A stretch of DNA of 64,000 nucleotides from positions 186,001-250,000 of the forward strand of contig JAFXKI010000007.1 of NCBI GenBank assembly GCA_017531845.1, in the 5' to 3' direction. Below are positions 1-64,000 of this stretch, one piece after another. The notes below the pieces were generated by a model. The model saw nothing but the letters and a program-made list of their open reading frames with translations, did no database searches and had not been told where the DNA came from. This stretch comes from Opitutales bacterium. GTDB taxonomy: Bacteria > Verrucomicrobiota > Verrucomicrobiia > Opitutales > UBA953. The translations under genes and the position numbers were made by a program. Positions within the stretch are counted from its first letter, which is position 1. Each line of letters begins with the position of its first letter.

Positions 1-240
1 AATTGGTGGAACAAACGCGAAGAAATCTCCGTAGACGGCTTTGATAAAGCGAAAAAGTTCTCCGCACGGGAACTCGCCGAAGAACTCGGATTCAACCTCG
101 ACCAATGCGGGTTCCCGCACGCCGAAGAAGAAATTCTCGAGCCTATGGATTTGATTCTGCGCTATCAGGAAAAACGAGCCTCACTCAATGCTGAAATCGA
201 CCGCGTCCTCGCCGAAATCTCTCAAAAACTGAACGCTTAA
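1..240 (+). CDS. hsdM: Type I restriction-modification methyltransferase subunit HsdM, C-terminal end (partial)
   Basis: Frame 1 is open from the window edge to TAA at 238-240, giving 79 residues. The visible tail ends in a helix (LRYQEKRASLNAEIDRVLAE) of the kind that closes N-6 adenine methylases of type I systems. HsdM binds S-adenosylmethionine and methylates adenine in the target chosen by HsdS. The catalytic NPPF motif lies upstream of the window. The call rests mainly on context: an hsdS gene follows 640 bp downstream, separated by a GxxExxY gene. No hsdR is present in the window, so it must lie upstream or be missing. It could be another methylase of the same fold. Confidence 0.7.
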   Translation, partial: NWWNKREEISVDGFDKAKKFSARELAEELGFNLDQCGFPHAEEEILEPMDLILRYQEKRASLNAEIDRVLAEISQKLNA

Positions 241-324
241 AAACGAACACCGATTTAAACAATTCTACTCACTAACGTTGTTCAACTTCTTTAAGCATTA
301 AGCTTTAAGCCCTCATCTTTCCAC

Positions 325-366
325 ACAAGGCGTTAGCCGCGTTAGTAATTGATTTAATTGGAGTTA
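325..366 (+). repeat. 42-bp direct repeat, copy upstream of the GxxExxY gene
   Basis: This stretch, beginning ACAAGGCGTTAGCCGCGTTA, recurs at 831-872 with only three differences. The two copies sit just ahead of the GxxExxY start and just ahead of the hsdS start. Read with the preceding CTAACG element (about 258-275), it is half of an imperfect inverted repeat. The pair brackets the GxxExxY gene like a cassette. Confidence 0.75.
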
Positions 367-385
367 GGAAAATAAAAACAAAATT

Positions 386-793
386 ATGGCAATAAAAGAT
401 AATCCCTTCGCCTATGCGATTTTAGGTTGTGCAATGAAAGTTCATCGAACGCTCGGTTACGGATTTCTCGAAGCCGTTTATGCCGATGCCTTAGAAATCG
501 AGCTTACAAATGCCGGAATTCCGTTTGAGCGAGAAAAAGAAATCCGTGTTTCCTATAACGGACAGATGCTTAAATCCGCCTACCGCGCAGATTTTGTTTG
601 CGGAGAGAATTTCATCGTCGAACTCAAAGCGATAAAAAGTCTTTCCAATATCGAAAAAGCTCAAGTTTTAAACTACGTGAAAGCTACCGATGCGACAGCA
701 GCTTTGCTCATCAATTTCGGTTCAACTTCTTTGCAGTACGAATACTTAACACCCCAAAAAAGAAACTCCGATTTGACCAATTCTGCTCGCTAA
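386..793 (+). CDS. GxxExxY family protein
   Basis: This 135-residue protein carries the family signature GYGFLEAVY near residues 24-32. A later D...ExK arrangement (ADFVCGENFIVELKA, about residues 69-83) resembles the PD-(D/E)xK nuclease core. The family is widespread and of unknown function; a nuclease-like fold is a prediction, not a demonstrated activity. The gene lies between hsdM and hsdS, an unusual position inside a type I operon, and is bracketed by 42-bp direct repeats. That suggests insertion of a small cassette. ATG at 386 is preceded by an A-rich leader without a Shine-Dalgarno site. The gene contains none of the GGGAACG motifs that pepper the rest of the window. Confidence 0.8.
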   Translation: MAIKDNPFAYAILGCAMKVHRTLGYGFLEAVYADALEIELTNAGIPFEREKEIRVSYNGQMLKSAYRADFVCGENFIVELKAIKSLSNIEKAQVLNYVKATDATAALLINFGSTSLQYEYLTPQKRNSDLTNSAR

Positions 794-802
794 CGCTACG
801 CC
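764..802 (+). repeat. Inverted partner of the GxxExxY-flanking repeat
   Basis: AACTCCGATTTGACCAATTC at 764-783, continuing to GCTAACGCTACGCC, is imperfectly complementary to 831-872, which ends AATCGGAGTT. The pair can fold into a long hairpin spanning the end of the GxxExxY gene. A reverse-oriented relative lies at 5272-5309. Confidence 0.65.
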
Positions 803-830
803 GAATAAAAATAGAAATCATTCAAAAAAA

Positions 831-872
831 ACAAGGCGTTAGCCGCGTTAGAAATTGATTCAATCGGAGTTA
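831..872 (+). repeat. 42-bp direct repeat, copy upstream of hsdS
   Basis: This is the second copy of the repeat at 325-366, with 39 of 42 bases matching. Together the copies would allow loss of the GxxExxY gene by recombination, restoring a direct hsdM-hsdS junction. Confidence 0.75.
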
Positions 873-883
873 AATCTAAAAAA

Positions 884-2383
884 ATGACACCGCAAGAGCT
901 CAAAAATTCCATTCTTCAACTTGCTGTTCAAGGCAAGCTCGTCCCGCAACGTCCCGAAGAAGGCTCCGCCGAAGAACTCCTCGCCGCCATCCGCGCCCAA
1001 AAACAATCTTCAGACTCTCGTAGCACCGTAAAAAAGAAAAAGAGCTCTCACAAAGACACGGAGACACAGTGCGACGTTCCCGCCGACGAGATCCCCTTCG
1101 AAATCCCCGCCTCATGGAAATGGGTAAGGATTGGAGATTATTGCCCTAATATGTTTAGCGGGAAATCCCCCAAATACACAAAAATTGAAACACCATATAA
1201 AATCATTGGACAAGCAGCAAACCAACCTACAGGGCTTGATTACAGACAGATAAAGTTTACAACTAGAGAATTTTGGGAAAGTATGGATGAAGAATACTTC
1301 CTCAGAAAAAACGATGTTCTGCTCAACACTCTTGGGAACGGGACTCTTGGTCGTTCTGGGCTTGTTTTATCGTTACCTCAAAATCTTCTAACCGACGGAC
1401 ACTTGTTTGTGTTTAGATTTGGAAATGAAACCGCCTCAAAATTCTTTTATTACTTTTTGCAGGGGAAAAAATCTGAAATTGAAAAATCTGCAAATGGATC
1501 AACGAATCAAACTTTTTTATCATTAAGTAAAGTACGACAGTGGCTCATTCCTCTTCCGCCGCTTGCGGAGCAGAAACGCATTGTCGCGAAAATTGAGGAG
1601 TTGTTGCCGCTTTGCGAACGCTACGGGAACACCTACAACGAATTGCAAGTGCTCAACAAGCGCGTTCCCGGCGATTTGCAAAAATCACTGCTTCAACTTG
1701 CCGTCCAAGGCAAGCTTGTCCCGCAACGTCCCGAAGAAGGCTCCGCCGAAGAACTCCTCGCCGCCATCCGCGCCGAAAAACAAAAACTCTTAAAAGCGGG
1801 AAAAATAAAAAAAGAAAAGCTGCTACCGGAAATATCAGATGATGAAATCCCTTTCGATATCCCTGAAAATTGGTGTTTTACTCATATTGGGGAGCTTTTC
1901 TTGCACAATACAGGAAAAGCTCAAAATGCATTAGGTTCTCCAAATGGTGTAGTTCGAAAATTTATTACGACCTCAAACTTATACTGGAATCGTTTCGATT
2001 TTTCAAAAGTGAAGAAAATGCCATTTACGGAGCAAGAATTAAAACGCTGTACGGTTTGCAAAGGAGACTTACTTATTTGTGAAGGTGGAGATTACGGAAG
2101 GGCTGCGGTATGGAATTTTGACGAAGAAGTTTGCATTCAAAATCATGTCCACAGATTAAGACCTTATAAGGAAATCTGCATAAACTACTTTTATTACATT
2201 TTTTATCTCTACAAAAACACAGGAAGACTTAAAGGTCGTGGAGTTGGAATTCAAGGGCTATCAAACGATGCTCTTCACAAAATTCTCATTCCTCTTCCTC
2301 CGCTTGCGGAGCAAAAACGCATTGTAGCTAAGCTCGAAGAACTCCTCCCGCTTTGCGATCGGCTTTCCCTATTACAGGGCTAA
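884..2383 (+). CDS. hsdS: Type I restriction-modification specificity subunit HsdS
   Basis: This 499-residue protein has the two-fold layout of HsdS. A short repeat (LQLAVQGKLVPQRPEEGSAE) occurs near residues 11-40 and again near 270-300. Each is followed by a target-recognition domain, about 70-225 and 315-475, and each half ends with PLPPLAEQKRIVAK. HsdS sets the DNA sequence recognised by the HsdM and HsdR subunits. The recognition domains are clearly richer in A+T than the repeats, as expected for exchangeable parts. The 84-bp coding repeats at 914-997 and 1691-1774 differ at only three positions. A short serine/lysine-rich linker (about residues 45-65) contains a copy of an intergenic repeat. 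The start ATG at 884 sets a full-length N-terminal repeat. Confidence 0.92.
   Translation: MTPQELKNSILQLAVQGKLVPQRPEEGSAEELLAAIRAQKQSSDSRSTVKKKKSSHKDTETQCDVPADEIPFEIPASWKWVRIGDYCPNMFSGKSPKYTKIETPYKIIGQAANQPTGLDYRQIKFTTREFWESMDEEYFLRKNDVLLNTLGNGTLGRSGLVLSLPQNLLTDGHLFVFRFGNETASKFFYYFLQGKKSEIEKSANGSTNQTFLSLSKVRQWLIPLPPLAEQKRIVAKIEELLPLCERYGNTYNELQVLNKRVPGDLQKSLLQLAVQGKLVPQRPEEGSAEELLAAIRAEKQKLLKAGKIKKEKLLPEISDDEIPFDIPENWCFTHIGELFLHNTGKAQNALGSPNGVVRKFITTSNLYWNRFDFSKVKKMPFTEQELKRCTVCKGDLLICEGGDYGRAAVWNFDEEVCIQNHVHRLRPYKEICINYFYYIFYLYKNTGRLKGRGVGIQGLSNDALHKILIPLPPLAEQKRIVAKLEELLPLCDRLSLLQG
914..997 (+). repeat. 84-bp intragenic direct repeat of hsdS, first copy
   Basis: It matches 1691-1774 at 81 of 84 positions, including synonymous sites. 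Such near-identity at DNA level goes beyond protein constraint and suggests recent gene conversion or domain shuffling. Confidence 0.85.
1045..1073 (+). repeat. Interspersed CACGGAGACAC-type repeat inside hsdS
   Basis: The stretch CACAAAGACACGGAGACACA (1049-1068) has the look of the A/G-rich spacer repeats seen at 8795-8867, 33052-33315 and 42900-42984, but lies in frame in the hsdS linker. It encodes SHKDTETQ and is followed at once by a GGGAACG-type motif (1075-1081). Confidence 0.5.
1691..1774 (+). repeat. 84-bp intragenic direct repeat of hsdS, second copy
   Basis: Second copy of the repeat at 914-997, at the junction between the two halves of HsdS. Confidence 0.85.
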
Positions 2384-2434
2384 GCGTTTTCTACACCTTC
2401 CTATTTGACTCATTTCCCAAATCAAAAACACTAA

Positions 2435-3763
2435 ATGAACATTCCCTCTCCTCTTTCATCAGAGTCGCTAAAAAGAATATTTAAATCTAACCCCTCGACC
2501 CCAGACAGAATAAATACTCGCGAAAGCTCTACTGTGGAATTCAAGGAGACCTATAATCATAGTTCCATGGCAGCATATTTCAAAACAATCGCTGCGTTTG
2601 CAAATAATTCAGGCGGGTATCTTGTGTTCGGAATTGGAGACAGCCCGCGTAGCTTATTGGGATTAAACGAGAAATCGCTTAAACAATTTGAAGACCTAAG
2701 AGTAGAAGACTTTTCTAAAAATCTTTTAGATTATTTTTCCTCTGAAATTCGCTGGGATCACATAACCTTTGAATTCGAACACAAGCAATACGGAATTATC
2801 TATGTGTTCCCAGCAAGCAGGAAACCTTGCATTTGCAAAAAAAATCACGAGGAAAAAAGCACAAAACACTCACTAAAAGAAGGGGACATTTACTACCGAT
2901 ACGGAGGACGGTCCGAAAAAATTAGATACCCAGAATTGCAGGCTATTATTGATAATACAAGAAAGTCTGAAGAACAAATGTGGATGCAACTCATTAAAAA
3001 TATTGCCAAAATCGGTGTTGAAAATACAGCTCTTTTAGACTTGGACGCCGGGAAAATAACGGGACAAGGCGGAACAATACTAATCGACGAAGAATTAATT
3101 TCTAAAGTAGCATTTATAAAAGAAGGAGAATTCGTTGAAACAGAAGGGAAGCCTACACTTCGGCTCATAGGAGATGTAACGAAGTTGGACACCGGAAAAG
3201 TCATCGTAAAAGAACACACGCAAAAAATCCCTAAAGCGATAGAGCCAGGAGATATCGTAAAGTCTTTTCTCTTGGGAGAAAAAGTTAGCACCCCGGAAGA
3301 ATACATAAAGGTAATTTGTTCGTCCAATACGGCAAATTATCCGATTTATTTTTCCTTCAGAAGCTCAAATATCCAAGCCGAAGATGCAATTTCGATTGCA
3401 GAAGGAATAACGTCTCGAGGAACAGCTAAAAAATCACTTATAAAGCGTCTTCAAGGAAAGAGGATTGAAATGAAGCCACTTCCTAAAACTCAAAATACTT
3501 CAGCGAAAGAAAAAACGAACTACGCTGAAGCGTGGATACGAGAAGAAATTTCAACCAATTTTAGAGGCAATAGCTTAAACTACTGTATTGATGCATTACT
3601 TTCATTAGACGCGGATCAAATAAAAAAACACGAGAAATATATCCGAGCAATCTTGCTCAAAATATTCAACGAGTATTTTGAAACCTCTAATCAGAACGTC
3701 GCAAGCAATATGCGAAAAGCAATTTGTCGCATAGACGAAGTAATGCACGCTCCTCCAACCTAG
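2435..3763 (+). CDS. AlbA_2 (Schlafen-type) domain protein
   Basis: This 442-residue protein has an N-terminal AlbA_2 domain, roughly residues 28-160. The signature is VEFKETYNH followed by IAAFANNSGGYLVFGIGD, the EFK and AFaNs-GG-LvfGi pattern of that family. In bacteria this domain occurs in transcription regulators and in proteins encoded near defence systems; it is related to the RNase core of Schlafen proteins. The remaining 280 residues match nothing I recognise. The gene starts 51 bp after hsdS on the same strand and ends by sharing its stop with the convergent KAP gene: both stops lie in CTAG at 3760-3763. It is A+T-rich and contains no GGGAACG motif. A role accessory to the type I system is inference only. 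Confidence 0.75.
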   Translation: MNIPSPLSSESLKRIFKSNPSTPDRINTRESSTVEFKETYNHSSMAAYFKTIAAFANNSGGYLVFGIGDSPRSLLGLNEKSLKQFEDLRVEDFSKNLLDYFSSEIRWDHITFEFEHKQYGIIYVFPASRKPCICKKNHEEKSTKHSLKEGDIYYRYGGRSEKIRYPELQAIIDNTRKSEEQMWMQLIKNIAKIGVENTALLDLDAGKITGQGGTILIDEELISKVAFIKEGEFVETEGKPTLRLIGDVTKLDTGKVIVKEHTQKIPKAIEPGDIVKSFLLGEKVSTPEEYIKVICSSNTANYPIYFSFRSSNIQAEDAISIAEGITSRGTAKKSLIKRLQGKRIEMKPLPKTQNTSAKEKTNYAEAWIREEISTNFRGNSLNYCIDALLSLDADQIKKHEKYIRAILLKIFNEYFETSNQNVASNMRKAICRIDEVMHAPPT

Positions 3764-5184
3764 GGAATACTTTTTGTGGAAATTAAATCCATCCGGCGCG
3801 ATAACTCAATTAGAGATTCCCGACAGATACCTTCTGCGCTTTGTATGTAGGATGAAAGTTCATTTAGGTCGTTATCGGAAAGTTTTTTTATAATGTTTGC
3901 TACTCCAGGCATGTCTCTTATTGATTTTCCATCTTTAATCGCCCGAACAACAGGAGTTTCGGAAACTCCACTTCTGGGAAGCGCCCACTTAAAGGACGCA
4001 TATATTGCGGCAAGGAGAATCAAAATAATTCCCCTGCTTTTCTCCTGGTTTATTGAAGAAAATAGCCAATCCGCGATTTCGTCCGGAGTCGTGTTCCCGT
4101 CAATCCACCGCCTGTACAAGGATGAATTTTTTAGTTTTACAATAATCAATGGCGCCACAAGTTGAGGCCACGTTCTAATATGTGGAGCTGTCATCCTCAT
4201 GATTAGAGTGTAAAGTTTTAGACAATGCTCTATTTCTCGTAAAGAAAAGCTCAATGACTTTAGTGAATCTGCCATCAATGAGTAAAACACTTGTCCTTCT
4301 CTGACATCTCCATATAAACCTGCAGGATAAGAATTTGCCTTTTGAACTAAATGTTCCGGGAGCTTGTATTTCCCCCACAAGTTATAGAAAAATCGATCTT
4401 GGTTTGTTTGTGGCAAATGAACATCGAAATCAATAAATCGGTGTAAGTAATTTTCCACATCGATGTTTCCGTAAACGGATTGAATGACGTGCCCAAGCTG
4501 TTCGCGGTCGATTCCCAAAACAAAAATGACGTGATCGATATCGAAAAGGTGCTTTATGCGTTCGAGGACTTTTACTGCGAAATCCGGCCGGCAACGGTCG
4601 AGTTCATCCACGATGTAAATCAGCGGTTTCCCGGTTTCTTCGTAAACCTTATTTGCAAGCGTTTGTAGCTTTTTACGAAAATCATCTCGTGCTTCCGTTT
4701 GTGAAATATATTCGTCAAAAGCCGTTCCGGTGCCTTTATCCCAACTTTCTTTTATGACCTTCGAAAAATCAATCCCGCATCCTTTTTCAATTACCCCATT
4801 TAGAAAAGAAAGGAAGGTGTTTTTTACCAAATCCCCCGCAGATTTTTTAACATCCAAGCAGAGCCCGCGAAGACCAATCTCTTTAAGCGCCATTAATAGC
4901 TGTCCGACAATGGCGATTAGCGGATCGTCGAGGCAATCGTCTTTCCACGCGTTGAAGTAAACGACTTCGTATCCGGATTTTTTCAGGGATTGCTCCCAAC
5001 GGCGCAGGAAAAATGTCTTTCCGGTTCCCCACGCGCCGTTGACTCCGATAGTCAAAGCCGCCGTTTGGTTTTCCAAAAACTTTGTTAATGTTTCCGCGCA
5101 AAATTTACGCTCAAGCGCATCGTCTTCCCACGGATTATTTTCGTTAATTTCTGCTTCGGCTAATTTGATTTGAGGATTTTCCAT
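3760..5184 (-). CDS. KAP family P-loop NTPase
   Basis: This 474-residue protein has a Walker A motif GAWGTGKT at residues 50-57 and a Walker B motif LIYIVDELDRC at about 188-198. Both have the form typical of KAP NTPases (STAND/AAA-like). Many KAP proteins carry membrane segments within the NTPase; here the only clear hydrophobic stretch is GIILILLAAIYASFKWAL near residues 385-403, so membrane anchoring is uncertain. KAP NTPases occur in phage-defence loci and in membrane signalling, and the function here is unknown. The gene is convergent with the AlbA_2 gene and overlaps it by 4 bp. It lacks the GGGAACG motif throughout, like the AlbA_2 gene, suggesting joint acquisition. Confidence 0.85.
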   Translation of the reverse strand: MENPQIKLAEAEINENNPWEDDALERKFCAETLTKFLENQTAALTIGVNGAWGTGKTFFLRRWEQSLKKSGYEVVYFNAWKDDCLDDPLIAIVGQLLMALKEIGLRGLCLDVKKSAGDLVKNTFLSFLNGVIEKGCGIDFSKVIKESWDKGTGTAFDEYISQTEARDDFRKKLQTLANKVYEETGKPLIYIVDELDRCRPDFAVKVLERIKHLFDIDHVIFVLGIDREQLGHVIQSVYGNIDVENYLHRFIDFDVHLPQTNQDRFFYNLWGKYKLPEHLVQKANSYPAGLYGDVREGQVFYSLMADSLKSLSFSLREIEHCLKLYTLIMRMTAPHIRTWPQLVAPLIIVKLKNSSLYRRWIDGNTTPDEIADWLFSSINQEKSRGIILILLAAIYASFKWALPRSGVSETPVVRAIKDGKSIRDMPGVANIIKKLSDNDLNELSSYIQSAEGICRESLIELSRRMDLISTKSIP

Positions 5185-5271
5185 TCCAAGTAAATTTTAA
5201 GAGAAATGGAAAACTGATGCTTACCGCATGCCAAGTTTCAAACAATTTCGTCTTAAAAAAACGTAATTACC

Positions 5272-5309
5272 GCGTAGCGTTAGCGAGCAAAATCGGAGCA
5301 ATCGGAGTT
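5272..5309 (-). repeat. Third copy of the GxxExxY-flanking repeat, inverted
   Basis: On the minus strand this reads AACTCCGATT...TTTTGCTCGCTAACGCTACGC, closely matching 764-802. It lies between the KAP gene and fumarase, so members of the repeat family occur at both ends of the 1-5.3 kb island. Confidence 0.6.
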
Positions 5310-5323
5310 CTTTTCCCGAAAAC

Positions 5324-5368
5324 AAAAAAGCGTTCCCGCGCGGCGAAAGCCGATTTTTGCGGGAACGC
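5324..5368 (-). terminator. Intrinsic terminator of fumarase built from a GCGGGAACGC inverted pair
   Basis: On the minus strand GCGTTCCCGC pairs with GCGGGAACGC (10 bp), with an inner CGGC/GCCG stem, followed by TTTTTT. The outer arms are the window-wide iterated motif in head-to-head arrangement. Confidence 0.85.
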
Positions 5369-5391
5369 TCTTTAAGCGTTAAGCTCTAATT

Positions 5392-7041
5392 TTAAGCTTT
5401 CCGGCTCATCGGGCAAACGGGTTTGATTTGTTTGAAGAAGTCGTTGCCCTTGTCGTCGACCAAAATGAACGCCGGGAAGTTTTCGACTTCGATTTTCCAA
5501 ATCGCTTCCATGCCGAGTTCCGGATATTCGACGCATTCAATCGACTTGATGTTGTTCTGCGCGAGAATTGCCGCCGGGCCGCCGATCGAGCCGAGGTAGA
5601 ATCCGCCGTGTTTTTTACACGCATCCGTTACCTGCTGGCTGCGATTGCCCTTGGCAAGCATGATGAGCGAACCGCCGTTGGCTTGGAACAAATCGACGTA
5701 GGAGTCCATGCGTCCCGCCGTCGTCGGTCCCATCGAGCCGCACGCCATTCCCTCCGGAGTTTTTGCCGGTCCCGCGTAGTAAATCGGGTGGTCTTTGATG
5801 TATTGCGGGAGCGCTTCGCCGCGGTCGAGGCGTTCTTTCAGTTTTGCGTGCGCGATGTCGCGTCCGACGATAATCGTGCCGTTGAGCGAAAGGCGTGTCG
5901 CGACCGGATATTTGGAAAGTTCCTTGAGGATTTCCGGCATCGGGCGGTTGAGGTCAATTTTAACGGCGTTGCCTTCGCCGGCTTCGCGGAGTTCTTCCGG
6001 AATGAGTTCGCCGGGATTGTCGTCGAGTTTTTCAATCCAAATGCCGTCTTTATTGATTTTGCACTTAATGTTGCGGTCTGCGGAGCAGGAAACGCCCATG
6101 CCGACCGGGCAACTCGCGCCGTGGCGCGGAAGGCGGACGATGCGCACGTCGTGCACGAGGTATTTCCCGCCGAACTGCGCGCCGAGCCCGATGCGATGCG
6201 CTTCTTCGAGCACCTGTTTTTCGAGTTCGACATCGCGGAAGGCGCGTCCGTGCTCGTTCCCGCTGGTCGGAAGTTCGTCGTAGTAGTGCGTCGAAGCGAG
6301 TTTGACCGTGAGAAGATTTTTTTCCGCCGAAGTGCCGCCGATGCAGAATGCCACGTGATACGGCGGGCAAGCTGCGGTGCCGAGCGTTTTCATTTTTTCG
6401 ACGAGGAACGGAACAAGCGTTTTCGGGTTCAGAAGCGCTTTCGTTTCCTGATAAAGATAGGTTTTGTTCGCGCTCCCGCCGCCCTTGGTCACGCACAGGA
6501 ATTTGTATTCCATGCCTTCGGTGGCTTCGAGGTCGATTTGCGCGGGAAGATTGCAACGCGTGTTGACTTCGTCATACATATTCAGCGGTGCGTTTTGCGA
6601 ATAGCGCAGATTTTCCTCCGTGTAGGTTTTGAAAACGCCGAGCGAAAGCGCTTCTTCGTCGCAGTAGCCCGTCCAAACCTGCTGTCCTTTTTCGCCGTGA
6701 ATAATCGCCGTTCCCGTGTCCTGGCAGAGCGGGAGCTTCCCTTTGCAGGCGACTTCCGCGTTGCGCAAGAACGTGAGCGCGACGTATTTGTCGTTTTCGC
6801 TCGCTTCCGGGTCGCGGAGAATTTTGGCGACCTGCTCGTTGTGTGCGCGGCGGAGCATGAAAGAAACATCGCGAAACGCGGCATTCGCCATCGCGGTCAA
6901 GCCTTCCTTGGCAACTTTGAGCACGGGAACGCCTTCAAATTCGCCGACGGAAACGTAGTCCTTAGTCAGAAGATAATACTCGGTTTTGTCTTCACCGAGC
7001 GGGAACGGGTGTTGATATTTGAAAGGAGGAATATTTGCCAT
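5392..7041 (-). CDS. fum: Fumarate hydratase class I (iron-sulfur)
   Basis: Catalyses reversible hydration of fumarate to malate in the cytoplasm. This 549-residue protein matches the class I (FumA/FumB-type) single-chain fumarases. The [4Fe-4S] ligand region [12 protein letters not shown] places a cysteine at residue 106, where E. coli FumA has Cys105. Further expected segments are [23 protein letters not shown] and the C-terminal [21 protein letters not shown] at 7041 ([18 protein letters not shown]) fits family starts; a GTG at 7101 would add 20 residues of low-complexity sequence and is rejected. The cluster makes the enzyme oxygen-sensitive, in keeping with pflB elsewhere in the window. 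A motif-based terminator follows. Confidence 0.95.
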
Positions 7042-7144
7042 AGCGTTGATGAGTTTAAAGATTAAAGAGGAAAGATTAAAGGTTAAAGAAGGCGTTTTCA
7101 CCTCAACACGCAGGCGGGAACTCTAATGCGTTCCCGGAAAAGCT

Positions 7145-8677
7145 TTATTTTTCAGAAGCCTTCCGCCGCTGCGTGATCTCAAGAAAACGTTCCCGCATTT
7201 GCCTGAGTTTTTCCGGATGCGTTTCCGCGAGATTTTTTTGTTGCGCGGGATCGGCGGAAATATTGTAGAGGGCATCGACCTCGGCGTTCCCGTTTTCAAT
7301 CTTGGTCAGCCACGCGACAGACGGCAGTTTCGGATGCGCAGGAATATAAACGAAGTCGCCTTCGCGATAGGCAAGCCGCCCTGTCGCTTCCACAACAAAG
7401 TTTTTGCGCCCGGCTTTTTTGTTTTCTCCGAGAAAAACATCCGCATGCATTTCCGAATCCGTATCGCTCGGCACGTTCCCGCCGACGAGTTCGGCAAGGC
7501 TCGCAAACAAGTCCAGTTGAGAAACGGGAACGTCCGAAACGCCCGGCTTCACGCGTCCCTGCCACCGCACAACAAAAGGCACGCGCGTTCCGCCTTCAAA
7601 CAAACTGTATTTCCCGCCGCGCAATGTTCCCGCCGGGCGGTATTTTTTCTCTGCGGCAAGCTCCTCCGCCCCGTCCGCATAACCGTCGTTGAGCACGGGA
7701 CCGTTATCGCTCGTAAGCACGATAAATGTTTCCCTGTCGAGATTTTCCGCTTTGAGCAAATCCAGCAATTCACCGACCTGCGCATCTGCCTCGAGAATAA
7801 CGTCGCCGCGCGGTCCGAGCCCGGATTTTCCCGCAAATTTCGGATTCGGCACGCGCGGCACATGCGGCTGGTGTAGCGCGTAATACATAAAAAACGGACG
7901 ATCTTTGTTTTTTCGAATAAAATCGTGAGCTTCCCGGGCAAAAACATTTGCCATTTCTTCGTCAACCCAACGCGCTTTTTCGCCGCCCTTCATGAACCCG
8001 ATGCGGGAAACACCGTTGACAACAGCGTCCGCGTGCCCGTGATTCGGTGCCGGCTTCTGCTTAAGCAAATGCGGATGCGTGCGTCCCGTCGGCTCTCCCG
8101 GGAAATTTTTGCGGTAGCTGACAAAGATCGGATCGGCGGGATCGCAGTTCACAACGTATCCGTTTGAAAAATACACACAGGGAACGCGGTCGTTCGTCGC
8201 CGCCATAATAAATGAGTGGTCAAAGCCGATTTCGGACGGTCCGGGCGAGATTTTTTTGTTCCAGTCCGAATTCCCCCGCCCGAGTCCGAGATGCCACTTC
8301 CCGATGGCACAAGTCGCGTAGCCGCGTTCCCGAAACATCGTCGCCATCGTCGGTTTGTCCGTAGGAATAATCAACGGAGAATCTCCCGGCAAAATATTGA
8401 CATTTTTTCGCCAAGGATAGACGCCCGTGAGCAAGCCGTAGCGGCTCGGAGAGCTGGTCGCCGAAGCCGCGTAGCCGCGGGTAAAGCGCAAGCCCTCGCA
8501 GGCGAGCCGGTCGAAATTCGGCGTTTTTAACGAAGCTCCGTAAGCGGAAACATCGCCATACCCCAAATCATCCGCAATAATTATAATTACGTTCGGTTTT
8601 TCCTGAGCAACGGCGGGAACGCCGCCTCCGACAAGCATAAATGCCGACGCTAAGGCAATAAGTTGAGGCTGTTTCAT
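7145..8677 (-). CDS. Secreted sulfatase, serine-type
   Basis: Hydrolyses sulfate esters, probably from host or algal glycans. The first 25 residues form a signal peptide (hydrophobic core ending near AVAQ). The sulfatase fold follows, with the metal-binding pair in IIIIADDLGYGD (Asp36-Asp37) and later VLTSDNGP. The formylglycine motif is Ser75-Ser-Pro-Ser-Arg79, a serine rather than cysteine version. Such enzymes need a radical-SAM maturase (anSME); none is in the window. At 510 residues it is a normal S1-family length. ATG at 8677 is preferred over TTG at 8683. It lies 103 bp upstream of fumarase on the same strand, but a shared function is not evident. Confidence 0.93.
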   Translation of the reverse strand: MKQPQLIALASAFMLVGGGVPAVAQEKPNVIIIIADDLGYGDVSAYGASLKTPNFDRLACEGLRFTRGYAASATSSPSRYGLLTGVYPWRKNVNILPGDSPLIIPTDKPTMATMFRERGYATCAIGKWHLGLGRGNSDWNKKISPGPSEIGFDHSFIMAATNDRVPCVYFSNGYVVNCDPADPIFVSYRKNFPGEPTGRTHPHLLKQKPAPNHGHADAVVNGVSRIGFMKGGEKARWVDEEMANVFAREAHDFIRKNKDRPFFMYYALHQPHVPRVPNPKFAGKSGLGPRGDVILEADAQVGELLDLLKAENLDRETFIVLTSDNGPVLNDGYADGAEELAAEKKYRPAGTLRGGKYSLFEGGTRVPFVVRWQGRVKPGVSDVPVSQLDLFASLAELVGGNVPSDTDSEMHADVFLGENKKAGRKNFVVEATGRLAYREGDFVYIPAHPKLPSVAWLTKIENGNAEVDALYNISADPAQQKNLAETHPEKLRQMRERFLEITQRRKASEK

Positions 8678-8794
8678 GTGCAAAATCTTCGAAAAAATCG
8701 CCTTTCAACGCAAGCAACAAAGGCAGGAAAACAAAAGAAAACACGAGTGAGCACGAAGTGAATCAAGGCAATCCGTTCTCTCCAAAAACTTAAA

Positions 8795-8867
8795 AATCTC
8801 GCGCGAAGACGCTAAGACGCAAAAGTTTTTTTTCACAAATGCTTCGCGGCTTAGCGGGCTCGCGCTC
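8795..8867. repeat. Intergenic GACGCTAAGACGC-type repeat
   Basis: CGCGAAGACGCTAAGACGCA and, further on, CTTCGCGGCTTAGCG form a loose inverted repeat. The same words recur at 33276-33315 (CTTCGCGGCTTAGCGTCTTG) and 50718-50757. Three such tracts lie just beyond the terminators of the three PEP-CTERM genes. Confidence 0.5.
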
Positions 8868-8904
8868 AAAAAAAAACGTTCCCGCAACCGAAGCTGCGGG
8901 AACG
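8868..8904 (-). terminator. Motif-pair terminator of the first PEP-CTERM gene
   Basis: On the minus strand CGTTCCCGC pairs with GCGGGAACG across a short loop and is followed by nine T. The arms are at 8877-8885 and 8896-8904. Confidence 0.85.
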
Positions 8905-8942
8905 CCACACTTAATATAATTATGAATTAATATATTACTAAA

Positions 8943-9710
8943 TTATTTGCGGCGGCGACGCGATGCCACGAGCGCAAGTGCGCCGAGCCCCGCAAGCATT
9001 CCGAACGCCGACGGCTCGGGGACTGGAGCAGCCGTTCCCATGTGCGCCGTTATGTCATCGACACCGCTAATCACGGAATCCGAAGTGAAAATAGTCAGAT
9101 CAGCAATCCAGCCGTTGAACGTTTCACGAGCGGAGCCGGAATTGCCGGAGCCGATTGCAAAAGTTTGATCACTCGCGCTGGGTAGCGCAAATCCGCCCAA
9201 ATTACGCGTGTAGAAATTATTGTTAGACGTACCGCAAATATACTTTGCTCCGTTTGCGGCGTCATTCCCGCCTTTAAACGAAATCCCGACCAACGTCCAA
9301 GTATTTGCCGTAAGACCAACATTCGCCGTCTCTTTATCTGCGACACCCTTTGCCGTGTACTGCAAACCGGCTCCGTTCGTGCAGAATTTAAAACCGTTTT
9401 GCTGTGCACCATAGCCGAAAATTGACTCTACGTCATTCGTATCATCCATCTTAATCCACGCAGCGATCGTGATATATTTCGACGAATCGGCAAGAGCATC
9501 ATTGAGGTCTTTATTCGTAATGCCACCGATATAAGTTCCGTCCCCGAAGCTGTAAGTCGTTACCGACATATCTTCAATTTTCGTCGCCGTGTTTGTTGTT
9601 GCAGAAGCGACTAATGCATCCATCGAAACCAACTCGGTAAGCGTCGTTGCCGCATTAGCGCAGGCGGTTCCTGCGGCGAGGAGAGCCGCGAGTGTGATGT
9701 ATTTTTTCAT
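8943..9710 (-). CDS. PEP-CTERM protein with LamG-like domain
   Basis: A 255-residue secreted protein. A signal peptide (MKKYITLAALLAAGTACANA) starts at the ATG at 9710; an upstream non-ATG extension is rejected because it would bury the signal. The central part (ITIAAWIKMDDTN, TWTLVGISFKGG, FNGWIADLTIF) has the pattern of concanavalin A-like/LamG beta-sandwich domains, which bind glycans or proteins. The C-terminus VPEPSAFGMLAGLGALALVA plus RRRRK is a PEP-CTERM sorting signal: PEP box, transmembrane helix and basic tail. It is processed by an exosortase, which is not in this window. The 3' end and terminator closely match those of the gene at 33391. Confidence 0.88.
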   Translation of the reverse strand: MKKYITLAALLAAGTACANAATTLTELVSMDALVASATTNTATKIEDMSVTTYSFGDGTYIGGITNKDLNDALADSSKYITIAAWIKMDDTNDVESIFGYGAQQNGFKFCTNGAGLQYTAKGVADKETANVGLTANTWTLVGISFKGGNDAANGAKYICGTSNNNFYTRNLGGFALPSASDQTFAIGSGNSGSARETFNGWIADLTIFTSDSVISGVDDITAHMGTAAPVPEPSAFGMLAGLGALALVASRRRRK

Positions 9711-9874
9711 AGATTTACAATAATGTTTGAGTGTTAAAAAAGTATTAAAGGAATCGGGCAAACGGGCGTTTCCGCCGATTTGTCCCAATTATTAACGCGG
9801 ATTGTCGCAAAAAAAAAAAGTCTCCGTCAAGCATATTTTTGAAAAAAAAAAAAAGCGTATATTTAGCCGCGCTT

Positions 9875-9902
9875 AATTTTGTAATGAATTTAATACAAAA
9901 TT
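9875..9902. promoter_or_regulatory. 9-bp perfect inverted repeat upstream of nrdA
   Basis: AATTTTGTA (9875-9883) and TACAAAATT (9894-9902) are perfect complements separated by 10 bp, 40 bp ahead of the nrdA start. The position suits an operator. NrdR repressor boxes upstream of ribonucleotide reductase genes are A+T-rich palindromes, but this one does not closely match the usual consensus. A possible -35/-10 pair, TTGAAT (9904) and TACTCT (9926), follows. Confidence 0.4.
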
Positions 9903-9941
9903 ATTGAATCTTTTTTCTGCTTCGATACTCTTTGGCGACCT

Positions 9942-12476
9942 ATGAACGTAATAAAACGCACGGGAACGACAGAGGCCTACGACGGCAGAAAAATTATCAA
10001 CGCCATGGCAAAAGCGTTCGGAAGCACCGGGAACGCCGTCAGCCGGGAAACACTGCAAAAGCTTCTCGAAATTATCGAAAAAAAGCTGGAAACGGAAACA
10101 CCGAAAACTGTCGAAAAAATCCAGGATTTGGTGGAACAGACACTGATGGAGGCGGGCTTTTTTGAAGAGGGAAAGCGCTACATTCTGTTTCGTCAAAAAC
10201 GCAATGAATTTCGCCGTTTACGAGCGGATATTTGTGAAATGATTGTGCATGGCGATGCAGCCCAGCGGGAACGCTTGGACAAGGTTTTTTCGGGAGTTCA
10301 AAAAGATTATTCCGACGATGTTTATTCCCTTTCCATTCTGAAAGCGAAGCTGATGTCTTTTCTGAAAGACGGAATGACGAGGCAGGAACAGCTTTCCACG
10401 CTTGTCCGCGCGTCCTCGGAGCTGGCGAGCCCGGAAGGACCGAAGTGGGAATTTATTGCCGCGCGGCTCCTGAATTTTTCTTTTCGGGAAACGCTTTCCG
10501 CCAAAATCGAAGAGCTCAAGCTCGGGAATCTGTTTGAAAAAATCGAATACCTCACGGAAGAAGGCTTATACGGAAGCTACATATTACGGGCGTATTCCAA
10601 GGAAGAAATTCTCGAAGCCGAGCGCTTTATCGTTCCCGAGCGCGACCATCTGTTTACTTTTTCCGGGCTAGATCTTTTGCTGAAGCGTTACGTTATCCGC
10701 ACGCGCAAGCACGTTCCCGTAGAAACGCCGCAAGAAATGTTCCTCGGGATTGCGCTTCATCTTGCGATGAACGAAAAAACAAACCGGATGGAATGGGTGC
10801 GGCGCTTTTACAACATTCTCTCCCGCATGGAAGTAACAATGGCGACGCCGACGCTCGCCAATGCCCGCAAGCCGTATCACCAGCTTTCGTCCTGTTTTAT
10901 TGATACCGTTCCCGACAGCCTCAACGGGATTTATCGCTCGCTGGACAACTTCGCGAAAGTTTCCAAATTCGGCGGCGGCATGGGGCTTTATTTCGGTAAA
11001 GTACGCTCTATCGGATCCTCGATTCGCGGATTCGAAGGCGTTGCCGGAGGTGTGATTCGCTGGATTCGTCTGGTAAACGATACCGCCGTTGCCGTAGACC
11101 AGCTCGGAGTGCGCACGGGAGCCGTTGCCGTTTACCTCGATGTTTGGCATAAGGATTTGCTTGAATTTCTTGCGCTACGAACCAACAACGGAGACGAACG
11201 CATGAAGGCGCACGATGTCTTTCCGGGCATTTGCTATCCGGATCTTTTCTGGAAAATGGCAAAAGAAAATCTCAATCAGGATTGGTATCTGATGTGCCCG
11301 CACGACATTCGGTCCGTAAAAGGCTACAACCTCGAAGATTTTTGGGGTGAAGAATGGGAAAAACGCTATTGGGATTGTGTGCACGACAACCGTATCGCAA
11401 AGCGCGCCGTTTCGATTAAAGACGTCGTCCGGCTTATTCTGAAATCCGCCGTTGAGACGGGAACGCCCTTTGCGTTTAACCGCGACACAGTCAACCGTGC
11501 GAATCCCAACCCTCACGCCGGCATGATTTATTGCTCCAACCTTTGCACGGAAATTGCCCAAAACATGAGCGCAATCAGCTCCGTTTCGACGGAAATCACA
11601 ACGGAAGACGGCGAAACCGTTGTCGTGACCAAGACAAAGCCGGGCGATTTTGTCGTGTGCAACCTTGCTTCGCTGTGTTTGGGAAATCTCCCGCTCGAAG
11701 ACAAAGCCTATCTTTCCCGCGTCGTTCACACGGCGATGCGCGCACTCGACAACGTGATCGATTTAAATTTCTTCCCCCTGCCCTACGCACAGCTGACAAG
11801 CCTCGCGTATCGCCCGGTCGGGCTCGGCGCAAGCGGCTGGCACCATGCGCTCGCCAAGCGGAAAATCCGCTGGGAAAGCGAAGAACACCTGGAGTTCGCC
11901 GACAGTATTTTCGAATGCATAAATTTTGCAGCCGTCGAAGCCTCCTGCAATACGGCGGAAGAGAAAGGCGCTTATTCGCTTTTTGAAGGTTCCGACTGGC
12001 AAACGGGAACGTATTTCGAAAAGCGTAATTACACATCGGAAGCATGGAAAAAACTCGCGCTCCGCGTGAAAAAGCACGGCGTACGCAACGGCTACATGCT
12101 CGCCATCGCACCGACAAGTTCCACGAGCATTATTTCGGGAACGACTCCCGGAATCGATCCCGTCATGAAACGCTGGTTTCTCGAAGAGAAAAAAGGCTAC
12201 ATGCTCACGCGTACCGCGCCGGAACTGTCCCCGGGAACGTGGTGGTTCTACCAAAATGCCCACCAGATCGACCAAAGCTGGTCCGTTCGCGCCTGCGGGA
12301 TTCGCCAACGGCACATCGACCAGGCTCAAAGCATAAATTTGTATATTACAAACGAATACAGCATGCGACGTGTTTTAGACTTATACCTGCTGGCATGGGA
12401 AAGCGGCGTAAAAACCGTTTATTACGTGCGCAGCAAATCCCTCGAAGTCGAAGAATGCGAAAGCTGCTCCGCATAA
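9942..12476 (+). CDS. nrdA: Ribonucleoside-diphosphate reductase, alpha subunit (class I)
   Basis: Reduces ribonucleoside diphosphates to deoxyribonucleotides, using a radical delivered by NrdB. The 844-residue chain begins with an ATP-cone (VIKRTGTTEAYDGRKI, residues 1-90), the allosteric activity domain. The barrel contains SSCFIDTVPDS, GGGMGLYFGKVRS, NLCTEI and the late APTSSTSIISGTTPGIDP. It ends with ECESCSA, the flexible cysteine pair that receives electrons from thioredoxin or glutaredoxin. nrdB follows after 31 bp. Class I enzymes need oxygen to generate their cofactor, which indicates at least microaerobic growth despite the fermentation genes. An inverted repeat lies 40 bp upstream. 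Confidence 0.97.
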   Translation: MNVIKRTGTTEAYDGRKIINAMAKAFGSTGNAVSRETLQKLLEIIEKKLETETPKTVEKIQDLVEQTLMEAGFFEEGKRYILFRQKRNEFRRLRADICEMIVHGDAAQRERLDKVFSGVQKDYSDDVYSLSILKAKLMSFLKDGMTRQEQLSTLVRASSELASPEGPKWEFIAARLLNFSFRETLSAKIEELKLGNLFEKIEYLTEEGLYGSYILRAYSKEEILEAERFIVPERDHLFTFSGLDLLLKRYVIRTRKHVPVETPQEMFLGIALHLAMNEKTNRMEWVRRFYNILSRMEVTMATPTLANARKPYHQLSSCFIDTVPDSLNGIYRSLDNFAKVSKFGGGMGLYFGKVRSIGSSIRGFEGVAGGVIRWIRLVNDTAVAVDQLGVRTGAVAVYLDVWHKDLLEFLALRTNNGDERMKAHDVFPGICYPDLFWKMAKENLNQDWYLMCPHDIRSVKGYNLEDFWGEEWEKRYWDCVHDNRIAKRAVSIKDVVRLILKSAVETGTPFAFNRDTVNRANPNPHAGMIYCSNLCTEIAQNMSAISSVSTEITTEDGETVVVTKTKPGDFVVCNLASLCLGNLPLEDKAYLSRVVHTAMRALDNVIDLNFFPLPYAQLTSLAYRPVGLGASGWHHALAKRKIRWESEEHLEFADSIFECINFAAVEASCNTAEEKGAYSLFEGSDWQTGTYFEKRNYTSEAWKKLALRVKKHGVRNGYMLAIAPTSSTSIISGTTPGIDPVMKRWFLEEKKGYMLTRTAPELSPGTWWFYQNAHQIDQSWSVRACGIRQRHIDQAQSINLYITNEYSMRRVLDLYLLAWESGVKTVYYVRSKSLEVEECESCSA

Positions 12477-12507
12477 ATTTAAATAACCACTAAAAACCAG
12501 AAAAAAA

Positions 12508-13551
12508 ATGAAAACGTTAACCAAAAGCCCCCTGTTTAATCCGGACGGAGACACCGATGTCCGCCTCCGCCGCATGGTCGGCGGGAACACCACGAATCTG
12601 AACGATTTCAACAACATGAAATATCCGTGGGTTTCCGCATGGTATCGCCAAGCGATGAATAATTTTTGGATTCCGGAAGAAATCAATCTCGCACAGGACA
12701 CCAAAGACTATCCGAAACTCGATAAAGCCGAGCGCACTGCCTACGATAAAATCCTCTCCTTCCTCGTGTTTCTCGACTCCATTCAAACGGTAAACTTACC
12801 GAATGTCGCCGAATACATCACCGCAAACGAAGTCAATCTTTGCCTGAACATTCAAACATTCCAGGAATGTGTACACTCCCAGAGCTATTCCTATATGCTC
12901 GACACGATTTGCTCCCCGGAACAACGGAATGACATCCTTTACCAATGGAAAACCGACGAACACCTGCTTCGCCGCAATTCCTTCATCGGCAACACCTACA
13001 ACGCCTTTCAGCTTGATAAAGACTTTTTCAGCTTCATCAAAGTTCTCATCGCAAACTACATTCTCGAAGGCATTTATTTTTATTCCGGATTCATGTTTTT
13101 CTACAATCTGGCACGCAACGGAAAAATGCCCGGCTCCGCACAGGAAATCCGCTACATCAACCGCGACGAGAACACTCACCTTTGGCTCTTCCGCAATATT
13201 ATTTTGGAACTGAAAAAAGAAGAGCCGGAAATGTTCACACCGGAACGCGTCGAAGCCTACGCCGCCATGATGCGCGAAGGTGTCGATCAGGAAATCGCGT
13301 GGGGGAAATACGTCATCGGAAACAATATTCAGGGGCTGACGCCGAAAATGATTTCGGACTACATCATGTATTTGGGAAATCTGCGCTGGACGAGCCTCGG
13401 CTTTGCTCCGCTCTACCCCGGCTACGACAAAGAACCCGAAGACATGGCGTGGGTTTCTTCCTATGCAAATGCCAACATGGTAAAAACGGACTTTTTCGAA
13501 GCCCGCTCCACGGCTTACGCTAAAAGCACCGCACTCGAGGACGACCTGTAA
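12508..13551 (+). CDS. nrdB: Ribonucleoside-diphosphate reductase, beta subunit
   Basis: Carries the di-metal site and the radical that starts NrdA catalysis. In 347 residues all expected ligands are visible: Asp in FLDSIQ, Glu and His in TFQECVHS, Glu in ILEGIYFY, and Glu and His in NRDENTHL. The tyrosine of HSQSYSY occupies the place of E. coli Tyr122, so this is a tyrosyl-radical type rather than the Chlamydia type that has phenylalanine there. It lies 31 bp after nrdA and is followed by a terminator, so the two form an operon. It contains no exact GGGAACG motif; one near-miss is at 12581-12589. Confidence 0.97.
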   Translation: MKTLTKSPLFNPDGDTDVRLRRMVGGNTTNLNDFNNMKYPWVSAWYRQAMNNFWIPEEINLAQDTKDYPKLDKAERTAYDKILSFLVFLDSIQTVNLPNVAEYITANEVNLCLNIQTFQECVHSQSYSYMLDTICSPEQRNDILYQWKTDEHLLRRNSFIGNTYNAFQLDKDFFSFIKVLIANYILEGIYFYSGFMFFYNLARNGKMPGSAQEIRYINRDENTHLWLFRNIILELKKEEPEMFTPERVEAYAAMMREGVDQEIAWGKYVIGNNIQGLTPKMISDYIMYLGNLRWTSLGFAPLYPGYDKEPEDMAWVSSYANANMVKTDFFEARSTAYAKSTALEDDL

Positions 13552-13566
13552 AAACGCTTTCGCGAA

Positions 13567-13603
13567 AAAAAACTCCTTCTCTAAAATAGAGGAGGAGTTT
13601 TTT
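13567..13603. terminator. Bidirectional terminator between nrdB and folK
   Basis: AACTCCTTCTCT and AGAGGAGGAGTT form the stem. Eight A precede and six T follow, so it can stop transcripts from both sides. The folK stop codon (13581-13583) lies inside the hairpin. Confidence 0.8.
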
Positions 13604-14078
13604 CATTTAAAAAGCGGAAGCAGGCGGGAACGCGCTCTCCAAGCGCAGAAAACATTTCCCGCAACGGGATCGTAACAAATTCGCGTTCCCGCCAACGCGG
13701 ATGCGGAAGCGTCAAAAACGCCGTATCTCGCATTTCATTTTCGAAAAAAATCAAATCCAAATCCAAGGTGCGCGGCGCATTCGGGAAAGGACGTTCCCGC
13801 CCGAATTTTTTTTCGATATCGAGTAATTCCGCCAAAAAATCCTCCGGAGAAAATGTTGCGCGAACACCGACGAGAGCCGTCGCATTCAAAAAATCCGGCT
13901 GGTTCAAATAGCCGACCGGTTTTGTCTCGTAAAAAGAAGAACGCGCAAGAACAACGTTCCCGCGCGCCTCCAGCTCGGCAAGCGCGGCACTGAGCGTTCC
14001 CGCGCGATCGCCGAGATTTGCGCCCAGCGCAACCACCGCCGGACGCAAGTTTCCAAAATTTAGCGACGAACCGTGCAT
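13581..14078 (-). CDS. folK: 2-amino-4-hydroxy-6-hydroxymethyldihydropteridine pyrophosphokinase
   Basis: Transfers pyrophosphate from ATP to the pterin alcohol in folate synthesis. This 165-residue protein shows the family hallmarks: ALGANLGDR near the start, FYETKPVGYLNQPDFLNAT in the pterin-binding half, GRERPFPNAPRTLDLDLIF with the metal-binding aspartates, and LPHPRWREREFV. It is the usual length. The ATG at 14078 makes it overlap the end of pheT by 19 bp, so it is probably cotranslated as the last gene of dxr-pheT-folK. Its last codons are part of a terminator stem. Confidence 0.95.
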   Translation of the reverse strand: MHGSSLNFGNLRPAVVALGANLGDRAGTLSAALAELEARGNVVLARSSFYETKPVGYLNQPDFLNATALVGVRATFSPEDFLAELLDIEKKFGRERPFPNAPRTLDLDLIFFENEMRDTAFLTLPHPRWREREFVTIPLREMFSALGERVPACFRFLNEKTPPLF

Positions 14079-16513
14079 TTCACGGCGCGCTCAATATCGA
14101 GCATGATTTTTTCAAAAACCTTCATCACTTCCGCATCCGTCAGCGTCTTTGTTTCCGAACGGAAAACGATTTCGAACGCGAGCGATTTTTTGCCTTCGGG
14201 CAAGCCCGTTCCCGTGTAAACATCGAAGCAATTGACTTTTTCCACGTTAAACTGCTTTGCCGTCGCCTTCGTCGCCGTCGCCTTGAGGCGGTCCGCCACG
14301 TCTCCGGCGGGAACGGATGCATCGACGATGAGCGCAATATCCTTCGTTACCGGCGGGAACGAGGAGAACGGCTTGAATCGCGGACGCTTCGGTGCGTTTT
14401 TAAATACGTCTTGCGTGAAAAGGATTTCTCCGGCGATAACGTTTTCGTTGATATCCCAAGTTTGCTGAGCAAGCTTGACATTGATCAGCCCGAGCGAAAG
14501 TTCCGCCGCGCGGGCGCGGTCGCTTCCCGCGGCAGCATGCCCTTTTTGCCAAATCGGAGTTGTCTCCGCATCCATTGCGGAAAAGAGCAAGCGTTGCTCC
14601 GCGATTCCGGCGCGAGCGGCAAGCTCAAGGCAAAGTTTTTTCGCAAAATAAAAATCGATTTTTTCGCGGGAACGCCAGGTGCGCGCCACCGGTTCGGCAA
14701 GCGCGACAAAGGCGACGGAAACCATTTCACGCAACGAGCCATCCCTCTGCGGGCGGAACACCGTGCCGATTTCAAAAAATCGGCGCGGTTCATTGTGCGC
14801 GGCAAGATTGAGCTTCATCGCGTCCAGCAGTCCCGGCAAAAGCGACGGACGGATGTGGGACTGATCGCTCGTGAGCGGATTTGCCAGCGCGAGCGCGGCA
14901 GTCATTTTTTCGCCGAAGCATTTTTTGAGCTCAACGGAATCGCGCAAAGTGTAATGCACGCATTCGGCGAAGCCCTGCCCCGTAAGCAAAGCCCCCGCTT
15001 TACGGCGAAATTCCGCTGCGGGCGCATCGCTATCCGGAGCCTTCGGAGCGGGAATTGCCTCGGACGGGATTGTATCCGTTCCGTAAATACGCACGAACTC
15101 TTCAACGAGGTCTATCGGGCGATCCACTTCCGGACGAAACGCGGGAACGAGCACTTTCCACGCGTTCCCGTTTTCGGAAACGGAAAACCCGAGGCGGCGG
15201 AAAACGTCGAGAATTGCCGCATCACCCACGGAGTAGCCGCAGCGTTCCCGCACATAATCGCCGGAAATTTCGATTTCGCGATCTGCGCGCGGGAGTTCGC
15301 CGAGCGCGATCTGCGGACCGGAAATTTCTCCGCCCGCGATTTCGCAAATAAGCTGCGCGGCGCGCGCTCCCGCCTTGGCAACCATGGTCGGATCGACATC
15401 GCGCGTGAAGCGCATGGAACTGTCGGAGGAAAGTGCGAGTCTGCGCGAAGTTTTGCGGACATTTGCCGGATTAAACCATGCGGCTTCAAGCACGACGTCC
15501 GTCGTCGCGTCCGTCACGCCGGATTCTTCGCCGCCCATAACGCCGGCAACGACGAGCGGTTTTTCCGCATCGGCGATCAGGCACATTTCAGGCGAAAGCT
15601 CATAGGTTTTTCCGTCGAGCAATTTAATTTTTTCGCCTTCCGTAGCTTGGCGCACGCAAATCGCGTTCCCGCCGATTTTAGCCGCGTCAAACGCATGAAG
15701 CGGGTTGCCGAGCTCCATCAGCACCCAGTTCGTGATGTCGACAACGTTGTTAATCGGGCGCAAACCGACAGCGAGCAAATCGCGTTGCATCCATTCCGGC
15801 GAGGGTGCAATTTTCACACCGCGAATCGAAAACGCATTGTAAAGCGCGCAGTTCGGCGAAGTGATTTCAAGTTTTTTCAAAAGGGAATTTTCTGCGGGAA
15901 CGCTACTGATCGGCGCAAGATTTTGCGGGAACGCCGGCAAATTCAACGGTTTGTTAAAATACGCCGCGAGGTCGCGGGCTACGCCGAGAATGCTCAGGCA
16001 GTCGCCGCGATTTGCCGTAATCGAGATGTCAAAAACCGTGTCCGCAGGCGGGAAATGGTCGTTAATCGAAGTACCGAGCGGCAAGTTGCGCTCCGTTAAA
16101 ATAAGCAATCCGGCGTGATCTTCGCTGATGCCGAGTTCGCGAGCCGAGCACATCATTCCCTGGGAAACTTCGCCGCGCATTTTGGTTTCGTTGATAGCGA
16201 AGCCGCCCGGCATCACCGCACCCGGAAGCGCGACGGGAACGATATCGCCCGCTTTAAAATTTTTGGCGCCGCAAACAATTTGGCGGATCGTGCCGTCGCC
16301 GACATCGACTTGGCAAACGCTCAGGTGGTCGCTGTTCGTATGCGGAACGAAGGAAAGAATTTTTCCGATAACGATATTTTTGAGCGGCACTAAACCCGCC
16401 GAGGAAATTTCTTCGACTTCGAGCCCGATCATCGGCAAAACGTCCGCGATCTTTTCTGCGGGAACGTCGCTCAAATCCACATACTTATTCAGCCATTGCA
16501 GGGAAACTTTCAT
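14060..16513 (-). CDS. pheT: Phenylalanine-tRNA ligase, beta subunit
   Basis: Together with the alpha subunit it charges tRNA-Phe. The 817 residues start MKVSLQWLNKYVDL, the standard beginning, at 16513; further upstream codons are rejected. An EMAP/OB tRNA-binding domain (about 40-150, SFVPHTNSDHLSVCQVDVG) is followed by the B3/4 and B5 domains (LMELGNPLHAFDA, VMGGEESGVTDAT, FTRDVDP). The core region (DLVEEFVRIYGTDTIP) comes next, and the protein ends with an anticodon-binding ferredoxin-like domain (FSSFPPVTKDIALIVD). pheS is not adjacent, unlike in many bacteria. It lies 83 bp downstream of dxr and overlaps folK. Confidence 0.97.
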   Translation of the reverse strand: MKVSLQWLNKYVDLSDVPAEKIADVLPMIGLEVEEISSAGLVPLKNIVIGKILSFVPHTNSDHLSVCQVDVGDGTIRQIVCGAKNFKAGDIVPVALPGAVMPGGFAINETKMRGEVSQGMMCSARELGISEDHAGLLILTERNLPLGTSINDHFPPADTVFDISITANRGDCLSILGVARDLAAYFNKPLNLPAFPQNLAPISSVPAENSLLKKLEITSPNCALYNAFSIRGVKIAPSPEWMQRDLLAVGLRPINNVVDITNWVLMELGNPLHAFDAAKIGGNAICVRQATEGEKIKLLDGKTYELSPEMCLIADAEKPLVVAGVMGGEESGVTDATTDVVLEAAWFNPANVRKTSRRLALSSDSSMRFTRDVDPTMVAKAGARAAQLICEIAGGEISGPQIALGELPRADREIEISGDYVRERCGYSVGDAAILDVFRRLGFSVSENGNAWKVLVPAFRPEVDRPIDLVEEFVRIYGTDTIPSEAIPAPKAPDSDAPAAEFRRKAGALLTGQGFAECVHYTLRDSVELKKCFGEKMTAALALANPLTSDQSHIRPSLLPGLLDAMKLNLAAHNEPRRFFEIGTVFRPQRDGSLREMVSVAFVALAEPVARTWRSREKIDFYFAKKLCLELAARAGIAEQRLLFSAMDAETTPIWQKGHAAAGSDRARAAELSLGLINVKLAQQTWDINENVIAGEILFTQDVFKNAPKRPRFKPFSSFPPVTKDIALIVDASVPAGDVADRLKATATKATAKQFNVEKVNCFDVYTGTGLPEGKKSLAFEIVFRSETKTLTDAEVMKVFEKIMLDIERAVKCTVRR

Positions 16514-16596
16514 AATTGGCGAAAAATGATAGACGTTCCCGCCACGCCGCGCAAGTATGCAAAATCTCCGCGGCATGCCGCCGACGCAAAAAAAAA

Positions 16597-17754
16597 TCAA
16601 ATTAGCCCCGATGCCGTAAGCCGGGCGCCGGCGTCGACGGCGAGCACATCTTCAAGCGAAGACGGTTCTCGAAGCGGGAACGCGGCAAGCGTTTTTTCGA
16701 TGATTTCGGGAATTGCCAGATACGGCACGCGTTCCCGCAAAAACGCGTCGACGGCGATTTCGTTTGCCGCATTAAAAATTGCCGGAGCGATTCCGCCGGC
16801 GCGGGCGCATTCACGCGCGAGGCGGAGACATTTGTATTTTTCGTAGTTCGGAGCACGAAATTCCAGCGACAGCGTCTGCGAAAAATCCAGCGACGGCACA
16901 ACGCCCGCAAAACGATGCGGGTAGAAAATACAATTCTGAATCGGGAACGTCATCGACGGCGGCGCAAGATGCGCAAGCACCGAACCGTCCGTAAATTTCA
17001 CCATCGAGTGAATGATGCTTTGCGGATGAACGACGATATCGATTTTCTCCTGCGGCAACCCGAAAAGCCACGTTGCTTCAATAAGTTCCAAGCCTTTGTT
17101 TGCCATCGTGGAAGAATCAACGGTAACCTTCGGACCCATTGCCCAATTCGGATTCTTCAACGCATCTGCAGGGCGCGCGCGCGACATTTCCTCCAAGCTC
17201 GAATCGCGGAAAATCCCGCCGGATGCCGTGAGAATAATGCGGTCGAGGTGTCGTTGAGGCTCCGTGCCGATGCACTGAAAAATAGCGTTATGTTCGCTGT
17301 CCACCGGCAAAATTTTCACGCCGTATTCGCGCACGGCGTTCATCACGAAGCGCCCTGCAAGCACGAGAATTTCCTTGCTGGCGACGGCGACATCCTTGCG
17401 GGAACGGATTGCGGCAAGCGTCGGGCGCAAGCCCAGCGTGCCGACAACGGCGGTAACAACCAAGTTGGCTTCGGGAAGTTCCGCGAGTTCGCACAGACCG
17501 CTTTCCCCCGTATAAAACCGCGTTCCCGCAGGAAATGCCCCGGAGCTTTCCGCTTCTTTCGCGGCGCTCTCTTCAAAAATCGCTACGTTTTTTACACTAT
17601 ATTTTCGGGCAATCTCCGAGAGTTCGCGCCAACGGGAACGCGCGGCAATACCGACGAGTTGCGCCTTGTCGCGATGTCCGTCCAACACCTTCAGCGTATT
17701 TTCGCCGATTGATCCCGTCGCGCCCAGCAAAACTATTTTCCGCATCGTCGTCAT
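16597..17754 (-). CDS. dxr: 1-deoxy-D-xylulose 5-phosphate reductoisomerase
   Basis: Makes 2-C-methyl-D-erythritol 4-phosphate with NADPH, the committed step of the MEP isoprenoid pathway. The 385 residues begin with a Rossmann motif (LLGATGSIGENTLKVL). Cofactor- and substrate-binding segments follow: ASKEILVLAG, ILPVDSEHNAIFQC, ILTASGGIF and GPKVTVDSSTMANKGLE. The length is normal. Two ATG codons, at 17754 and 17745, are possible; the second gives MRKIVLLG. It is first in a leftward group with pheT and folK. Confidence 0.97.
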   Translation of the reverse strand: MTTMRKIVLLGATGSIGENTLKVLDGHRDKAQLVGIAARSRWRELSEIARKYSVKNVAIFEESAAKEAESSGAFPAGTRFYTGESGLCELAELPEANLVVTAVVGTLGLRPTLAAIRSRKDVAVASKEILVLAGRFVMNAVREYGVKILPVDSEHNAIFQCIGTEPQRHLDRIILTASGGIFRDSSLEEMSRARPADALKNPNWAMGPKVTVDSSTMANKGLELIEATWLFGLPQEKIDIVVHPQSIIHSMVKFTDGSVLAHLAPPSMTFPIQNCIFYPHRFAGVVPSLDFSQTLSLEFRAPNYEKYKCLRLARECARAGGIAPAIFNAANEIAVDAFLRERVPYLAIPEIIEKTLAAFPLREPSSLEDVLAVDAGARLTASGLI

Positions 17755-17880
17755 TTTTTTGAGAAAAGCAAAGATGTTTTTCTTTTTAACACGTTCCCGC
17801 GCGGCGTGCGAAGTTTTTTAAACGTTTTTTTTTCTCTCGCCGCGCTCGCGCGTTCTCGGTTTGATTTTGGTTTTTATACA

Positions 17881-18687
17881 ATGAAGAATTGTTGCTCAAA
17901 CGACATCGAAGAAGAGATCGACCTTTGGCAGGAAATGCATTGCCGGGCGGAACAAATGTTACAGGCGGAACCGCTGATTGCACACTTGTTCGTTGATTTT
18001 ATTTTGTCGAAAAACAGTTTTGCCGATGCGCTTGCCACGCGCCTCGCACACAAGCTTTCAAGCTCCCGAAAAGAATTTGACACTTTTTTTGCGCTTTCAA
18101 AAGAGGCGTTTACGGCAACTCCCTACATTCTGATACAGGCACAGAACGACATGCAGGCAACGGCGGATCGCGACCCGGCATGCGATTCCGTGCTCGCACC
18201 GTTTCTTTGGTTCAAAGGCTTTCTTGCGCTTTCCGCCTACCGTGTATCGCACCACTTCTGGAACGCCGGACGGCGGCATATCGCTCATTATTTGCAGAGC
18301 CACATTTCGGAAACGTTTTCGGTGGATATTCATCCGGCATCAAATATCGGTTGCGGAATTTTGCTCGACCATGCAACGGGCTTCGTTGTTGGTGAAACCG
18401 CCGTTGTCGAAAATAACGTTTCGATACTTCACGCCGTCACTCTCGGCGGAACGGGAAAAACGCGAGGCGACCGCCACCCGAAAGTGCGCTCGGGCGTGCT
18501 CATCGGAGCCGGAGCAAAAATTCTCGGCAATATTGAGGTCGGCACCTGCGCCAAAGTCGGTGCGGGCTCGGTCGTTTTGGACAACGTTCCCGCGCACACG
18601 ACGGTTGCCGGCGTTCCCGCCAAAATTGTCGGCATGGCGACGGAAGCGGAGCCGAGCCTCGGCATGAACCATCAATTATTCAGTTAA
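17881..18687 (+). CDS. cysE: Serine O-acetyltransferase
   Basis: Acetylates serine with acetyl-CoA to give O-acetylserine for cysteine synthesis. The 268 residues comprise an N-terminal helical domain (LWQEMHCRAEQM...) and a left-handed beta-helix of hexapeptide repeats (GILLDHATGFVVGETAVVEN, GVLIGAGAKILGNIEVG). The catalytic segments DIHPASNIG and LDHATG and the loop GGTGKTRGDRHPK are intact. ATG at 17881 gives the conserved start; upstream in-frame sequence is leader. The promoter must lie in the 126-bp gap shared with the divergent dxr. Confidence 0.95.
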   Translation: MKNCCSNDIEEEIDLWQEMHCRAEQMLQAEPLIAHLFVDFILSKNSFADALATRLAHKLSSSRKEFDTFFALSKEAFTATPYILIQAQNDMQATADRDPACDSVLAPFLWFKGFLALSAYRVSHHFWNAGRRHIAHYLQSHISETFSVDIHPASNIGCGILLDHATGFVVGETAVVENNVSILHAVTLGGTGKTRGDRHPKVRSGVLIGAGAKILGNIEVGTCAKVGAGSVVLDNVPAHTTVAGVPAKIVGMATEAEPSLGMNHQLFS

Positions 18688-18706
18688 ATAGTAAAAAAAC
18701 GCACAC

Positions 18707-19342
18707 ATGGCAGAACTCATCAACTGGTGCTTTGAGCACATTAATTACTGGACGGTTACGCTCTTTATGGCGATCGAAAGCTCGTTTATCCCGTTCCCGT
18801 CGGAAGCCGTCGTTCCGCCCGCCGCCTACAAGGCAGCCGCCGGAGAGATGAATATTTTTCTCGTCGTCATTTTCGCAACTGTCGGAGCGGACATCGGCGC
18901 TCTTTTCAACTACGTTCTCGCGCGCTGGCTCGGACGCCCGTTCGTTTATAAATTTGCCGATAGCCGCCTTGGGCATCTCTGCCTTGTCGACGAGGAAAAA
19001 ATCTGCCGCTCGGAAAGATTTTTTGAAAAATACGGCATCATCGCGACGCTTATCGGGCGCCTCGTTCCCGTGATTCGCCAGTTTATTTCGATTCCTGCCG
19101 GATTGGCGAAAATGCCGGTTTCGACCTTCCTGATTTACACCACCGTCGGGGCCGGAATTTGGAATATCATTCTCGCCGGAATCGGCTACTACCTGCATTC
19201 CTTTGTGCCGAAAGAACAACTCATGGACAAAGTTTACGAATACAGCCACGCGATCGGCTATTCGATTGCCGCCGCCGTTGCTCTCGGGCTCGCGTTCTTT
19301 GTTATCAAATCTTTTTTGAAGAAAAAATCCTCCGAGAATTAA
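18707..19342 (+). CDS. DedA family membrane protein
   Basis: A 211-residue inner-membrane protein with the family pattern. It has a re-entrant region around ESSFIPFPSEAVVPPA near residue 25, a later GRLVPVIRQFISIPAGLAKM segment, and about five hydrophobic helices. DedA proteins are proposed flippases for undecaprenyl phosphate or phospholipids and affect membrane integrity. Start ATG at 18707, 19 bp after the cysE stop. Cotranscription with cysE and the M48 protease is possible, but nothing links their functions. Confidence 0.92.
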   Translation: MAELINWCFEHINYWTVTLFMAIESSFIPFPSEAVVPPAAYKAAAGEMNIFLVVIFATVGADIGALFNYVLARWLGRPFVYKFADSRLGHLCLVDEEKICRSERFFEKYGIIATLIGRLVPVIRQFISIPAGLAKMPVSTFLIYTTVGAGIWNIILAGIGYYLHSFVPKEQLMDKVYEYSHAIGYSIAAAVALGLAFFVIKSFLKKKSSEN

Positions 19343-19391
19343 ACGCTCCGGAAAAAATCCGCAGAAAAAACACATTTTTAATTCCTTCTTT

Positions 19392-20663
19392 ATGAACAGC
19401 CTTCAAATCATTTTTTTGATTTTGCTCACAGCAAAAACCGCGGCATCGGTTTTTCTCGACTCGCTCAACCGCAAGGAAATCCTGCGCAACGCAGACTGCG
19501 TTCCCGAAGCATTTCGCGATTCCGTCGACGAACCCACGTATCGCAAATCCGTCGCCTATTCCCTGCGAAAAATTGATTTCGGCTACATCGAAACGTTTTT
19601 CAGTGCGGCCGTAACGCTCCTGCTCGTGATTGCGCTTTTGCCACCGCTCTACGATTTTGCGGGAACGCTTTTCGGGCTAAACGACGAACTTTCCGGCTGG
19701 GCGCGCATTTGGCGCGAAGGCGCAGTTCTCGTCTTCATTTCCTCGCTCATCGGGCTTCTTGATTTGCCGTTTGACTGGTATGAAAATTTCCGTATCGAAG
19801 CCCAATTCGGCTTCAACAAATCGACGCAGAAACTTTGGATTTCGGACAAAATCAAAGGGCTGATTCTCGGTTGCGTCATCGGGCTTCCGCTCCTTTGGGC
19901 AATTATCGCGTTCTACTACGCGTTCCCGCAAACCTGGTGGATTTGGGCGCAAGCATTTTTCATCGGCTTTCAATTGCTGATGCTCGTCATTTTCCCGAAA
20001 GTCATTCTGCCGCTTTTCAACAAACTTTCTCCGTTGCCGGAAGGTGAATTGCGCAACACGCTCAATGCACTTGCCGAACGCTGCGGCTTCATCGCCAAAA
20101 AAATCGAAATCATCGACGGCTCGAAGCGTTCCGGGCACTCCAATGCGTATTTCACCGGCTTCGGGAAATGGCGCCGTATCGTGCTTTTTGATACGCTCGT
20201 TGAACAACTTTCGCCGAAGGAAATCGAAGCCGTCCTCGCTCACGAAATCGGGCATTCCAAGCGCGGGCACATCACGAAGCGGCTCATCGTCTCTTCCGTC
20301 ATCGGGCTGGCGATGCTCGGATTCGTCGGGTGGCTTCTGGGGCAAAAGGAGTTTTTCACGGCGTTCGGCTTCGAATTTGTTCCCGGGCTCATGCTCGTTC
20401 CCGCGTTTTTACTGCTCTCGCAGATCGCTCCGCTCATCACCTTTTGGATTTCTCCGGTTTCTGCTCATTTCTCGCGCAAGCACGAATACGAGGCCGACGA
20501 TTTTGCAAAAAAAGCAACGGGAACGCCGGAGACGCTCATTTCCGCTCTGCACAAGTTGCATGAAAAAAATCTCAGCAACCTGACACCGCACCCGCTCTAC
20601 AGTGCATTTTTCTACTCGCACCCGACGCTTGCCGAGCGCGAAAAAGCGCTGAGGAAGTCCTGA
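19392..20663 (+). CDS. M48 family membrane metallopeptidase (Ste24-like)
   Basis: A 423-residue integral-membrane zinc protease. The zinc motif is HEIGH at residues 284-288 with a third ligand in KHEYEADDFA near 365. Hydrophobic helices lie at the N-terminus, around residues 65-85 and 155-205, and after the zinc motif. The size and layout match CAAX prenyl protease 1/Ste24-type enzymes rather than the shorter HtpX. In bacteria these are thought to act in membrane protein quality control. It lies 49 bp after the DedA gene. Confidence 0.93.
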   Translation: MNSLQIIFLILLTAKTAASVFLDSLNRKEILRNADCVPEAFRDSVDEPTYRKSVAYSLRKIDFGYIETFFSAAVTLLLVIALLPPLYDFAGTLFGLNDELSGWARIWREGAVLVFISSLIGLLDLPFDWYENFRIEAQFGFNKSTQKLWISDKIKGLILGCVIGLPLLWAIIAFYYAFPQTWWIWAQAFFIGFQLLMLVIFPKVILPLFNKLSPLPEGELRNTLNALAERCGFIAKKIEIIDGSKRSGHSNAYFTGFGKWRRIVLFDTLVEQLSPKEIEAVLAHEIGHSKRGHITKRLIVSSVIGLAMLGFVGWLLGQKEFFTAFGFEFVPGLMLVPAFLLLSQIAPLITFWISPVSAHFSRKHEYEADDFAKKATGTPETLISALHKLHEKNLSNLTPHPLYSAFFYSHPTLAEREKALRKS

Positions 20664-20701
20664 CGAGCACTCCGCACAACGCGACGCGTTCCCGCCGTTC
20701 T

Positions 20702-21439
20702 CTACAGCGCGAAGCTTTCCGGTGCAATGAGAACAACAAATTCACCCTTTAGGTTTTTTCCCGTAAGTTTCGGCAAAACCTCGGCAATCGTTCCCGTCAG
20801 CACCGTTTCGTGAAGTTTCGTCAATTCACGGGCAAAACAAACCACGCGCCGTTCGCCGAGCACCTCCGCAATTTCCTCCGCAAATGCTCGAATACGATGG
20901 CAGGATTCGTAAACCGCCAGTGTTATTTTTGACCCTCGGTTTTCCTCGAGAAAACGCCGCCGCGCAGCTGTTTTCGGAGCCAGAAATCCGTGATACGCAA
21001 AGGCGTTTGTCGGCAAGCCGCTCACGGAAAGAGCCGCCACTAACGCGCAGGGCCCGGGAACGCTTTCCACCGCAAGCCCTTGCCGGCGACATTCGCGCAC
21101 GACGCGAAAACCGGGATCCGAAAGTGTGGGTGTGCCCGCATCACAAACCAGCGCGACGTGCGCGCCCGACGCTATTTTTGATGCAATTCCGGCAGCGGAA
21201 GCCTGCTCGTTGTGTTCGTGATAAGCAAGCAACGGGCGGGAAATTTCGAATTTCCGGAGTAAATTCCCCGTCGTGCGCGTGTCTTCGCAGGCGATAAAAT
21301 CGGCGGAGGAAAGTGTTTCTTTCGCTCGAGGAGAAAGATCCTCAAGATTTCCGATCGGAGTCGCAACCACGCTCAAGCGAGCTTTTTGCGGGAACGTGCT
21401 TTCCCCGTCTGTGCATTCTGCTGAAAAATCGTTTTCCAT
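20702..21439 (-). CDS. rsmI: 16S rRNA (cytidine1402-2'-O)-methyltransferase
   Basis: Methylates C1402 of 16S rRNA, tuning decoding at the P site. The 245 residues show the tetrapyrrole-methylase fold of this family: VVATPIGNLEDLSPRAKETL, IACEDTRTTGNLL, SDAGTP-like LVCDAGTPTLSDPGF, and VPGPCALVAALSVSGLP. ATG at 21439 is preferred to an upstream TTG that would overlap the next gene's stop. It sits 14 bp downstream of the phosphoesterase gene on the same strand. Confidence 0.95.
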   Translation of the reverse strand: MENDFSAECTDGESTFPQKARLSVVATPIGNLEDLSPRAKETLSSADFIACEDTRTTGNLLRKFEISRPLLAYHEHNEQASAAGIASKIASGAHVALVCDAGTPTLSDPGFRVVRECRRQGLAVESVPGPCALVAALSVSGLPTNAFAYHGFLAPKTAARRRFLEENRGSKITLAVYESCHRIRAFAEEIAEVLGERRVVCFARELTKLHETVLTGTIAEVLPKLTGKNLKGEFVVLIAPESFAL

Positions 21440-21453
21440 GAAAAAAATTATGC

Positions 21454-22602
21454 TCAAAAAATATCAATCACAATAAGCTCCGAACGGCTTCCGATACGAT
21501 ACGGAATGTGCCAAAGTCCCAGCCCGGACGTCACGTAACCATGCGTTCCCGCCTCTTTCCAGTGCCCGTAAACATACGGATTAAACAAACCGACAAGCCA
21601 TGTCGCCGGCCAAAGTTGCCCGTTATGCGTGTGTCCGCTAAAAACAAAATCCGCGCCCGCCTTTACGGCTTCGCCCGCGCCTTTGGGCTGATGATCAAAT
21701 ACGAAAAGATACGCATCCTCCATTGCCTCTTTCGGCAGGCTCTCAAGCAAATCCGCCAGCGGTATGCGGGAACGGTTGCTCGCATCGTCGCGCCCGACAA
21801 ATACGATTTTCATGCCCATGCCGTCATTTAAAAGCACCGCATCATCAACAAACAGGCGAATACCCGCACGGCGAAAAAACGCTTTTTGTTTTTCGATATC
21901 GCCGAAGTATTCGTGATTTCCGAAATTTGCAAAAATGCCGAGGGGTGCGTCTATTTTTTTCAATACTTCGTCTAAATTTTCCGCTTCCACCGGCTCGATG
22001 CGTCCGTCGATTAAATCTCCGGCAATCACGATCAAATCGGGGCTCTGAGCATTAATGAGGCGCACAAACCGCTCTGCGCGTTCCCGCCCGATTCGCGTGC
22101 CTAAATGCCAATCCGCCGATGCTACGATACGCAATCTCGGCTCCGCTTTTCTCGCTTCCTCTGCCGAAACTTCATAAACGTCCCCGGCTTCCGGGTTCCA
22201 CACCCAATACCGCACCTCCGGATTTTCAAATTTCCAAAATCCGTAAATGCAAACTGCCGCAATCAGTGCTGTACCCGTACCCGCAAAAGCGTATTTGAAA
22301 CGGCGAATCGCCGGGAAAAACTTAAACGCGAGCGTTCCCGCCGCCGCCCAAAACGCAAGATAAACCATCGGCACGAGTGCCCACGCAAGAAATTCCCAGG
22401 CAAACGCAAAGAGCGGATTTTCGTATGCACGAAGTAAAAAACCCGCAAACGAAAGCGCAAAAATACCGAGTGCCGCCAGAGCCGTTCCCGCCGCCGCAAT
22501 CTGCATTTTTTTGTCCGGAGCAAAAAATTTCCACACCGCCCAAGCAAGAAAAAGATTAAGCCCAAGTATCGAGCCCGGCAAAGCTAAGAAAAAAATCCAC
22601 AT
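21454..22602 (-). CDS. Membrane-anchored metallophosphoesterase
   Basis: The 382-residue protein has four or so hydrophobic helices in residues 1-125. A calcineurin-like phosphoesterase domain follows with the metal-binding blocks ASADWHLG, VIAGDLIDGR, NFGNHEYFG and FSGHTHNGQ. This layout matches YkuE/YaeI-type proteins, some of which hydrolyse UDP-diacylglucosamine or other lipids; the substrate here cannot be told. ATG at 22602 begins with a membrane helix and is preferred over longer starts. It is probably cotranscribed with rsmI. Confidence 0.9.
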   Translation of the reverse strand: MWIFFLALPGSILGLNLFLAWAVWKFFAPDKKMQIAAAGTALAALGIFALSFAGFLLRAYENPLFAFAWEFLAWALVPMVYLAFWAAAGTLAFKFFPAIRRFKYAFAGTGTALIAAVCIYGFWKFENPEVRYWVWNPEAGDVYEVSAEEARKAEPRLRIVASADWHLGTRIGRERAERFVRLINAQSPDLIVIAGDLIDGRIEPVEAENLDEVLKKIDAPLGIFANFGNHEYFGDIEKQKAFFRRAGIRLFVDDAVLLNDGMGMKIVFVGRDDASNRSRIPLADLLESLPKEAMEDAYLFVFDHQPKGAGEAVKAGADFVFSGHTHNGQLWPATWLVGLFNPYVYGHWKEAGTHGYVTSGLGLWHIPYRIGSRSELIVIDIF

Positions 22603-22809
22603 TGTGTAAGATTCTACCGAGGAAAACTTTTTTGAGAAACAGAATTTTCCGCCCACCCGAAATTTCCGGGGAAAGGACCGCGAATTCAAAGTTTTTAAGC
22701 ATCTCTAAAGCAAGCGCAGCACCGGCAAAGTTTTTTCTAAAAAAACGCTCACGCGTTCCCGCCGAGAAACTGTTCGCTAAAATTCGGGAAATATACGAAA
22801 ATCTCCCGC

Positions 22810-23964
22810 ATGAAACAAATTCGCCTCAAACTTGCTGCGCGCCCGGCACGCGTTATTTTCGGCCATCCATGGGTTTTTTCCGGAGAAATCGAAACACCGC
22901 CGCGCATTGCCGACGGGGACGCCGCCGAACTTCTCGATACGCGCGGACGCTCGCTCGGATGCGGCATTTGGAATGCGAAATCTCAAATCGTATGGCGAAA
23001 ATTTTCGTCGACACTTTGCAACTGGAACGAAGAATTTATTGCTGCAGCTTTGGAGAAAGCCGTCGCCAAACGCGTTCCCGGACCCGCATCGCGCCGCATC
23101 GTTTGGTCGGAGGCAGATTCGCTCCCGGGACTTGTCGTCGATCGCTTCGAAAATTCACTCGTCGTTCAGGCTCTCACGGCGGGAACGGACAAAATGCTGC
23201 CCTTCATTGCGGATTGGCTCGACGAAAATCTTTCTCCGGAGGAAATCATCTTTCGCAATGATGCGCCGTCACGCCGCTTTGAAGGCTTGGAAAATTCCAT
23301 TTCGTTTTATAAAAACCGCCCGCACAAACCGCGTTGGTTCGAAATTGACGGCGTGCGCTATTTCCTCGATTTGGCAAACGGACAAAAAACCGGATTTTAC
23401 CTCGACCAACGCGAACAGCACGCAAACGTTGCCAAATACGCAAGGGGGAAAACCGTGCTCGACGCCTGCTGCAACCAAGGAGGATTTTCCTTCCAATGCG
23501 CCAAAGCGGGCGCAACGGGAACGCTCGGAATCGACATTTCCGAATTCGCCGTCGAAACCTGCCGACGCAACGCGACCGAAAACGGTTTTGAAAATTGCAC
23601 CTTCGAAACAGCAAATCTTTTCGACTGGTTCGGTGCCAATCGGGAACGCAAATTCGACGTAATCGTCCTCGACCCGCCGCCGTTCGCGCGCTCAAAAAGC
23701 GCCCTCGAAGGAGCCCTTCGCGGTTACAAGGAACTGAATTTGCGCGCTCTTAAAATGCTCAATCCCGGCGGCATTCTCGCCACATATTCCTGCTCCCAGC
23801 GCGTCGGGCTCGAAAAATACCTCGACGTTGTCTCCCGCGCCGCGCACGACGCCAAGCGTAACGTCTCCCTGCTCGAAATTACCGGGCAGCCCGAAGACCA
23901 TCCCTGCCTGCTCAATTTCCCGGAAAGCCATTACTTGAAAGGGCTTATTTTGCGAGCCGAATAA
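22810..23964 (+). CDS. Class I SAM-dependent rRNA methyltransferase, RlmI-like
   Basis: This 384-residue protein has an N-terminal PUA RNA-binding domain (residues 1-80, FGHPWVFSGEI). A central RlmI-type region (RIVWSEADSLPGLVVDRF, TGFYLDQREQ) is followed by a Rossmann methyltransferase with VLDACCNQGGFSF for SAM binding and VLDPPPFARSK as the catalytic block. E. coli RlmI makes m5C1962 of 23S rRNA, and this is a likely orthologue. The cysteine in TYSCSQRVG resembles the m5C catalytic region. Start ATG at 22810. Confidence 0.9.
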   Translation: MKQIRLKLAARPARVIFGHPWVFSGEIETPPRIADGDAAELLDTRGRSLGCGIWNAKSQIVWRKFSSTLCNWNEEFIAAALEKAVAKRVPGPASRRIVWSEADSLPGLVVDRFENSLVVQALTAGTDKMLPFIADWLDENLSPEEIIFRNDAPSRRFEGLENSISFYKNRPHKPRWFEIDGVRYFLDLANGQKTGFYLDQREQHANVAKYARGKTVLDACCNQGGFSFQCAKAGATGTLGIDISEFAVETCRRNATENGFENCTFETANLFDWFGANRERKFDVIVLDPPPFARSKSALEGALRGYKELNLRALKMLNPGGILATYSCSQRVGLEKYLDVVSRAAHDAKRNVSLLEITGQPEDHPCLLNFPESHYLKGLILRAE

Positions 23965-24007
23965 AATTTCGCTTTTTTTTCAAAAAACAGCATCTAAGGG
24001 GTCGCCA

Positions 24008-24026
24008 AAACGTAATTTTTACGTTT
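24008..24026. promoter_or_regulatory. Perfect inverted repeat directly upstream of dgkA
   Basis: AAACGTAA (24008-24015) and TTACGTTT (24019-24026) flank a 3-bp centre and end 4 bp before the dgkA ATG. It may be an operator or a start-region hairpin controlling translation. No regulator is identified. Confidence 0.35.
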
Positions 24027-24030
24027 CAAT

Positions 24031-24489
24031 ATGTGGAAAATGTCGAAAAACGAAAAGCACTTTGCGGAAAAACAAAAATCCAAAGGCGGGATCGCCCGAA
24101 TTTGGCGTGCATTTCGCTACACTTGTGCCGGGTTCGCTGCGGCATTCTGCGGAGAACAGGCATTCCGGCAGGAAATTTTCGTTTTCGTTCCCGCAAGCGC
24201 ATTCGTTTTAATTTCGCCGATTGATTGGATTTTCAAAGCGGCGTTGCTGTTCCCGCTCGCACTCATTCTCGCCGTTGAGTTGGTTAATTCTGCCATCGAA
24301 GCCGTCGTTGACGACATTTCCACGGATTATCGCGAACTCGCCAAACGCGCAAAGGATTTCGGCTCCGCCGCTGTCTTTTGCACCATCGTTTCCGCCGTTA
24401 TCATCTGGGTAGCCGTGATTTCGCACTGCTTCGCAATCGGACAATTCGATGCATGGTTTCCTTACGGAGTCGCAATTGCCGCCAAATAG
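24031..24489 (+). CDS. dgkA: Diacylglycerol kinase
   Basis: Phosphorylates diacylglycerol or undecaprenol at the inner membrane. The 152-residue protein has the conserved active-site segment AVELVNSAIEAVVD. An upstream WRAFRYTCAGFAAAFCGEQAFRQE and three membrane helices match the small trimeric DgkA family. It is somewhat longer than the roughly 120-residue E. coli enzyme, through N- and C-terminal extensions. A second ATG at 24040 is possible. The stop is 2 bp before the next start, so it is translationally coupled to the FAD enzyme. Confidence 0.93.
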   Translation: MWKMSKNEKHFAEKQKSKGGIARIWRAFRYTCAGFAAAFCGEQAFRQEIFVFVPASAFVLISPIDWIFKAALLFPLALILAVELVNSAIEAVVDDISTDYRELAKRAKDFGSAAVFCTIVSAVIIWVAVISHCFAIGQFDAWFPYGVAIAAK

Positions 24490-24491
24490 TC

Positions 24492-25931
24492 ATGCCGGCA
24501 AATACAGCGAAGGAAATTAGAGCGGATGTGCTCATCATCGGCGCCGGCATGAGCGGGCTCGCCGCCGGAATCCGCCTCGCTCATTTCGGGAAAAAGGTCC
24601 TGCTCGTCGATCGCCACTATTCCGTCGGCGGGCTCAACGGGTTCTATACCATCGACGGGCGCGGCTACGATGTCGGGCTTCACGCGATGACCAATTACGT
24701 TCCCGCCGGCACAAAAAATGCACCGCTGACCAAGCTTTTGCGACAGCTCCGAATCCGCTATGACGAGCTCGACCTCTGCCCTCAGCGCGAATCCGCAATT
24801 CATGCCTTCGGAAATAAGCTTCGCTTTTCCAACGATTTTTCCCTTTTGGAAAGCGAAATCGCCCGGGCGTTCCCGCAGGAGATTGACGGTTTTCGTAAGC
24901 TCGACGAATTTCTTAAAAACTTTGACGAAACCGCGCTCGATGCCAAAGACGGCTCTGCGCGCGCCTGCGTCGGCAACTTTTTGCGTTCCCGCGAGCTCAC
25001 CGACTCGCTCTTCATCCCGCTGTCCTTCTACGGAAGCTCCCTGCCCGACGACATGGCACTCCCGCAATTCGCCATCATGTGGCGAAGCATTTTCCGAGAA
25101 GGTTTCGCCCGTCCGCACATCGGCGTGCGACAAATTTTGCGCCTACTGAATAAAAAATTCTCCGAGGCAGGCGGCATTCGAAAATTGCGTTGCGGAGTCA
25201 AAAAAATTTATGTTGAAAACGCCCGCGCCGTTGCCGCCGAGCTTGACGACGGCTCCCGCGTTTACGCCGATAAAATTCTTTCCTCCGCCGGATCTACGGA
25301 AACCATGCGGCTCTGCTCGCACGTTCCCGCCGATTTCGGGGCGGAAAATATCGGTCAACTCGGATTCTGCGAAACCATTTCCGTGCTCGATGCCTCTCCC
25401 GAAAAAGATTTCGGTTGGAACGAAACTATCATCTTTTTTAACGACGCAGAAAAATTTAACTATCGCACGCCGCCCGGCTTGATCGATCCCCGCTCCGGTG
25501 TAATTTGTATCCCGAATAATTATACATGGCGCGATCCCGCGCGAGCGCCACGAGAAGGATGCCTGCGCGTAACCTGCCTCGCCAATTACACACAGTGGAA
25601 GGACCTTCGGAAACACGGAGAAGAGGCCTACGCACAAGCAAAAGCCCTTGCTTACGAAAAACTGCTCGATGTCGCGCTGACGCACCTCGCGCCCGTATCC
25701 GAAGAAAAAATACGCGCCAAACTCCTCGCAAAAGATATGTTCACTCCACTTACCGTGGAGCGTTTTTCCGGCAAACTCGGCGGAGCCATTTACGGAGCCA
25801 CACGTAAAAACCGGACGGGAACGACGGATGTCGAAAACCTTTTTCTCTGCGGCACCGACCAGGGTTTTCTTGGAATCACGGGCGCAATGCTCTCCGGAAT
25901 TTCAATGGCAAACCTTCACGGACTAAGTTGA
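24492..25931 (+). CDS. FAD-dependent oxidoreductase of the phytoene desaturase/isomerase type
   Basis: This 479-residue protein begins with a dinucleotide-binding fold (VLIIGAGMSGLAAGIRLAHF) and ends with NLFLCGTDQGFLGITGAMLS, the FAD-binding C-terminal block of CrtI/CrtISO-like enzymes. No other carotenoid gene is nearby. Many members of this superfamily act on other lipids or are uncharacterised, so the substrate is unknown. ATG at 24492 follows the dgkA stop by 2 bp. The methyltransferase starts 6 bp after its end, so the three genes form one operon. Confidence 0.85.
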   Translation: MPANTAKEIRADVLIIGAGMSGLAAGIRLAHFGKKVLLVDRHYSVGGLNGFYTIDGRGYDVGLHAMTNYVPAGTKNAPLTKLLRQLRIRYDELDLCPQRESAIHAFGNKLRFSNDFSLLESEIARAFPQEIDGFRKLDEFLKNFDETALDAKDGSARACVGNFLRSRELTDSLFIPLSFYGSSLPDDMALPQFAIMWRSIFREGFARPHIGVRQILRLLNKKFSEAGGIRKLRCGVKKIYVENARAVAAELDDGSRVYADKILSSAGSTETMRLCSHVPADFGAENIGQLGFCETISVLDASPEKDFGWNETIIFFNDAEKFNYRTPPGLIDPRSGVICIPNNYTWRDPARAPREGCLRVTCLANYTQWKDLRKHGEEAYAQAKALAYEKLLDVALTHLAPVSEEKIRAKLLAKDMFTPLTVERFSGKLGGAIYGATRKNRTGTTDVENLFLCGTDQGFLGITGAMLSGISMANLHGLS

Positions 25932-25937
25932 ACGCGC

Positions 25938-26819
25938 ATGAATATTTCTCTTCTCACAACGGATTTTCCCGGATACGCCCTGCTTGATTCCGGAAACCGG
26001 CGAAAGCTGGAACAGTTCGGCAATATTCGCATCATTCGCAGTGAGCCGAAAGCGTGGTGGTCGCCGACGCTCCCGCCGGAGGAATGGAAAAAAGCTGTTG
26101 CAATCCATGAAGACGATTCCCGCGAAGGTCGTTGGAAATTCCGCGGGAACGCCGCGCCCGAGCCGTGGAGCTTGCGCTTCCGTGACGCCTTCGCCCTGCA
26201 GCTTCGCTTTATGGATCGTTCCAAGCAAATCGGAGCGTTTCCCGAGCAGTCGCCGCATTGGGATTGGATTTTGAAAAATCCCGCAACCGGAAAAAAGCCT
26301 ATGCGTTTGCTCAACCTTTTCGGCTACACCGGAGCGGCAACACTCGCTGCGGCGCGCGCCGGCTGGCACGTAACGCACGTCGACGCGTCCAAGCCCGCTG
26401 TTGCGTGGGGACGCCGCAACCAGGAACTTTCCGGACTCGGAAACGCGCCCATTCGCTGGATTCTTGAAGATGCCGTAAAATTCTGCCGCAGAGAAGCACG
26501 GCGCGGGAACGCTTATGAAGCAATTTTGCTTGATCCGCCGGCATTCGGGCGCGGTCCCGACGGCGAACTCTGGAAAGTGGAACGCGATTTGCCCGATTTG
26601 CTCCGCGTTTGCCGCGATTTGCTCTCTGCGGAAGCACGCGCACTCATTCTTACGATTTATACGATTGATGCCTCTTCCGTTCTTTGCGGCAATTTGCTCG
26701 CAGAAACGACCGCGCATTTACCCGGCGGGAAAATTGAAATCGGAGAGCTCGCCACGCGTGAAAGCTCTCCCGCCGCTCGCCTTTTGCCGCTCTCGCTTTG
26801 GGCGCGCTGGAGCCGCTAA
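25938..26819 (+). CDS. SAM-dependent methyltransferase, RlmK-like
   Basis: The 293-residue protein contains a Rossmann SAM-binding block (LLNLFGYTGAATLAAARAG), an acidic strand end (VTHVDASKPA) and the catalytic-type block AILLDPPAFGRGPDGELWKV. These match RlmK/RlmL C-terminal-type 23S rRNA methyltransferases. The N-terminal 100 residues include WWSPTLPPEEW and are typical of a short subfamily. The target base is unknown. It lies 6 bp after the FAD enzyme. Confidence 0.85.
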   Translation: MNISLLTTDFPGYALLDSGNRRKLEQFGNIRIIRSEPKAWWSPTLPPEEWKKAVAIHEDDSREGRWKFRGNAAPEPWSLRFRDAFALQLRFMDRSKQIGAFPEQSPHWDWILKNPATGKKPMRLLNLFGYTGAATLAAARAGWHVTHVDASKPAVAWGRRNQELSGLGNAPIRWILEDAVKFCRREARRGNAYEAILLDPPAFGRGPDGELWKVERDLPDLLRVCRDLLSAEARALILTIYTIDASSVLCGNLLAETTAHLPGGKIEIGELATRESSPAARLLPLSLWARWSR

Positions 26820-26830
26820 GTCTCCTTCAA

Positions 26831-27529
26831 TTATTGCTTCGAGGCTCCACCGCAAATTTTGCAGTCGGGTCCGCTCGGATTGTCCGTTAAATATCCGCGT
26901 GTATTCTTAAAATTTTTGCAATTCGAGTTGTGTACTTTTCCGCTACTTATCGTTACCCAGTATAGAGGCTTCGCGGATTGATCCGCGTTGTCCGTTTCGG
27001 GAACGTCCGCCGCTTTCGGCTCGACAGCCTCGGGAAGCTTTCCGCTTTTGCGGGAACGCCTAAAATCCCATGGGCGAACGCCTCCGTTCGGCAAACTCCA
27101 AACACCCGATTTATACTTACGTGCAAAAGCTTCTTCCGCACGCGAACCCGCATCATTCGGATAGTAATACACGTAATGATAGGCAAGCCCTTCGTGAACC
27201 AAGAGTTCATTGATGTCCACTAAAACAAAAACGCGCCCGAGTTGCCTTCCGTAGCGATCCGTAGAGTCCGTTTTTACGACAATCGGTCGATTTTTCACCA
27301 ATGCGGTAAGACGGTCTTTGGAGACATTTGCAAACGGCTGGCCTTTTTCCGGTGCATCAATTCCCGCCAACCGGATTTTGTAAGAAACATTATTTTCGTC
27401 ACGAACTGTCAGTGTATCGCCGTCGGCAACAGAAACCACGTTCCCGGAAATCTCTTTTCCCATCAGGTTAAAGGAGAAAAAAAGGCATGCGGCAACTACT
27501 GCCCATGCACGCATAATGTAGCGGTTCAT
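26831..27529 (-). CDS. Secreted staphylococcal-nuclease-domain protein
   Basis: The 232-residue protein has a signal peptide (residues 1-24) and an SNase domain (about 27-155). The catalytic pattern is visible in VADGDTLTVRD, YKIRLAGIDAPEKGQP (Arg and Asp) and DRYGRQLGRVF. After a proline/lysine-rich linker comes a C-terminal cysteine module, YWVTISSGKVHNSNCKNF ... CKICGG, common in bacterial envelope proteins and of unknown role. It likely degrades DNA or RNA outside the cytoplasm. It is convergent with the RlmK-like gene, 11 bp apart. Confidence 0.9.
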   Translation of the reverse strand: MNRYIMRAWAVVAACLFFSFNLMGKEISGNVVSVADGDTLTVRDENNVSYKIRLAGIDAPEKGQPFANVSKDRLTALVKNRPIVVKTDSTDRYGRQLGRVFVLVDINELLVHEGLAYHYVYYYPNDAGSRAEEAFARKYKSGVWSLPNGGVRPWDFRRSRKSGKLPEAVEPKAADVPETDNADQSAKPLYWVTISSGKVHNSNCKNFKNTRGYLTDNPSGPDCKICGGASKQ

Positions 27530-27615
27530 GATAAGGTCAGTCTCGAAAGAAATAATCAGAAGTTTGCCATTATATGATTTTTAAAGATAAAAAAACGCAA
27601 TCCGAAATTTAATTC

Positions 27616-27644
27616 TTGCGTAAAAGAACAAAAATCCGTTTGAT
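27616..27644 (+). promoter_or_regulatory. Possible promoter of tRNA-Leu
   Basis: TTGCGT (27616-27621), a 17-bp spacer and TTTGAT (27639-27644) lie 17 bp ahead of the tRNA. The match to the sigma-70 consensus is weak. Confidence 0.35.
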
Positions 27645-27660
27645 GCGTGCATTCTTTTTT

Positions 27661-27745
27661 GCCCGGATGGCGAAATTGGCAGACGCGTCAGACTCAAAAT
27701 CTGATACCGCGAGGTGTGTGGGTTCGACCCCCACTCCGGGTACCA
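27661..27745 (+). tRNA. tRNA-Leu (CAA)
   Basis: An 85-nt cloverleaf with acceptor GCCCGGA pairing to TCCGGGT, anticodon loop CTCAAAA (anticodon CAA), a long variable arm as expected for leucine, T-loop GTTCGAC and an encoded CCA end. Confidence 0.95.
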
Positions 27746-27750
27746 ATTTA

Positions 27751-27789
27751 AAAGCCGCATAAATACTTTTATTTATGCGGCTTTCTTAT
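27751..27789 (+). terminator. Terminator after tRNA-Leu
   Basis: AAAGCCGCATAAAT pairs with ATTTATGCGGCTTT around a short loop, beginning 5 bp after the tRNA, and is followed by CTTATT. It does not use the iterated motif. Confidence 0.8.
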
Positions 27790-27876
27790 TGATACACGCC
27801 GCGTTCCCGCCGTCATTTTAATCGTTGTAAAAAAATTTTTTAAAGCCAAACGCTTCTAAAAGAAAAATATTTTGCC

Positions 27877-28761
27877 ATGAAAAAATCTGTTTTTGTAGTA
27901 ACCGCCTTCCTTTTCGGATACGCACTACTCGCTCTCGCGCAAACGATGCCGGCATCCGGAGCCGCCGTTCCCGAAAAAACAGCTCTGCCGGCAATGACCC
28001 GCGATTCCCGTTGCGGACAAATCCTGACAACCTGCTTCGTGGACGGACACCCGATGCGCATGATGCTTGATACCGGTGCCACCCACACCGTTTTACACAG
28101 CGATAGTGTTGAGAAACTAAAAAACCCGCGTTGGCTCGACACCTCCCGCATCACATTTAAGGGCAATTCAAAACAACGCCCGAAAATTCTTATCGCACCG
28201 CTGGAAGTCGGTCCCGGCACTTTTCCTCGGCATCCCGTAATTGTCGTAAGCCTCGCCGCCGTTCGTAGCATGATGGAAGAAAAAATTGACGGCATTATCG
28301 GAATGGACATTCTCGGAGCGCTTCCGTTCACTTTTAATTTACAAAAAAAAGAATACGGCTGGGGCGTTCCCGCGACAAATAGCCTCATACCGATTCCCGG
28401 AAAATTTGACGCCAACGGGCGCCTTTTCGTCCATGTTCTCAGCGGAGAAAAATCTTTTCCCCTTCTACTTGACACCGGAAGCAGTTCCACCCGCATCCGC
28501 GCGGAAGATTGGGCTCCGGGAATCGCCGGACAAATTTCCGCAAAAATAGGCAATATCGATACGGCTCAGCAGGAAAAAATCCGGCAAGGCTGTCCCGGGA
28601 TTTTGGAAATCGCTCCCGACATTCGGCTCAAAAAAATTTCGCCGCTCCTTTGTGATTCCGGCGATTTAACCATGCTTGGAATGGATGCCTTAGAAGATAG
28701 CATACTCGTTCATATTCCGACAAAAAAATCCCGCTTCGGAGCTTTCTTTTTTGCCCGATAA
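27877..28761 (+). CDS. Secreted tandem retropepsin-like aspartyl protease
   Basis: This 294-residue protein starts with a signal peptide (residues 1-22). Two catalytic-type motifs are visible: LDTGATHT with Asp65 and LDTGSSST with Asp199. Each is followed about 80 or 70 residues later by a domain-closing motif (GIIGMDIL near 148, TMLGMDAL near 267). Single bacterial retropepsin-like domains must dimerise to form an active site; here both halves are on one chain, as in eukaryotic pepsins. The substrate is unknown, and the signal peptide indicates action outside the cytoplasm. Start ATG at 27877, with no ribosome binding site. Confidence 0.85.
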   Translation: MKKSVFVVTAFLFGYALLALAQTMPASGAAVPEKTALPAMTRDSRCGQILTTCFVDGHPMRMMLDTGATHTVLHSDSVEKLKNPRWLDTSRITFKGNSKQRPKILIAPLEVGPGTFPRHPVIVVSLAAVRSMMEEKIDGIIGMDILGALPFTFNLQKKEYGWGVPATNSLIPIPGKFDANGRLFVHVLSGEKSFPLLLDTGSSSTRIRAEDWAPGIAGQISAKIGNIDTAQQEKIRQGCPGILEIAPDIRLKKISPLLCDSGDLTMLGMDALEDSILVHIPTKKSRFGAFFFAR

Positions 28762-28838
28762 AAACGGAGCGGGAACGCATTTTTAGCTATTTTTTCTTTT
28801 GCCAATCAAGCGGGAACGGCGTTTGATGAGTCGCTGTT

Positions 28839-30032
28839 ATGTCGCAATCGATTGAACTCTGGAAAAACAACCTGCTCGGCAACTACGGTGTCCCGCCCGT
28901 CGCTTTTTCTCGCGGGAAGGGGGCTCGTGTATGGGACGAAGAGGGGAAGGAATATTTGGATTTTGCGTCCGGAATCGCCGTGCTTTCGCTCGGTCATGCC
29001 CATCCGCACTGGCTCAAGCGCGTTTGTACCCAAGCAGAAAAACTCTCACACTGCAGCAATCTTTTCGCTAACGAAAACGCACCGCGTGTTGCCGAACGCA
29101 TCAATCGACACATGGGCGGCGGAAAAATGTTTTTCTGCAATAGCGGCGCGGAAGCCAACGAATGCCTGCTGAAAATCTCCCGCCTTTGGGGGCGTTCCCG
29201 CGCAAACGGAGAAGAAGGCAAAATCTTTAAAGTCGTCGTTTGCGAAAACGCTTTTCACGGACGACTTTTCGGCACCATGGCGGCGACCCCGCAGGAAAAA
29301 ATTCAAAACGGATTCCGCCCCCTTCTTCCCGGAATCACCGTCGCCAAACTGAACGATATTGAAAGCTTCCGCACGGCAATCGACGACGAAACCGCTGCCG
29401 TTCTGCTTGAACCCGTTCAAGGCGAAAGCGGGCTCACGCCGACGACTCCGGAATTTCTCCGCGCACTCCGCGAACTTTGCGATAAACGGAAAGTTTTGCT
29501 CATGTGCGACGAAATCCAATGCGGGATCGGTCGCACGGGAAAACTTTTCGGTTTTGAGCACGCCGGAATCGTTCCCGACTGCTTTTCCATGGCAAAAGGT
29601 CTCGGCGGCGGATTCCCGATTGGTGCCGTTTGGATGCGCGACGAACTCGCTGCCCTCTTCCACGCAGGTTCACACGGAACGACTTTCGGCGGCAACCCGA
29701 TGGCATGCGCAGCGGCATTGGCGGTTTTGGAAACACTTGATGAGGAAAACCTGATTTCACACGTCGCGGAAGCCTCCGGCGCTTGGCGGGAACGCCTCGC
29801 GCAACTCGTCAAAGATTTTCCGGAAATACTCGTCGAAGTCCGGGGAATAGGCTTCATGAGCGGATTAAAGTTCCGGGAAGCTCCCGCTCCGTGGATTGCG
29901 AAATTCCGGGAAGCCGGTTTGCTCACAGTCGGTGCCGGTAACAATGTTGTTCGCCTTTTGCCGCCGCTCAATGCGAGCGTCGAAGAACTGAACGAATCCG
30001 TCGAAATTCTGCGAAAAGCCCTTTCCGCCTAA
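28839..30032 (+). CDS. argD: Acetylornithine aminotransferase
   Basis: Transfers an amino group in arginine synthesis, with pyridoxal phosphate. The 397 residues show the class III aminotransferase pattern: LDFASGIAVLSLGHAHP, FFCNSGAEANE, LLEPVQGESGL, MCDEIQCGIGRTGKLF, and the PLP lysine (Lys253) in FSMAKGLGGGFPIGA. Related ornithine or 4-aminobutyrate enzymes share these motifs; the short N-terminus and GDGN-free region favour ArgD. No other arg gene is in the window. Confidence 0.9.
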   Translation: MSQSIELWKNNLLGNYGVPPVAFSRGKGARVWDEEGKEYLDFASGIAVLSLGHAHPHWLKRVCTQAEKLSHCSNLFANENAPRVAERINRHMGGGKMFFCNSGAEANECLLKISRLWGRSRANGEEGKIFKVVVCENAFHGRLFGTMAATPQEKIQNGFRPLLPGITVAKLNDIESFRTAIDDETAAVLLEPVQGESGLTPTTPEFLRALRELCDKRKVLLMCDEIQCGIGRTGKLFGFEHAGIVPDCFSMAKGLGGGFPIGAVWMRDELAALFHAGSHGTTFGGNPMACAAALAVLETLDEENLISHVAEASGAWRERLAQLVKDFPEILVEVRGIGFMSGLKFREAPAPWIAKFREAGLLTVGAGNNVVRLLPPLNASVEELNESVEILRKALSA

Positions 30033-30083
30033 AAGGCGAGAAGCACTCTCCCCGGAAATCTTTTTAAAAGGTTCGAGGAAGCA

Positions 30084-30116
30084 AAAAGGCGTGCAAATTG
30101 TTTGCGCGCCTTTTTT
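30084..30116 (+). terminator. Terminator after argD
   Basis: AAAGGCGTGCAAA pairs with TTTGCGCGCCTTT with one bulge and is followed by a T run ending at 30116. Confidence 0.75.
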
Positions 30117-30181
30117 GAGCAATTTTATACAATTCTTCGCCTCGCAATTTATTTCCGAAAAAAAGAAATACTTTCACGTGT

Positions 30182-30299
30182 TTGAGCGTCATTTATCACG
30201 GAGAGATATTAACACAATCGGCTTGTAAATCGCAGGCTCACCCGATAACGGTTTGCGTTCCCGCGCAACGAAGGGCGAATTCCGCAGGAACGGTTTTTT
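30182..30299 (+). ncRNA. Candidate small RNA unit in the argD-glgP gap
   Basis: The 30033-30424 gap has no gene. After the argD terminator it holds a promoter-like pair, TTGAGC (30182-30187), 17-bp spacer, GATATT (30205-30210). About 80 bp further is a hairpin, CGTTCCCGC (30256-30264) with GCAGGAACG (30284-30292), one mismatch, then GTTTTTT. That arrangement could produce an RNA of about 80 nt. No known RNA family is recognised, and it may simply be a decayed motif terminator. Bases 30300-30424 show only A/T-rich leader to glgP. Confidence 0.3.
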
Positions 30300-30424
30300 A
30301 AGAAGAGAATTTTGCTTCGGCTTATTCCGTTGCCAAATACTTTTTTTTTCGATTCAATGGTTCTTCTTTAACCAAAAATCTGACAATAAACAAAAAAATT
30401 AAAGCAAAAAATCAGCAAACAACG

Positions 30425-32962
30425 ATGGCAAAAACGACATCTTCAAAAAAGACCGCCAAGACCGCTCTCCAATCTGTTAGAGACAAATCCGGGCAAGAAG
30501 CCGTAAAAGCATTTAAGCAGTGGATCCTTTATCATTTGCGTTGCACTCTCGCTCGCGATGCCGCTTCCGCAACCAATCACGATTGGCTCACCGCCGTCAG
30601 TTGCGCAATCCGTGACCTCCTGCACCACCGCTTCATCACCACGCAGGAAACCCACGTTAAAGAAAAAGCTCGCCGCTGCTACTATCTTTCAATCGAATAT
30701 TTGATGGGGCGCCTGCTCCGCAACAACCTCGCAAACGCCGAGCTCCTCGACGTCGCAGAAGAAGCCATTCGCGAACTCGGGCTCGATCCCGAAACAATTT
30801 TCGCCGAAGAAAAAGACATGGGACTCGGGAACGGCGGGCTCGGTCGCCTCGCCGCGTGCTTCCTCGATTCTCTCGCAACACTTGATCTTCCGAGCGTCGG
30901 CTACGGGATTCACTATGAATTCGGGCTCTTCCGCCAAACTTTTGTCAACGGATATCAGGTCGAAACGGCAGACAACTGGCTCATTGCCGGCAATCCGTGG
31001 CACCTGCGCCGTGCGTCCCGCCGCCTCGAAGTTCCGGTTTACGGGAACGTCGAGCTGACTTACGACGAAAACGGCAACTTCTGCCCGCGTTGGGTCAACA
31101 CTCAAACACTCGTCGCCGTGCCGTGGGATATTCCGATTGTCGGCTACAAGGCGAAAACGATTAACTTCCTCCGCCTCTGGGAAGCAAAAGCCACACGCGA
31201 TTTCGATTTCCATAAGTTCAACGAAGGCGCTTACATCGAAGCAATCCACGAAAAAGCAAGCAGCGAAACCGTTTCCAAGGTGCTTTACCCGAACGACAAA
31301 GCTGCCGTCGGTCGCCAGCTTCGCCTCGTGCAGCAGATTTTCTTCGTTTCCGCTTCGTTGCAGGACATCATCCGCCGCCACAAAGCCGAAAACGGCTCGC
31401 TTGATACACTTCCGGAAAAAGCGGCAATCCAGCTCAACGACACTCACCCGACGCTCGCGATCCCGGAACTGATGCGCCTGCTCATCGACGTCGAAGGCTA
31501 CTCCTGGGACAAGGCGTGGAGCATCGTTACGAAAGTCTTTGCTTACACGAACCACACACTTCTCCCCGAAGCGCTCGAAAAATGGAGCGTTCCGCTGTTC
31601 GAAAAAGTGCTTCCGCGCCACTTGCAGATTATTTACGAAATCAACCGCCGCTTCCTCATGGAAGTCGAAAAGAAATGGCCGGGCGACGAATCCAAGAAGC
31701 GCGAACTTTCCATCATCGAAGAAGGTTTCCCGAAACAGGTTCGCATGGCAACCCTCGCCGTCATCACCTGTCATTCCACCAACGGCGTCGCTGCGCTTCA
31801 CACGGAACTGCTCAAACAAACGCTCTTCCACGATTTGCACGAGCTCTATCCGGAACGCTTCAATAACAAAACAAACGGTATCACGCCGCGCCGCTGGCTC
31901 CGCGCCTGCAACACCGGTCTCTCCAAACTCATCGATTCCAAAATCGGCGGGGACTGGACTGCGGATCTCGACCAACTTAAAAAACTCGAAAAGTTCGCCG
32001 ACGACAAAGCCTTCCGCAAGTCCTACATGGACATCAAGCGCGCCAACAAAGTCGAACTCGCCCGCATCATCAAAAACCTTTGCGGTATCGAAGTTTCTCC
32101 GGATGCGCTCTTCGACGTTCAAATCAAACGCTTGCACGAATACAAACGTCAGCACCTGAACCTCCTCCACATCCTGACGCTTTATCACCGCATCCTGAAC
32201 AACCCGACGCTCGACATCACGCCGCGCGTGTTCATCTTCGGCGCCAAAGCCGCTCCGGGCTACGAACTCGCCAAGCACATCATTCACGCGATTAACGCCG
32301 TTGCGAACAAGATTAACAACGATCCGCGCGTGGGCGATAAACTCAAAGTTGCCTTCATTCCGGATTACCGCGTCTCGCTCGCCGAAAAAATTATCCCGGC
32401 GGCAGACCTTTCCGAGCAGATTTCCACCGCCGGCAAGGAAGCCTCGGGAACGGGCAACATGAAGCTCGCTCTCAACGGGGCACTCACCATCGGCACGCTC
32501 GACGGCGCAAACGTCGAAATCAAGGAAGAAGTCGGCGACGACAACATCTTCATCTTCGGTCTGACCGTTGACGAAGTGAAAGCTCTGCGTTCCCGCGGCT
32601 ACAACCCCTGGGAATACTACAATCGCGACGAAGAACTCAAAGCCGTTCTCGGCTGGCTCGCCAGCGACTACTTTACGCCGGAAGCTCCGGGCTCGCTCTC
32701 TCCGGTCGTTCGCAGCCTCCTCGAAGGCGGAGACCCGTTCCTCGTTCTCGCCGACTACCGTGCTTATGTCGAATGCCACGAACGTGTCGACAAAGCATTC
32801 CGCGACAAGGAAGCATGGGCAAAATCCGCCATTCTGAATACGGCGCGCGTCGGCAAGTTCTCCTCCGACCGCACCATTTCCGAATACGCGAAGGATATCT
32901 GGAATCTTCCCGCCCTTCCCGTTAAACACGCAGAAATGAACTGGCGCATTATCGCAGAATAA
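30425..32962 (+). CDS. glgP: Glycogen phosphorylase
   Basis: Releases glucose 1-phosphate from glycogen. The 845-residue chain is the normal family length. Recognisable blocks are the glycine-rich [52 protein letters not shown] and [20 protein letters not shown], where Lys680 holds pyridoxal phosphate. Starts at ATG 30425 after an A-rich leader. Codon use is strongly biased, suggesting high expression, and only about four iterated motifs fall inside. A motif-pair terminator follows. Confidence 0.97.
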
Positions 32963-32983
32963 TTCAATTCCGCGATAACAACA

Positions 32984-33033
32984 AAAAAACGTTCCCGCTC
33001 GGTGAAAACCGTTTTAGCGGGAACGTTTTTTTT
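32984..33033 (+). terminator. Motif-pair terminator of glgP
   Basis: CGTTCCCGC (32990-32998) and GCGGGAACG (33017-33025) enclose an inner CGGT-GAAA-ACCG stem, then eight T. The hairpin is almost base-for-base the same as the one at 58897-58946. Confidence 0.9.
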
Positions 33034-33315
33034 CGGGGCTTAAAAAATTTCTCACGGAAACACAAAACACGGCAGGAAGGAATTTTTGTTGCGGAACGTT
33101 CCCGTGCGCAGAGAAGAAACCACGAATAAACACTAATATTCACGAATGTTTTTAACGCAAAGAACGCAAAGTTTTGAAAGATTTTTAGATCAAAACAGCT
33201 GCGGATATCTGTTGCATCTGTTCCCCAAAAAAAACAGCCATAAATAAAAAATGCTGTGTCTCTGCGACTCCGCGAGAACCTCTTAAAAAAACTTCGCGGC
33301 TTAGCGTCTTGACGC
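33034..33315. repeat. Gene-free spacer made of CACGGAAACAC and ACGCAAAG-type repeats
   Basis: With the flanking terminators this makes a gap of more than 300 bp between glgP and the second PEP-CTERM gene. It contains TCACGGAAACACAAAACACG, ACGCAAAGAACGCAAAG, TGTGTCTCTGCGACTCCGCG and CTTCGCGGCTTAGCGTCTTG. These words also occur at 8795-8867, 34503-34530 and 42900-42984. One GGGAACG motif lies at 33097-33103. No gene or structured RNA is seen. Confidence 0.5.
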
Positions 33316-33353
33316 GAAAAAAAAACGTTCTCGCAGAAAATTCTACGAGAACG
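33316..33353 (-). terminator. Terminator of the second PEP-CTERM gene with a variant motif
   Basis: The arms read CGTTCTCG and CGAGAACG, a compensated change from the usual CGTTCCCG/CGGGAACG, followed on the minus strand by nine T. Confidence 0.8.
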
Positions 33354-33390
33354 CACACTTAGTATAATTAAGAATTAATATATTACTAAA

Positions 33391-34356
33391 TTATTTGCGC
33401 CGGCGACGCGACGCCGCGAGCGCGATCGCGCCCAAGCCCGCCAACAATCCGAACGCCGACGGCTCAGGAACATCAGGAACGACCTCTTCCGGTTTCAACG
33501 CCCTAGAATATTCATACGCCATCATTCTGGTTGCCGATGCCGTTGTTGCTCCGTCTTTGTGAAGAATAAAGCCAAAATTATCAAAACTTTGCGCGGACGA
33601 AACAGTCATAGCACTAAAATCCAATTGCCTAGACGCAGTTCCTTCCGGTGTGTGTGCATGGAAATAAAGAAGATCTTTTTGGGATGTATCCGCAAACGAT
33701 TCAATGATGACCGTTAATTTATACGTTCCGCTATCAAAGGTATTATTATTAGTGGTTCCGTGGATAACAGTATGAAAATTAGTTGTATCTCCTTTATATG
33801 TTCCCGCATTAGCCAGTTTATAGTTGAACTCGTCATTCGGAAAATAGACATATTGCCCATTGTCGTCGTTATAATCTGCGATGTCTGCATCATACACAAC
33901 CGCGACCGCAGAACGCCTATCCCCATTATTGTCCAATTGGGCGTTCCCGAAATAGATTGATTTCCCGCTACCCGCCAAATACATACCCGCCATTGCTTGG
34001 TCGCCGGAGGTTCCGGACTGAGATTGATCCAGATTGAACTCAAAGTAGAACTCGTAACGAGCATTTATCCTCAAATTAATAGATGTGGGATTTTGGTTCT
34101 GATAATGTGTAATGCCTGTGAAATGGCTTCCTGTCGTATGTGCTCCATGGTATCCGATGTTCCCAGTCCACACCCCAGAGTCATTGGAAGCATAATGGTT
34201 TTCTTGAATATGACGATAATCCCACTCTGTACCTTTTAATTTTCCAATATTTCCGCCAGCGAAACCCGCTGAAAATCGCTCTCCGAACGGTGCTATCGCC
34301 ATTGCGGTTACGCTACTCGCGGCGAGGAGTGTCGTTATGAGTAATATTTGTTTCAT
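33391..34356 (-). CDS. PEP-CTERM secreted protein
   Basis: A 321-residue protein with a signal peptide (MKQILLITTLLAASSVTAMA). A large beta-rich middle part without recognised catalytic residues has many Asn, Gly and Tyr, possibly a beta-sandwich or lectin-like fold. The C-terminal sorting signal is VPEPSAFGLLAGLGAIALAA plus RRRRK. The last 70 bp of coding sequence, the 3' untranslated DNA and the terminator are nearly identical to those of the gene at 8943, while the rest differs. The body is A+T-richer than neighbours and holds only one iterated motif. Function is unknown; exosortase-dependent surface display is expected from the tail. Confidence 0.85.
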   Translation of the reverse strand: MKQILLITTLLAASSVTAMAIAPFGERFSAGFAGGNIGKLKGTEWDYRHIQENHYASNDSGVWTGNIGYHGAHTTGSHFTGITHYQNQNPTSINLRINARYEFYFEFNLDQSQSGTSGDQAMAGMYLAGSGKSIYFGNAQLDNNGDRRSAVAVVYDADIADYNDDNGQYVYFPNDEFNYKLANAGTYKGDTTNFHTVIHGTTNNNTFDSGTYKLTVIIESFADTSQKDLLYFHAHTPEGTASRQLDFSAMTVSSAQSFDNFGFILHKDGATTASATRMMAYEYSRALKPEEVVPDVPEPSAFGLLAGLGAIALAASRRRRK

Positions 34357-34502
34357 ATGTTTATTTTTCTGTGTTTTGTTTTTTTGAATTTGAGCCTTCC
34401 GGGAACCGTTCCCGGAGAAATTTGACTCAAATACCGAGCGAATTTTCGCAAAAAAAAAAGCAAACTGTCAAATAATTTTTACCGAATTGGTAATTTTTAT
34501 TT

Positions 34503-34530
34503 CTTCGCGCAAAGACGCGAAGTTTTTTGA
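34503..34530. repeat. CGCGCAAAGACGCGAAG-type repeat between PEP-CTERM gene and leuS
   Basis: TTCGCGCAAAGACGCGAAG is itself an inverted repeat and belongs to the same intergenic word family as 8795-8867. The surrounding 34357-34612 gap holds two GGGAACG motifs and no gene. Confidence 0.4.
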
Positions 34531-34612
34531 GGAGCGCGCGCGGTGAGACAGATGATTTTAATTTGCGCCGTTCCCGCGAAAAATCTACGATGGGCAGAAA
34601 TACTTTTTTTAC

Positions 34613-37210
<2,598 letters not shown>

Positions 37211-37230
37211 AAAAAGCCTAAGGCTTAACG

Positions 37231-37278
37231 AAGCGTTCCCGTGATTCGGCTTTTGCCGCGCGGGAACGCTTTTTTTTA
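37231..37278 (+). terminator. Motif-pair terminator of leuS
   Basis: AAGCGTTCCCG (37231-37241) pairs with CGGGAACGCTT (37261-37271), inner CGGC-TTTT-GCCG stem, then eight T. Confidence 0.9.
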
Positions 37279-37334
37279 AGATCTAACAATCTTTAATTTT
37301 TAATCTTTTGGGTGGTGGGCGCCTTAATATTGAA

Positions 37335-37363
37335 TTGACAAAGCAAACGCAAAACAAGAGAAT
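37335..37363 (+). promoter_or_regulatory. Promoter of tRNA-Pro
   Basis: A perfect TTGACA (37335-37340), 17-bp spacer and GAGAAT (37358-37363) end 13 bp before the tRNA. Confidence 0.6.
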
Positions 37364-37376
37364 TGAGCTTTCTTTT

Positions 37377-37454
37377 CGGGCTGTAGCGCAGTCTGGCTAG
37401 CGCATTTGCATGGGGTGCAAAGGGTCGGAGGTTCGAATCCTCTCAGCCCGACCA
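37377..37454 (+). tRNA. tRNA-Pro (GGG)
   Basis: Acceptor CGGGCTG pairs with CAGCCCG. The anticodon loop ATGGGGT within a TTTGC/GCAAA stem gives GGG. T-arm GGAGGTTCGAATCCTC; CCA is encoded. Confidence 0.95.
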
Positions 37455-37466
37455 ATTTTCTCCAAA

Positions 37467-37510
37467 AAACCCGCTCTTCGGAACACCCGATTCGCGGGTT
37501 TTTTATTTTT
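37467..37510 (+). terminator. Terminator after tRNA-Pro
   Basis: AACCCGC (37468-37474) pairs with GCGGGTT (37494-37500) and runs into TTTTATTTTT. Confidence 0.7.
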
Positions 37511-37535
37511 CAACCGTTCCCGCGATACATATTTC

Positions 37536-39380
37536 ATGGATTCTCAACTGATTACCACCCTTTCGTTGCTGGGCATCTGCGTTTTCTTTTTTATTATCAA
37601 CAAGCCGCGCATGGACGTTGTTGCGCTTCTGGCAATGCTTGCACTCCCGCTTCTCGGTATTTTATCGCTGGAAGAAACGTTCAGCGGCTTCAGTGATCCG
37701 AGCGTTATTTTGATCGGGTTGATGTTTGTTATCGGTGAAGGGCTTGTCCGCACGGGCGTATCCAACGATGTCGGTGCGTGGATTTTGAAAAAAGCCGGCG
37801 GAAGCGAAACGAAACTTCTCGTTTTCATGATGGTTGCGGTTGCGCTTATCGGTTCCGTAATGAGCTCTACGGGCATTGTCGCCCTGTTTATTCCGATTGT
37901 TTTAAGCATTTCGACTAAGCTCAATGTTTCCCCGGCGAAGCTGATGATGCCGCTGAGCTTTGCCGGGCTTATCAGCGGGATGATGTCGCTTGTCGCCACG
38001 CCGCCGAACATGGTCGTTAATTCCATTTTAACCCGCGAACAATTTTCCGGTTTTTCGTTTTTCGCGTTCACGCCTATCGGGATTATCGTTCTCGTCGCGG
38101 GCGTGCTTTACATGCTTTACGCCCGGCGTTTTCTCGGTTCGCAGGAAGACGAAAATCGCCGCACCGTCGCCAAGACCACCTTTGCAGAGCTAGCCAACCG
38201 CTACGAACTAACCTGGCGGGATGCGGTTCTTGTCATTTCCTCTTCCTCGTCTTTCTGCGGAAAAAAAGTTTGTGAACTTCCGCTCCGCTCCGAATACGGC
38301 GCAAGTATCGTTTGCGTGGAGCGGCGGGAACGCCTGAACCGGCAACTTATCGATCCTTCCGGAGAAACGATTTTGCGCTCTAACGACGCATTACTCATTG
38401 ATTTTGAAAACGACAAAAGCCAAATCGATGAACTTTGCGAAAAGCACAATCTTATCCGTTTTCCGCTCGACGGAGGAAAATACTTTGAGCACTCCGAGCG
38501 CGAGTTCGGCTTAGTCGAAGTTTCCGTCATGCCGGATTCTCCGCTCGACGGGAAAACGCCCATCGAAGCCAAGTTCCGTTCCCGCTACGGCATGAGTGTA
38601 ATCGGAATTTTGCGCAATCGGAAAGCGATTTCAAAAAATGTCGTTCACGAAAAACTCCGCGTCGGCGACATGCTTTTGCTCGCCGGCTCCTGGAAAGCGG
38701 CAGACGCGCTCCAACTCCACCGCAAAAGCTTTATCGTTCTGAACGTTCCCGTCGAATTTGAAAACAAAACCGCTGTTCCCGGGCGCGCCTCTTACGCGCT
38801 CATCAGCCTCCTCGTCATGGTCGGACTGATGATCAGCGGCATCGTTCCGAATGCGCTTGCCGCGCTGATCGGTTGCCTCATACTTCTTGGTGCGCGGTGC
38901 ATTGACATGGACCGCGCCTACCGCTGTATTAATTGGTCGAGCCTGATTCTAATCGTGGGTATGATTCCCTTTGCCACGGCACTCGAAAAAACCGGCGGGG
39001 TTGAAATCGCGGCAGACACACTTATGCAAATTTTCGGGAACGCCGATCCGCGAATCATTCTCGGAGCACTTATGGCGTTCACGATGGTCGTCGGGCTCTT
39101 TATGTCAAACACTGTCACGGCAGTTTTGCTTGCTCCGATTGCCATTACCGTTGCCCGGTCTCTCGGGCTTGAGCCCTACCCGTTTGCGATGGGAATTGCG
39201 ATTGCGGCATCCACGGCGTTTATGACGCCGATTTCTTCTCCGGTAAACACGCTTGTTCTCGGTCCCGGGCGTTACCGCTTTATCGATTTTGTCAAGCTTG
39301 GCGTGCCCTTTTCAATTCTTGTGCTTCTTCTCGGTGTTACATTTATTCCGCTTTTCTTCCCGTTCTCTTCACCCTGCTAA
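37536..39380 (+). CDS. SLC13/DASS-family anion transporter with RCK_C domains
   Basis: A 614-residue membrane permease. Hydrophobic helices fill residues 5-205 and 415-610. Between them lies a soluble part with two TrkA-C/RCK_C-type segments (about 215-390), as in many bacterial members. Characteristic blocks are STGIVALFIPIVL and ATPPNMVVNS in the first half, and MSNTVTAVLLAPIAI and TPISSPVNTLVLGPG in the second, the paired signatures of sodium:dicarboxylate/sulfate carriers. The substrate (sulfate, phosphate or dicarboxylate) cannot be decided. ATG at 37536 is chosen; an earlier in-frame start would lie inside tRNA-Pro. Confidence 0.9.
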   Translation: MDSQLITTLSLLGICVFFFIINKPRMDVVALLAMLALPLLGILSLEETFSGFSDPSVILIGLMFVIGEGLVRTGVSNDVGAWILKKAGGSETKLLVFMMVAVALIGSVMSSTGIVALFIPIVLSISTKLNVSPAKLMMPLSFAGLISGMMSLVATPPNMVVNSILTREQFSGFSFFAFTPIGIIVLVAGVLYMLYARRFLGSQEDENRRTVAKTTFAELANRYELTWRDAVLVISSSSSFCGKKVCELPLRSEYGASIVCVERRERLNRQLIDPSGETILRSNDALLIDFENDKSQIDELCEKHNLIRFPLDGGKYFEHSEREFGLVEVSVMPDSPLDGKTPIEAKFRSRYGMSVIGILRNRKAISKNVVHEKLRVGDMLLLAGSWKAADALQLHRKSFIVLNVPVEFENKTAVPGRASYALISLLVMVGLMISGIVPNALAALIGCLILLGARCIDMDRAYRCINWSSLILIVGMIPFATALEKTGGVEIAADTLMQIFGNADPRIILGALMAFTMVVGLFMSNTVTAVLLAPIAITVARSLGLEPYPFAMGIAIAASTAFMTPISSPVNTLVLGPGRYRFIDFVKLGVPFSILVLLLGVTFIPLFFPFSSPC

Positions 39381-39406
39381 CTGCAAAAATTCAAAAAAAA
39401 AACAGC

Positions 39407-39437
39407 TTGACCTTCCTCACGGAAAAAGATTTATTTT
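39407..39437 (+). promoter_or_regulatory. Possible promoter of the tRNA-Ala/tRNA-Gln pair
   Basis: TTGACC (39407-39412) and TATTTT (39432-39437) are separated by 19 bp, 20 bp ahead of tRNA-Ala. Confidence 0.4.
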
Positions 39438-39457
39438 CGGCTTAAATTTATTCCTTT

Positions 39458-39533
39458 GGGGGCGTAGCTCATCTGGTAGAGCGCGACATTCGCATTGTCG
39501 AGGTAGTGAGTTCGAGTCTCATCGTCTCCACCA
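39458..39533 (+). tRNA. tRNA-Ala (CGC)
   Basis: Acceptor GGGGGCG pairs with CGTCTCC through two G-T pairs. Anticodon stem CGACA/TGTCG holds TTCGCAT, anticodon CGC. CCA is encoded. Confidence 0.92.
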
Positions 39534-39561
39534 TTTTTTTTCCCAAAAACGAACCCGTTTT

Positions 39562-39635
39562 TGTCCCATGGTGTAATGGCAGCACAAGTGATTTTGGTTC
39601 ACTTTGTTCAGGTTCGAGTCCTGATGGGACAACCA
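39562..39635 (+). tRNA. tRNA-Gln (TTG)
   Basis: Acceptor TGTCCCA pairs with TGGGACA. Anticodon stem AGTGA/TCACT holds TTTTGGT, anticodon TTG. CCA is encoded. It lies 28 bp after tRNA-Ala with no promoter between, so the two are likely cotranscribed. Confidence 0.95.
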
Positions 39636-39643
39636 CTTTTTAG

Positions 39644-39668
39644 GCCCGCATTTTGCGGGATTTTTTGT
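39644..39668 (+). terminator. Terminator after tRNA-Gln
   Basis: CCCGCA and TGCGGG enclose a short loop, followed by ATTTTTTG. Confidence 0.75.
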
Positions 39669-39684
39669 TTAAATTTCTAAAAAG

Positions 39685-41496
39685 ATGAGCGCCGCCGAAA
39701 AACAGTCATTCGGAAATTTCCCTGCCGCGATCTGGCTTTCGGAGGAAATTTTTTCCATGGCGCAAGCACTCGGCATCGAAGCGGAGAAGGCGGGCAAGCT
39801 TACCGGCATTGTTTATCGCCTTGCGGAAGCCACCTCGGAAAATAAAGCAACGCACCTGAAAATCACCGATCCCGCCGAATTGAATTTTCTGAAGAACGCT
39901 ACGGGAACGCCACCGATTTCTCGCCTTACGGGAACGCCGGAACGCTTTTTTTCCGGTGAAGAAACGCCGCTAATTTTTGAAGAAAAAAACGCCGCGCTGT
40001 ATTTTCTCCGCCATTACCGGCAGGAAATCCGTATCGCCCAAGCGCTTCTTCGCCGCGCTTCGGGCGGGAACGCGAAACAGGCGATAGCGCCGCGAGCCGA
40101 AAACATCATCACCTCGGCATTGCCCTTCCCTCTGAATGCCGAGCAATGCTCCGCCGTCCGCTCAATTATTTCTTCGCCTCTGACTTTCGTTTCCGGCGGT
40201 CCCGGAACCGGAAAAACTGCGCTCCTGCTACGCGCGCTACTCTGCCTCTACGACGAAAATCCGGAAATACGCATTCGGCTCGCGGCTCCGACAGGAAAAG
40301 CCGCCGTGCGCATGAAAGAGGCTATTCGCGAGCAAGCTCGCCGCATTGCTCAAATGCCGTCCGCTTCCGAACAAATTTCTCCGGAACTTTTAGAAAAGTG
40401 CCAACGTCTTGAGCCGGGAACGCTTCACAGCCTTCTCAAAACCGGAGCCTCACCGATTACGATGCCTGCTCCGTGCGAAATCGATGCGGACTACGTCATC
40501 ATCGATGAAGCCTCAATGATCGATCAGCCTATCATGCACCGCCTGCTCGCTTCCGTGCGTGCACAGACGCGACTGGTTTTTCTCGGCGACAAAAATCAGC
40601 TCGACTCCGTCGGTCCCGGAAGAATTTTCGGTGCAGTCTGCGCCGCCCGGCAGCTTCTCCCGGCGCGAACGGAGCTCACGGAAAGCCGCCGCTTCAACGC
40701 AAGCGGGTTCCTTGGAGCATTCGCAAGCGCAATTGTTTCCGGGAACGTTCCCGATGCAGAAAAACTTCTTCGTGAACAAGAGGAATCTCTCCCTTTTTCT
40801 CCGACTTTCAGCCTCCGTCCGGAAAAATTTTCTCCGAAAACCGTCGACGAAGTGTTGTCGGAAATTTTCCCCGAAAGACTCCGCTGCGTTCCCGCCGATA
40901 TCGCACCGGAAGAAATCCTCACTCTTGTTGAATCCTCGCGTGTTCTTACGCCCATGCGCGTCGGAGCTTTCGGCACGGAAAAACTCAACGCCCGCGCGCG
41001 AGGTCTTTTTGCACCTCCGGGCACCGCAACGCGCCCGCACTTCCACGGACAGCCGATTCTCATCACGCGCAACGCCCCGCGGGAACGCCTCTACAACGGC
41101 GACATCGGCGTTGTTTTGCTCGAACCGCAAAGCCACTCTTTTTTCGCCTATTTTCGAAGCGGAGACGGTGAAATCCGGCGCGTTCCCGCAACGCTGCTTC
41201 CGGACCACGAAACCGCCTACGCGATGAGCATCCACAAATCCCAAGGCTCGGAATTTACACGCCTTGCCGTCATTTTTCCGAAAGAAAATTCGCCGCAGGA
41301 ATTTCTTTCCCGCCAGCTTCTCTATACCGCCGTTACACGTTTTCGCGAAGCCGGAGATGCCTCAAAATTCATTCTGTACTACGATCGGGAAACGCTCCTC
41401 GGAGCCGTCGCCCGCGAGAACCCGATGCGGGAACTGCTTTTCGTAAAACGGGACACGGAAATTTCGGGAACGCAAAACACCGCCGCAAGATCCTGA
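39685..41496 (+). CDS. recD: RecD-like helicase, exodeoxyribonuclease V alpha subunit
   Basis: A 603-residue superfamily 1B helicase. Walker A GGPGTGKT lies at about 171-178. Further motifs are LAAPTGKAAVRMKEA (Ia), IIDEASMIDQPIM (II), LGDKNQLDSVGPG (III) and YAMSIHKSQGSEF (VI-type). The N-terminal part matches RecD-type rather than the long RecD2 proteins. RecD works with RecB and RecC to process DNA ends and respond to Chi sites; recB and recC are not in the window. It contains about ten iterated motifs, including a head-to-head pair (40740-40753). Confidence 0.88.
   Translation: MSAAEKQSFGNFPAAIWLSEEIFSMAQALGIEAEKAGKLTGIVYRLAEATSENKATHLKITDPAELNFLKNATGTPPISRLTGTPERFFSGEETPLIFEEKNAALYFLRHYRQEIRIAQALLRRASGGNAKQAIAPRAENIITSALPFPLNAEQCSAVRSIISSPLTFVSGGPGTGKTALLLRALLCLYDENPEIRIRLAAPTGKAAVRMKEAIREQARRIAQMPSASEQISPELLEKCQRLEPGTLHSLLKTGASPITMPAPCEIDADYVIIDEASMIDQPIMHRLLASVRAQTRLVFLGDKNQLDSVGPGRIFGAVCAARQLLPARTELTESRRFNASGFLGAFASAIVSGNVPDAEKLLREQEESLPFSPTFSLRPEKFSPKTVDEVLSEIFPERLRCVPADIAPEEILTLVESSRVLTPMRVGAFGTEKLNARARGLFAPPGTATRPHFHGQPILITRNAPRERLYNGDIGVVLLEPQSHSFFAYFRSGDGEIRRVPATLLPDHETAYAMSIHKSQGSEFTRLAVIFPKENSPQEFLSRQLLYTAVTRFREAGDASKFILYYDRETLLGAVARENPMRELLFVKRDTEISGTQNTAARS
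40740..40753. repeat. Head-to-head iterated motif forming a perfect palindrome within recD
   Basis: CGGGAACGTTCCCG is two overlapping copies of the core GGGAACG in opposite orientations, encoded in frame (GNVPD). Confidence 0.9.
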
Positions 41497-41559
41497 TTTT
41501 TTCGGAACTATTTCTTTTTAAGTTTCGCATTTCCGAGCGGGAAACATTAGCTTGAGCGC

Positions 41560-42885
41560 ATGCAGGCAAAACAGATGGAATGGGCAAAATTGCTTTCTTG
41601 TGAACGCTGGGGACGAGCAGCAGGCACGGGCACGACACCGGAGCAACGGAGCGAATTCGAACGTGATTACGGGCGTATCCTTTACTCCGGAATTTTTCGC
41701 CGGCTGCAAGACAAGACACAGGTTTTTCCGATAGGGCGCAACGATTACGTGCGCACGCGGCTAACGCACAGCCTGGAAGTCGCCAACATCGGGAGTTCGC
41801 TCGGACGCATTGTCGGCGAAGTTTTGTTGAAACGGCATCCGCAACTACGGGAACACGGAACGGAAGCGGCTCATTTTTCCTCAATCGTAGCGTCTGCCTG
41901 TTTAGCTCACGACATAGGAAATCCGCCATTCGGGCACTTCGGCGAAGCGGCGATGGAATCCGCATTGAAAAAAGCGCGGGAACGCGGAGAAATTCCGGAA
42001 GATTCTCCCGAAAAATTTGAAGGCAACGCTCAGGGATTTCGCCTCCTAACCCGCACGGGAGAGCCTATGGCAGGCAAAGGCCTGAAGCTGACAGCGGCTG
42101 TTTTGGGTGCATTTATGAAATACCCCTGTTCGGAAGCTTTTTCCCGTACCAAGCGCGGAGGAATCGCAGGAAAAAAGTTCGGGTTCATCTCCGAAGACGC
42201 GGAAGCGGCACGCTTTGTGGCAACAGAAACGGGCTTGATTCCTCTGGCAGCTACAGGTTCTCAACTGGCTTGGTGCCGCCACCCGCTGGCATTTCTGATG
42301 GAGGCTGCCGATGATTTGAGCTACCTCATCGCCGATCTGGAGGACGCATTCGTTTCAAAAATAATCCTCTTCGATGCCATTCGGGATTTTCTGTTCCCGT
42401 TTATTTCGGAAAAAGAGCGTTCCCGCGCGGAATCCATCGCCGCACAAGAAGGCGAAGAAAGTGCCGTGCATTATGTGCGTGCCGTGGCAATCGGAACCGG
42501 AATACGCATGGCTTGCGATGTGTTTTTGGCGCGGGAAGAAGCCCTGCTTGCGGGAACGCAAAATAAGTCTCTCTTGGAAGAATCGGATTACGCGGAGGCA
42601 ATGAAACGCCTGCGCCAATTTTCTTTTGAAAATGTTTACAATGCTCCGTCGGTCGTGGAAATCGAGCTGATGGGTTTTCGCGTAATCGAATCCCTCTTTG
42701 CCTTTTTTGCAGAGTGGATTAAAAATCCGCACTCGGCAAAAGGCGGGAAAATCGGGCTGATGTTAAAGGGCGAACATCTTGCCGACGCCGGAGAACACGC
42801 ACGGCTCTTACATCTGTCCGACTATATTTCCGGAATGACGGATTCTTTCGCGCTTGCAACCTACCGCAAACTTCACGGAATTTAG
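41560..42885 (+). CDS. dgt: Deoxyguanosinetriphosphate triphosphohydrolase (dGTPase)
   Basis: Hydrolyses dGTP, or other dNTPs, to nucleoside and triphosphate, balancing pools. The 441-residue HD-domain protein has RDYGRILYSGIFRRLQDKTQ, THSLEVANIG and the metal-binding ACLAHDIGNPPFGHFGE (His-Asp near 117-118). A later DDLSYLIADLEDA block is also present, all diagnostic of the family. Start ATG at 41560. It is 63 bp after recD; whether they share a transcript is unknown. A motif-pair terminator follows. Confidence 0.95.
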   Translation: MQAKQMEWAKLLSCERWGRAAGTGTTPEQRSEFERDYGRILYSGIFRRLQDKTQVFPIGRNDYVRTRLTHSLEVANIGSSLGRIVGEVLLKRHPQLREHGTEAAHFSSIVASACLAHDIGNPPFGHFGEAAMESALKKARERGEIPEDSPEKFEGNAQGFRLLTRTGEPMAGKGLKLTAAVLGAFMKYPCSEAFSRTKRGGIAGKKFGFISEDAEAARFVATETGLIPLAATGSQLAWCRHPLAFLMEAADDLSYLIADLEDAFVSKIILFDAIRDFLFPFISEKERSRAESIAAQEGEESAVHYVRAVAIGTGIRMACDVFLAREEALLAGTQNKSLLEESDYAEAMKRLRQFSFENVYNAPSVVEIELMGFRVIESLFAFFAEWIKNPHSAKGGKIGLMLKGEHLADAGEHARLLHLSDYISGMTDSFALATYRKLHGI

Positions 42886-42899
42886 CCCGAAAGTTTATA

Positions 42900-42984
42900 A
42901 ATAAAATCTCTCACGGAGTCGCCGAGACGCAGGGCTTTTTATTTAAAAACTTTTCAAATACACCTCCTCTTAGCGTCCTTTGCG
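42900..42984. repeat. CACGGAGTCGCCGAGACGCAG-type intergenic repeat
   Basis: TCACGGAGTCGCCGAGACGC at 42912-42931 and CTTAGCGTCCTTTGCGC downstream form the same loose inverted arrangement as the tracts next to the other PEP-CTERM genes. Confidence 0.45.
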
Positions 42985-43040
42985 CAAAAAAAAAAGCGTT
43001 CCCGCATAAAACCGACGTTCGTCGCACGGGAACGCTTTTC
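42985..43040. terminator. Bidirectional motif-pair terminator between dgt and the third PEP-CTERM gene
   Basis: GCGTTCCCG (42996-43004) pairs with CGGGAACGC (43027-43035), inner CGACG-TT-CGTCG stem. Nine A precede and TTTTC follows, so it serves both convergent genes. Confidence 0.85.
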
Positions 43041-43058
43041 TTTAAGCTTTAAGCCTTT

Positions 43059-44168
43059 CTATTTTCGGCGGCGACGAATTGCGACGAACACAAACGTGAA
43101 CATTCCCGCAAGCAGGCTGAATGCTGAGGGCTCGGGAATTGCCACGCTCCAGCCCATCGCGCGCATCAAATCCAGCTCATCCGCATTGAGTTCGCGGCGG
43201 ATTTTCCCGTTTGCGATGGCATAAGACATCAGCGGCTCGTCTTTCCCGTTCCCGTCGCCGTCTGCGTATTCGACATGCCCCATCGAGGAGCCGGCGGAAT
43301 ACGTTTCGGGATTATAGATTTTCAGCGTTGAAAGCTCCAAATCTCCGTTTTCTCCTTCTCCGGTTTTCAGAAAATATTCTTTCCCGGGAGCGTAACTGTC
43401 GCCGGTTTCATATTCTTTGATGTTAGAAAAAACGGAAGAAACCGTTTGAGACATCACTTCGACGTTTTCTCCGGAGGGATTTTTCGTTACGAGTAAAGAA
43501 TCAAAAGTCGTTACGCCGAGAACATTGTCGGACTTCCCGCTTTGAGTTCCCAACGGCCACTTGTAGCTCCATCCGCGGCTTGTGCACAACGTGTTAAACC
43601 CCATGATGTGTCCGATTTCGTGCGTGAGCACGCTTTGAAAGTCGTATTGCTCCGATTTGATTCCGCTTTCGGATTCACCGAAATAGAAATTTGCATCTTT
43701 GGAAAGAAGAACGAAGGCGCTTTTTTCCGTGCCGGAAAGCCCGAAGTATCCGGAATATGAAGTTCCGTTCCCGCGCAGTGCCGCTTCCGCGCCGGAAAGC
43801 GTCATTCCCGATGCGGAATCAAAGTACCACACGTCGGTCGCTCCGCCCAGCGTTCCCGCCCCGAGATTTTCCCAAATGAAAGCGACCTTCACTTTTTCCT
43901 TCGCAGTTGTCGTAATGACGCTGTTCCAATAATTCATGGAACGCTCAACGCTTGATTTCATTTCGCTCGTCCAATCTTTCGCTCCGGAATATTTCTCGTT
44001 CGTAGAATCATTTTTCACATAATAGGACGAATTAAAAACATCGCCGTTCCCGTAGTAAGTTACTTCGAAATTTCCGTAGGTCGCGGTTTCGACGGCGGCA
44101 AAAGCCGAAGCGGCGGAAAAAAGAAAAGCACCGACGGCAACGCGAGCGTAATTTTTTGCGTAAATCAT
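43059..44168 (-). CDS. PEP-CTERM metzincin-like metalloprotease
   Basis: A 369-residue secreted protein. The signal peptide covers about residues 1-24; an earlier non-ATG start at 44207 is rejected. A zinc motif VLTHEIGHIMGF (His183, Glu184, His187, Gly190) is followed later by LMSYAI, a candidate Met-turn, and LNADELDLMRAMGW, seen in bacterial secreted metalloproteases. The third ligand expected at position 193 in standard metzincins is Thr; an insertion as in leishmanolysin-type (M8) enzymes would move the ligand further away. The C-terminus IPEPSAFSLLAGMFTFVFVA plus RRRRK is a PEP-CTERM signal. Substrate unknown. Confidence 0.85.
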   Translation of the reverse strand: MIYAKNYARVAVGAFLFSAASAFAAVETATYGNFEVTYYGNGDVFNSSYYVKNDSTNEKYSGAKDWTSEMKSSVERSMNYWNSVITTTAKEKVKVAFIWENLGAGTLGGATDVWYFDSASGMTLSGAEAALRGNGTSYSGYFGLSGTEKSAFVLLSKDANFYFGESESGIKSEQYDFQSVLTHEIGHIMGFNTLCTSRGWSYKWPLGTQSGKSDNVLGVTTFDSLLVTKNPSGENVEVMSQTVSSVFSNIKEYETGDSYAPGKEYFLKTGEGENGDLELSTLKIYNPETYSAGSSMGHVEYADGDGNGKDEPLMSYAIANGKIRRELNADELDLMRAMGWSVAIPEPSAFSLLAGMFTFVFVAIRRRRK

Positions 44169-44274
44169 AATCTTCGCATTTAAAACCACCAAATCGGTAA
44201 ACTTCAATTACAAAATTGTTTCGCTACTTTTTCATTTTGCGTTCCCGCAGGAGCGCAGGCAAAATTTTCTCCTG

Positions 44275-44493
44275 ATGAAGAAAAAATCCGCACTCGCCCT
44301 TTTGTTTGCCGTGCTTGCGTCAATCGCGCTTTCCGGTTGCGCGGGAACGCCCGACGCCCACACCTATTGGCGAAAAAACCCGCAAACGGAAACCTATTCC
44401 CGGCACGATACTTATTCCCGCCTTTCCGCGGACGAAATCCGGGAGCTCGGGCTGGTAAAAGAGTTGCCCGAAGATGCCAAAACCATCAACTGA
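44275..44493 (+). CDS. Small lipoprotein of unknown function
   Basis: A 72-residue protein with a lipoprotein signal: basic start (MKKKS), hydrophobic core and lipobox LSGC, lipidated at Cys22. The mature 51 residues are polar and Tyr/Arg-rich (YWRKNPQTETYSRHDTYSR), with no known domain. It lies 7 bp before the DJ-1 gene and is probably cotranscribed with it. It contains one iterated motif just after the lipobox cysteine codon, consistent with a long-resident gene. Confidence 0.75.
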   Translation: MKKKSALALLFAVLASIALSGCAGTPDAHTYWRKNPQTETYSRHDTYSRLSADEIRELGLVKELPEDAKTIN

Positions 44494-44500
44494 ATTTTGC

Positions 44501-45073
44501 ATGAAAAACGTTCTCGCCCTCATCACTCACGGTGTTGAAGAAATCGAAGCCGTTACGCCGTTTGATTTGCTCAACCGCGCCGAAATCGGACTCACGATTG
44601 CCGCACTCGGAGCTACCGAAAATTTGCTCGTTCGCGGACGCAGCGGCTTAGAAATAAAAGCTCACGCCACCTTAGAATCCCTCGCGGGAACGCCGGATGG
44701 CTACGCAACGCTCGCCGGAAAATTCGACGCACTTTTGCTACCCGGCGGACCGAGCTCCTTTGATTTACTCAAGGACGGACGCGCCGCCCTGCTCGCCTCC
44801 GCATTTAATCGGCAGGGAAAACTCATCGCCGCGATTTGCGCCGCGCCGTTGATCTTGAGCGCGGCAGGAATTCTCGACGGGAAACGGGTTGCCGCTCATT
44901 CCTGCGCATGGGAAACCGTTCCCGCCGCGAAAAATTGCGCACGTGTCGAGCTCGACGGGAACGTGCTCACGTCGCGCGGTCCGGCAACGGCGTTTGACTT
45001 CGGGCTCGCCCTCGTTGAAGCTCTTGCCGGAAAATCCGTCGCATCCCGTATCGCCGCAGAAACGATGGCGTAG
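44501..45073 (+). CDS. DJ-1/PfpI family protein
   Basis: A 190-residue protein of the class I glutamine amidotransferase-like fold. The conserved acidic residue is in ITHGVEEIEAVTPFDLL and the nucleophile is Cys113 in IAAICAAPLILSAAG. This places it with YajL/ThiJ-type DJ-1 proteins, reported as chaperone, deglycase or oxidative-stress proteins; the exact activity is disputed in the family. ATG at 44501 gives the conserved start KNVLALITHG. An earlier in-frame ATG would overlap the lipoprotein gene. Confidence 0.9.
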   Translation: MKNVLALITHGVEEIEAVTPFDLLNRAEIGLTIAALGATENLLVRGRSGLEIKAHATLESLAGTPDGYATLAGKFDALLLPGGPSSFDLLKDGRAALLASAFNRQGKLIAAICAAPLILSAAGILDGKRVAAHSCAWETVPAAKNCARVELDGNVLTSRGPATAFDFGLALVEALAGKSVASRIAAETMA

Positions 45074-45155
45074 ATTTCAATTGATAATTACGAAGCGATA
45101 AGTTTTCCTTTTTCTCGCTTGGAAAAAAGCACTTTTATTCACATTTAACCACTGT

Positions 45156-46454
45156 ATGGTTTCCAATAAATCCCTTAGAGTTCTCATCATCGGGTCGGGC
45201 GGGCGCGAACATGCGCTTCTCCGAGCCTGTAAAGCCAGTCCGCTCGTCGCTGCTGTCTCCGTCGCACCCGGGAACGGTGGCATGGAGCAGGAAGCGGTTT
45301 GCTATCCGCTGAATGTCTCGGATTCGGCGGCAATTGTCGCTCTCGCCAAAAAACTCGACGCCAACTTTGTCATCATCGGACCGGAAGTTCCGCTTTCAGT
45401 CGGTGTGGTTGACGCGCTTGAGGCAGCGGGCATTCCCGCCTACGGTCCCGTCAAATCCGGAGCAAAACTCGAAGCGAGCAAAAATTTCACCAAGGAATTT
45501 CTTGTCCGGCACAATATTCCGACAGCGACCGGTAAACGTTTCACGTCCTCGGAAGAAGCCGTGGAATATCTTTCCTCGCAAAAATTTCCTATTGTCATCA
45601 AAGCCGACGGCTTAGCTTCCGGAAAAGGCGTAATCATCGCGCAAGATTTTGATCAAGCCTGCACGGCGGTTTACGACATGCTTGATTCCGGCTGTTTCGG
45701 GAAAAGCGGTAGCGAAATTCTCATCGAAGAATTTATGGAAGGCGAAGAAGCGTCCATCATGCTCATGGTTTGCGAAGACCGCTACGTGATGCTTCCCGCA
45801 AGCCAGGATCACAAGCGCGTGGGCGAAGGCGACACCGGGCTGAACACCGGCGGCATGGGTGCTTACGCTCCCGCGCCCGTCGTTACGCCGGAAATTGAAC
45901 GAAGAGTTGTTTCCGAAATTGTTGAGCCGACGCTTAAAGGCTTGGTCGAAGACGGAATCCGCTACCGCGGCACGCTTTACGTGGGGATCATGATTACGGC
46001 GGAAGGTCCGAAAGTCGTTGAATTTAACGTTCGCTTCGGCGATCCGGAATGCCAGGTGCTTTTACCGCTTCTGAAAACGGATCCGGTCGAAGTGATGTAT
46101 GCCTGCGCGACGGGAACGCTCGACCCGACAGTCGTCGAATTTCACAAAGGAAGCAATATCATCGTCGTGCTCGCGGCGGAAGGCTATCCGGGAACGCCGC
46201 GCAAGGGAGATGTGATTTCCCTGCCGACCCGTATTCCGGCGGGAACGGGAATTATCCACTCCGGCACCGTCCGTGAAGATAACGGAACGATTACGACCGC
46301 CGGCGGACGCGTGCTCGGCGTAACGGCTCGCGGCGAAAATCTCTCCGAAGCGGCAGCGCGCGCTTATGAATTGGTTTCCCAAATTCATTTTGAAGGCATG
46401 CACTATCGTCGCGACATCGGCGCACGCCAACTCAAACGCGATTCGGCGAAATAA
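45156..46454 (+). CDS. purD: Phosphoribosylamine-glycine ligase
   Basis: Second step of de novo purine synthesis: joins glycine to phosphoribosylamine with ATP. The 432 residues have the ATP-grasp arrangement: LIIGSGGREHALLRAC at the start, IKADGLASGKGVIIAQDFDQ, EEFMEGEEASIMLMV, KRVGEGDTGLNTGGMGAY, and FNVRFGDPECQVLLPLL with metal-binding residues. Length is normal. A motif-pair terminator follows, so purD may be monocistronic. Confidence 0.97.
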   Translation: MVSNKSLRVLIIGSGGREHALLRACKASPLVAAVSVAPGNGGMEQEAVCYPLNVSDSAAIVALAKKLDANFVIIGPEVPLSVGVVDALEAAGIPAYGPVKSGAKLEASKNFTKEFLVRHNIPTATGKRFTSSEEAVEYLSSQKFPIVIKADGLASGKGVIIAQDFDQACTAVYDMLDSGCFGKSGSEILIEEFMEGEEASIMLMVCEDRYVMLPASQDHKRVGEGDTGLNTGGMGAYAPAPVVTPEIERRVVSEIVEPTLKGLVEDGIRYRGTLYVGIMITAEGPKVVEFNVRFGDPECQVLLPLLKTDPVEVMYACATGTLDPTVVEFHKGSNIIVVLAAEGYPGTPRKGDVISLPTRIPAGTGIIHSGTVREDNGTITTAGGRVLGVTARGENLSEAAARAYELVSQIHFEGMHYRRDIGARQLKRDSAK

Positions 46455-46478
46455 TTTTCTTTCGCCCGACTCCGAATC

Positions 46479-46517
46479 AACGCGGGAACGCACGAAAACG
46501 TTCCCGCGTTTTTTTGT
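46479..46517 (+). terminator. Motif-pair terminator of purD
   Basis: CGCGGGAACG (46481-46490) and CGTTCCCGCG (46499-46508) form a perfect 10-bp stem around an 8-nt loop, then seven T. Confidence 0.9.
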
Positions 46518-46601
46518 TCAAATCCACACACCTTTTTCCCGCGTCGCCGTCGCTTAGTGGATTGCCAAACGGCGCGAATGTGTGTTTCATTGCGTTCCCG
46601 T

Positions 46602-47741
46602 ATGGCAGAAGGCTTTCAAGTTATCGCACGGCGCTGGCGTCCGCAGCAGTTTGACGAAATGGTCGGACAGGAACACATTGTCCGCACATTGAAAAACGCG
46701 ATTGAAAGCGGCCGCATCGGGCACGCGTACCTTTTTGTCGGTCCCCGGGGCACCGGAAAAACGACGACGGCGCGCATTTTTGCCAAAGCGCTCAATTGCA
46801 CCAACGGTCCTTGCGTAAACCCACCGGAAGACGATCCCATTTGCCGCGCAATTGTCGACGGATCCTGCCCGGACGTGACGGAAATTGACGCGGCGACTAA
46901 CCGTAGCGTAGACGATGCAAAGCAGATCCGTGAGGAATGCTACTACCCGCCGATGCAATGCCGCTACAAAATTTACATCATCGACGAAGTTCACCAGCTT
47001 TCCAAGGATGCGTTCAACGCCCTGCTCAAAGTCATCGAAGAACCGCCGGAATTTGTTAAATTTATTTTTGCGACAACGGAATCCGATAAAGTTTTGGATA
47101 CCATCACGTCGCGTTGTCAGCGCTTCGAATTTCAGCCGATTCCCGAAGAAAAAATCGCAGCCCGTCTGCGCCAGATTACGGAAAACGACGGCGTGGAAGC
47201 CGACCACGACGCGCTTATCGCCATCGCCCGCCTCGCCAACGGCGGGATGCGGGATTCGCAATCGATTCTCGACCAGGTCATTTCGTTCTGCGGGAAAAAA
47301 ATTACCGAACGCGATGTTTCCGACATTTACGGACTCGCCTCAAAACACGAAATCGAAAACCTTGCCTCCGCGATGGCGCGTGCCGACTACGCGGAAGTTA
47401 TTTCCGCCGCCGATAAATTTGTCGAAGAAGGTCGCGACCTGCTCCGCGTTCTCGCCCACACGCAAGCGTATATTCGAGAAGCCTTGCTGGATTCCATCCG
47501 CGGGAACGGAAAAACCACCCTGCTCGGCACCTCCATGCGCACGGAACAGCTCCTGCGAATGCTCGACGCGCTCAACGCCGGAGAAGGCGGAATAAAATTC
47601 GGTCTGAGCGAGCGCGCAAATTTTGAAGTTACGCTTCTGAAAGCCGTCGAACAAAGCCGAACACGCGCCATAGACGCTCTTATCAAAGAAATTTCCGCAC
47701 TCGCCGATTCCGTTCCCGCCGGCGAAGCAAAAAAAAAATAA
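46602..47741 (+). CDS. dnaX: DNA polymerase III gamma subunit (DnaX, zero-frame product)
   Basis: Clamp-loader ATPase of the replicase. The 379 residues from ATG 46602 contain [18 protein letters not shown], Walker [19 protein letters not shown], a zinc-binding cysteine set (CTNGPC, C in PICRAI, C in GSCPDV), [18 protein letters not shown] and [18 protein letters not shown]. Clamp-loader domain III follows. The frame stops right after an A10 tract (AKKK then TAA at 47739). The next open frame is +1 and continues with a Pro/Ala/charged tail typical of tau. This layout recalls Thermus dnaX, where slippage on an A run makes both gamma and tau. Confidence 0.93.
47729..47738 (+). promoter_or_regulatory. 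A10 tract, candidate slippage site in dnaX
   Basis: Ten consecutive A precede TAA. Loss of one A, or gain of two, in the transcript joins the dnaX frame to 47743-48228. A -1 ribosomal shift would instead meet TGA two codons after the tract. Confidence 0.6.
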
Positions 47742-47742
47742 T

Positions 47743-48228
47743 TTGACCGCAAAGTGCGAAGCGGCACTCGAAGAAGCTGCCTCTCAGTCTCAAACGCATT
47801 TTGTCCCGACAGAAAAAAAATCAAACCTGAACCGCGTTCCCGCAAAATCGCCTGAGCCCCGAGAGGAAAATCCGGCAAGAATCGTTGAAAAAGCAACGCC
47901 ATCCGCGCTACCGGCGGCTTCGGACGACGATTTTTTAAGCCGCTACGCCAATTTCGACGAAGCCTCCGTCGCTCCGGCAAATTCCGAAGAAACTGAACCT
48001 GCACCGCCCAAACACGCAGTTCGCCACGATGCGGAAAAAATTAAAAACTCAGAAGCGAACGTTCCCGCGTCCCTTCGGGACTATCTTGCCGAGCGGTTTC
48101 AAACACGTTTTTCCCGTCTCGTTCCTGCGGAGGATGTCCGCATTTTCTCTTCACACGGCGAAATCGTTACCGCAGAATCTGCAGATTCGCCGCAAGAGGA
48201 AGCAGACGATTCCGCTCCCGAAGATTAA
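47743..48228 (+). CDS. dnaX: Probable tau-specific C-terminal extension of DnaX
   Basis: The frame is open from upstream through the A10 tract. Its only early start is a TTG at 47743, overlapping the gamma stop by nothing and lacking any ribosome binding site, so independent translation is doubtful. The 161 residues form a Pro/Ala/Glu-rich linker (about 1-100) followed by a compact segment, LRDYLAERFQTRFSRLVPAE, and an acidic end. That is the composition expected of tau domains IV-V, which bind DnaB and the polymerase alpha subunit. Joined to the zero frame, tau would be about 540 residues. It could instead reflect a homopolymer sequencing error in a single tau gene. Confidence 0.6.
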   Translation: MTAKCEAALEEAASQSQTHFVPTEKKSNLNRVPAKSPEPREENPARIVEKATPSALPAASDDDFLSRYANFDEASVAPANSEETEPAPPKHAVRHDAEKIKNSEANVPASLRDYLAERFQTRFSRLVPAEDVRIFSSHGEIVTAESADSPQEEADDSAPED

Positions 48229-48249
48229 CCTCCGACCTCTCCGTTTCCT

Positions 48250-48723
48250 ATGAATCTCGGCGCACCGCTTCGTATCGGCATCATTTCGGACACACACGGC
48301 TTACTGCGTCCCGAAATTTTGGAAGTTTTCAAAAACGTCGACCACATTTTACACGCCGGAGATGTGGGAGATATTGCTATTTTGCATCAACTTTCAAAAA
48401 TTGCGCCCGTAACCGCCGTGCGCGGGAACACGGACGTTTCCCCCGAATGCCGGAAACTTCCGGTCTGCGAAACAATCAGCCTCGCCTCGGCGGAAATTTT
48501 CATGCACCACGGGCATTTGGAAGAATTTAATATTCTGCCCCACGGCACAAATGTTCTCATTTCCGGGCACACGCACGCGCCGCGAATTTTCTGGCGGGAA
48601 AACGTTCTTGTCATGAATCCCGGTTCGGCGGGTCCCCGCCGCTTCAGCCTTCCCGTCAGCGTAGGTATTCTCACGATTTACAACAAGGCGCGCTCGGCGG
48701 AAATCATTCAGCTCTCTATTTAG
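48250..48723 (+). CDS. YfcE/MJ0936-family metallophosphodiesterase
   Basis: A 157-residue cytoplasmic phosphoesterase with all metal-binding blocks: ISDTHGLLRPE, HAGDVGD, VRGNTD, HHGHLEEF and SGHTHAPRIF. The short length and order fit the YfcE/MJ0936 family, which hydrolyses phosphodiesters in vitro; the physiological substrate is unknown. It lies 21 bp after the dnaX tail on the same strand. Confidence 0.92.
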   Translation: MNLGAPLRIGIISDTHGLLRPEILEVFKNVDHILHAGDVGDIAILHQLSKIAPVTAVRGNTDVSPECRKLPVCETISLASAEIFMHHGHLEEFNILPHGTNVLISGHTHAPRIFWRENVLVMNPGSAGPRRFSLPVSVGILTIYNKARSAEIIQLSI

Positions 48724-48743
48724 CTTTTGTGCTCTTTCTTTAT

Positions 48744-48784
48744 AAAAAAAAGCGCACCGTGTTTCTGCTCGGTGCGCTTTTTTA
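48744..48784. terminator. Bidirectional terminator between the phosphoesterase and dnaJ
   Basis: AAAGCGCACCG pairs with CGGTGCGCTTT, with seven or more A before and six T after. Unlike most others here it does not use the iterated motif. Confidence 0.85.
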
Positions 48785-48802
48785 TTTTCAAAAAATACCG
48801 GA

Positions 48803-49933
48803 TTATTTGAAAAAGTTTTTAAACTTTTCCATCCACGATTCCGAAACCGGTTTTTCCTTGTCGCCGCAGGAATCCGCGAACGCTGAAAGACGTTCTTTCT
48901 GCTCGGAAGAAAGATTTTTCGGGACGTCAATCTCGATGCGCACATATTGGTCGCCCTTACCGTTCCCGCGCAGAGAAGGCATCCCCATGCCGCGCAAGCG
49001 GAAAGTGGTTCCGTTTTGCGTTCCCGCCGGAATCTTGAGCTCGGCGCGTCCGGTAAGCGTCGGCACTTCCAACATTCCGCCGAGAGCGGCGAGCGTAAAT
49101 TTAATCGGGATTGTGCAATAAAGATTGTCGCCGTCACGCTCAAACAAATCGTGATCCCGAACGTGGATAACGAGGTAGAGATCTCCGTATTCCCCGCCGA
49201 ATTCTCCGGCTTCGCCGTCTCCGGAAGAACGCAGGCGCGTTCCCGTGTCCACGCCGGCCGGAATGCGTTTCGTAAGCGTTCGGCTTTCAACCACGACGCC
49301 GCTTCCGCCGCAACTTTTGCAGGGTTTTTCGACAACGGTTCCGCTCCCGTGGCAAGTCGGGCAAGGCTGTTGCATTTGGAAAAAACCGGAACGGCGGATG
49401 ACCTGACCGCGCCCGTGGCAGGTCGGGCAGGTTTTGCGCTTGGATCCGGGCTCCGCGCCGTTCCCGCCGCAAACGGAACAGCGGGCGTGGCGTTTGTATT
49501 TGATGGTTTTTTCCACGCCGCTTGCAGCTTCTTCAAGCGTGATCTCGAGGTCAAAACGCAAGTCGTTCCCGCGCCGGTCTCCTTCTGCCGCACGTGCACC
49601 GCCGCCGAAAAAGCTTTCGAAAATTCCACCTCCTCCGCCGCCGAAAAATTCGCGGAAGATGTCGCTTGCGTCGCGGAATCCTCCGCCGCCCATTCCGCCC
49701 ATGCCGCCGTTTTCAAAAGCGGCGGCGCCGTATTGGTCGTAGGTTGCGCGTTTTTGCGGATCGGAAAGCACTTCGTAAGCGTTGGAAACTTTTTTAAACA
49801 TTTCCTCCGCTTCTTTGTTCCCCGGATTACGGTCGGGGTGATACTTCATCGCCTGCTTGCGATAAGCTTTTTTTATTTCCTCCGCCGTTGCCGATTTCTC
49901 GACGCCAAGCAACTTATAAAAATCGTCTGCCAT
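48803..49933 (-). CDS. dnaJ: Chaperone protein DnaJ
   Basis: Co-chaperone that delivers substrates to DnaK and stimulates its ATPase. The 376 residues have a J domain (HPD at 32-34), a Gly/Phe-rich linker (about 70-115) and four CxxCxGxG zinc repeats ([32 protein letters not shown]). Two C-terminal beta domains ([16 protein letters not shown]...) complete it, so it is a full type I DnaJ. It lies 34 bp downstream of grpE. dnaK is not in this cluster. Confidence 0.97.
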
Positions 49934-49967
49934 TTTTTGAAAGGCTTAAAGTGATTGGAAAACTTTC

Positions 49968-50633
49968 TTACGCGCCCTTCCCGGAGGAAATCACGACGCT
50001 GGCGGGACGCAACAGGCGGTCGCCGATTTTGTAGCCCACACGATGTACAAACATAACGTGATCCTCGGGAACGTCTTCCGACGGCTGGCTCGTCAGCGAT
50101 TCGTGTTCGTTCGGGTCAAACATTTTTCCGATCGGATTGATTTCCTCGATTCGGTGCTGGGCGAGCGCGTTTTTGAGTTGTGTTGCAATCATCGCGAATC
50201 CTTCCGTGATCGATTTTGCTTCCGGGTGTTGCTTTTCGGCGGCGTCCAGCCCGAGCTTAAAATTATCGAGAATCGGGAAAAGGTCTTTCGCCAAATCACC
50301 CTTGGCATAGTTGGCGAGCTTAGGTTTTTCTTCGTTGTTGCGGCGGCGATAGTTGTCAAATTCCGCGACTGAACGCAAATACGCTTCCTTGGTCTTCAAG
50401 AGTTCCTCTTGCGCTTTGGCAAGGTCTTCTGCAAGTTTCACCGTTTCTGCGTCCTCGGGGATAAATTCTGCCGTATTATCTTCGTTCCCGCACTCGCAAG
50501 CCGTGTCCGCGCCTTCGGATTCCGGGCAAAATCCCATTCCGCAACACGGTTCCGACTCTCCGGCGGGAGCGGGAACGGCTTGCTCTTCATTTACAATTTC
50601 CTCTGCGGGAACGTCTTTTTTGGAATGTCTCAT
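49968..50633 (-). CDS. grpE: Nucleotide exchange factor GrpE with cysteine-rich N-terminus
   Basis: Releases ADP from DnaK. Of 221 residues, about 65-130 form the long helix and 150-215 the beta domain (GMFDP-like IGKMFDPNEHESL, VMFVHRVGYKIGDRLLRPA). The N-terminal 60 residues are acidic, as usual. Unusually they contain five cysteines (30, 31, 36, 46, 48) in PCCGMGFCP ... CECG, a spacing that could bind metal or act as a redox switch. I know of no established role for it. grpE and dnaJ form an operon. Confidence 0.93.
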   Translation of the reverse strand: MRHSKKDVPAEEIVNEEQAVPAPAGESEPCCGMGFCPESEGADTACECGNEDNTAEFIPEDAETVKLAEDLAKAQEELLKTKEAYLRSVAEFDNYRRRNNEEKPKLANYAKGDLAKDLFPILDNFKLGLDAAEKQHPEAKSITEGFAMIATQLKNALAQHRIEEINPIGKMFDPNEHESLTSQPSEDVPEDHVMFVHRVGYKIGDRLLRPASVVISSGKGA

Positions 50634-50717
50634 AATCGAAAAGGATTCACTATAAAATAAAAGATTTTTCTTTCCAAATGCATTTTCCGTGCCGAACTTT
50701 GCGTTTTTTTGAACTGC

Positions 50718-50757
50718 GGAAAAACCGGCTCTCGCTCGAAGACGCTAAGTTTCTCGG
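50718..50757. repeat. Short CTCGAAGACGCTAAG-type repeat upstream of grpE
   Basis: GCTCGAAGACGCTAAGTTTC shares GAAGACGCTAAG with 8795-8867. It lies between grpE and the end of the SNF2 gene. Confidence 0.4.
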
Positions 50758-50766
50758 AATGAAAAA

Positions 50767-53250
50767 TCAGCGCATAAGGTCTTTCAGCTCGGCGAGAGAA
50801 ATTTTTGCGTTCCCGGCTTCGCTCGCTTCGAACAATTCCTCCAACAGCAGGCGTTTTTCGCGTTGGAGCAAAAGTACGCGTTCTTCTACGGAATCAGCAA
50901 TCGCCAGTTTGATCACCGAAACGGTTTTATGCTGCCCGATCCGGTGTGCACGGTCGGTTGCCTGCGCCTCCGCTGCGGGATTCCACCACGGATCGTAGTG
51001 CAGGACAGTGTCCGCCCCGGTGATATTCAATCCGAGCCCGCCGGCTTTCAGTGAAATCAGAAAAACCGGAATTTCCGGAGAATTATTGAATCGCTCGCAT
51101 TCGCGGGAACGTTCCCGCGTCGAACCGTCGATACGGCAAAAGGGAATGCCGTCGGCGCGCAATCCTTCCGCGAGAAAATCGAGCACGGAAACAAATTGTG
51201 AAAAAACAAGCATGCGCGATCCGCCAGCCCGGGTTTCATCTAAAATTTCTCGAAATGCGCGTAGTTTTGCAGATTCCTCCTCCGGAAAATCAGGCGAGAC
51301 GACGCGCGGCTCCGTGCAAATTTGCCGCAAACGCAAAAGCTGAGAAAACGCGGCAATCCGCAAACGCGCATCCGAAGCTCCCGACATTTCGAGTTTGAAA
51401 ATTTCATCGCGGGAACGCGTTTTCCAATCTTCGTAAAGCTTCGTTTGCATTTCGCCCGGTCTACACCAAACGGTTTGCTCTATTTTCGGCGGAAGCTCCG
51501 GCGCAACAGCGGATTTTGTGCGCCGCAAAATATACGGGGCAACCAAGGTTTTTAAATGCGCACGCTCCCATTCCCGCTTCCCCGCAAGCGCACCCGGCGT
51601 TCCCGCCGGCAAAAAGCCCGGCATAAGAAATTCAAACAAAGATCTTAAATCATTATGCGAATTTTCAATCGGAGTTCCCGTAAGGATAAACCGCGTTTTT
51701 ACAAACAAGCCTTTTAAAGAGCGTGCGTTACGGGAACGGCGATTTTTTATTTGCTGGGCTTCGTCAGCAAAAATCGTGTGCCATTCCCGGGCTTGGAAAA
51801 AGTCCAGATCAATGGCGAGTGTTGAATATGAAGTTAAAACCGCACCGCGTGAAAACGACGCTCCCACCCGCTCCATTCTGCGTTGACCGTGATGCACGCG
51901 CACCGGAATTTCCGGAGCAAAACGCACAAATTCTCTTCGCCAATTTTCAATAAGCCCGGCGGGAACGACTACCAACACGGACAAATCGGACTCCGGATTT
52001 TCCGCAAAAACCGCCGCGAGATACGCGATCGCCTGCACGGTTTTTCCCAAGCCCATCTCGTCCGCAAGCAAGCCGCCCAAACCGTTTTTATGTAAATGCC
52101 AAAACCACGCAGCACCGATTTGCTGGTAGACACGAAGCTGAGAAAAAAGCTTTTCCGGAATCGGCGGTTTTTCCAAGCGGGATAAATCCCGAAGCGCATT
52201 CGAACGTTTCCTCCAAGTTTCCGGGAGCTCAAACCCAATACCGAACTCCTCCAAAACAGACTCCGCCGACGGAAGTTCCTGTCTCGAAAATCGCCGTCGA
52301 AACGCATTTTCCGTTCCTGAAATTTCCCCGTAGCCGAGACGTTCCCGCAAGTCGGAAATCGTTTTCAAGTTCGCTTCGGAGAGCAAAACGATTTTCCCGT
52401 TTTCCCGCCGCACATAGCGTTGCCCGCGCGCCAAAGCCGCCGCCATTTCGTTTCCGGAAACGCCGTGGGTTTCCAAGCGCACCGCCACATCAAATTTTTC
52501 ACCCTCTTCTTTAATGTCGCAAAAAATTTTTGCGATTTTGAGTCCGCGCATAAAGCGGCGGAAGGCGGGAGCGTATTCAACGCGACATTCGTTTTCAAAA
52601 AAATCCCGATACGCGGAAATAAAATTCAGCACCTTATGCTCACCCCGCAAAAACCAGTGGCGGGAACGCGCGTCCAACACAAAACCGGTTGCCTTAACCA
52701 AATCCCGAACCGTTTCGTAATGCGGATTTTCCTTCGAAGGCAAAACAAGAGAAATTCCCTCCGCACCACCGTCGATTTGAGCACGGAATTTCACGGCAGT
52801 ATTTTGCGGCGAAGCCTCTGCGGATTTTTCAAAAAAAGCGGAGGGATTTTTTGCCGCGAACCCTGGCGAAGAACCCGCTTTTCCCGAACCGCTCCCGTGC
52901 AGCCGCGGCATCGGCTTCTGCGGCTCCGAAGCCATTCCCGCCGCAAGTCGAGCAGCCTCCGCCGCTTTCAGCAAAGGCGCAAAATACCCGAAATAAACAG
53001 CAAGAGCGTGGCGGCAAACACGACCGGTTTTTCCCGTTTCGCACAGGCATTCGACTCGCGGGAACGTGCGGGAACGCAAATCCAACGCGACCAGAAACCG
53101 CCGTGCGCCGTCTGCGACCTTCCCGCGCAAAAGCGGAGCATCCCACACAATATCCGCCGCCGAATTTGCTAAACTTTTTCCCTCCCGAAGCGTCGTCGGG
53201 GAAACCGTTTCAAGCCATTCCGAATCGGGAATTTGCGGCGGAATTTTCAT
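50767..53250 (-). CDS. SWIM zinc finger and SNF2-family helicase
   Basis: A DNA-translocating ATPase of 827 residues. An N-terminal SWIM finger has Cys68, Cys70, Cys79 and His81 (ECLCETGKTGRVCRH). The SNF2 core starts near residue 375, with Walker A DEMGLGKTVQAIAYL, the motif II block FADEAQQIKN, and TGTPIENSHNDLRSLFEFL. The helicase C-terminal half contains MLVFSQFVSVLDFL, LISLKAGGLGLNITGAD and DRAHRIGQ. Bacterial homologues resemble RapA and HepA-like remodelers and are often of unknown role. It holds a perfect motif palindrome at 51102-51119. Confidence 0.92.
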   Translation of the reverse strand: MKIPPQIPDSEWLETVSPTTLREGKSLANSAADIVWDAPLLRGKVADGARRFLVALDLRSRTFPRVECLCETGKTGRVCRHALAVYFGYFAPLLKAAEAARLAAGMASEPQKPMPRLHGSGSGKAGSSPGFAAKNPSAFFEKSAEASPQNTAVKFRAQIDGGAEGISLVLPSKENPHYETVRDLVKATGFVLDARSRHWFLRGEHKVLNFISAYRDFFENECRVEYAPAFRRFMRGLKIAKIFCDIKEEGEKFDVAVRLETHGVSGNEMAAALARGQRYVRRENGKIVLLSEANLKTISDLRERLGYGEISGTENAFRRRFSRQELPSAESVLEEFGIGFELPETWRKRSNALRDLSRLEKPPIPEKLFSQLRVYQQIGAAWFWHLHKNGLGGLLADEMGLGKTVQAIAYLAAVFAENPESDLSVLVVVPAGLIENWRREFVRFAPEIPVRVHHGQRRMERVGASFSRGAVLTSYSTLAIDLDFFQAREWHTIFADEAQQIKNRRSRNARSLKGLFVKTRFILTGTPIENSHNDLRSLFEFLMPGFLPAGTPGALAGKREWERAHLKTLVAPYILRRTKSAVAPELPPKIEQTVWCRPGEMQTKLYEDWKTRSRDEIFKLEMSGASDARLRIAAFSQLLRLRQICTEPRVVSPDFPEEESAKLRAFREILDETRAGGSRMLVFSQFVSVLDFLAEGLRADGIPFCRIDGSTRERSRECERFNNSPEIPVFLISLKAGGLGLNITGADTVLHYDPWWNPAAEAQATDRAHRIGQHKTVSVIKLAIADSVEERVLLLQREKRLLLEELFEASEAGNAKISLAELKDLMR
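51102..51119. repeat. 18-bp palindrome of two iterated motifs inside the SNF2 gene
   Basis: CGCGGGAACGTTCCCGCG is two full copies of the motif head to head, sharing the central CG. It is kept within coding sequence. Confidence 0.9.
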
Positions 53251-53399
53251 AAAAACGAACCGCTAATCACTACAGAAAACCACGGAATTTATGATTTGAA
53301 AAATTCTTTCTTTAAAGAAAAAACGTTCTCAGAAATCCGTATAATCCGTGGTTTCGATATTTTTCAAAGGAAGCGGAAAAATGCCGCATTCCCTCGTAA

Positions 53400-56300
53400 T
53401 TAAACTTTTTTGACAAAAGTCCAACCTTCGTTCGCGATGAGAGCCTGCGCTTTTTTCCATTTCGCGACACGCGTTTCGCCGTTTAATTCAATTTCAACGA
53501 GATCGTTGCGCCCGATTTCTCCGTCGGAAAGCCCGGCGGGAACGCTTTCGGACTCCGCAACGGGAACGCGGCTTCCACCAAGAATTGAATCGGCGACGGC
53601 GGATTTTTCTACGGCAACGGCACGTTTCGGTGCTTCCGTTTTTTCCTCCGGGATCTCGATTCTGCGCAGGCGGCGAATAAGCTGTTCAAAAGCCTCGTAG
53701 CTTGTCGCCGAGCGGAAAAGCCCTGTGCAAACATCCGTGCGCACACGCCCGAGCATAGTTTTAAAGCACGTAAACGCTTCGTTTTTATATTCGACGAGCG
53801 GATTGCGCTGACCGTAGCCCCGCAAGCCGATGCTCTGTCGTAAATCCGCCATCTCGGCAAGATGATCCTGCCAATTTTTGTCAATCGCCCTCAAAACGAT
53901 GTAGCGCTCCATCCCTTTGAGTGCTTCCGCGCCTTCAAACGCATCGCGCTCCGAATAAGCCTTGCGCACGCGCTCAACCACCAGATTTGCAGCACCTTCA
54001 TCACGCGCGGCAAGCAATTCTTCCGACGTAAAACGAATCGGGAACGTCGTGTTCAGCCATCGAACAAAATCTTCGAGAACGACTTGGTTTACGTCCGCTT
54101 TTTCATCGGCGGGAATGGCAGCATCGACGCGTTCGTTCAGTTCCTCGTCAACGAGCGCAAAAAGCAAATCGCGCGGCGTTTCCGTCTTCAAGGCTTCATT
54201 GCGGATTCCGTAAATAATTTCACGCTGTTTGTTAAAAACGTCGTCATATTGTAATGTATTTTTTCGATACGTGTAATGGACAGCCTCCACACGGCGTTGC
54301 GCCGTTTCAATCGAACGGTTCAAAAGCGAGTGCTGGAGCGGCTGGCCTTCGACAAAAGATTTTTGTAAGACGCGCGAAATCACGCCCGCATTCGAAAACA
54401 GGCGCATCAGGTCGTCCTCCAGCGAAACGAGGAACTTGGAACGCCCGGGGTCTCCCTGACGCGAACAACGCCCGCGCAACTGGCGGTCGACGCGGCGCGA
54501 TTCATGCCGTTCCGTGCCGAGTACGAAAAGCCCGCCCAATTCGCGAACACCTTCGCCGAGCTTAATATCGGTTCCGCGTCCCGCCATATTGGTGGCAATC
54601 GTTACCGCGCCGCGTTGCCCTGCCTGCGCTACGATTTGAGCTTCGATTTCGTGATTTTTCGCATTCAGCACATTGTGCGGGACACCGGCATATTTCAAGC
54701 TACGGGAAAGCATTTCCGAGGCTTCAACACTTGCGGTCCCGACGAGAACGGGTTGCCCGCGCTCGTGCGCCGCTTTGATTTCCTTTACCGCTTCCGCGTA
54801 TTTTTCGCGGCGGGTTTTGAAAATTGTATCATCTTCATCGATACGAATACAGGGCTTGTTTGTCGGAATTGCGACCACGCCCAAGCGATAAATATCGTAA
54901 AATTCTCCGGCTTCGGTTTCAGCCGTTCCCGTCATTCCCGCCAATTTTTCATACATGCGGAAATAGTTCTGAATCGTAATTGTTGCGTAGGTTTTCGATT
55001 CTTTTTCGATATCGACGCTTTCTTTTGCTTCAATGGCTTGGTGCAAGCCGTCGCTCCAACGGCGACCCGGCATAATGCGCCCGGTGTTTTCGTCCACAAT
55101 CATAACTTTATTGTCTTTGATTACGTAGTGAACGTCTTTTTCAAAAAGTGCGTAAGCGCGCAAAAGTTGCGAAATACAGTGGATGTCTTCGCTTGCCTTA
55201 ACGAAGCGTTCTTCCGCCTGCTGTTTGAGCTTGGCTCGCTCGTCGGCAGTAAGATTTTCCTTGGTGTCGATGGCGACAAATTCCGTCGGGATATCCGGCA
55301 AAACGAAGGCGTCGGGATTATCCGGGCGAAGCGTATCGCGCCCGAGCTGCGTCAGGTCCGATTCACGGCGCTTTTCATCGATGGCGTAATAAAGTTCTTC
55401 CTTGATGGCGAAACGGCGTTCCCGATTGAACGCGTTCATCATTTCCGCGTCGAACAAATCGAGTTTTTTGCGCCACTCGCCGTTTTCCATCATTTTGAGG
55501 AATTGCTTGTTCCGAGGCGCGCCGAGTTTGACCTGCAAAAGCTTTACGAGCCCGTTTTGCTCAGCACGGAGGTCTTTGTCTTTGGCGGCTTTTTCCAAAA
55601 TTTTACGGGCGGAATCGACAAGGGAATTGCAAAGGCGGGTTTGTTTTTCGACCAAGCCCTGCACACCCGGCTTAAACTGCTCAAACGGAGCGGCGCGATC
55701 CTCTTGCACAGGACCGGAAATGATGAGCGGAGTGCGGGCTTCGTCGATGAGGATAGAGTCAATTTCGTCGACAATGCAATAGTAGTGGTCGCTCTGCACC
55801 TGCTCGGCAAGCGAGGTTGCCATGCCGTTATCGCGCAGATAGTCAAACCCGAATTCGGAAGCGGTCCCGTAAGTGATATTGCATTTGTAAGTATCGCGGC
55901 GTTCGTGCGGCGGCATGGAATTTTGGATACAACCGACGGTGAGCCCGAGAAATTTGAAAAGATGCCCCATCCACTCGGAGTCGCGGCGCGCGAGATAATC
56001 GTTAACGGTAACGAGTTGGCAATTGCGTCCGGAAAGAGCATTCAGATAAAGCGGGAGCGTGGCGACGAGCGTTTTTCCTTCTCCGGTCGCCATTTCCGCG
56101 ATTTTATTGCGATGAAGTGCGATCCCGCCGATGAGCTGCACGTCAAAATGCACCATATCCCAAGTCAGGTCATGGTCGCAAACTCGAGCGGTGGTTCCGC
56201 AAAGGCGACGTGCAGCATTTTTTACGACGGCGAAGGCTTCCGGCAAGAGTTTATCCAACGTTTCCCCTTTTTTGAAGCGCTCCATAAACTCAGGCGTTTT

Positions 56301-56438
56301 TGCTTTAAGAGCGTCGTCGGAAAGGTTCTGATACTCGGCTTCCAGCGCATTAATTTTTTTAACGATGGGTTTGCACTTACGCACAAATTGGCGATGGTGG
56401 CGTCCGGCGAAAATTTTAAAAATGGAAGTAATGCCCAT
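53400..56438 (-). CDS. secA: Protein translocase ATPase SecA
   Basis: Drives preproteins through SecYEG. The 1012 residues begin with the conserved helix and reach Walker A at about 117-123 ([11 protein letters not shown]). Further blocks are [81 protein letters not shown] and [14 protein letters not shown]. The length exceeds E. coli SecA (901), mainly through an enlarged insertion around residues 260-400. The protein ends [11 protein letters not shown] without the usual cysteine-containing zinc tail. ATG at 56438 matches the family start. Confidence 0.97.
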
Positions 56439-56606
56439 GACTGACGGATTTTACAAAAAAAATGATTGGTAAGAATCTTATTTATCGACGGTATTCGCAA
56501 GGGTAAAACACAAGTTTTCATATAAAAGGAGGGGCGTTCCCGCGTTTATTAAATTGAAATTTGCTTTTCCCGCCCGGGAAGCTCACAATTTCGGGGAAAT
56601 AAATTT

Positions 56607-57506
56607 ATGCGCCCCGGACGTTTTCTTGCCGCCCTGATTCTTCTGCTGATTTGCGTGGTTCTGACACCGAGCACGATTGAGATCGTGCGCGGCATTTTGA
56701 CCTCTCTGCAGGAATCCTTCTTTTCGGAAACGCTCGCGCTCCCGGCATGGATTGATTACGCCGCCGTTTTTGTCTTCGGCACCAGCGGTGCAATGGTCGC
56801 CCGGCAAAAGGGCTACGATTACGTCGGGGCATTCGTGCTCGCCGGCATCACGGCAATGGGCGGAGCACTCGTTCGCGACGGGATTTGCATTCAAGACGGC
56901 ATCTCTCCGATTTTTGAAGACGGCAACTACATGGTTGCCCTAATCTGCGCATGGCTCTGCGGAATCTTCCTCGGCGGTGTTTTAAACAAATTCGACGGGA
57001 TCGTCATGTTTTGCGACGCGCTCGGACTGGGACTTTACGCCGTTTTCGGCACCAACAAATCATTGGTCTACGGCATGACGATTCCGGTCGCCGTCGGCAT
57101 CGGGTTTATCAATGCCGTCGGCGGCGGGTTATTGCGCGATGTCATCGCCCGTGAGGAGCCGATGGTGTTTAAGCCGGGGCAGTTTTACGGCGTCGTCGCC
57201 GTGGTCGGAAGTGCGCTCTACGTCATGCTTCACCAGCTGATCCCGCCGACGATTGCCGCAATCGTCGTTGCCGTCGTTACGCTTGTTTTGCGCTACGCCG
57301 CCGTACGCCTCAACCTGCACAGTCAACCAATCTCGGACACACAGGATTGGCTTCGCGGTTACATTCACGAGTTGCGCCACAAGAAAAAAGAAACGCTCCC
57401 GCCGGATATTTTTGCAAATCTTGACGACGTGGACGATTTTGAAAAACACGAAAAAGCCCGCACCGAGAAGAAAACCAAATCGCGTTCCCGCGACAAAAAC
57501 TCATAG
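56607..57506 (+). CDS. TRIC/UPF0126 family cation channel-like membrane protein
   Basis: The 299-residue protein has about seven membrane helices in residues 1-225. The two internally repeated halves (FVFGTSGAMVARQKGYD ... GGALVRDGI and FCDALGLGLYAVFGTNKSL ... GGGLLRDVIAREEP) are the hallmark of UPF0126/TRIC proteins. Prokaryotic TRIC proteins form trimeric potassium-permeable channels. A charged cytoplasmic tail of about 60 residues, rich in Lys, Arg and Glu, follows and is longer than usual. The gene is divergent from secA and 51 bp ahead of pyrH. Confidence 0.9.
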   Translation: MRPGRFLAALILLLICVVLTPSTIEIVRGILTSLQESFFSETLALPAWIDYAAVFVFGTSGAMVARQKGYDYVGAFVLAGITAMGGALVRDGICIQDGISPIFEDGNYMVALICAWLCGIFLGGVLNKFDGIVMFCDALGLGLYAVFGTNKSLVYGMTIPVAVGIGFINAVGGGLLRDVIAREEPMVFKPGQFYGVVAVVGSALYVMLHQLIPPTIAAIVVAVVTLVLRYAAVRLNLHSQPISDTQDWLRGYIHELRHKKKETLPPDIFANLDDVDDFEKHEKARTEKKTKSRSRDKNS

Positions 57507-57557
57507 CCTTTCGGGAATGCGTTTGACGATACCGAACAACTTTTGAATACTAACGCC

Positions 57558-58286
57558 ATGAGCACCTGCCAAAAACCGAAATACCGCCGCATCGTTCTCA
57601 AAATCAGCGGCGAAGCCCTCAAAAACTATCAAACCGGCGATCCGCTCGATCCCGCCATTCTGAAAAACCTCGCCGAGCAACTTAAACTTTTACACGACAT
57701 GGGTGTTCAGGTTTGCCTCGTTTGCGGCGGAGGAAATATTTTCCGCGGGCTCGCAGGCGCGCGAAATAACGGCACCGACCGCACTACCGGCGACAACATG
57801 GGAATGCTCGCCACCACCATTAACGCTCTCGCCATTATGGATTGCCTTGAGAAAAACGGAATCGACGTACGCGTCCAATCCGCTATTTCCATGGACAAAG
57901 TTGCAGAGCCCTTCATTCTGCGCCGCGCCCTGCGCCACCTCGAAAAAGGACGTATCGTTATTTTTGCTGCGGGAACGGGAAATCCGTTCTGCACCACGGA
58001 TTACGCCGCCGCGCTCCGTGCCAACGAAGTCCACGCAGACATTATTTTTAAAGCGACCAAGGTCGACGGCATTTACACCGCAGACCCGATGAAAGACAAA
58101 AACGCCGTCCGCTACGAAAAAATTTCCTACGACGAAGCTTTGATGAAGCGCCTCGGCGTCATGGATTCCACGGCATTCGCACTTTGCCAGGAAAACCACA
58201 TGCCGATTCTCGTTTTCTCCATGTCGGAAAAAGACGCAATCCGTAAAGCCATTTGCGGCGAATCCATCGGCACGCTCGTTTCGTAA
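57558..58286 (+). CDS. pyrH: Uridylate kinase
   Basis: Phosphorylates UMP to UDP. The 242-residue amino-acid-kinase-fold protein shows RIVLKISGEALKN, VCLVCGGGNIFRGLAG, RTTGDNMGMLATTINALA, AAGTGNPFCTTDYAAALRA and KATKVDGIYTADPMKD, the complete UMP kinase pattern. ATG at 57558 is preferred over a TTG 15 bp upstream. frr follows after 28 bp, the common bacterial pyrH-frr pairing. Confidence 0.97.
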   Translation: MSTCQKPKYRRIVLKISGEALKNYQTGDPLDPAILKNLAEQLKLLHDMGVQVCLVCGGGNIFRGLAGARNNGTDRTTGDNMGMLATTINALAIMDCLEKNGIDVRVQSAISMDKVAEPFILRRALRHLEKGRIVIFAAGTGNPFCTTDYAAALRANEVHADIIFKATKVDGIYTADPMKDKNAVRYEKISYDEALMKRLGVMDSTAFALCQENHMPILVFSMSEKDAIRKAICGESIGTLVS

Positions 58287-58314
58287 ATTTTCTTTTAAAA
58301 CTCATTCATAAATT

Positions 58315-58872
58315 ATGCTCAGCAAAATTAAACAAGATGCCGAGAGCGCAATGAAAAAAGCTCTCGAACACACCGTCAAAGAATTTTCCACAATCCACAC
58401 GGGCAAAGCCGCTCCCGCGATGGTGGAAAATATTCAGGTCGAAGCTTACGGTAGCATGATGCGCTTGAAAGACACGGCTTCCGTTTCCACGCCGGACGCA
58501 CGCACCATCGTCATCACGCCCTTTGACAAAAGTATCATCAAAGACATCGAAAAAGCCATTCTCGGCGCCAATGTCGGACTCACGCCCGCCAATATGGGCA
58601 GTTTCGTCCGTTGCAGCGTTCCCGAGCTTTCCGGCGAACGTCGCGCAGAGCTCGTTAAAGTAGCCAACCGCTACGCCGAAGCCGGACGCGTCGGCGTGCG
58701 CAATTGCCGCCGCGACGCACTTGAACTCGTTAAAAAAATCAACAAGGACAAAGCCGCTTCCGAAGACGATTGCAAACGCACGGAAAAAGACATCCAAACG
58801 CTTACCGACAAGTATATCGCCGAAGTTGACAAGGCACTCAAAGTCAAGGAAGCCGATTTGCAGAAAGTCTAA
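58315..58872 (+). CDS. frr: Ribosome recycling factor
   Basis: Splits post-termination ribosomes together with EF-G. The 185 residues match the family from AMKKALEHTVKEFSTIHTGK to the C-terminal helix (LTDKYIAEVDKALKVKEADL), including PFDKSIIKDIEKAI and RRAELVKVANRYAEAGRVGVRN. Length is normal. It is last in the pyrH-frr operon, with a motif-pair terminator 25 bp later. Confidence 0.98.
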   Translation: MLSKIKQDAESAMKKALEHTVKEFSTIHTGKAAPAMVENIQVEAYGSMMRLKDTASVSTPDARTIVITPFDKSIIKDIEKAILGANVGLTPANMGSFVRCSVPELSGERRAELVKVANRYAEAGRVGVRNCRRDALELVKKINKDKAASEDDCKRTEKDIQTLTDKYIAEVDKALKVKEADLQKV

Positions 58873-58896
58873 TCTGCTTCTTCTGACAGTAAAACA

Positions 58897-58946
58897 AAAG
58901 CGTTCCCGCTCGGCAAAAGCCGTTTTAGCGGGAACGCTTTTTTTTG
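58897..58946. terminator. Bidirectional motif-pair terminator between frr and pflB
   Basis: GCGTTCCCGCT (58900-58910) pairs with AGCGGGAACGC (58927-58937), inner CGGC-AAAA-GCCG stem, eight T after and an A-rich run before. It is nearly identical to 32984-33033. Confidence 0.9.
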
Positions 58947-58959
58947 AGATGCCCAACAA

Positions 58960-61233
58960 TCAGTTGTGCTGATGGAAGGTGCGGGAAACAACGTCGAGTT
59001 GTTGCTCGCGCGTAAGCTTGATGAAGTTCACGGCGTAGCCGGAAACACGCACCGTCAGTTGCGGATATTTTTCCGGGTGATCCATCGCATCGAGGAGCGT
59101 TTCACGATTGAAGATGTTCACGTTGATGTGGTGCGCACCTTTGTTCGGATTAGCTCCGAAGTAACCGTCGAGCAGGCTCGCGAGTTTGACTTCGCGCTCG
59201 GCGAGGTCTTTTCCGAGTGCGCCCGGGACCATCGAGAACGTGTAGGAAATGCCGTCGAGCGAGTCGTCGTAAGGCAGTTTCGCGACGGACATCATGGAAG
59301 CAACGGCGCCCTTCGTGTCGCGCCCGTGCATCGGATTGGCGCCCGGAGCGAACGGCGCTCCCGCGCGGCGACCGTCCGGCGTGTTGCCGGTTTTCTTGCC
59401 GTAAACGACGTTTGACGTAATCGTGAGCACGGATTGCGTCGGGAGCGAGTTACGGTAAGTCGGACACTTGCGGATTTTCGCCATGAAGTTGGAAACAAGC
59501 GAAACGGCGATATCATCCACGCGCGGATCGTTGTTCCCGTAGCAGGGAAATTCGCCTTCGGTAACGAAATCGACGATGAGCCCTTCTTCGTTGCGAACCG
59601 GTTTTACCTTCGCGTATTTAATTGCGGAAAGTGAGTCTGCCGCAACGGAAAGTCCGGCGATCCCGCAAGCCATCGTGCGGAGAATTTCCACGTCGTGCAA
59701 CGCCATTTCAATGCGTTCGTAGCAATATTTGTCGTGCATGTAGTGGATGCAGTTGAGCGCGTTGACGTAGGTTTTCGCGAGCCAATCCTGCATTTTGTCG
59801 AAGCGTTCCATGACTTCGTTGTAGTCGAGCACGTCCTTTTCGTAAATCGGCGTTGCGGGAGCGACCTGCTTGCCGGAGACTTCGTCGCGACCGCCGTTGA
59901 GCGCGTAAAGCAGAGCCTTTGCGAGGTTCGCACGCGCGCCGAAGAACTGCATCTGCTTGCCGATACGCATTGCGGAAACGCAGCAGGCGATCCCGTAGTC
60001 ATCGCCCCAATGCGGACGCATCAAATCGTCGTTTTCGTATTGAATTGAAGAGGTTTCAACGGAAACGCGGGAACAGAATTTCTTGAAATTTTCCGGAAGA
60101 TCTTTCGACCAAAGCACGGTAAGATTCGGTTCCGGAGCCGGTCCGAGATTGTAAAGCGTGTGCAACATACGGAACGAGCTTTTCGTGACGAGCGTGCGTC
60201 CGTCTTCGCCCATACCGCCGATGGATTCCGTCACCCAGGTCGGGTCGCCGGAGAAAAGCGAATTGTATTCCGGCGTGCGGATGAAGCGGACGATGCGAAG
60301 CTTCATCACGAATTGGTCTATCATTTCCTGAAGTTCTTCTTCCGTAACCGTTCCCGCCTTCAAGTCGCGTTCGAAATAAATGTCGAGGAAGGTGGAAACG
60401 CGTCCGAGCGACATCGCCGCGCCGTTTTGTTCCTTAACGGCGGCGAGATAGCCGAGATACGTCCACTGCACGGCTTCGCGAGAATTGCGCGCCGGACGCC
60501 CGAGGTCGCAACCGTAGCTTTCGCCCATTGCCTTGAGTTCGCCGAGAGCGCGGATTTGTTCCGACATTTCTTCGCGGAGGCGAATCACATCTTCCACGAG
60601 CGTATCCGCGTGGTAAGCCGCCTGTTCACGCTGGCGCTGAGCGACAAGAAAATCGATCCCGTAGAGCGCCACGCGGCGGTAGTCGCCGATGATGCGCCCG
60701 CGTCCGTAAGCGTCCGGCAAACCCGTAATGATGTGCGCCGAGCGCGCTTTGCGGATGTCGGACGAATACGCGTCAAACACGCCTTCATTGTGTGTTTTGC
60801 GGTGTTTTTTGAAAATTTCTTCCGTTTTCGGGCTAAGCGAAAAGCCGTAGCTTTCGAGAGCCTGTTTCGCCATGCGGAGCCCGCCGTAAGGCATGAGTGC
60901 ACGCTTGAGCGGCGCATCCGTTTGCAAGCCGACAATGACTTCGAGGTCTTTATTGATATAGCCCGGACCATGCGAAACGATGGAGGAAACAACTTCTTCG
61001 TCGGCATCGAGCACGCCCTTTGCCGTTTCCTGCTTAATCAGCTCGGAAAGTTCTTCCCAAAGCTGTTTCGTTTTTGCGGAAACTCCGCTCAGAAACTTGT
61101 CGTCGCCTTCATAGGGCGTGTAGTTTTTTTGGATAAAATCGCGCGTGTTCACGCTTTTCATCCAATCCCCGGGAACGAATCCTTCCCAGGCGGCGTTCAG
61201 GTTTTCCTGCATCAGGTCTTGTTCGGTTGCCAT
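58960..61233 (-). CDS. pflB: Formate acetyltransferase (pyruvate formate-lyase)
   Basis: Converts pyruvate and CoA to acetyl-CoA and formate, the central anaerobic fermentation step. The 757 residues carry the catalytic cysteine pair Cys417-Cys418 ([11 protein letters not shown]) and the glycyl-radical motif RVSGYAVNF with Gly732, close to E. coli Cys418/Cys419 and Gly734. N-terminal IPGRGRIIG-like [19 protein letters not shown] is also present. The radical must be installed by PflA, whose gene is not adjacent. Codon bias is strong and only two iterated motifs occur in 2.3 kb, suggesting a highly expressed gene. Confidence 0.97.
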
Positions 61234-61463
61234 ATCGTTGAGTTGACTTTCTGCTTAGTGTTAAAATGTAATAATTACAAAATATAACTGTTTTCTTTGC
61301 AGAGAAAAGCCTAAAAAGCATTTTTTGAAAAACACCCCGCAGGGCCGCTTCTCTACAGAAAACTATTTTTTATCCGCTCTTAAAATAAAAGGCGAGATGT
61401 AAAATTTTTTCCATTTTCTGAAAACAACTGACAAAATTTTTCTTTTTCATCAGATTTTCACGC

Positions 61464-61925
61464 GTGGAAAAAAAATATCACACTCCCGATGATTTTTGCG
61501 TGCGCTTTGCGGAAACGGACTCCGCAAAACTTGCACATTTTACAAATTTCCTACGCTGGGCGGAAAACGCCGAAGGCGATTTTTTTCGAACCTACGGTGC
61601 CTCGCTGATAAAAAAAGATGCAACGGGAGTGCTTCACGGTTTTCCGCGCGTCTCGGTCAAAATTGACTATCGTGCGCCGGCGCACTACGCGGACCGAATC
61701 CGCGTGCGTATTCGCCCGCAAATGTTCCCGCCGGAGGGTTCTCGCAGCATCGATTGGGAATTTCAAATTTCACGTATTGAAAAAAATAATACGGAAACAC
61801 TTTTAGCCTACGGTTCGTGGAAAACCGTTTTCGCGACGATTGACGCTCACGGGAACGTCAAAGCCGGGAACGCCCTTCCCGACGATACTTTTGCAGCCTT
61901 AAAAAAATTTTTTGGCAAAAGCTAA
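61464..61925 (+). CDS. YbgC-like acyl-CoA thioesterase (4HBT fold)
   Basis: A 153-residue hotdog-fold protein. The N-terminal VRFAETDSAKLAHFTNFLRW corresponds to the YbgC/4-hydroxybenzoyl-CoA thioesterase active-site region (usually DTDaxGhVYhanYl), though here the usual first Asp position is Glu. FPRVSVKIDYRAPAHYADRIRVR follows, as in the family. It likely hydrolyses acyl-CoA esters; the substrate is unknown. The start is GTG at 61464, since no in-frame ATG gives a full domain. It is divergent from pflB. Confidence 0.82.
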   Translation: MEKKYHTPDDFCVRFAETDSAKLAHFTNFLRWAENAEGDFFRTYGASLIKKDATGVLHGFPRVSVKIDYRAPAHYADRIRVRIRPQMFPPEGSRSIDWEFQISRIEKNNTETLLAYGSWKTVFATIDAHGNVKAGNALPDDTFAALKKFFGKS

Positions 61926-61934
61926 AAATCCCGC

Positions 61935-61963
61935 TTGACGGATTTGCGAAAAATATCTTTAAT
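61935..61963 (+). promoter_or_regulatory. Sigma-70-type promoter of tRNA-Asp
   Basis: TTGACG (61935-61940), 17-bp spacer, TTTAAT (61958-61963), 24 bp ahead of the tRNA. This is the best promoter match in the window. Confidence 0.75.
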
Positions 61964-61987
61964 GGACTTTACAAACTTATCACCAAC

Positions 61988-62064
61988 GGGGTGGTAGTTC
62001 AGTTGGTTAGAACGCCTGCCTGTCACGCAGGAGGTCGCGGGTTCGAGTCCCGTCCATCCCGCCA
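61988..62064 (+). tRNA. tRNA-Asp (GTC)
   Basis: Acceptor GGGGTGG pairs with CCATCCC. Anticodon stem CCTGC/GCAGG holds CTGTCAC, anticodon GTC. T-arm CGGGTTCGAGTCCCG; CCA is encoded. Confidence 0.97.
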
Positions 62065-62067
62065 TTT

Positions 62068-62093
62068 AAAAGCCCGCAGAAATGCGGGCTTTT
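62068..62093 (+). terminator. Terminator after tRNA-Asp
   Basis: AAAAGCCCGCA and TGCGGGCTTTT enclose a GAAA tetraloop 3 bp after the tRNA. Confidence 0.85.
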
Positions 62094-62208
62094 CTGTATT
62101 CCGAAGCCGGAGAGAAAGATTGGACTAAAGGTGAAAGATTAAAGAAAAGACGGTGCAATCCCTGCACCCGGCTACCAGCTCTTACGTAAATACAAGTTCC
62201 GTAATTTT

Positions 62209-64000
62209 TTACTGCCGTAGGAGGAAGTCGCGGAGTTCGCGAAGTCTTTTTTGCGGATCAAGCGAAGCGAGGCGCGGGAAATTAACTCCGATTTTGACAA
62301 AATCTCCGCGACGCCGGCGCGCGCGTATCGTTCCCGCCTCAGTTTCAAGTTCGACGATTCCGTGTGCTTCCGCGATACAACGCAATTCAGCGATTGCGCA
62401 AAACGCCGTTGCCTCCGGAGGCAAGGCGCCGAAGCGGTCCGCCATGGATTCTTTGACGACGCGCACCTCGTCGGGCGTTCCCGCCATCGCGAGGCGGCGG
62501 AATGCGTCGATTCTCACGCGCACATCGGAAATGTAGCTCGCCGGAAGCGTTGCCGAAATCACGCCCCCTCGATGCGCAGCGTTTTTTTCGTCTTTCAAAA
62601 TCTGATACTCGTTGCGCATATCCTTCGCACCGGATTCGGGCAAATTTGAAAACCGCACAAAATCCAAGCGTATTTCCGCGCGGAAAATTTTTACCGGATT
62701 TTCGCCCTTCAAGCCTGCAATGCTTTGGCGAAGAAGTTGGCAATACAACTCAAAGCCGACTCCGGCGATGTGCCCGCTCTGCTTCATGCCGAGAATATTT
62801 CCCGCCCCGCGAAGCTCCAAGTCGCGCATGGCGATGCGGAAACCCGCGCCGAGCTGGTTAAACTGGCGCAAGGCGGAAAGCCGTTTCTTAGCAGCGGAAA
62901 TCAGTGTGCGGTGCCGATGCAAAAGCAAGTACGCGTATGCCTGCCGGTTAAAACGCCCGACGCGCCCGCGAAGCTGATAAAGTTGCGACAATCCGAAGCG
63001 GTCGGCGGCTTCGATGATAATCGTGTTGCAATTCGGAATATCCAGTCCGGTTTCGATAATTGTCGTGCAAACAAGGACATCGAACGTTCCCGCGACAAAA
63101 TCCGTCATCACGCGTTCCAAATCCCGCTCTTCCATCTGCCCGTGCCCAACGGCGATTTTTGCCTCGGGAACAAGCGTCTTTAAAAGTTCGGCGACCTGAT
63201 AAATCGTATCGACGCGGTTGTGCAGATAAAAAACCTGACCGCCGCGCCGGATTTCGTGCAAAATTGCTTCTTTTACGAGCTTCGGCTCATAGGTTTTGAC
63301 AACGGTCTGAATCGGCAAGCGTTCCCACGGTGCGGTTTCGATTACGCTCAAATCGCGAGCACCCATGAGTGCCATATAAAGCGTGCGCGGGATCGGAGTC
63401 GCGCTCATCGCAAGCACATCCACGTTTTCACGAAAGCGTTTTATTTTCTCCTTTTGCTTCACTCCGAAACGATGCTCTTCGTCGATGACGAGTAAGCCGA
63501 GTTTTTTAAATTTAACAGCGGCGGAAAGCAGCGCATGCGTCCCGATGACAATATCTAATTCCCCGCTTGCAAGTTGCGACAAAATTTTTGCCCGTTGCGA
63601 AGGCGTGCGGAAGCGCGAAAGCATTTCCACCGAAACCGGATACTGCGCGAAGCGGTCTCGAAACGTATTGAAATGCTGCTGAGTAAGCACTGTCGTCGGC
63701 GCAAGAAATGCCACCTGGTATCCGCTTAGAACGGCTTTGAATGCGGCGCGAATGGCGACCTCCGTTTTCCCGAAACCGACATCGCCGCAAACGAGGCGGT
63801 CCATCGGAGAGGCTCGCTCCATATCGAGTTTGGTTTCGTAAATTGCTTTTGCCTGATCCGGCGTTTCGGTAAACGGGAACGCACGCTCAAACTCGCGTAA
63901 CCACGGGAGCGCGTCGTCCGGCTCGGAAGCTATGCCGGGCTTGGTTTGCCGGGAAGCCTGAAGAGAGAGCAGTTCCGCCGCGAAATCAAGCGTCGCTTTT
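62209..64000 (-). CDS. mfd: Transcription-repair coupling factor Mfd, C-terminal part (partial)
   Basis: Mfd removes stalled RNA polymerase and recruits UvrAB. The frame is open to the window edge, so about 597 codons of an expected 1,100 or more are visible. The first seen region, [20 protein letters not shown], is the end of the RNA-polymerase-interacting part. The helicase follows with [40 protein letters not shown] (Walker A), [18 protein letters not shown] (DEEH) and [20 protein letters not shown]. The TRCF C-terminal domain ends the protein. It is convergent with tRNA-Asp. Confidence 0.96.

Follow-up and report, generated by a model that had tools for sequence, protein, structure and literature searches.

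A GxxExxY gene between hsdM and hsdS in an Opitutales genome lies in a hairpin-bounded, probably mobile cassette

GxxExxY is a common gene annotation for which, to our knowledge, no function is known. Why one such gene, bracketed by repeats, should stand between the methylase and specificity genes of a type I restriction operon is the question raised by the locus described here. The locus lies at the start of the window, by which we mean the whole 64,000-nucleotide stretch analysed (G000:C5:186001-250000, from the 1.69-Mb genome of an Opitutales bacterium). A first-pass annotation had read it as a non-autonomous mobile unit carrying a putative nuclease-fold protein. The features concerned, in window coordinates, are as follows.

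1-240, plus strand: 3' end of hsdM (type I methylase), a 503-aa ORF; the whole gene spans G000:C5:184729-186240
246-365, no strand: left hairpin, with a degenerate 5' arm at 247-283 and a 3' arm at 325-366 (z -1.8)
291-311: TTAAGC-type repeat in the loop of the left hairpin
325-366, no strand: upstream copy of the 42-bp direct repeat, which is the 3' arm of the left hairpin; 39/42 positions agree with 831-872
386-793, plus strand: GxxExxY gene, 135 aa, predicted PD-(D/E)XK nuclease fold with E29, D69, E79-x-K81, Q93 and Y97
764-871, no strand: right hairpin, with a 5' arm at about 759-802 (including the gene end) and a 3' arm at 831-872 (z -5.2)
831-872, no strand: downstream copy of the 42-bp direct repeat, which is the 3' arm of the right hairpin
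884-2383, plus strand: hsdS (specificity subunit), separated from hsdM by the cassette
5272-5314, no strand: further single arm, inverted relative to 759-801 and 84% complementary to it
8801-8865, no strand: solo CRCNRAK-type hairpin without a gene, with a CGCGAAGACGCTAAGACGCAAAAG arm (fold z -3.1)

The repeats at this locus are parts of hairpins. The two 42-bp direct copies do differ at three positions, as had been claimed, and a gapped direct alignment of the cassette flanks gave a score of 71, while the best of 500 shuffles reached no more than 27. The inverted partner proposed for the downstream copy (764-802) was confirmed by the fold of 755-876, a hairpin spanning 764-871 which none of 200 shuffles equalled in stability. 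The degenerate arm at 247-283, overlooked in the first-pass annotation, forms a second, weaker hairpin upstream of the gene. One hairpin thus stands on each side of the GxxExxY gene, both with the same orientation, and their 3' arms make up the direct repeats. It had also been overlooked that the gene ends within the right hairpin, its stop codon falling in the 5' arm. The further copy reported at 5272-5309 is likewise present, as the single arm at 5272-5314. A strict search pattern derived from the arm at this locus had no match in G000, because the arms vary, and Rfam gave no match in window positions 1-7000. The gene does lie between hsdM and hsdS, and the type I set is complete, in the order hsdR, hsdM, cassette, hsdS. 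The hsdM-hsdS gap of a relative (L094, hsdM 47% identical) consists of a few bases, without a cassette.

The window protein matched the GxxExxY (TIGR04256) and PDDEXK_3 (PF13366) profiles with E-values of 2e-40 and 2e-38, and its scores lie above the curated cut-offs (137.5 bits vs 35 and 132.1 bits vs 22, respectively). In 49 sequences, E29, D69, E79, K81 and Q93 are invariant and Y97 is nearly so. The residue pattern E, D, ExK and QxxxY is that of Cas4/RecB-type nucleases. The structure model of the protein (pLDDT 91) has its best fold match in the Cas4 protein SSO0001, which ranked first by Foldseek (E 7e-4) and also in the second list of structural matches (Z 10.1, rmsd 6.2, 104 residues). 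A profile search of the PDB with the window protein found no sequence relative. The protein retains a complete Cas4/RecB-like active site, and it is predicted to be a nuclease, much as the first-pass annotation had supposed. The dN/dS values of orthologous GxxExxY pairs (0.07-0.16) indicate purifying selection on the gene.

Does the cassette belong to the restriction operon? G000 holds four GxxExxY loci, two of which are frameshifted. Three of them separate the genes of a pair (hsdM-hsdS, lolC-lolD and fabZ-fabI), and the fourth adjoins a gene for a predicted surface protein. Significant flanking repeats were found at all four loci, with a sequence of their own at each; they are inverted at the lol and fab copies and direct at the other two. 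Since other copies lie at lolC-lolD and fabZ-fabI, the type I restriction operon, while a real position, is an incidental site for the cassette.

Comparison with sister species showed the cassettes to be present or absent at the same sites. The lolC-lolD site is filled in G000, G003, G005 and G006 and empty in G002 and G007. The fabZ-fabI site is filled in G000 and G003 and empty in G002, G005 and G007, and in G006 it holds a hairpin without the gene. The lol arms of G006 form, by eye, a perfect 32-bp inverted repeat. A search for further copies of the window's repeat had a divided outcome: in G000 the exact repeat occurs only at the locus itself, and in G003 the same arms (AACTCCGATT...GCTCGCTAACGCT) accompany a related gene (MAIKDNP..., about 73% identical by eye) at an unrelated site, between sialidase-like and helicase genes. 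At that site the match of G000 is continuous across the junction and free of the cassette. At another site G003 has a hairpin, the gene and a hairpin, with a 105-bp direct repeat; G000 has a single hairpin there, and G005 and G006 have a different hairpin. Between empty and filled sites the spacers have diverged too far for a target-site duplication to be read. Judged from these sequence comparisons, the mobility of the hairpin-bounded cassette is well supported. Sites that are filled in one species and empty in another, the same arms around a related gene elsewhere, and patchy copies all argue for the repeat-bracketed mobile unit that the first-pass annotation had proposed.

The association of gene and hairpin was analyzed in 80 diverse loci from a scan of GTDB species genomes. 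These loci were chosen by conserved peptides and are biased to canonical members, because a narrower alignment replaced the family-wide one, which was too diverse, for the scan. With 200-bp flanks and a score of at least 28, the flanks form an inverted repeat in 67 of the 80 loci (84%) vs 7 of 310 neighbour ORFs on the same contigs. When flanks were paired between loci, 12% gave inverted repeats, a control value that is inflated because the arms are alike across phyla. The gene lies within the hairpin loop at most loci. The family was found in such hairpins in more than 15 phyla, and the 80 loci include Acidobacteria, Verrucomicrobia, Planctomycetes, Bacteroidota, Chloroflexota, Cyanobacteria, Proteobacteria, Spirochaetota, Gemmatimonadetes, Armatimonadetes, Cloacimonadota and methanogenic archaea. 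A natural control for this association is a PF13366 subfamily that has lost the active site (D and ExK replaced): hairpins were found in none of five such loci (L047, L048, L049, L207 and L212), which come from few genera. The neighbours of this subfamily are conserved in two congeners; it is possibly a domesticated, non-catalytic form.

The arms have a common architecture. They usually consist of about three quasi-repeated 9-nt units, CRCNRAK (CACAGAG, CGCAAAG, CACGAAT), spaced 8-11 nt. Their sequences vary from copy to copy, and the units of the window's arms (CTCCGATT) differ from CRCNRAK at one position. Two-unit arms occur at 6.2/kb in the left flank on the plus strand and at 7.2/kb in the right flank on the minus strand, vs 0.1-0.2/kb elsewhere; the density of two-unit matches in the flanks is thus about 40-fold that elsewhere, on the plus strand before the gene and on the minus strand after it. 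This polarity goes with the gene and is independent of the host operon. The CRCNRAK units also form solo hairpins without a gene, with the polarity seen at the gene (49 adjacent plus-minus pairs vs 4 minus-plus pairs, a count that includes pairs near the genes). The arm units are closer to the solo units of their own locus than to those of other loci, to a degree reached in 1 of 2000 shuffles.

The number of hairpins follows the presence of the gene. In the genus of G000, the five gene-bearing congeners have 48-182 three-unit arms per genome, and the three that lack the gene have 4-11. Among 236 genomes of one class, in which absence of the gene was judged on incomplete genomes, the median was 12.6/Mb in the 152 with GxxExxY vs 0.39/Mb in the 84 without it (AUC 0.92; Mann-Whitney p 3e-26 without phylogenetic correction). 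GxxExxY genomes were higher in arms in 13 of the 16 genera that hold both states. The flanks of the gene itself contribute only about two arms per copy to these counts, for which the reversed pattern was used as a control. The counts were also compared against a second gene family, IVP. Genomes with GxxExxY only have 8.0/Mb three-unit arms and those with IVP only have 0.95/Mb; the correlation is therefore not a general effect of repeat-rich genomes. There are exceptions, with many arms and no detected gene in G197, G130, G075 and G103, and few arms with the gene in G057 and G279. In three genomes of one genus (G165, G261 and G266), 365 to 875 three-unit arms were counted. Since hits of the reversed pattern are also many there, these arms may partly be simple tandem repeats. 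The correlation carries no direction, and the hairpins might instead attract the gene.

IVP/S23 genes (PF05635), which encode four-helix bundles, were sampled outside the window (L227-L256) and have inverted-repeat flanks in 27 of 30 loci. Their flank units (TCAGTTG, AGTCGAG, TTAAGCT and similar) differ from CRCNRAK. TTAAGC-type arms like those around the IVP gene of G000 are present in the window at 291-311, 5372-5395 and 43042-43056. Neither an S23 gene nor a nuclease gene is mentioned in a published account of TAACTGA repeats from Beggiatoaceae. Several unlike arm fragments are clustered at 33050-33330 of the window, apparently decayed or nested hairpin elements; the stretches 33105-33289 and 42895-43005 fold no better than shuffles and are debris at most. 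Genes on the minus strand at 2435-3763 and 3760-5184 encode a Schlafen/AlbA_2-domain protein and a KAP NTPase, the latter matching the candidate defence family PDC-S20, and beside the type I system they make up a small defence island. An ORF at 8943-9788, also on the minus strand, has a terminal PEP-CTERM-like sorting signal (VPEPSAFGMLAGLGALALVASRRRRK).

What, then, is the cassette? We consider it to be a mobile GxxExxY element with hairpin ends, whose nuclease spreads or maintains the hairpins, and we assign this reading a probability of roughly 0.58. In this view the GxxExxY gene would be bounded by inverted ends that form hairpins and contain about three quasi-repeated 9-nt units. GxxExxY would recognise the folded ends, either as a hairpin in single-stranded DNA at a fork or as a cruciform, and would cut or trim them. 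By repair or replication, either the unit or, in trans, a solo hairpin would then be copied to another position between genes. A new copy may sometimes land at an existing hairpin and so duplicate it. An insert inside an operon such as hsdM-hsdS may be tolerated because its RNA copy folds as a closed stem. The part of the enzyme in the spread of the hairpins is what we infer from these observations. The master element is best sought among the gene-bearing copies, and the non-autonomous ones among the solo hairpins; the label "non-autonomous" in the first-pass annotation is probably wrong for copies that carry the gene.

There are other possible interpretations of these results. Solo hairpins might be spread by another agent, and the GxxExxY nuclease gene might home into them, the hairpins being cut as structures and the gene being copied in by repair, often with duplication of the hairpin. 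Variation of the arm sequence from copy to copy and the position of the gene in the loop at most loci would agree with such events. The G003 site with its 105-bp direct repeat, compared with the solo hairpin of G000 at the same place, is suggestive only; loss of the gene by recombination between direct repeats accounts equally well for the latter. If another agent spread the hairpins, however, their near absence where the gene is absent would not be expected. Moreover, the window copy and its G003 counterpart have gene and arm sequence in common at different sites; gene and ends therefore also travel together. We consider this order of events unlikely. It is less probable still that another enzyme (RAYT or another transposase) or replication slippage disperses the hairpins, with GxxExxY as a cargo that has no role in movement. 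Small repeats are able to spread without an enzyme of their own, as is established for MITEs. Against this reading, one gene family lies in these hairpins in more than 15 phyla. Nor does it agree with three-unit arm counts that track GxxExxY and not the IVP family, with active-site-less relatives that have no hairpins, or with purifying selection on the gene.

Two further explanations concern the host operon, and both were rejected. The hairpins could be signals for processing or attenuation of the operon RNA, and GxxExxY a conserved, immobile operon gene such as a restriction helper. Copies do lie inside operons, and the transcript would fold, the right hairpin being far more stable than shuffles. 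This explanation is nevertheless disfavoured by the empty sites in congeners, and it is very improbable given that the operon differs between copies, that the arm polarity follows the gene, whatever the host operon, and that the cassette-free hsdM-hsdS junction of relatives (L094) has only a few bases. The direct repeats could also serve the shuffling of the specificity gene, as the cassette adjoins hsdS, which has internal repeats of its own (903-1006 and 1680-1783, 92%). These lie at the start of each hsdS half, however, as in two-domain specificity subunits, which carry repeats at these positions. The idea is contradicted by the absence of the cassette repeats from hsdS and by cassettes of the same kind at unrelated genes, and it seems hardly credible.

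The pairing of gene and hairpin in many bacterial and some archaeal phyla suggests that the mobile GxxExxY element belongs to a widespread family of small mobile elements. A broader proposal, which we hold tentatively and at a little under even odds, is that GxxExxY proteins are the mobility enzymes of an unrecognised class of hairpin elements in Bacteria and some Archaea, acting on the structure of the ends and not on any one fixed sequence of them, and moving solo hairpins in trans, with IVP (S23) as a parallel class that has its own repeat unit. If this is true, the GxxExxY family would gain a role in the mobility or upkeep of hairpin elements, and a whole class of intergenic hairpins would gain an enzyme. 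A REPIN-like partnership of gene and hairpin would have arisen with an unrelated nuclease, and the puzzle of the 23S rRNA intervening sequences would join a wider class of hairpin-bounded genes. Within a literature search whose coverage of subscription journals was thin, we found neither a study that links GxxExxY to repeats nor one in which the arm sequences are printed; this absence of a prior description is weak evidence of novelty.

The cassette was compared with known systems. The window gene clearly belongs to TIGR04256 and PF13366, entries that are named after a motif and a fold; the hairpin cassette is not described in the literature found under the name GxxExxY. Fold and residues (E, D, ExK, QxxxY) are shared with Cas4/RecB-type nucleases, but GxxExxY is much shorter and has no helicase; no cas genes were present among the neighbours read. 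Homing endonuclease genes are likewise nuclease genes with a patchy distribution at defined sites, whereas here there is no single recognition sequence, the arms vary and solo hairpins are abundant. Inverted ends are a feature of insertion sequences and MITEs alike, and the solo hairpins are, like MITEs, short non-coding units; no transposase family was found whose ends match. The intervening sequences of 23S rRNA contain a small S23/IVP ORF in a stem-loop of terminal inverted repeats, occur sporadically and have been called selfish (PMC4990558). The cassette shares with them the small ORF in the loop of such a stem and the patchy occurrence. It differs in that S23/IVP is a four-helix bundle and not a nuclease, in its repeat unit, and in its location between protein genes (hsdM-hsdS) instead of in 23S rRNA. 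REPINs are inverted doublets of REP sequences that fold into hairpins, and RAYTs are reported to be single-copy genes (PMC3116915). As in the REP/REPIN-RAYT (TnpA-REP) system, short intergenic hairpins, mostly without a gene, accompany a gene that has these repeats on either side, and the number of gene-less hairpins goes with the associated gene. Unlike that system, the enzyme is of the PD-(D/E)XK type (PDDEXK_3) and not an HUH/Y1 transposase, the arms consist of about three 9-nt units, and the gene usually lies inside the hairpin, in several diverged copies per genome. We therefore assign the cassette to neither REPIN-RAYT nor the 23S rRNA intervening sequences. By analogy, the GxxExxY element may work in the manner of REPIN-RAYT, with an unrelated enzyme.
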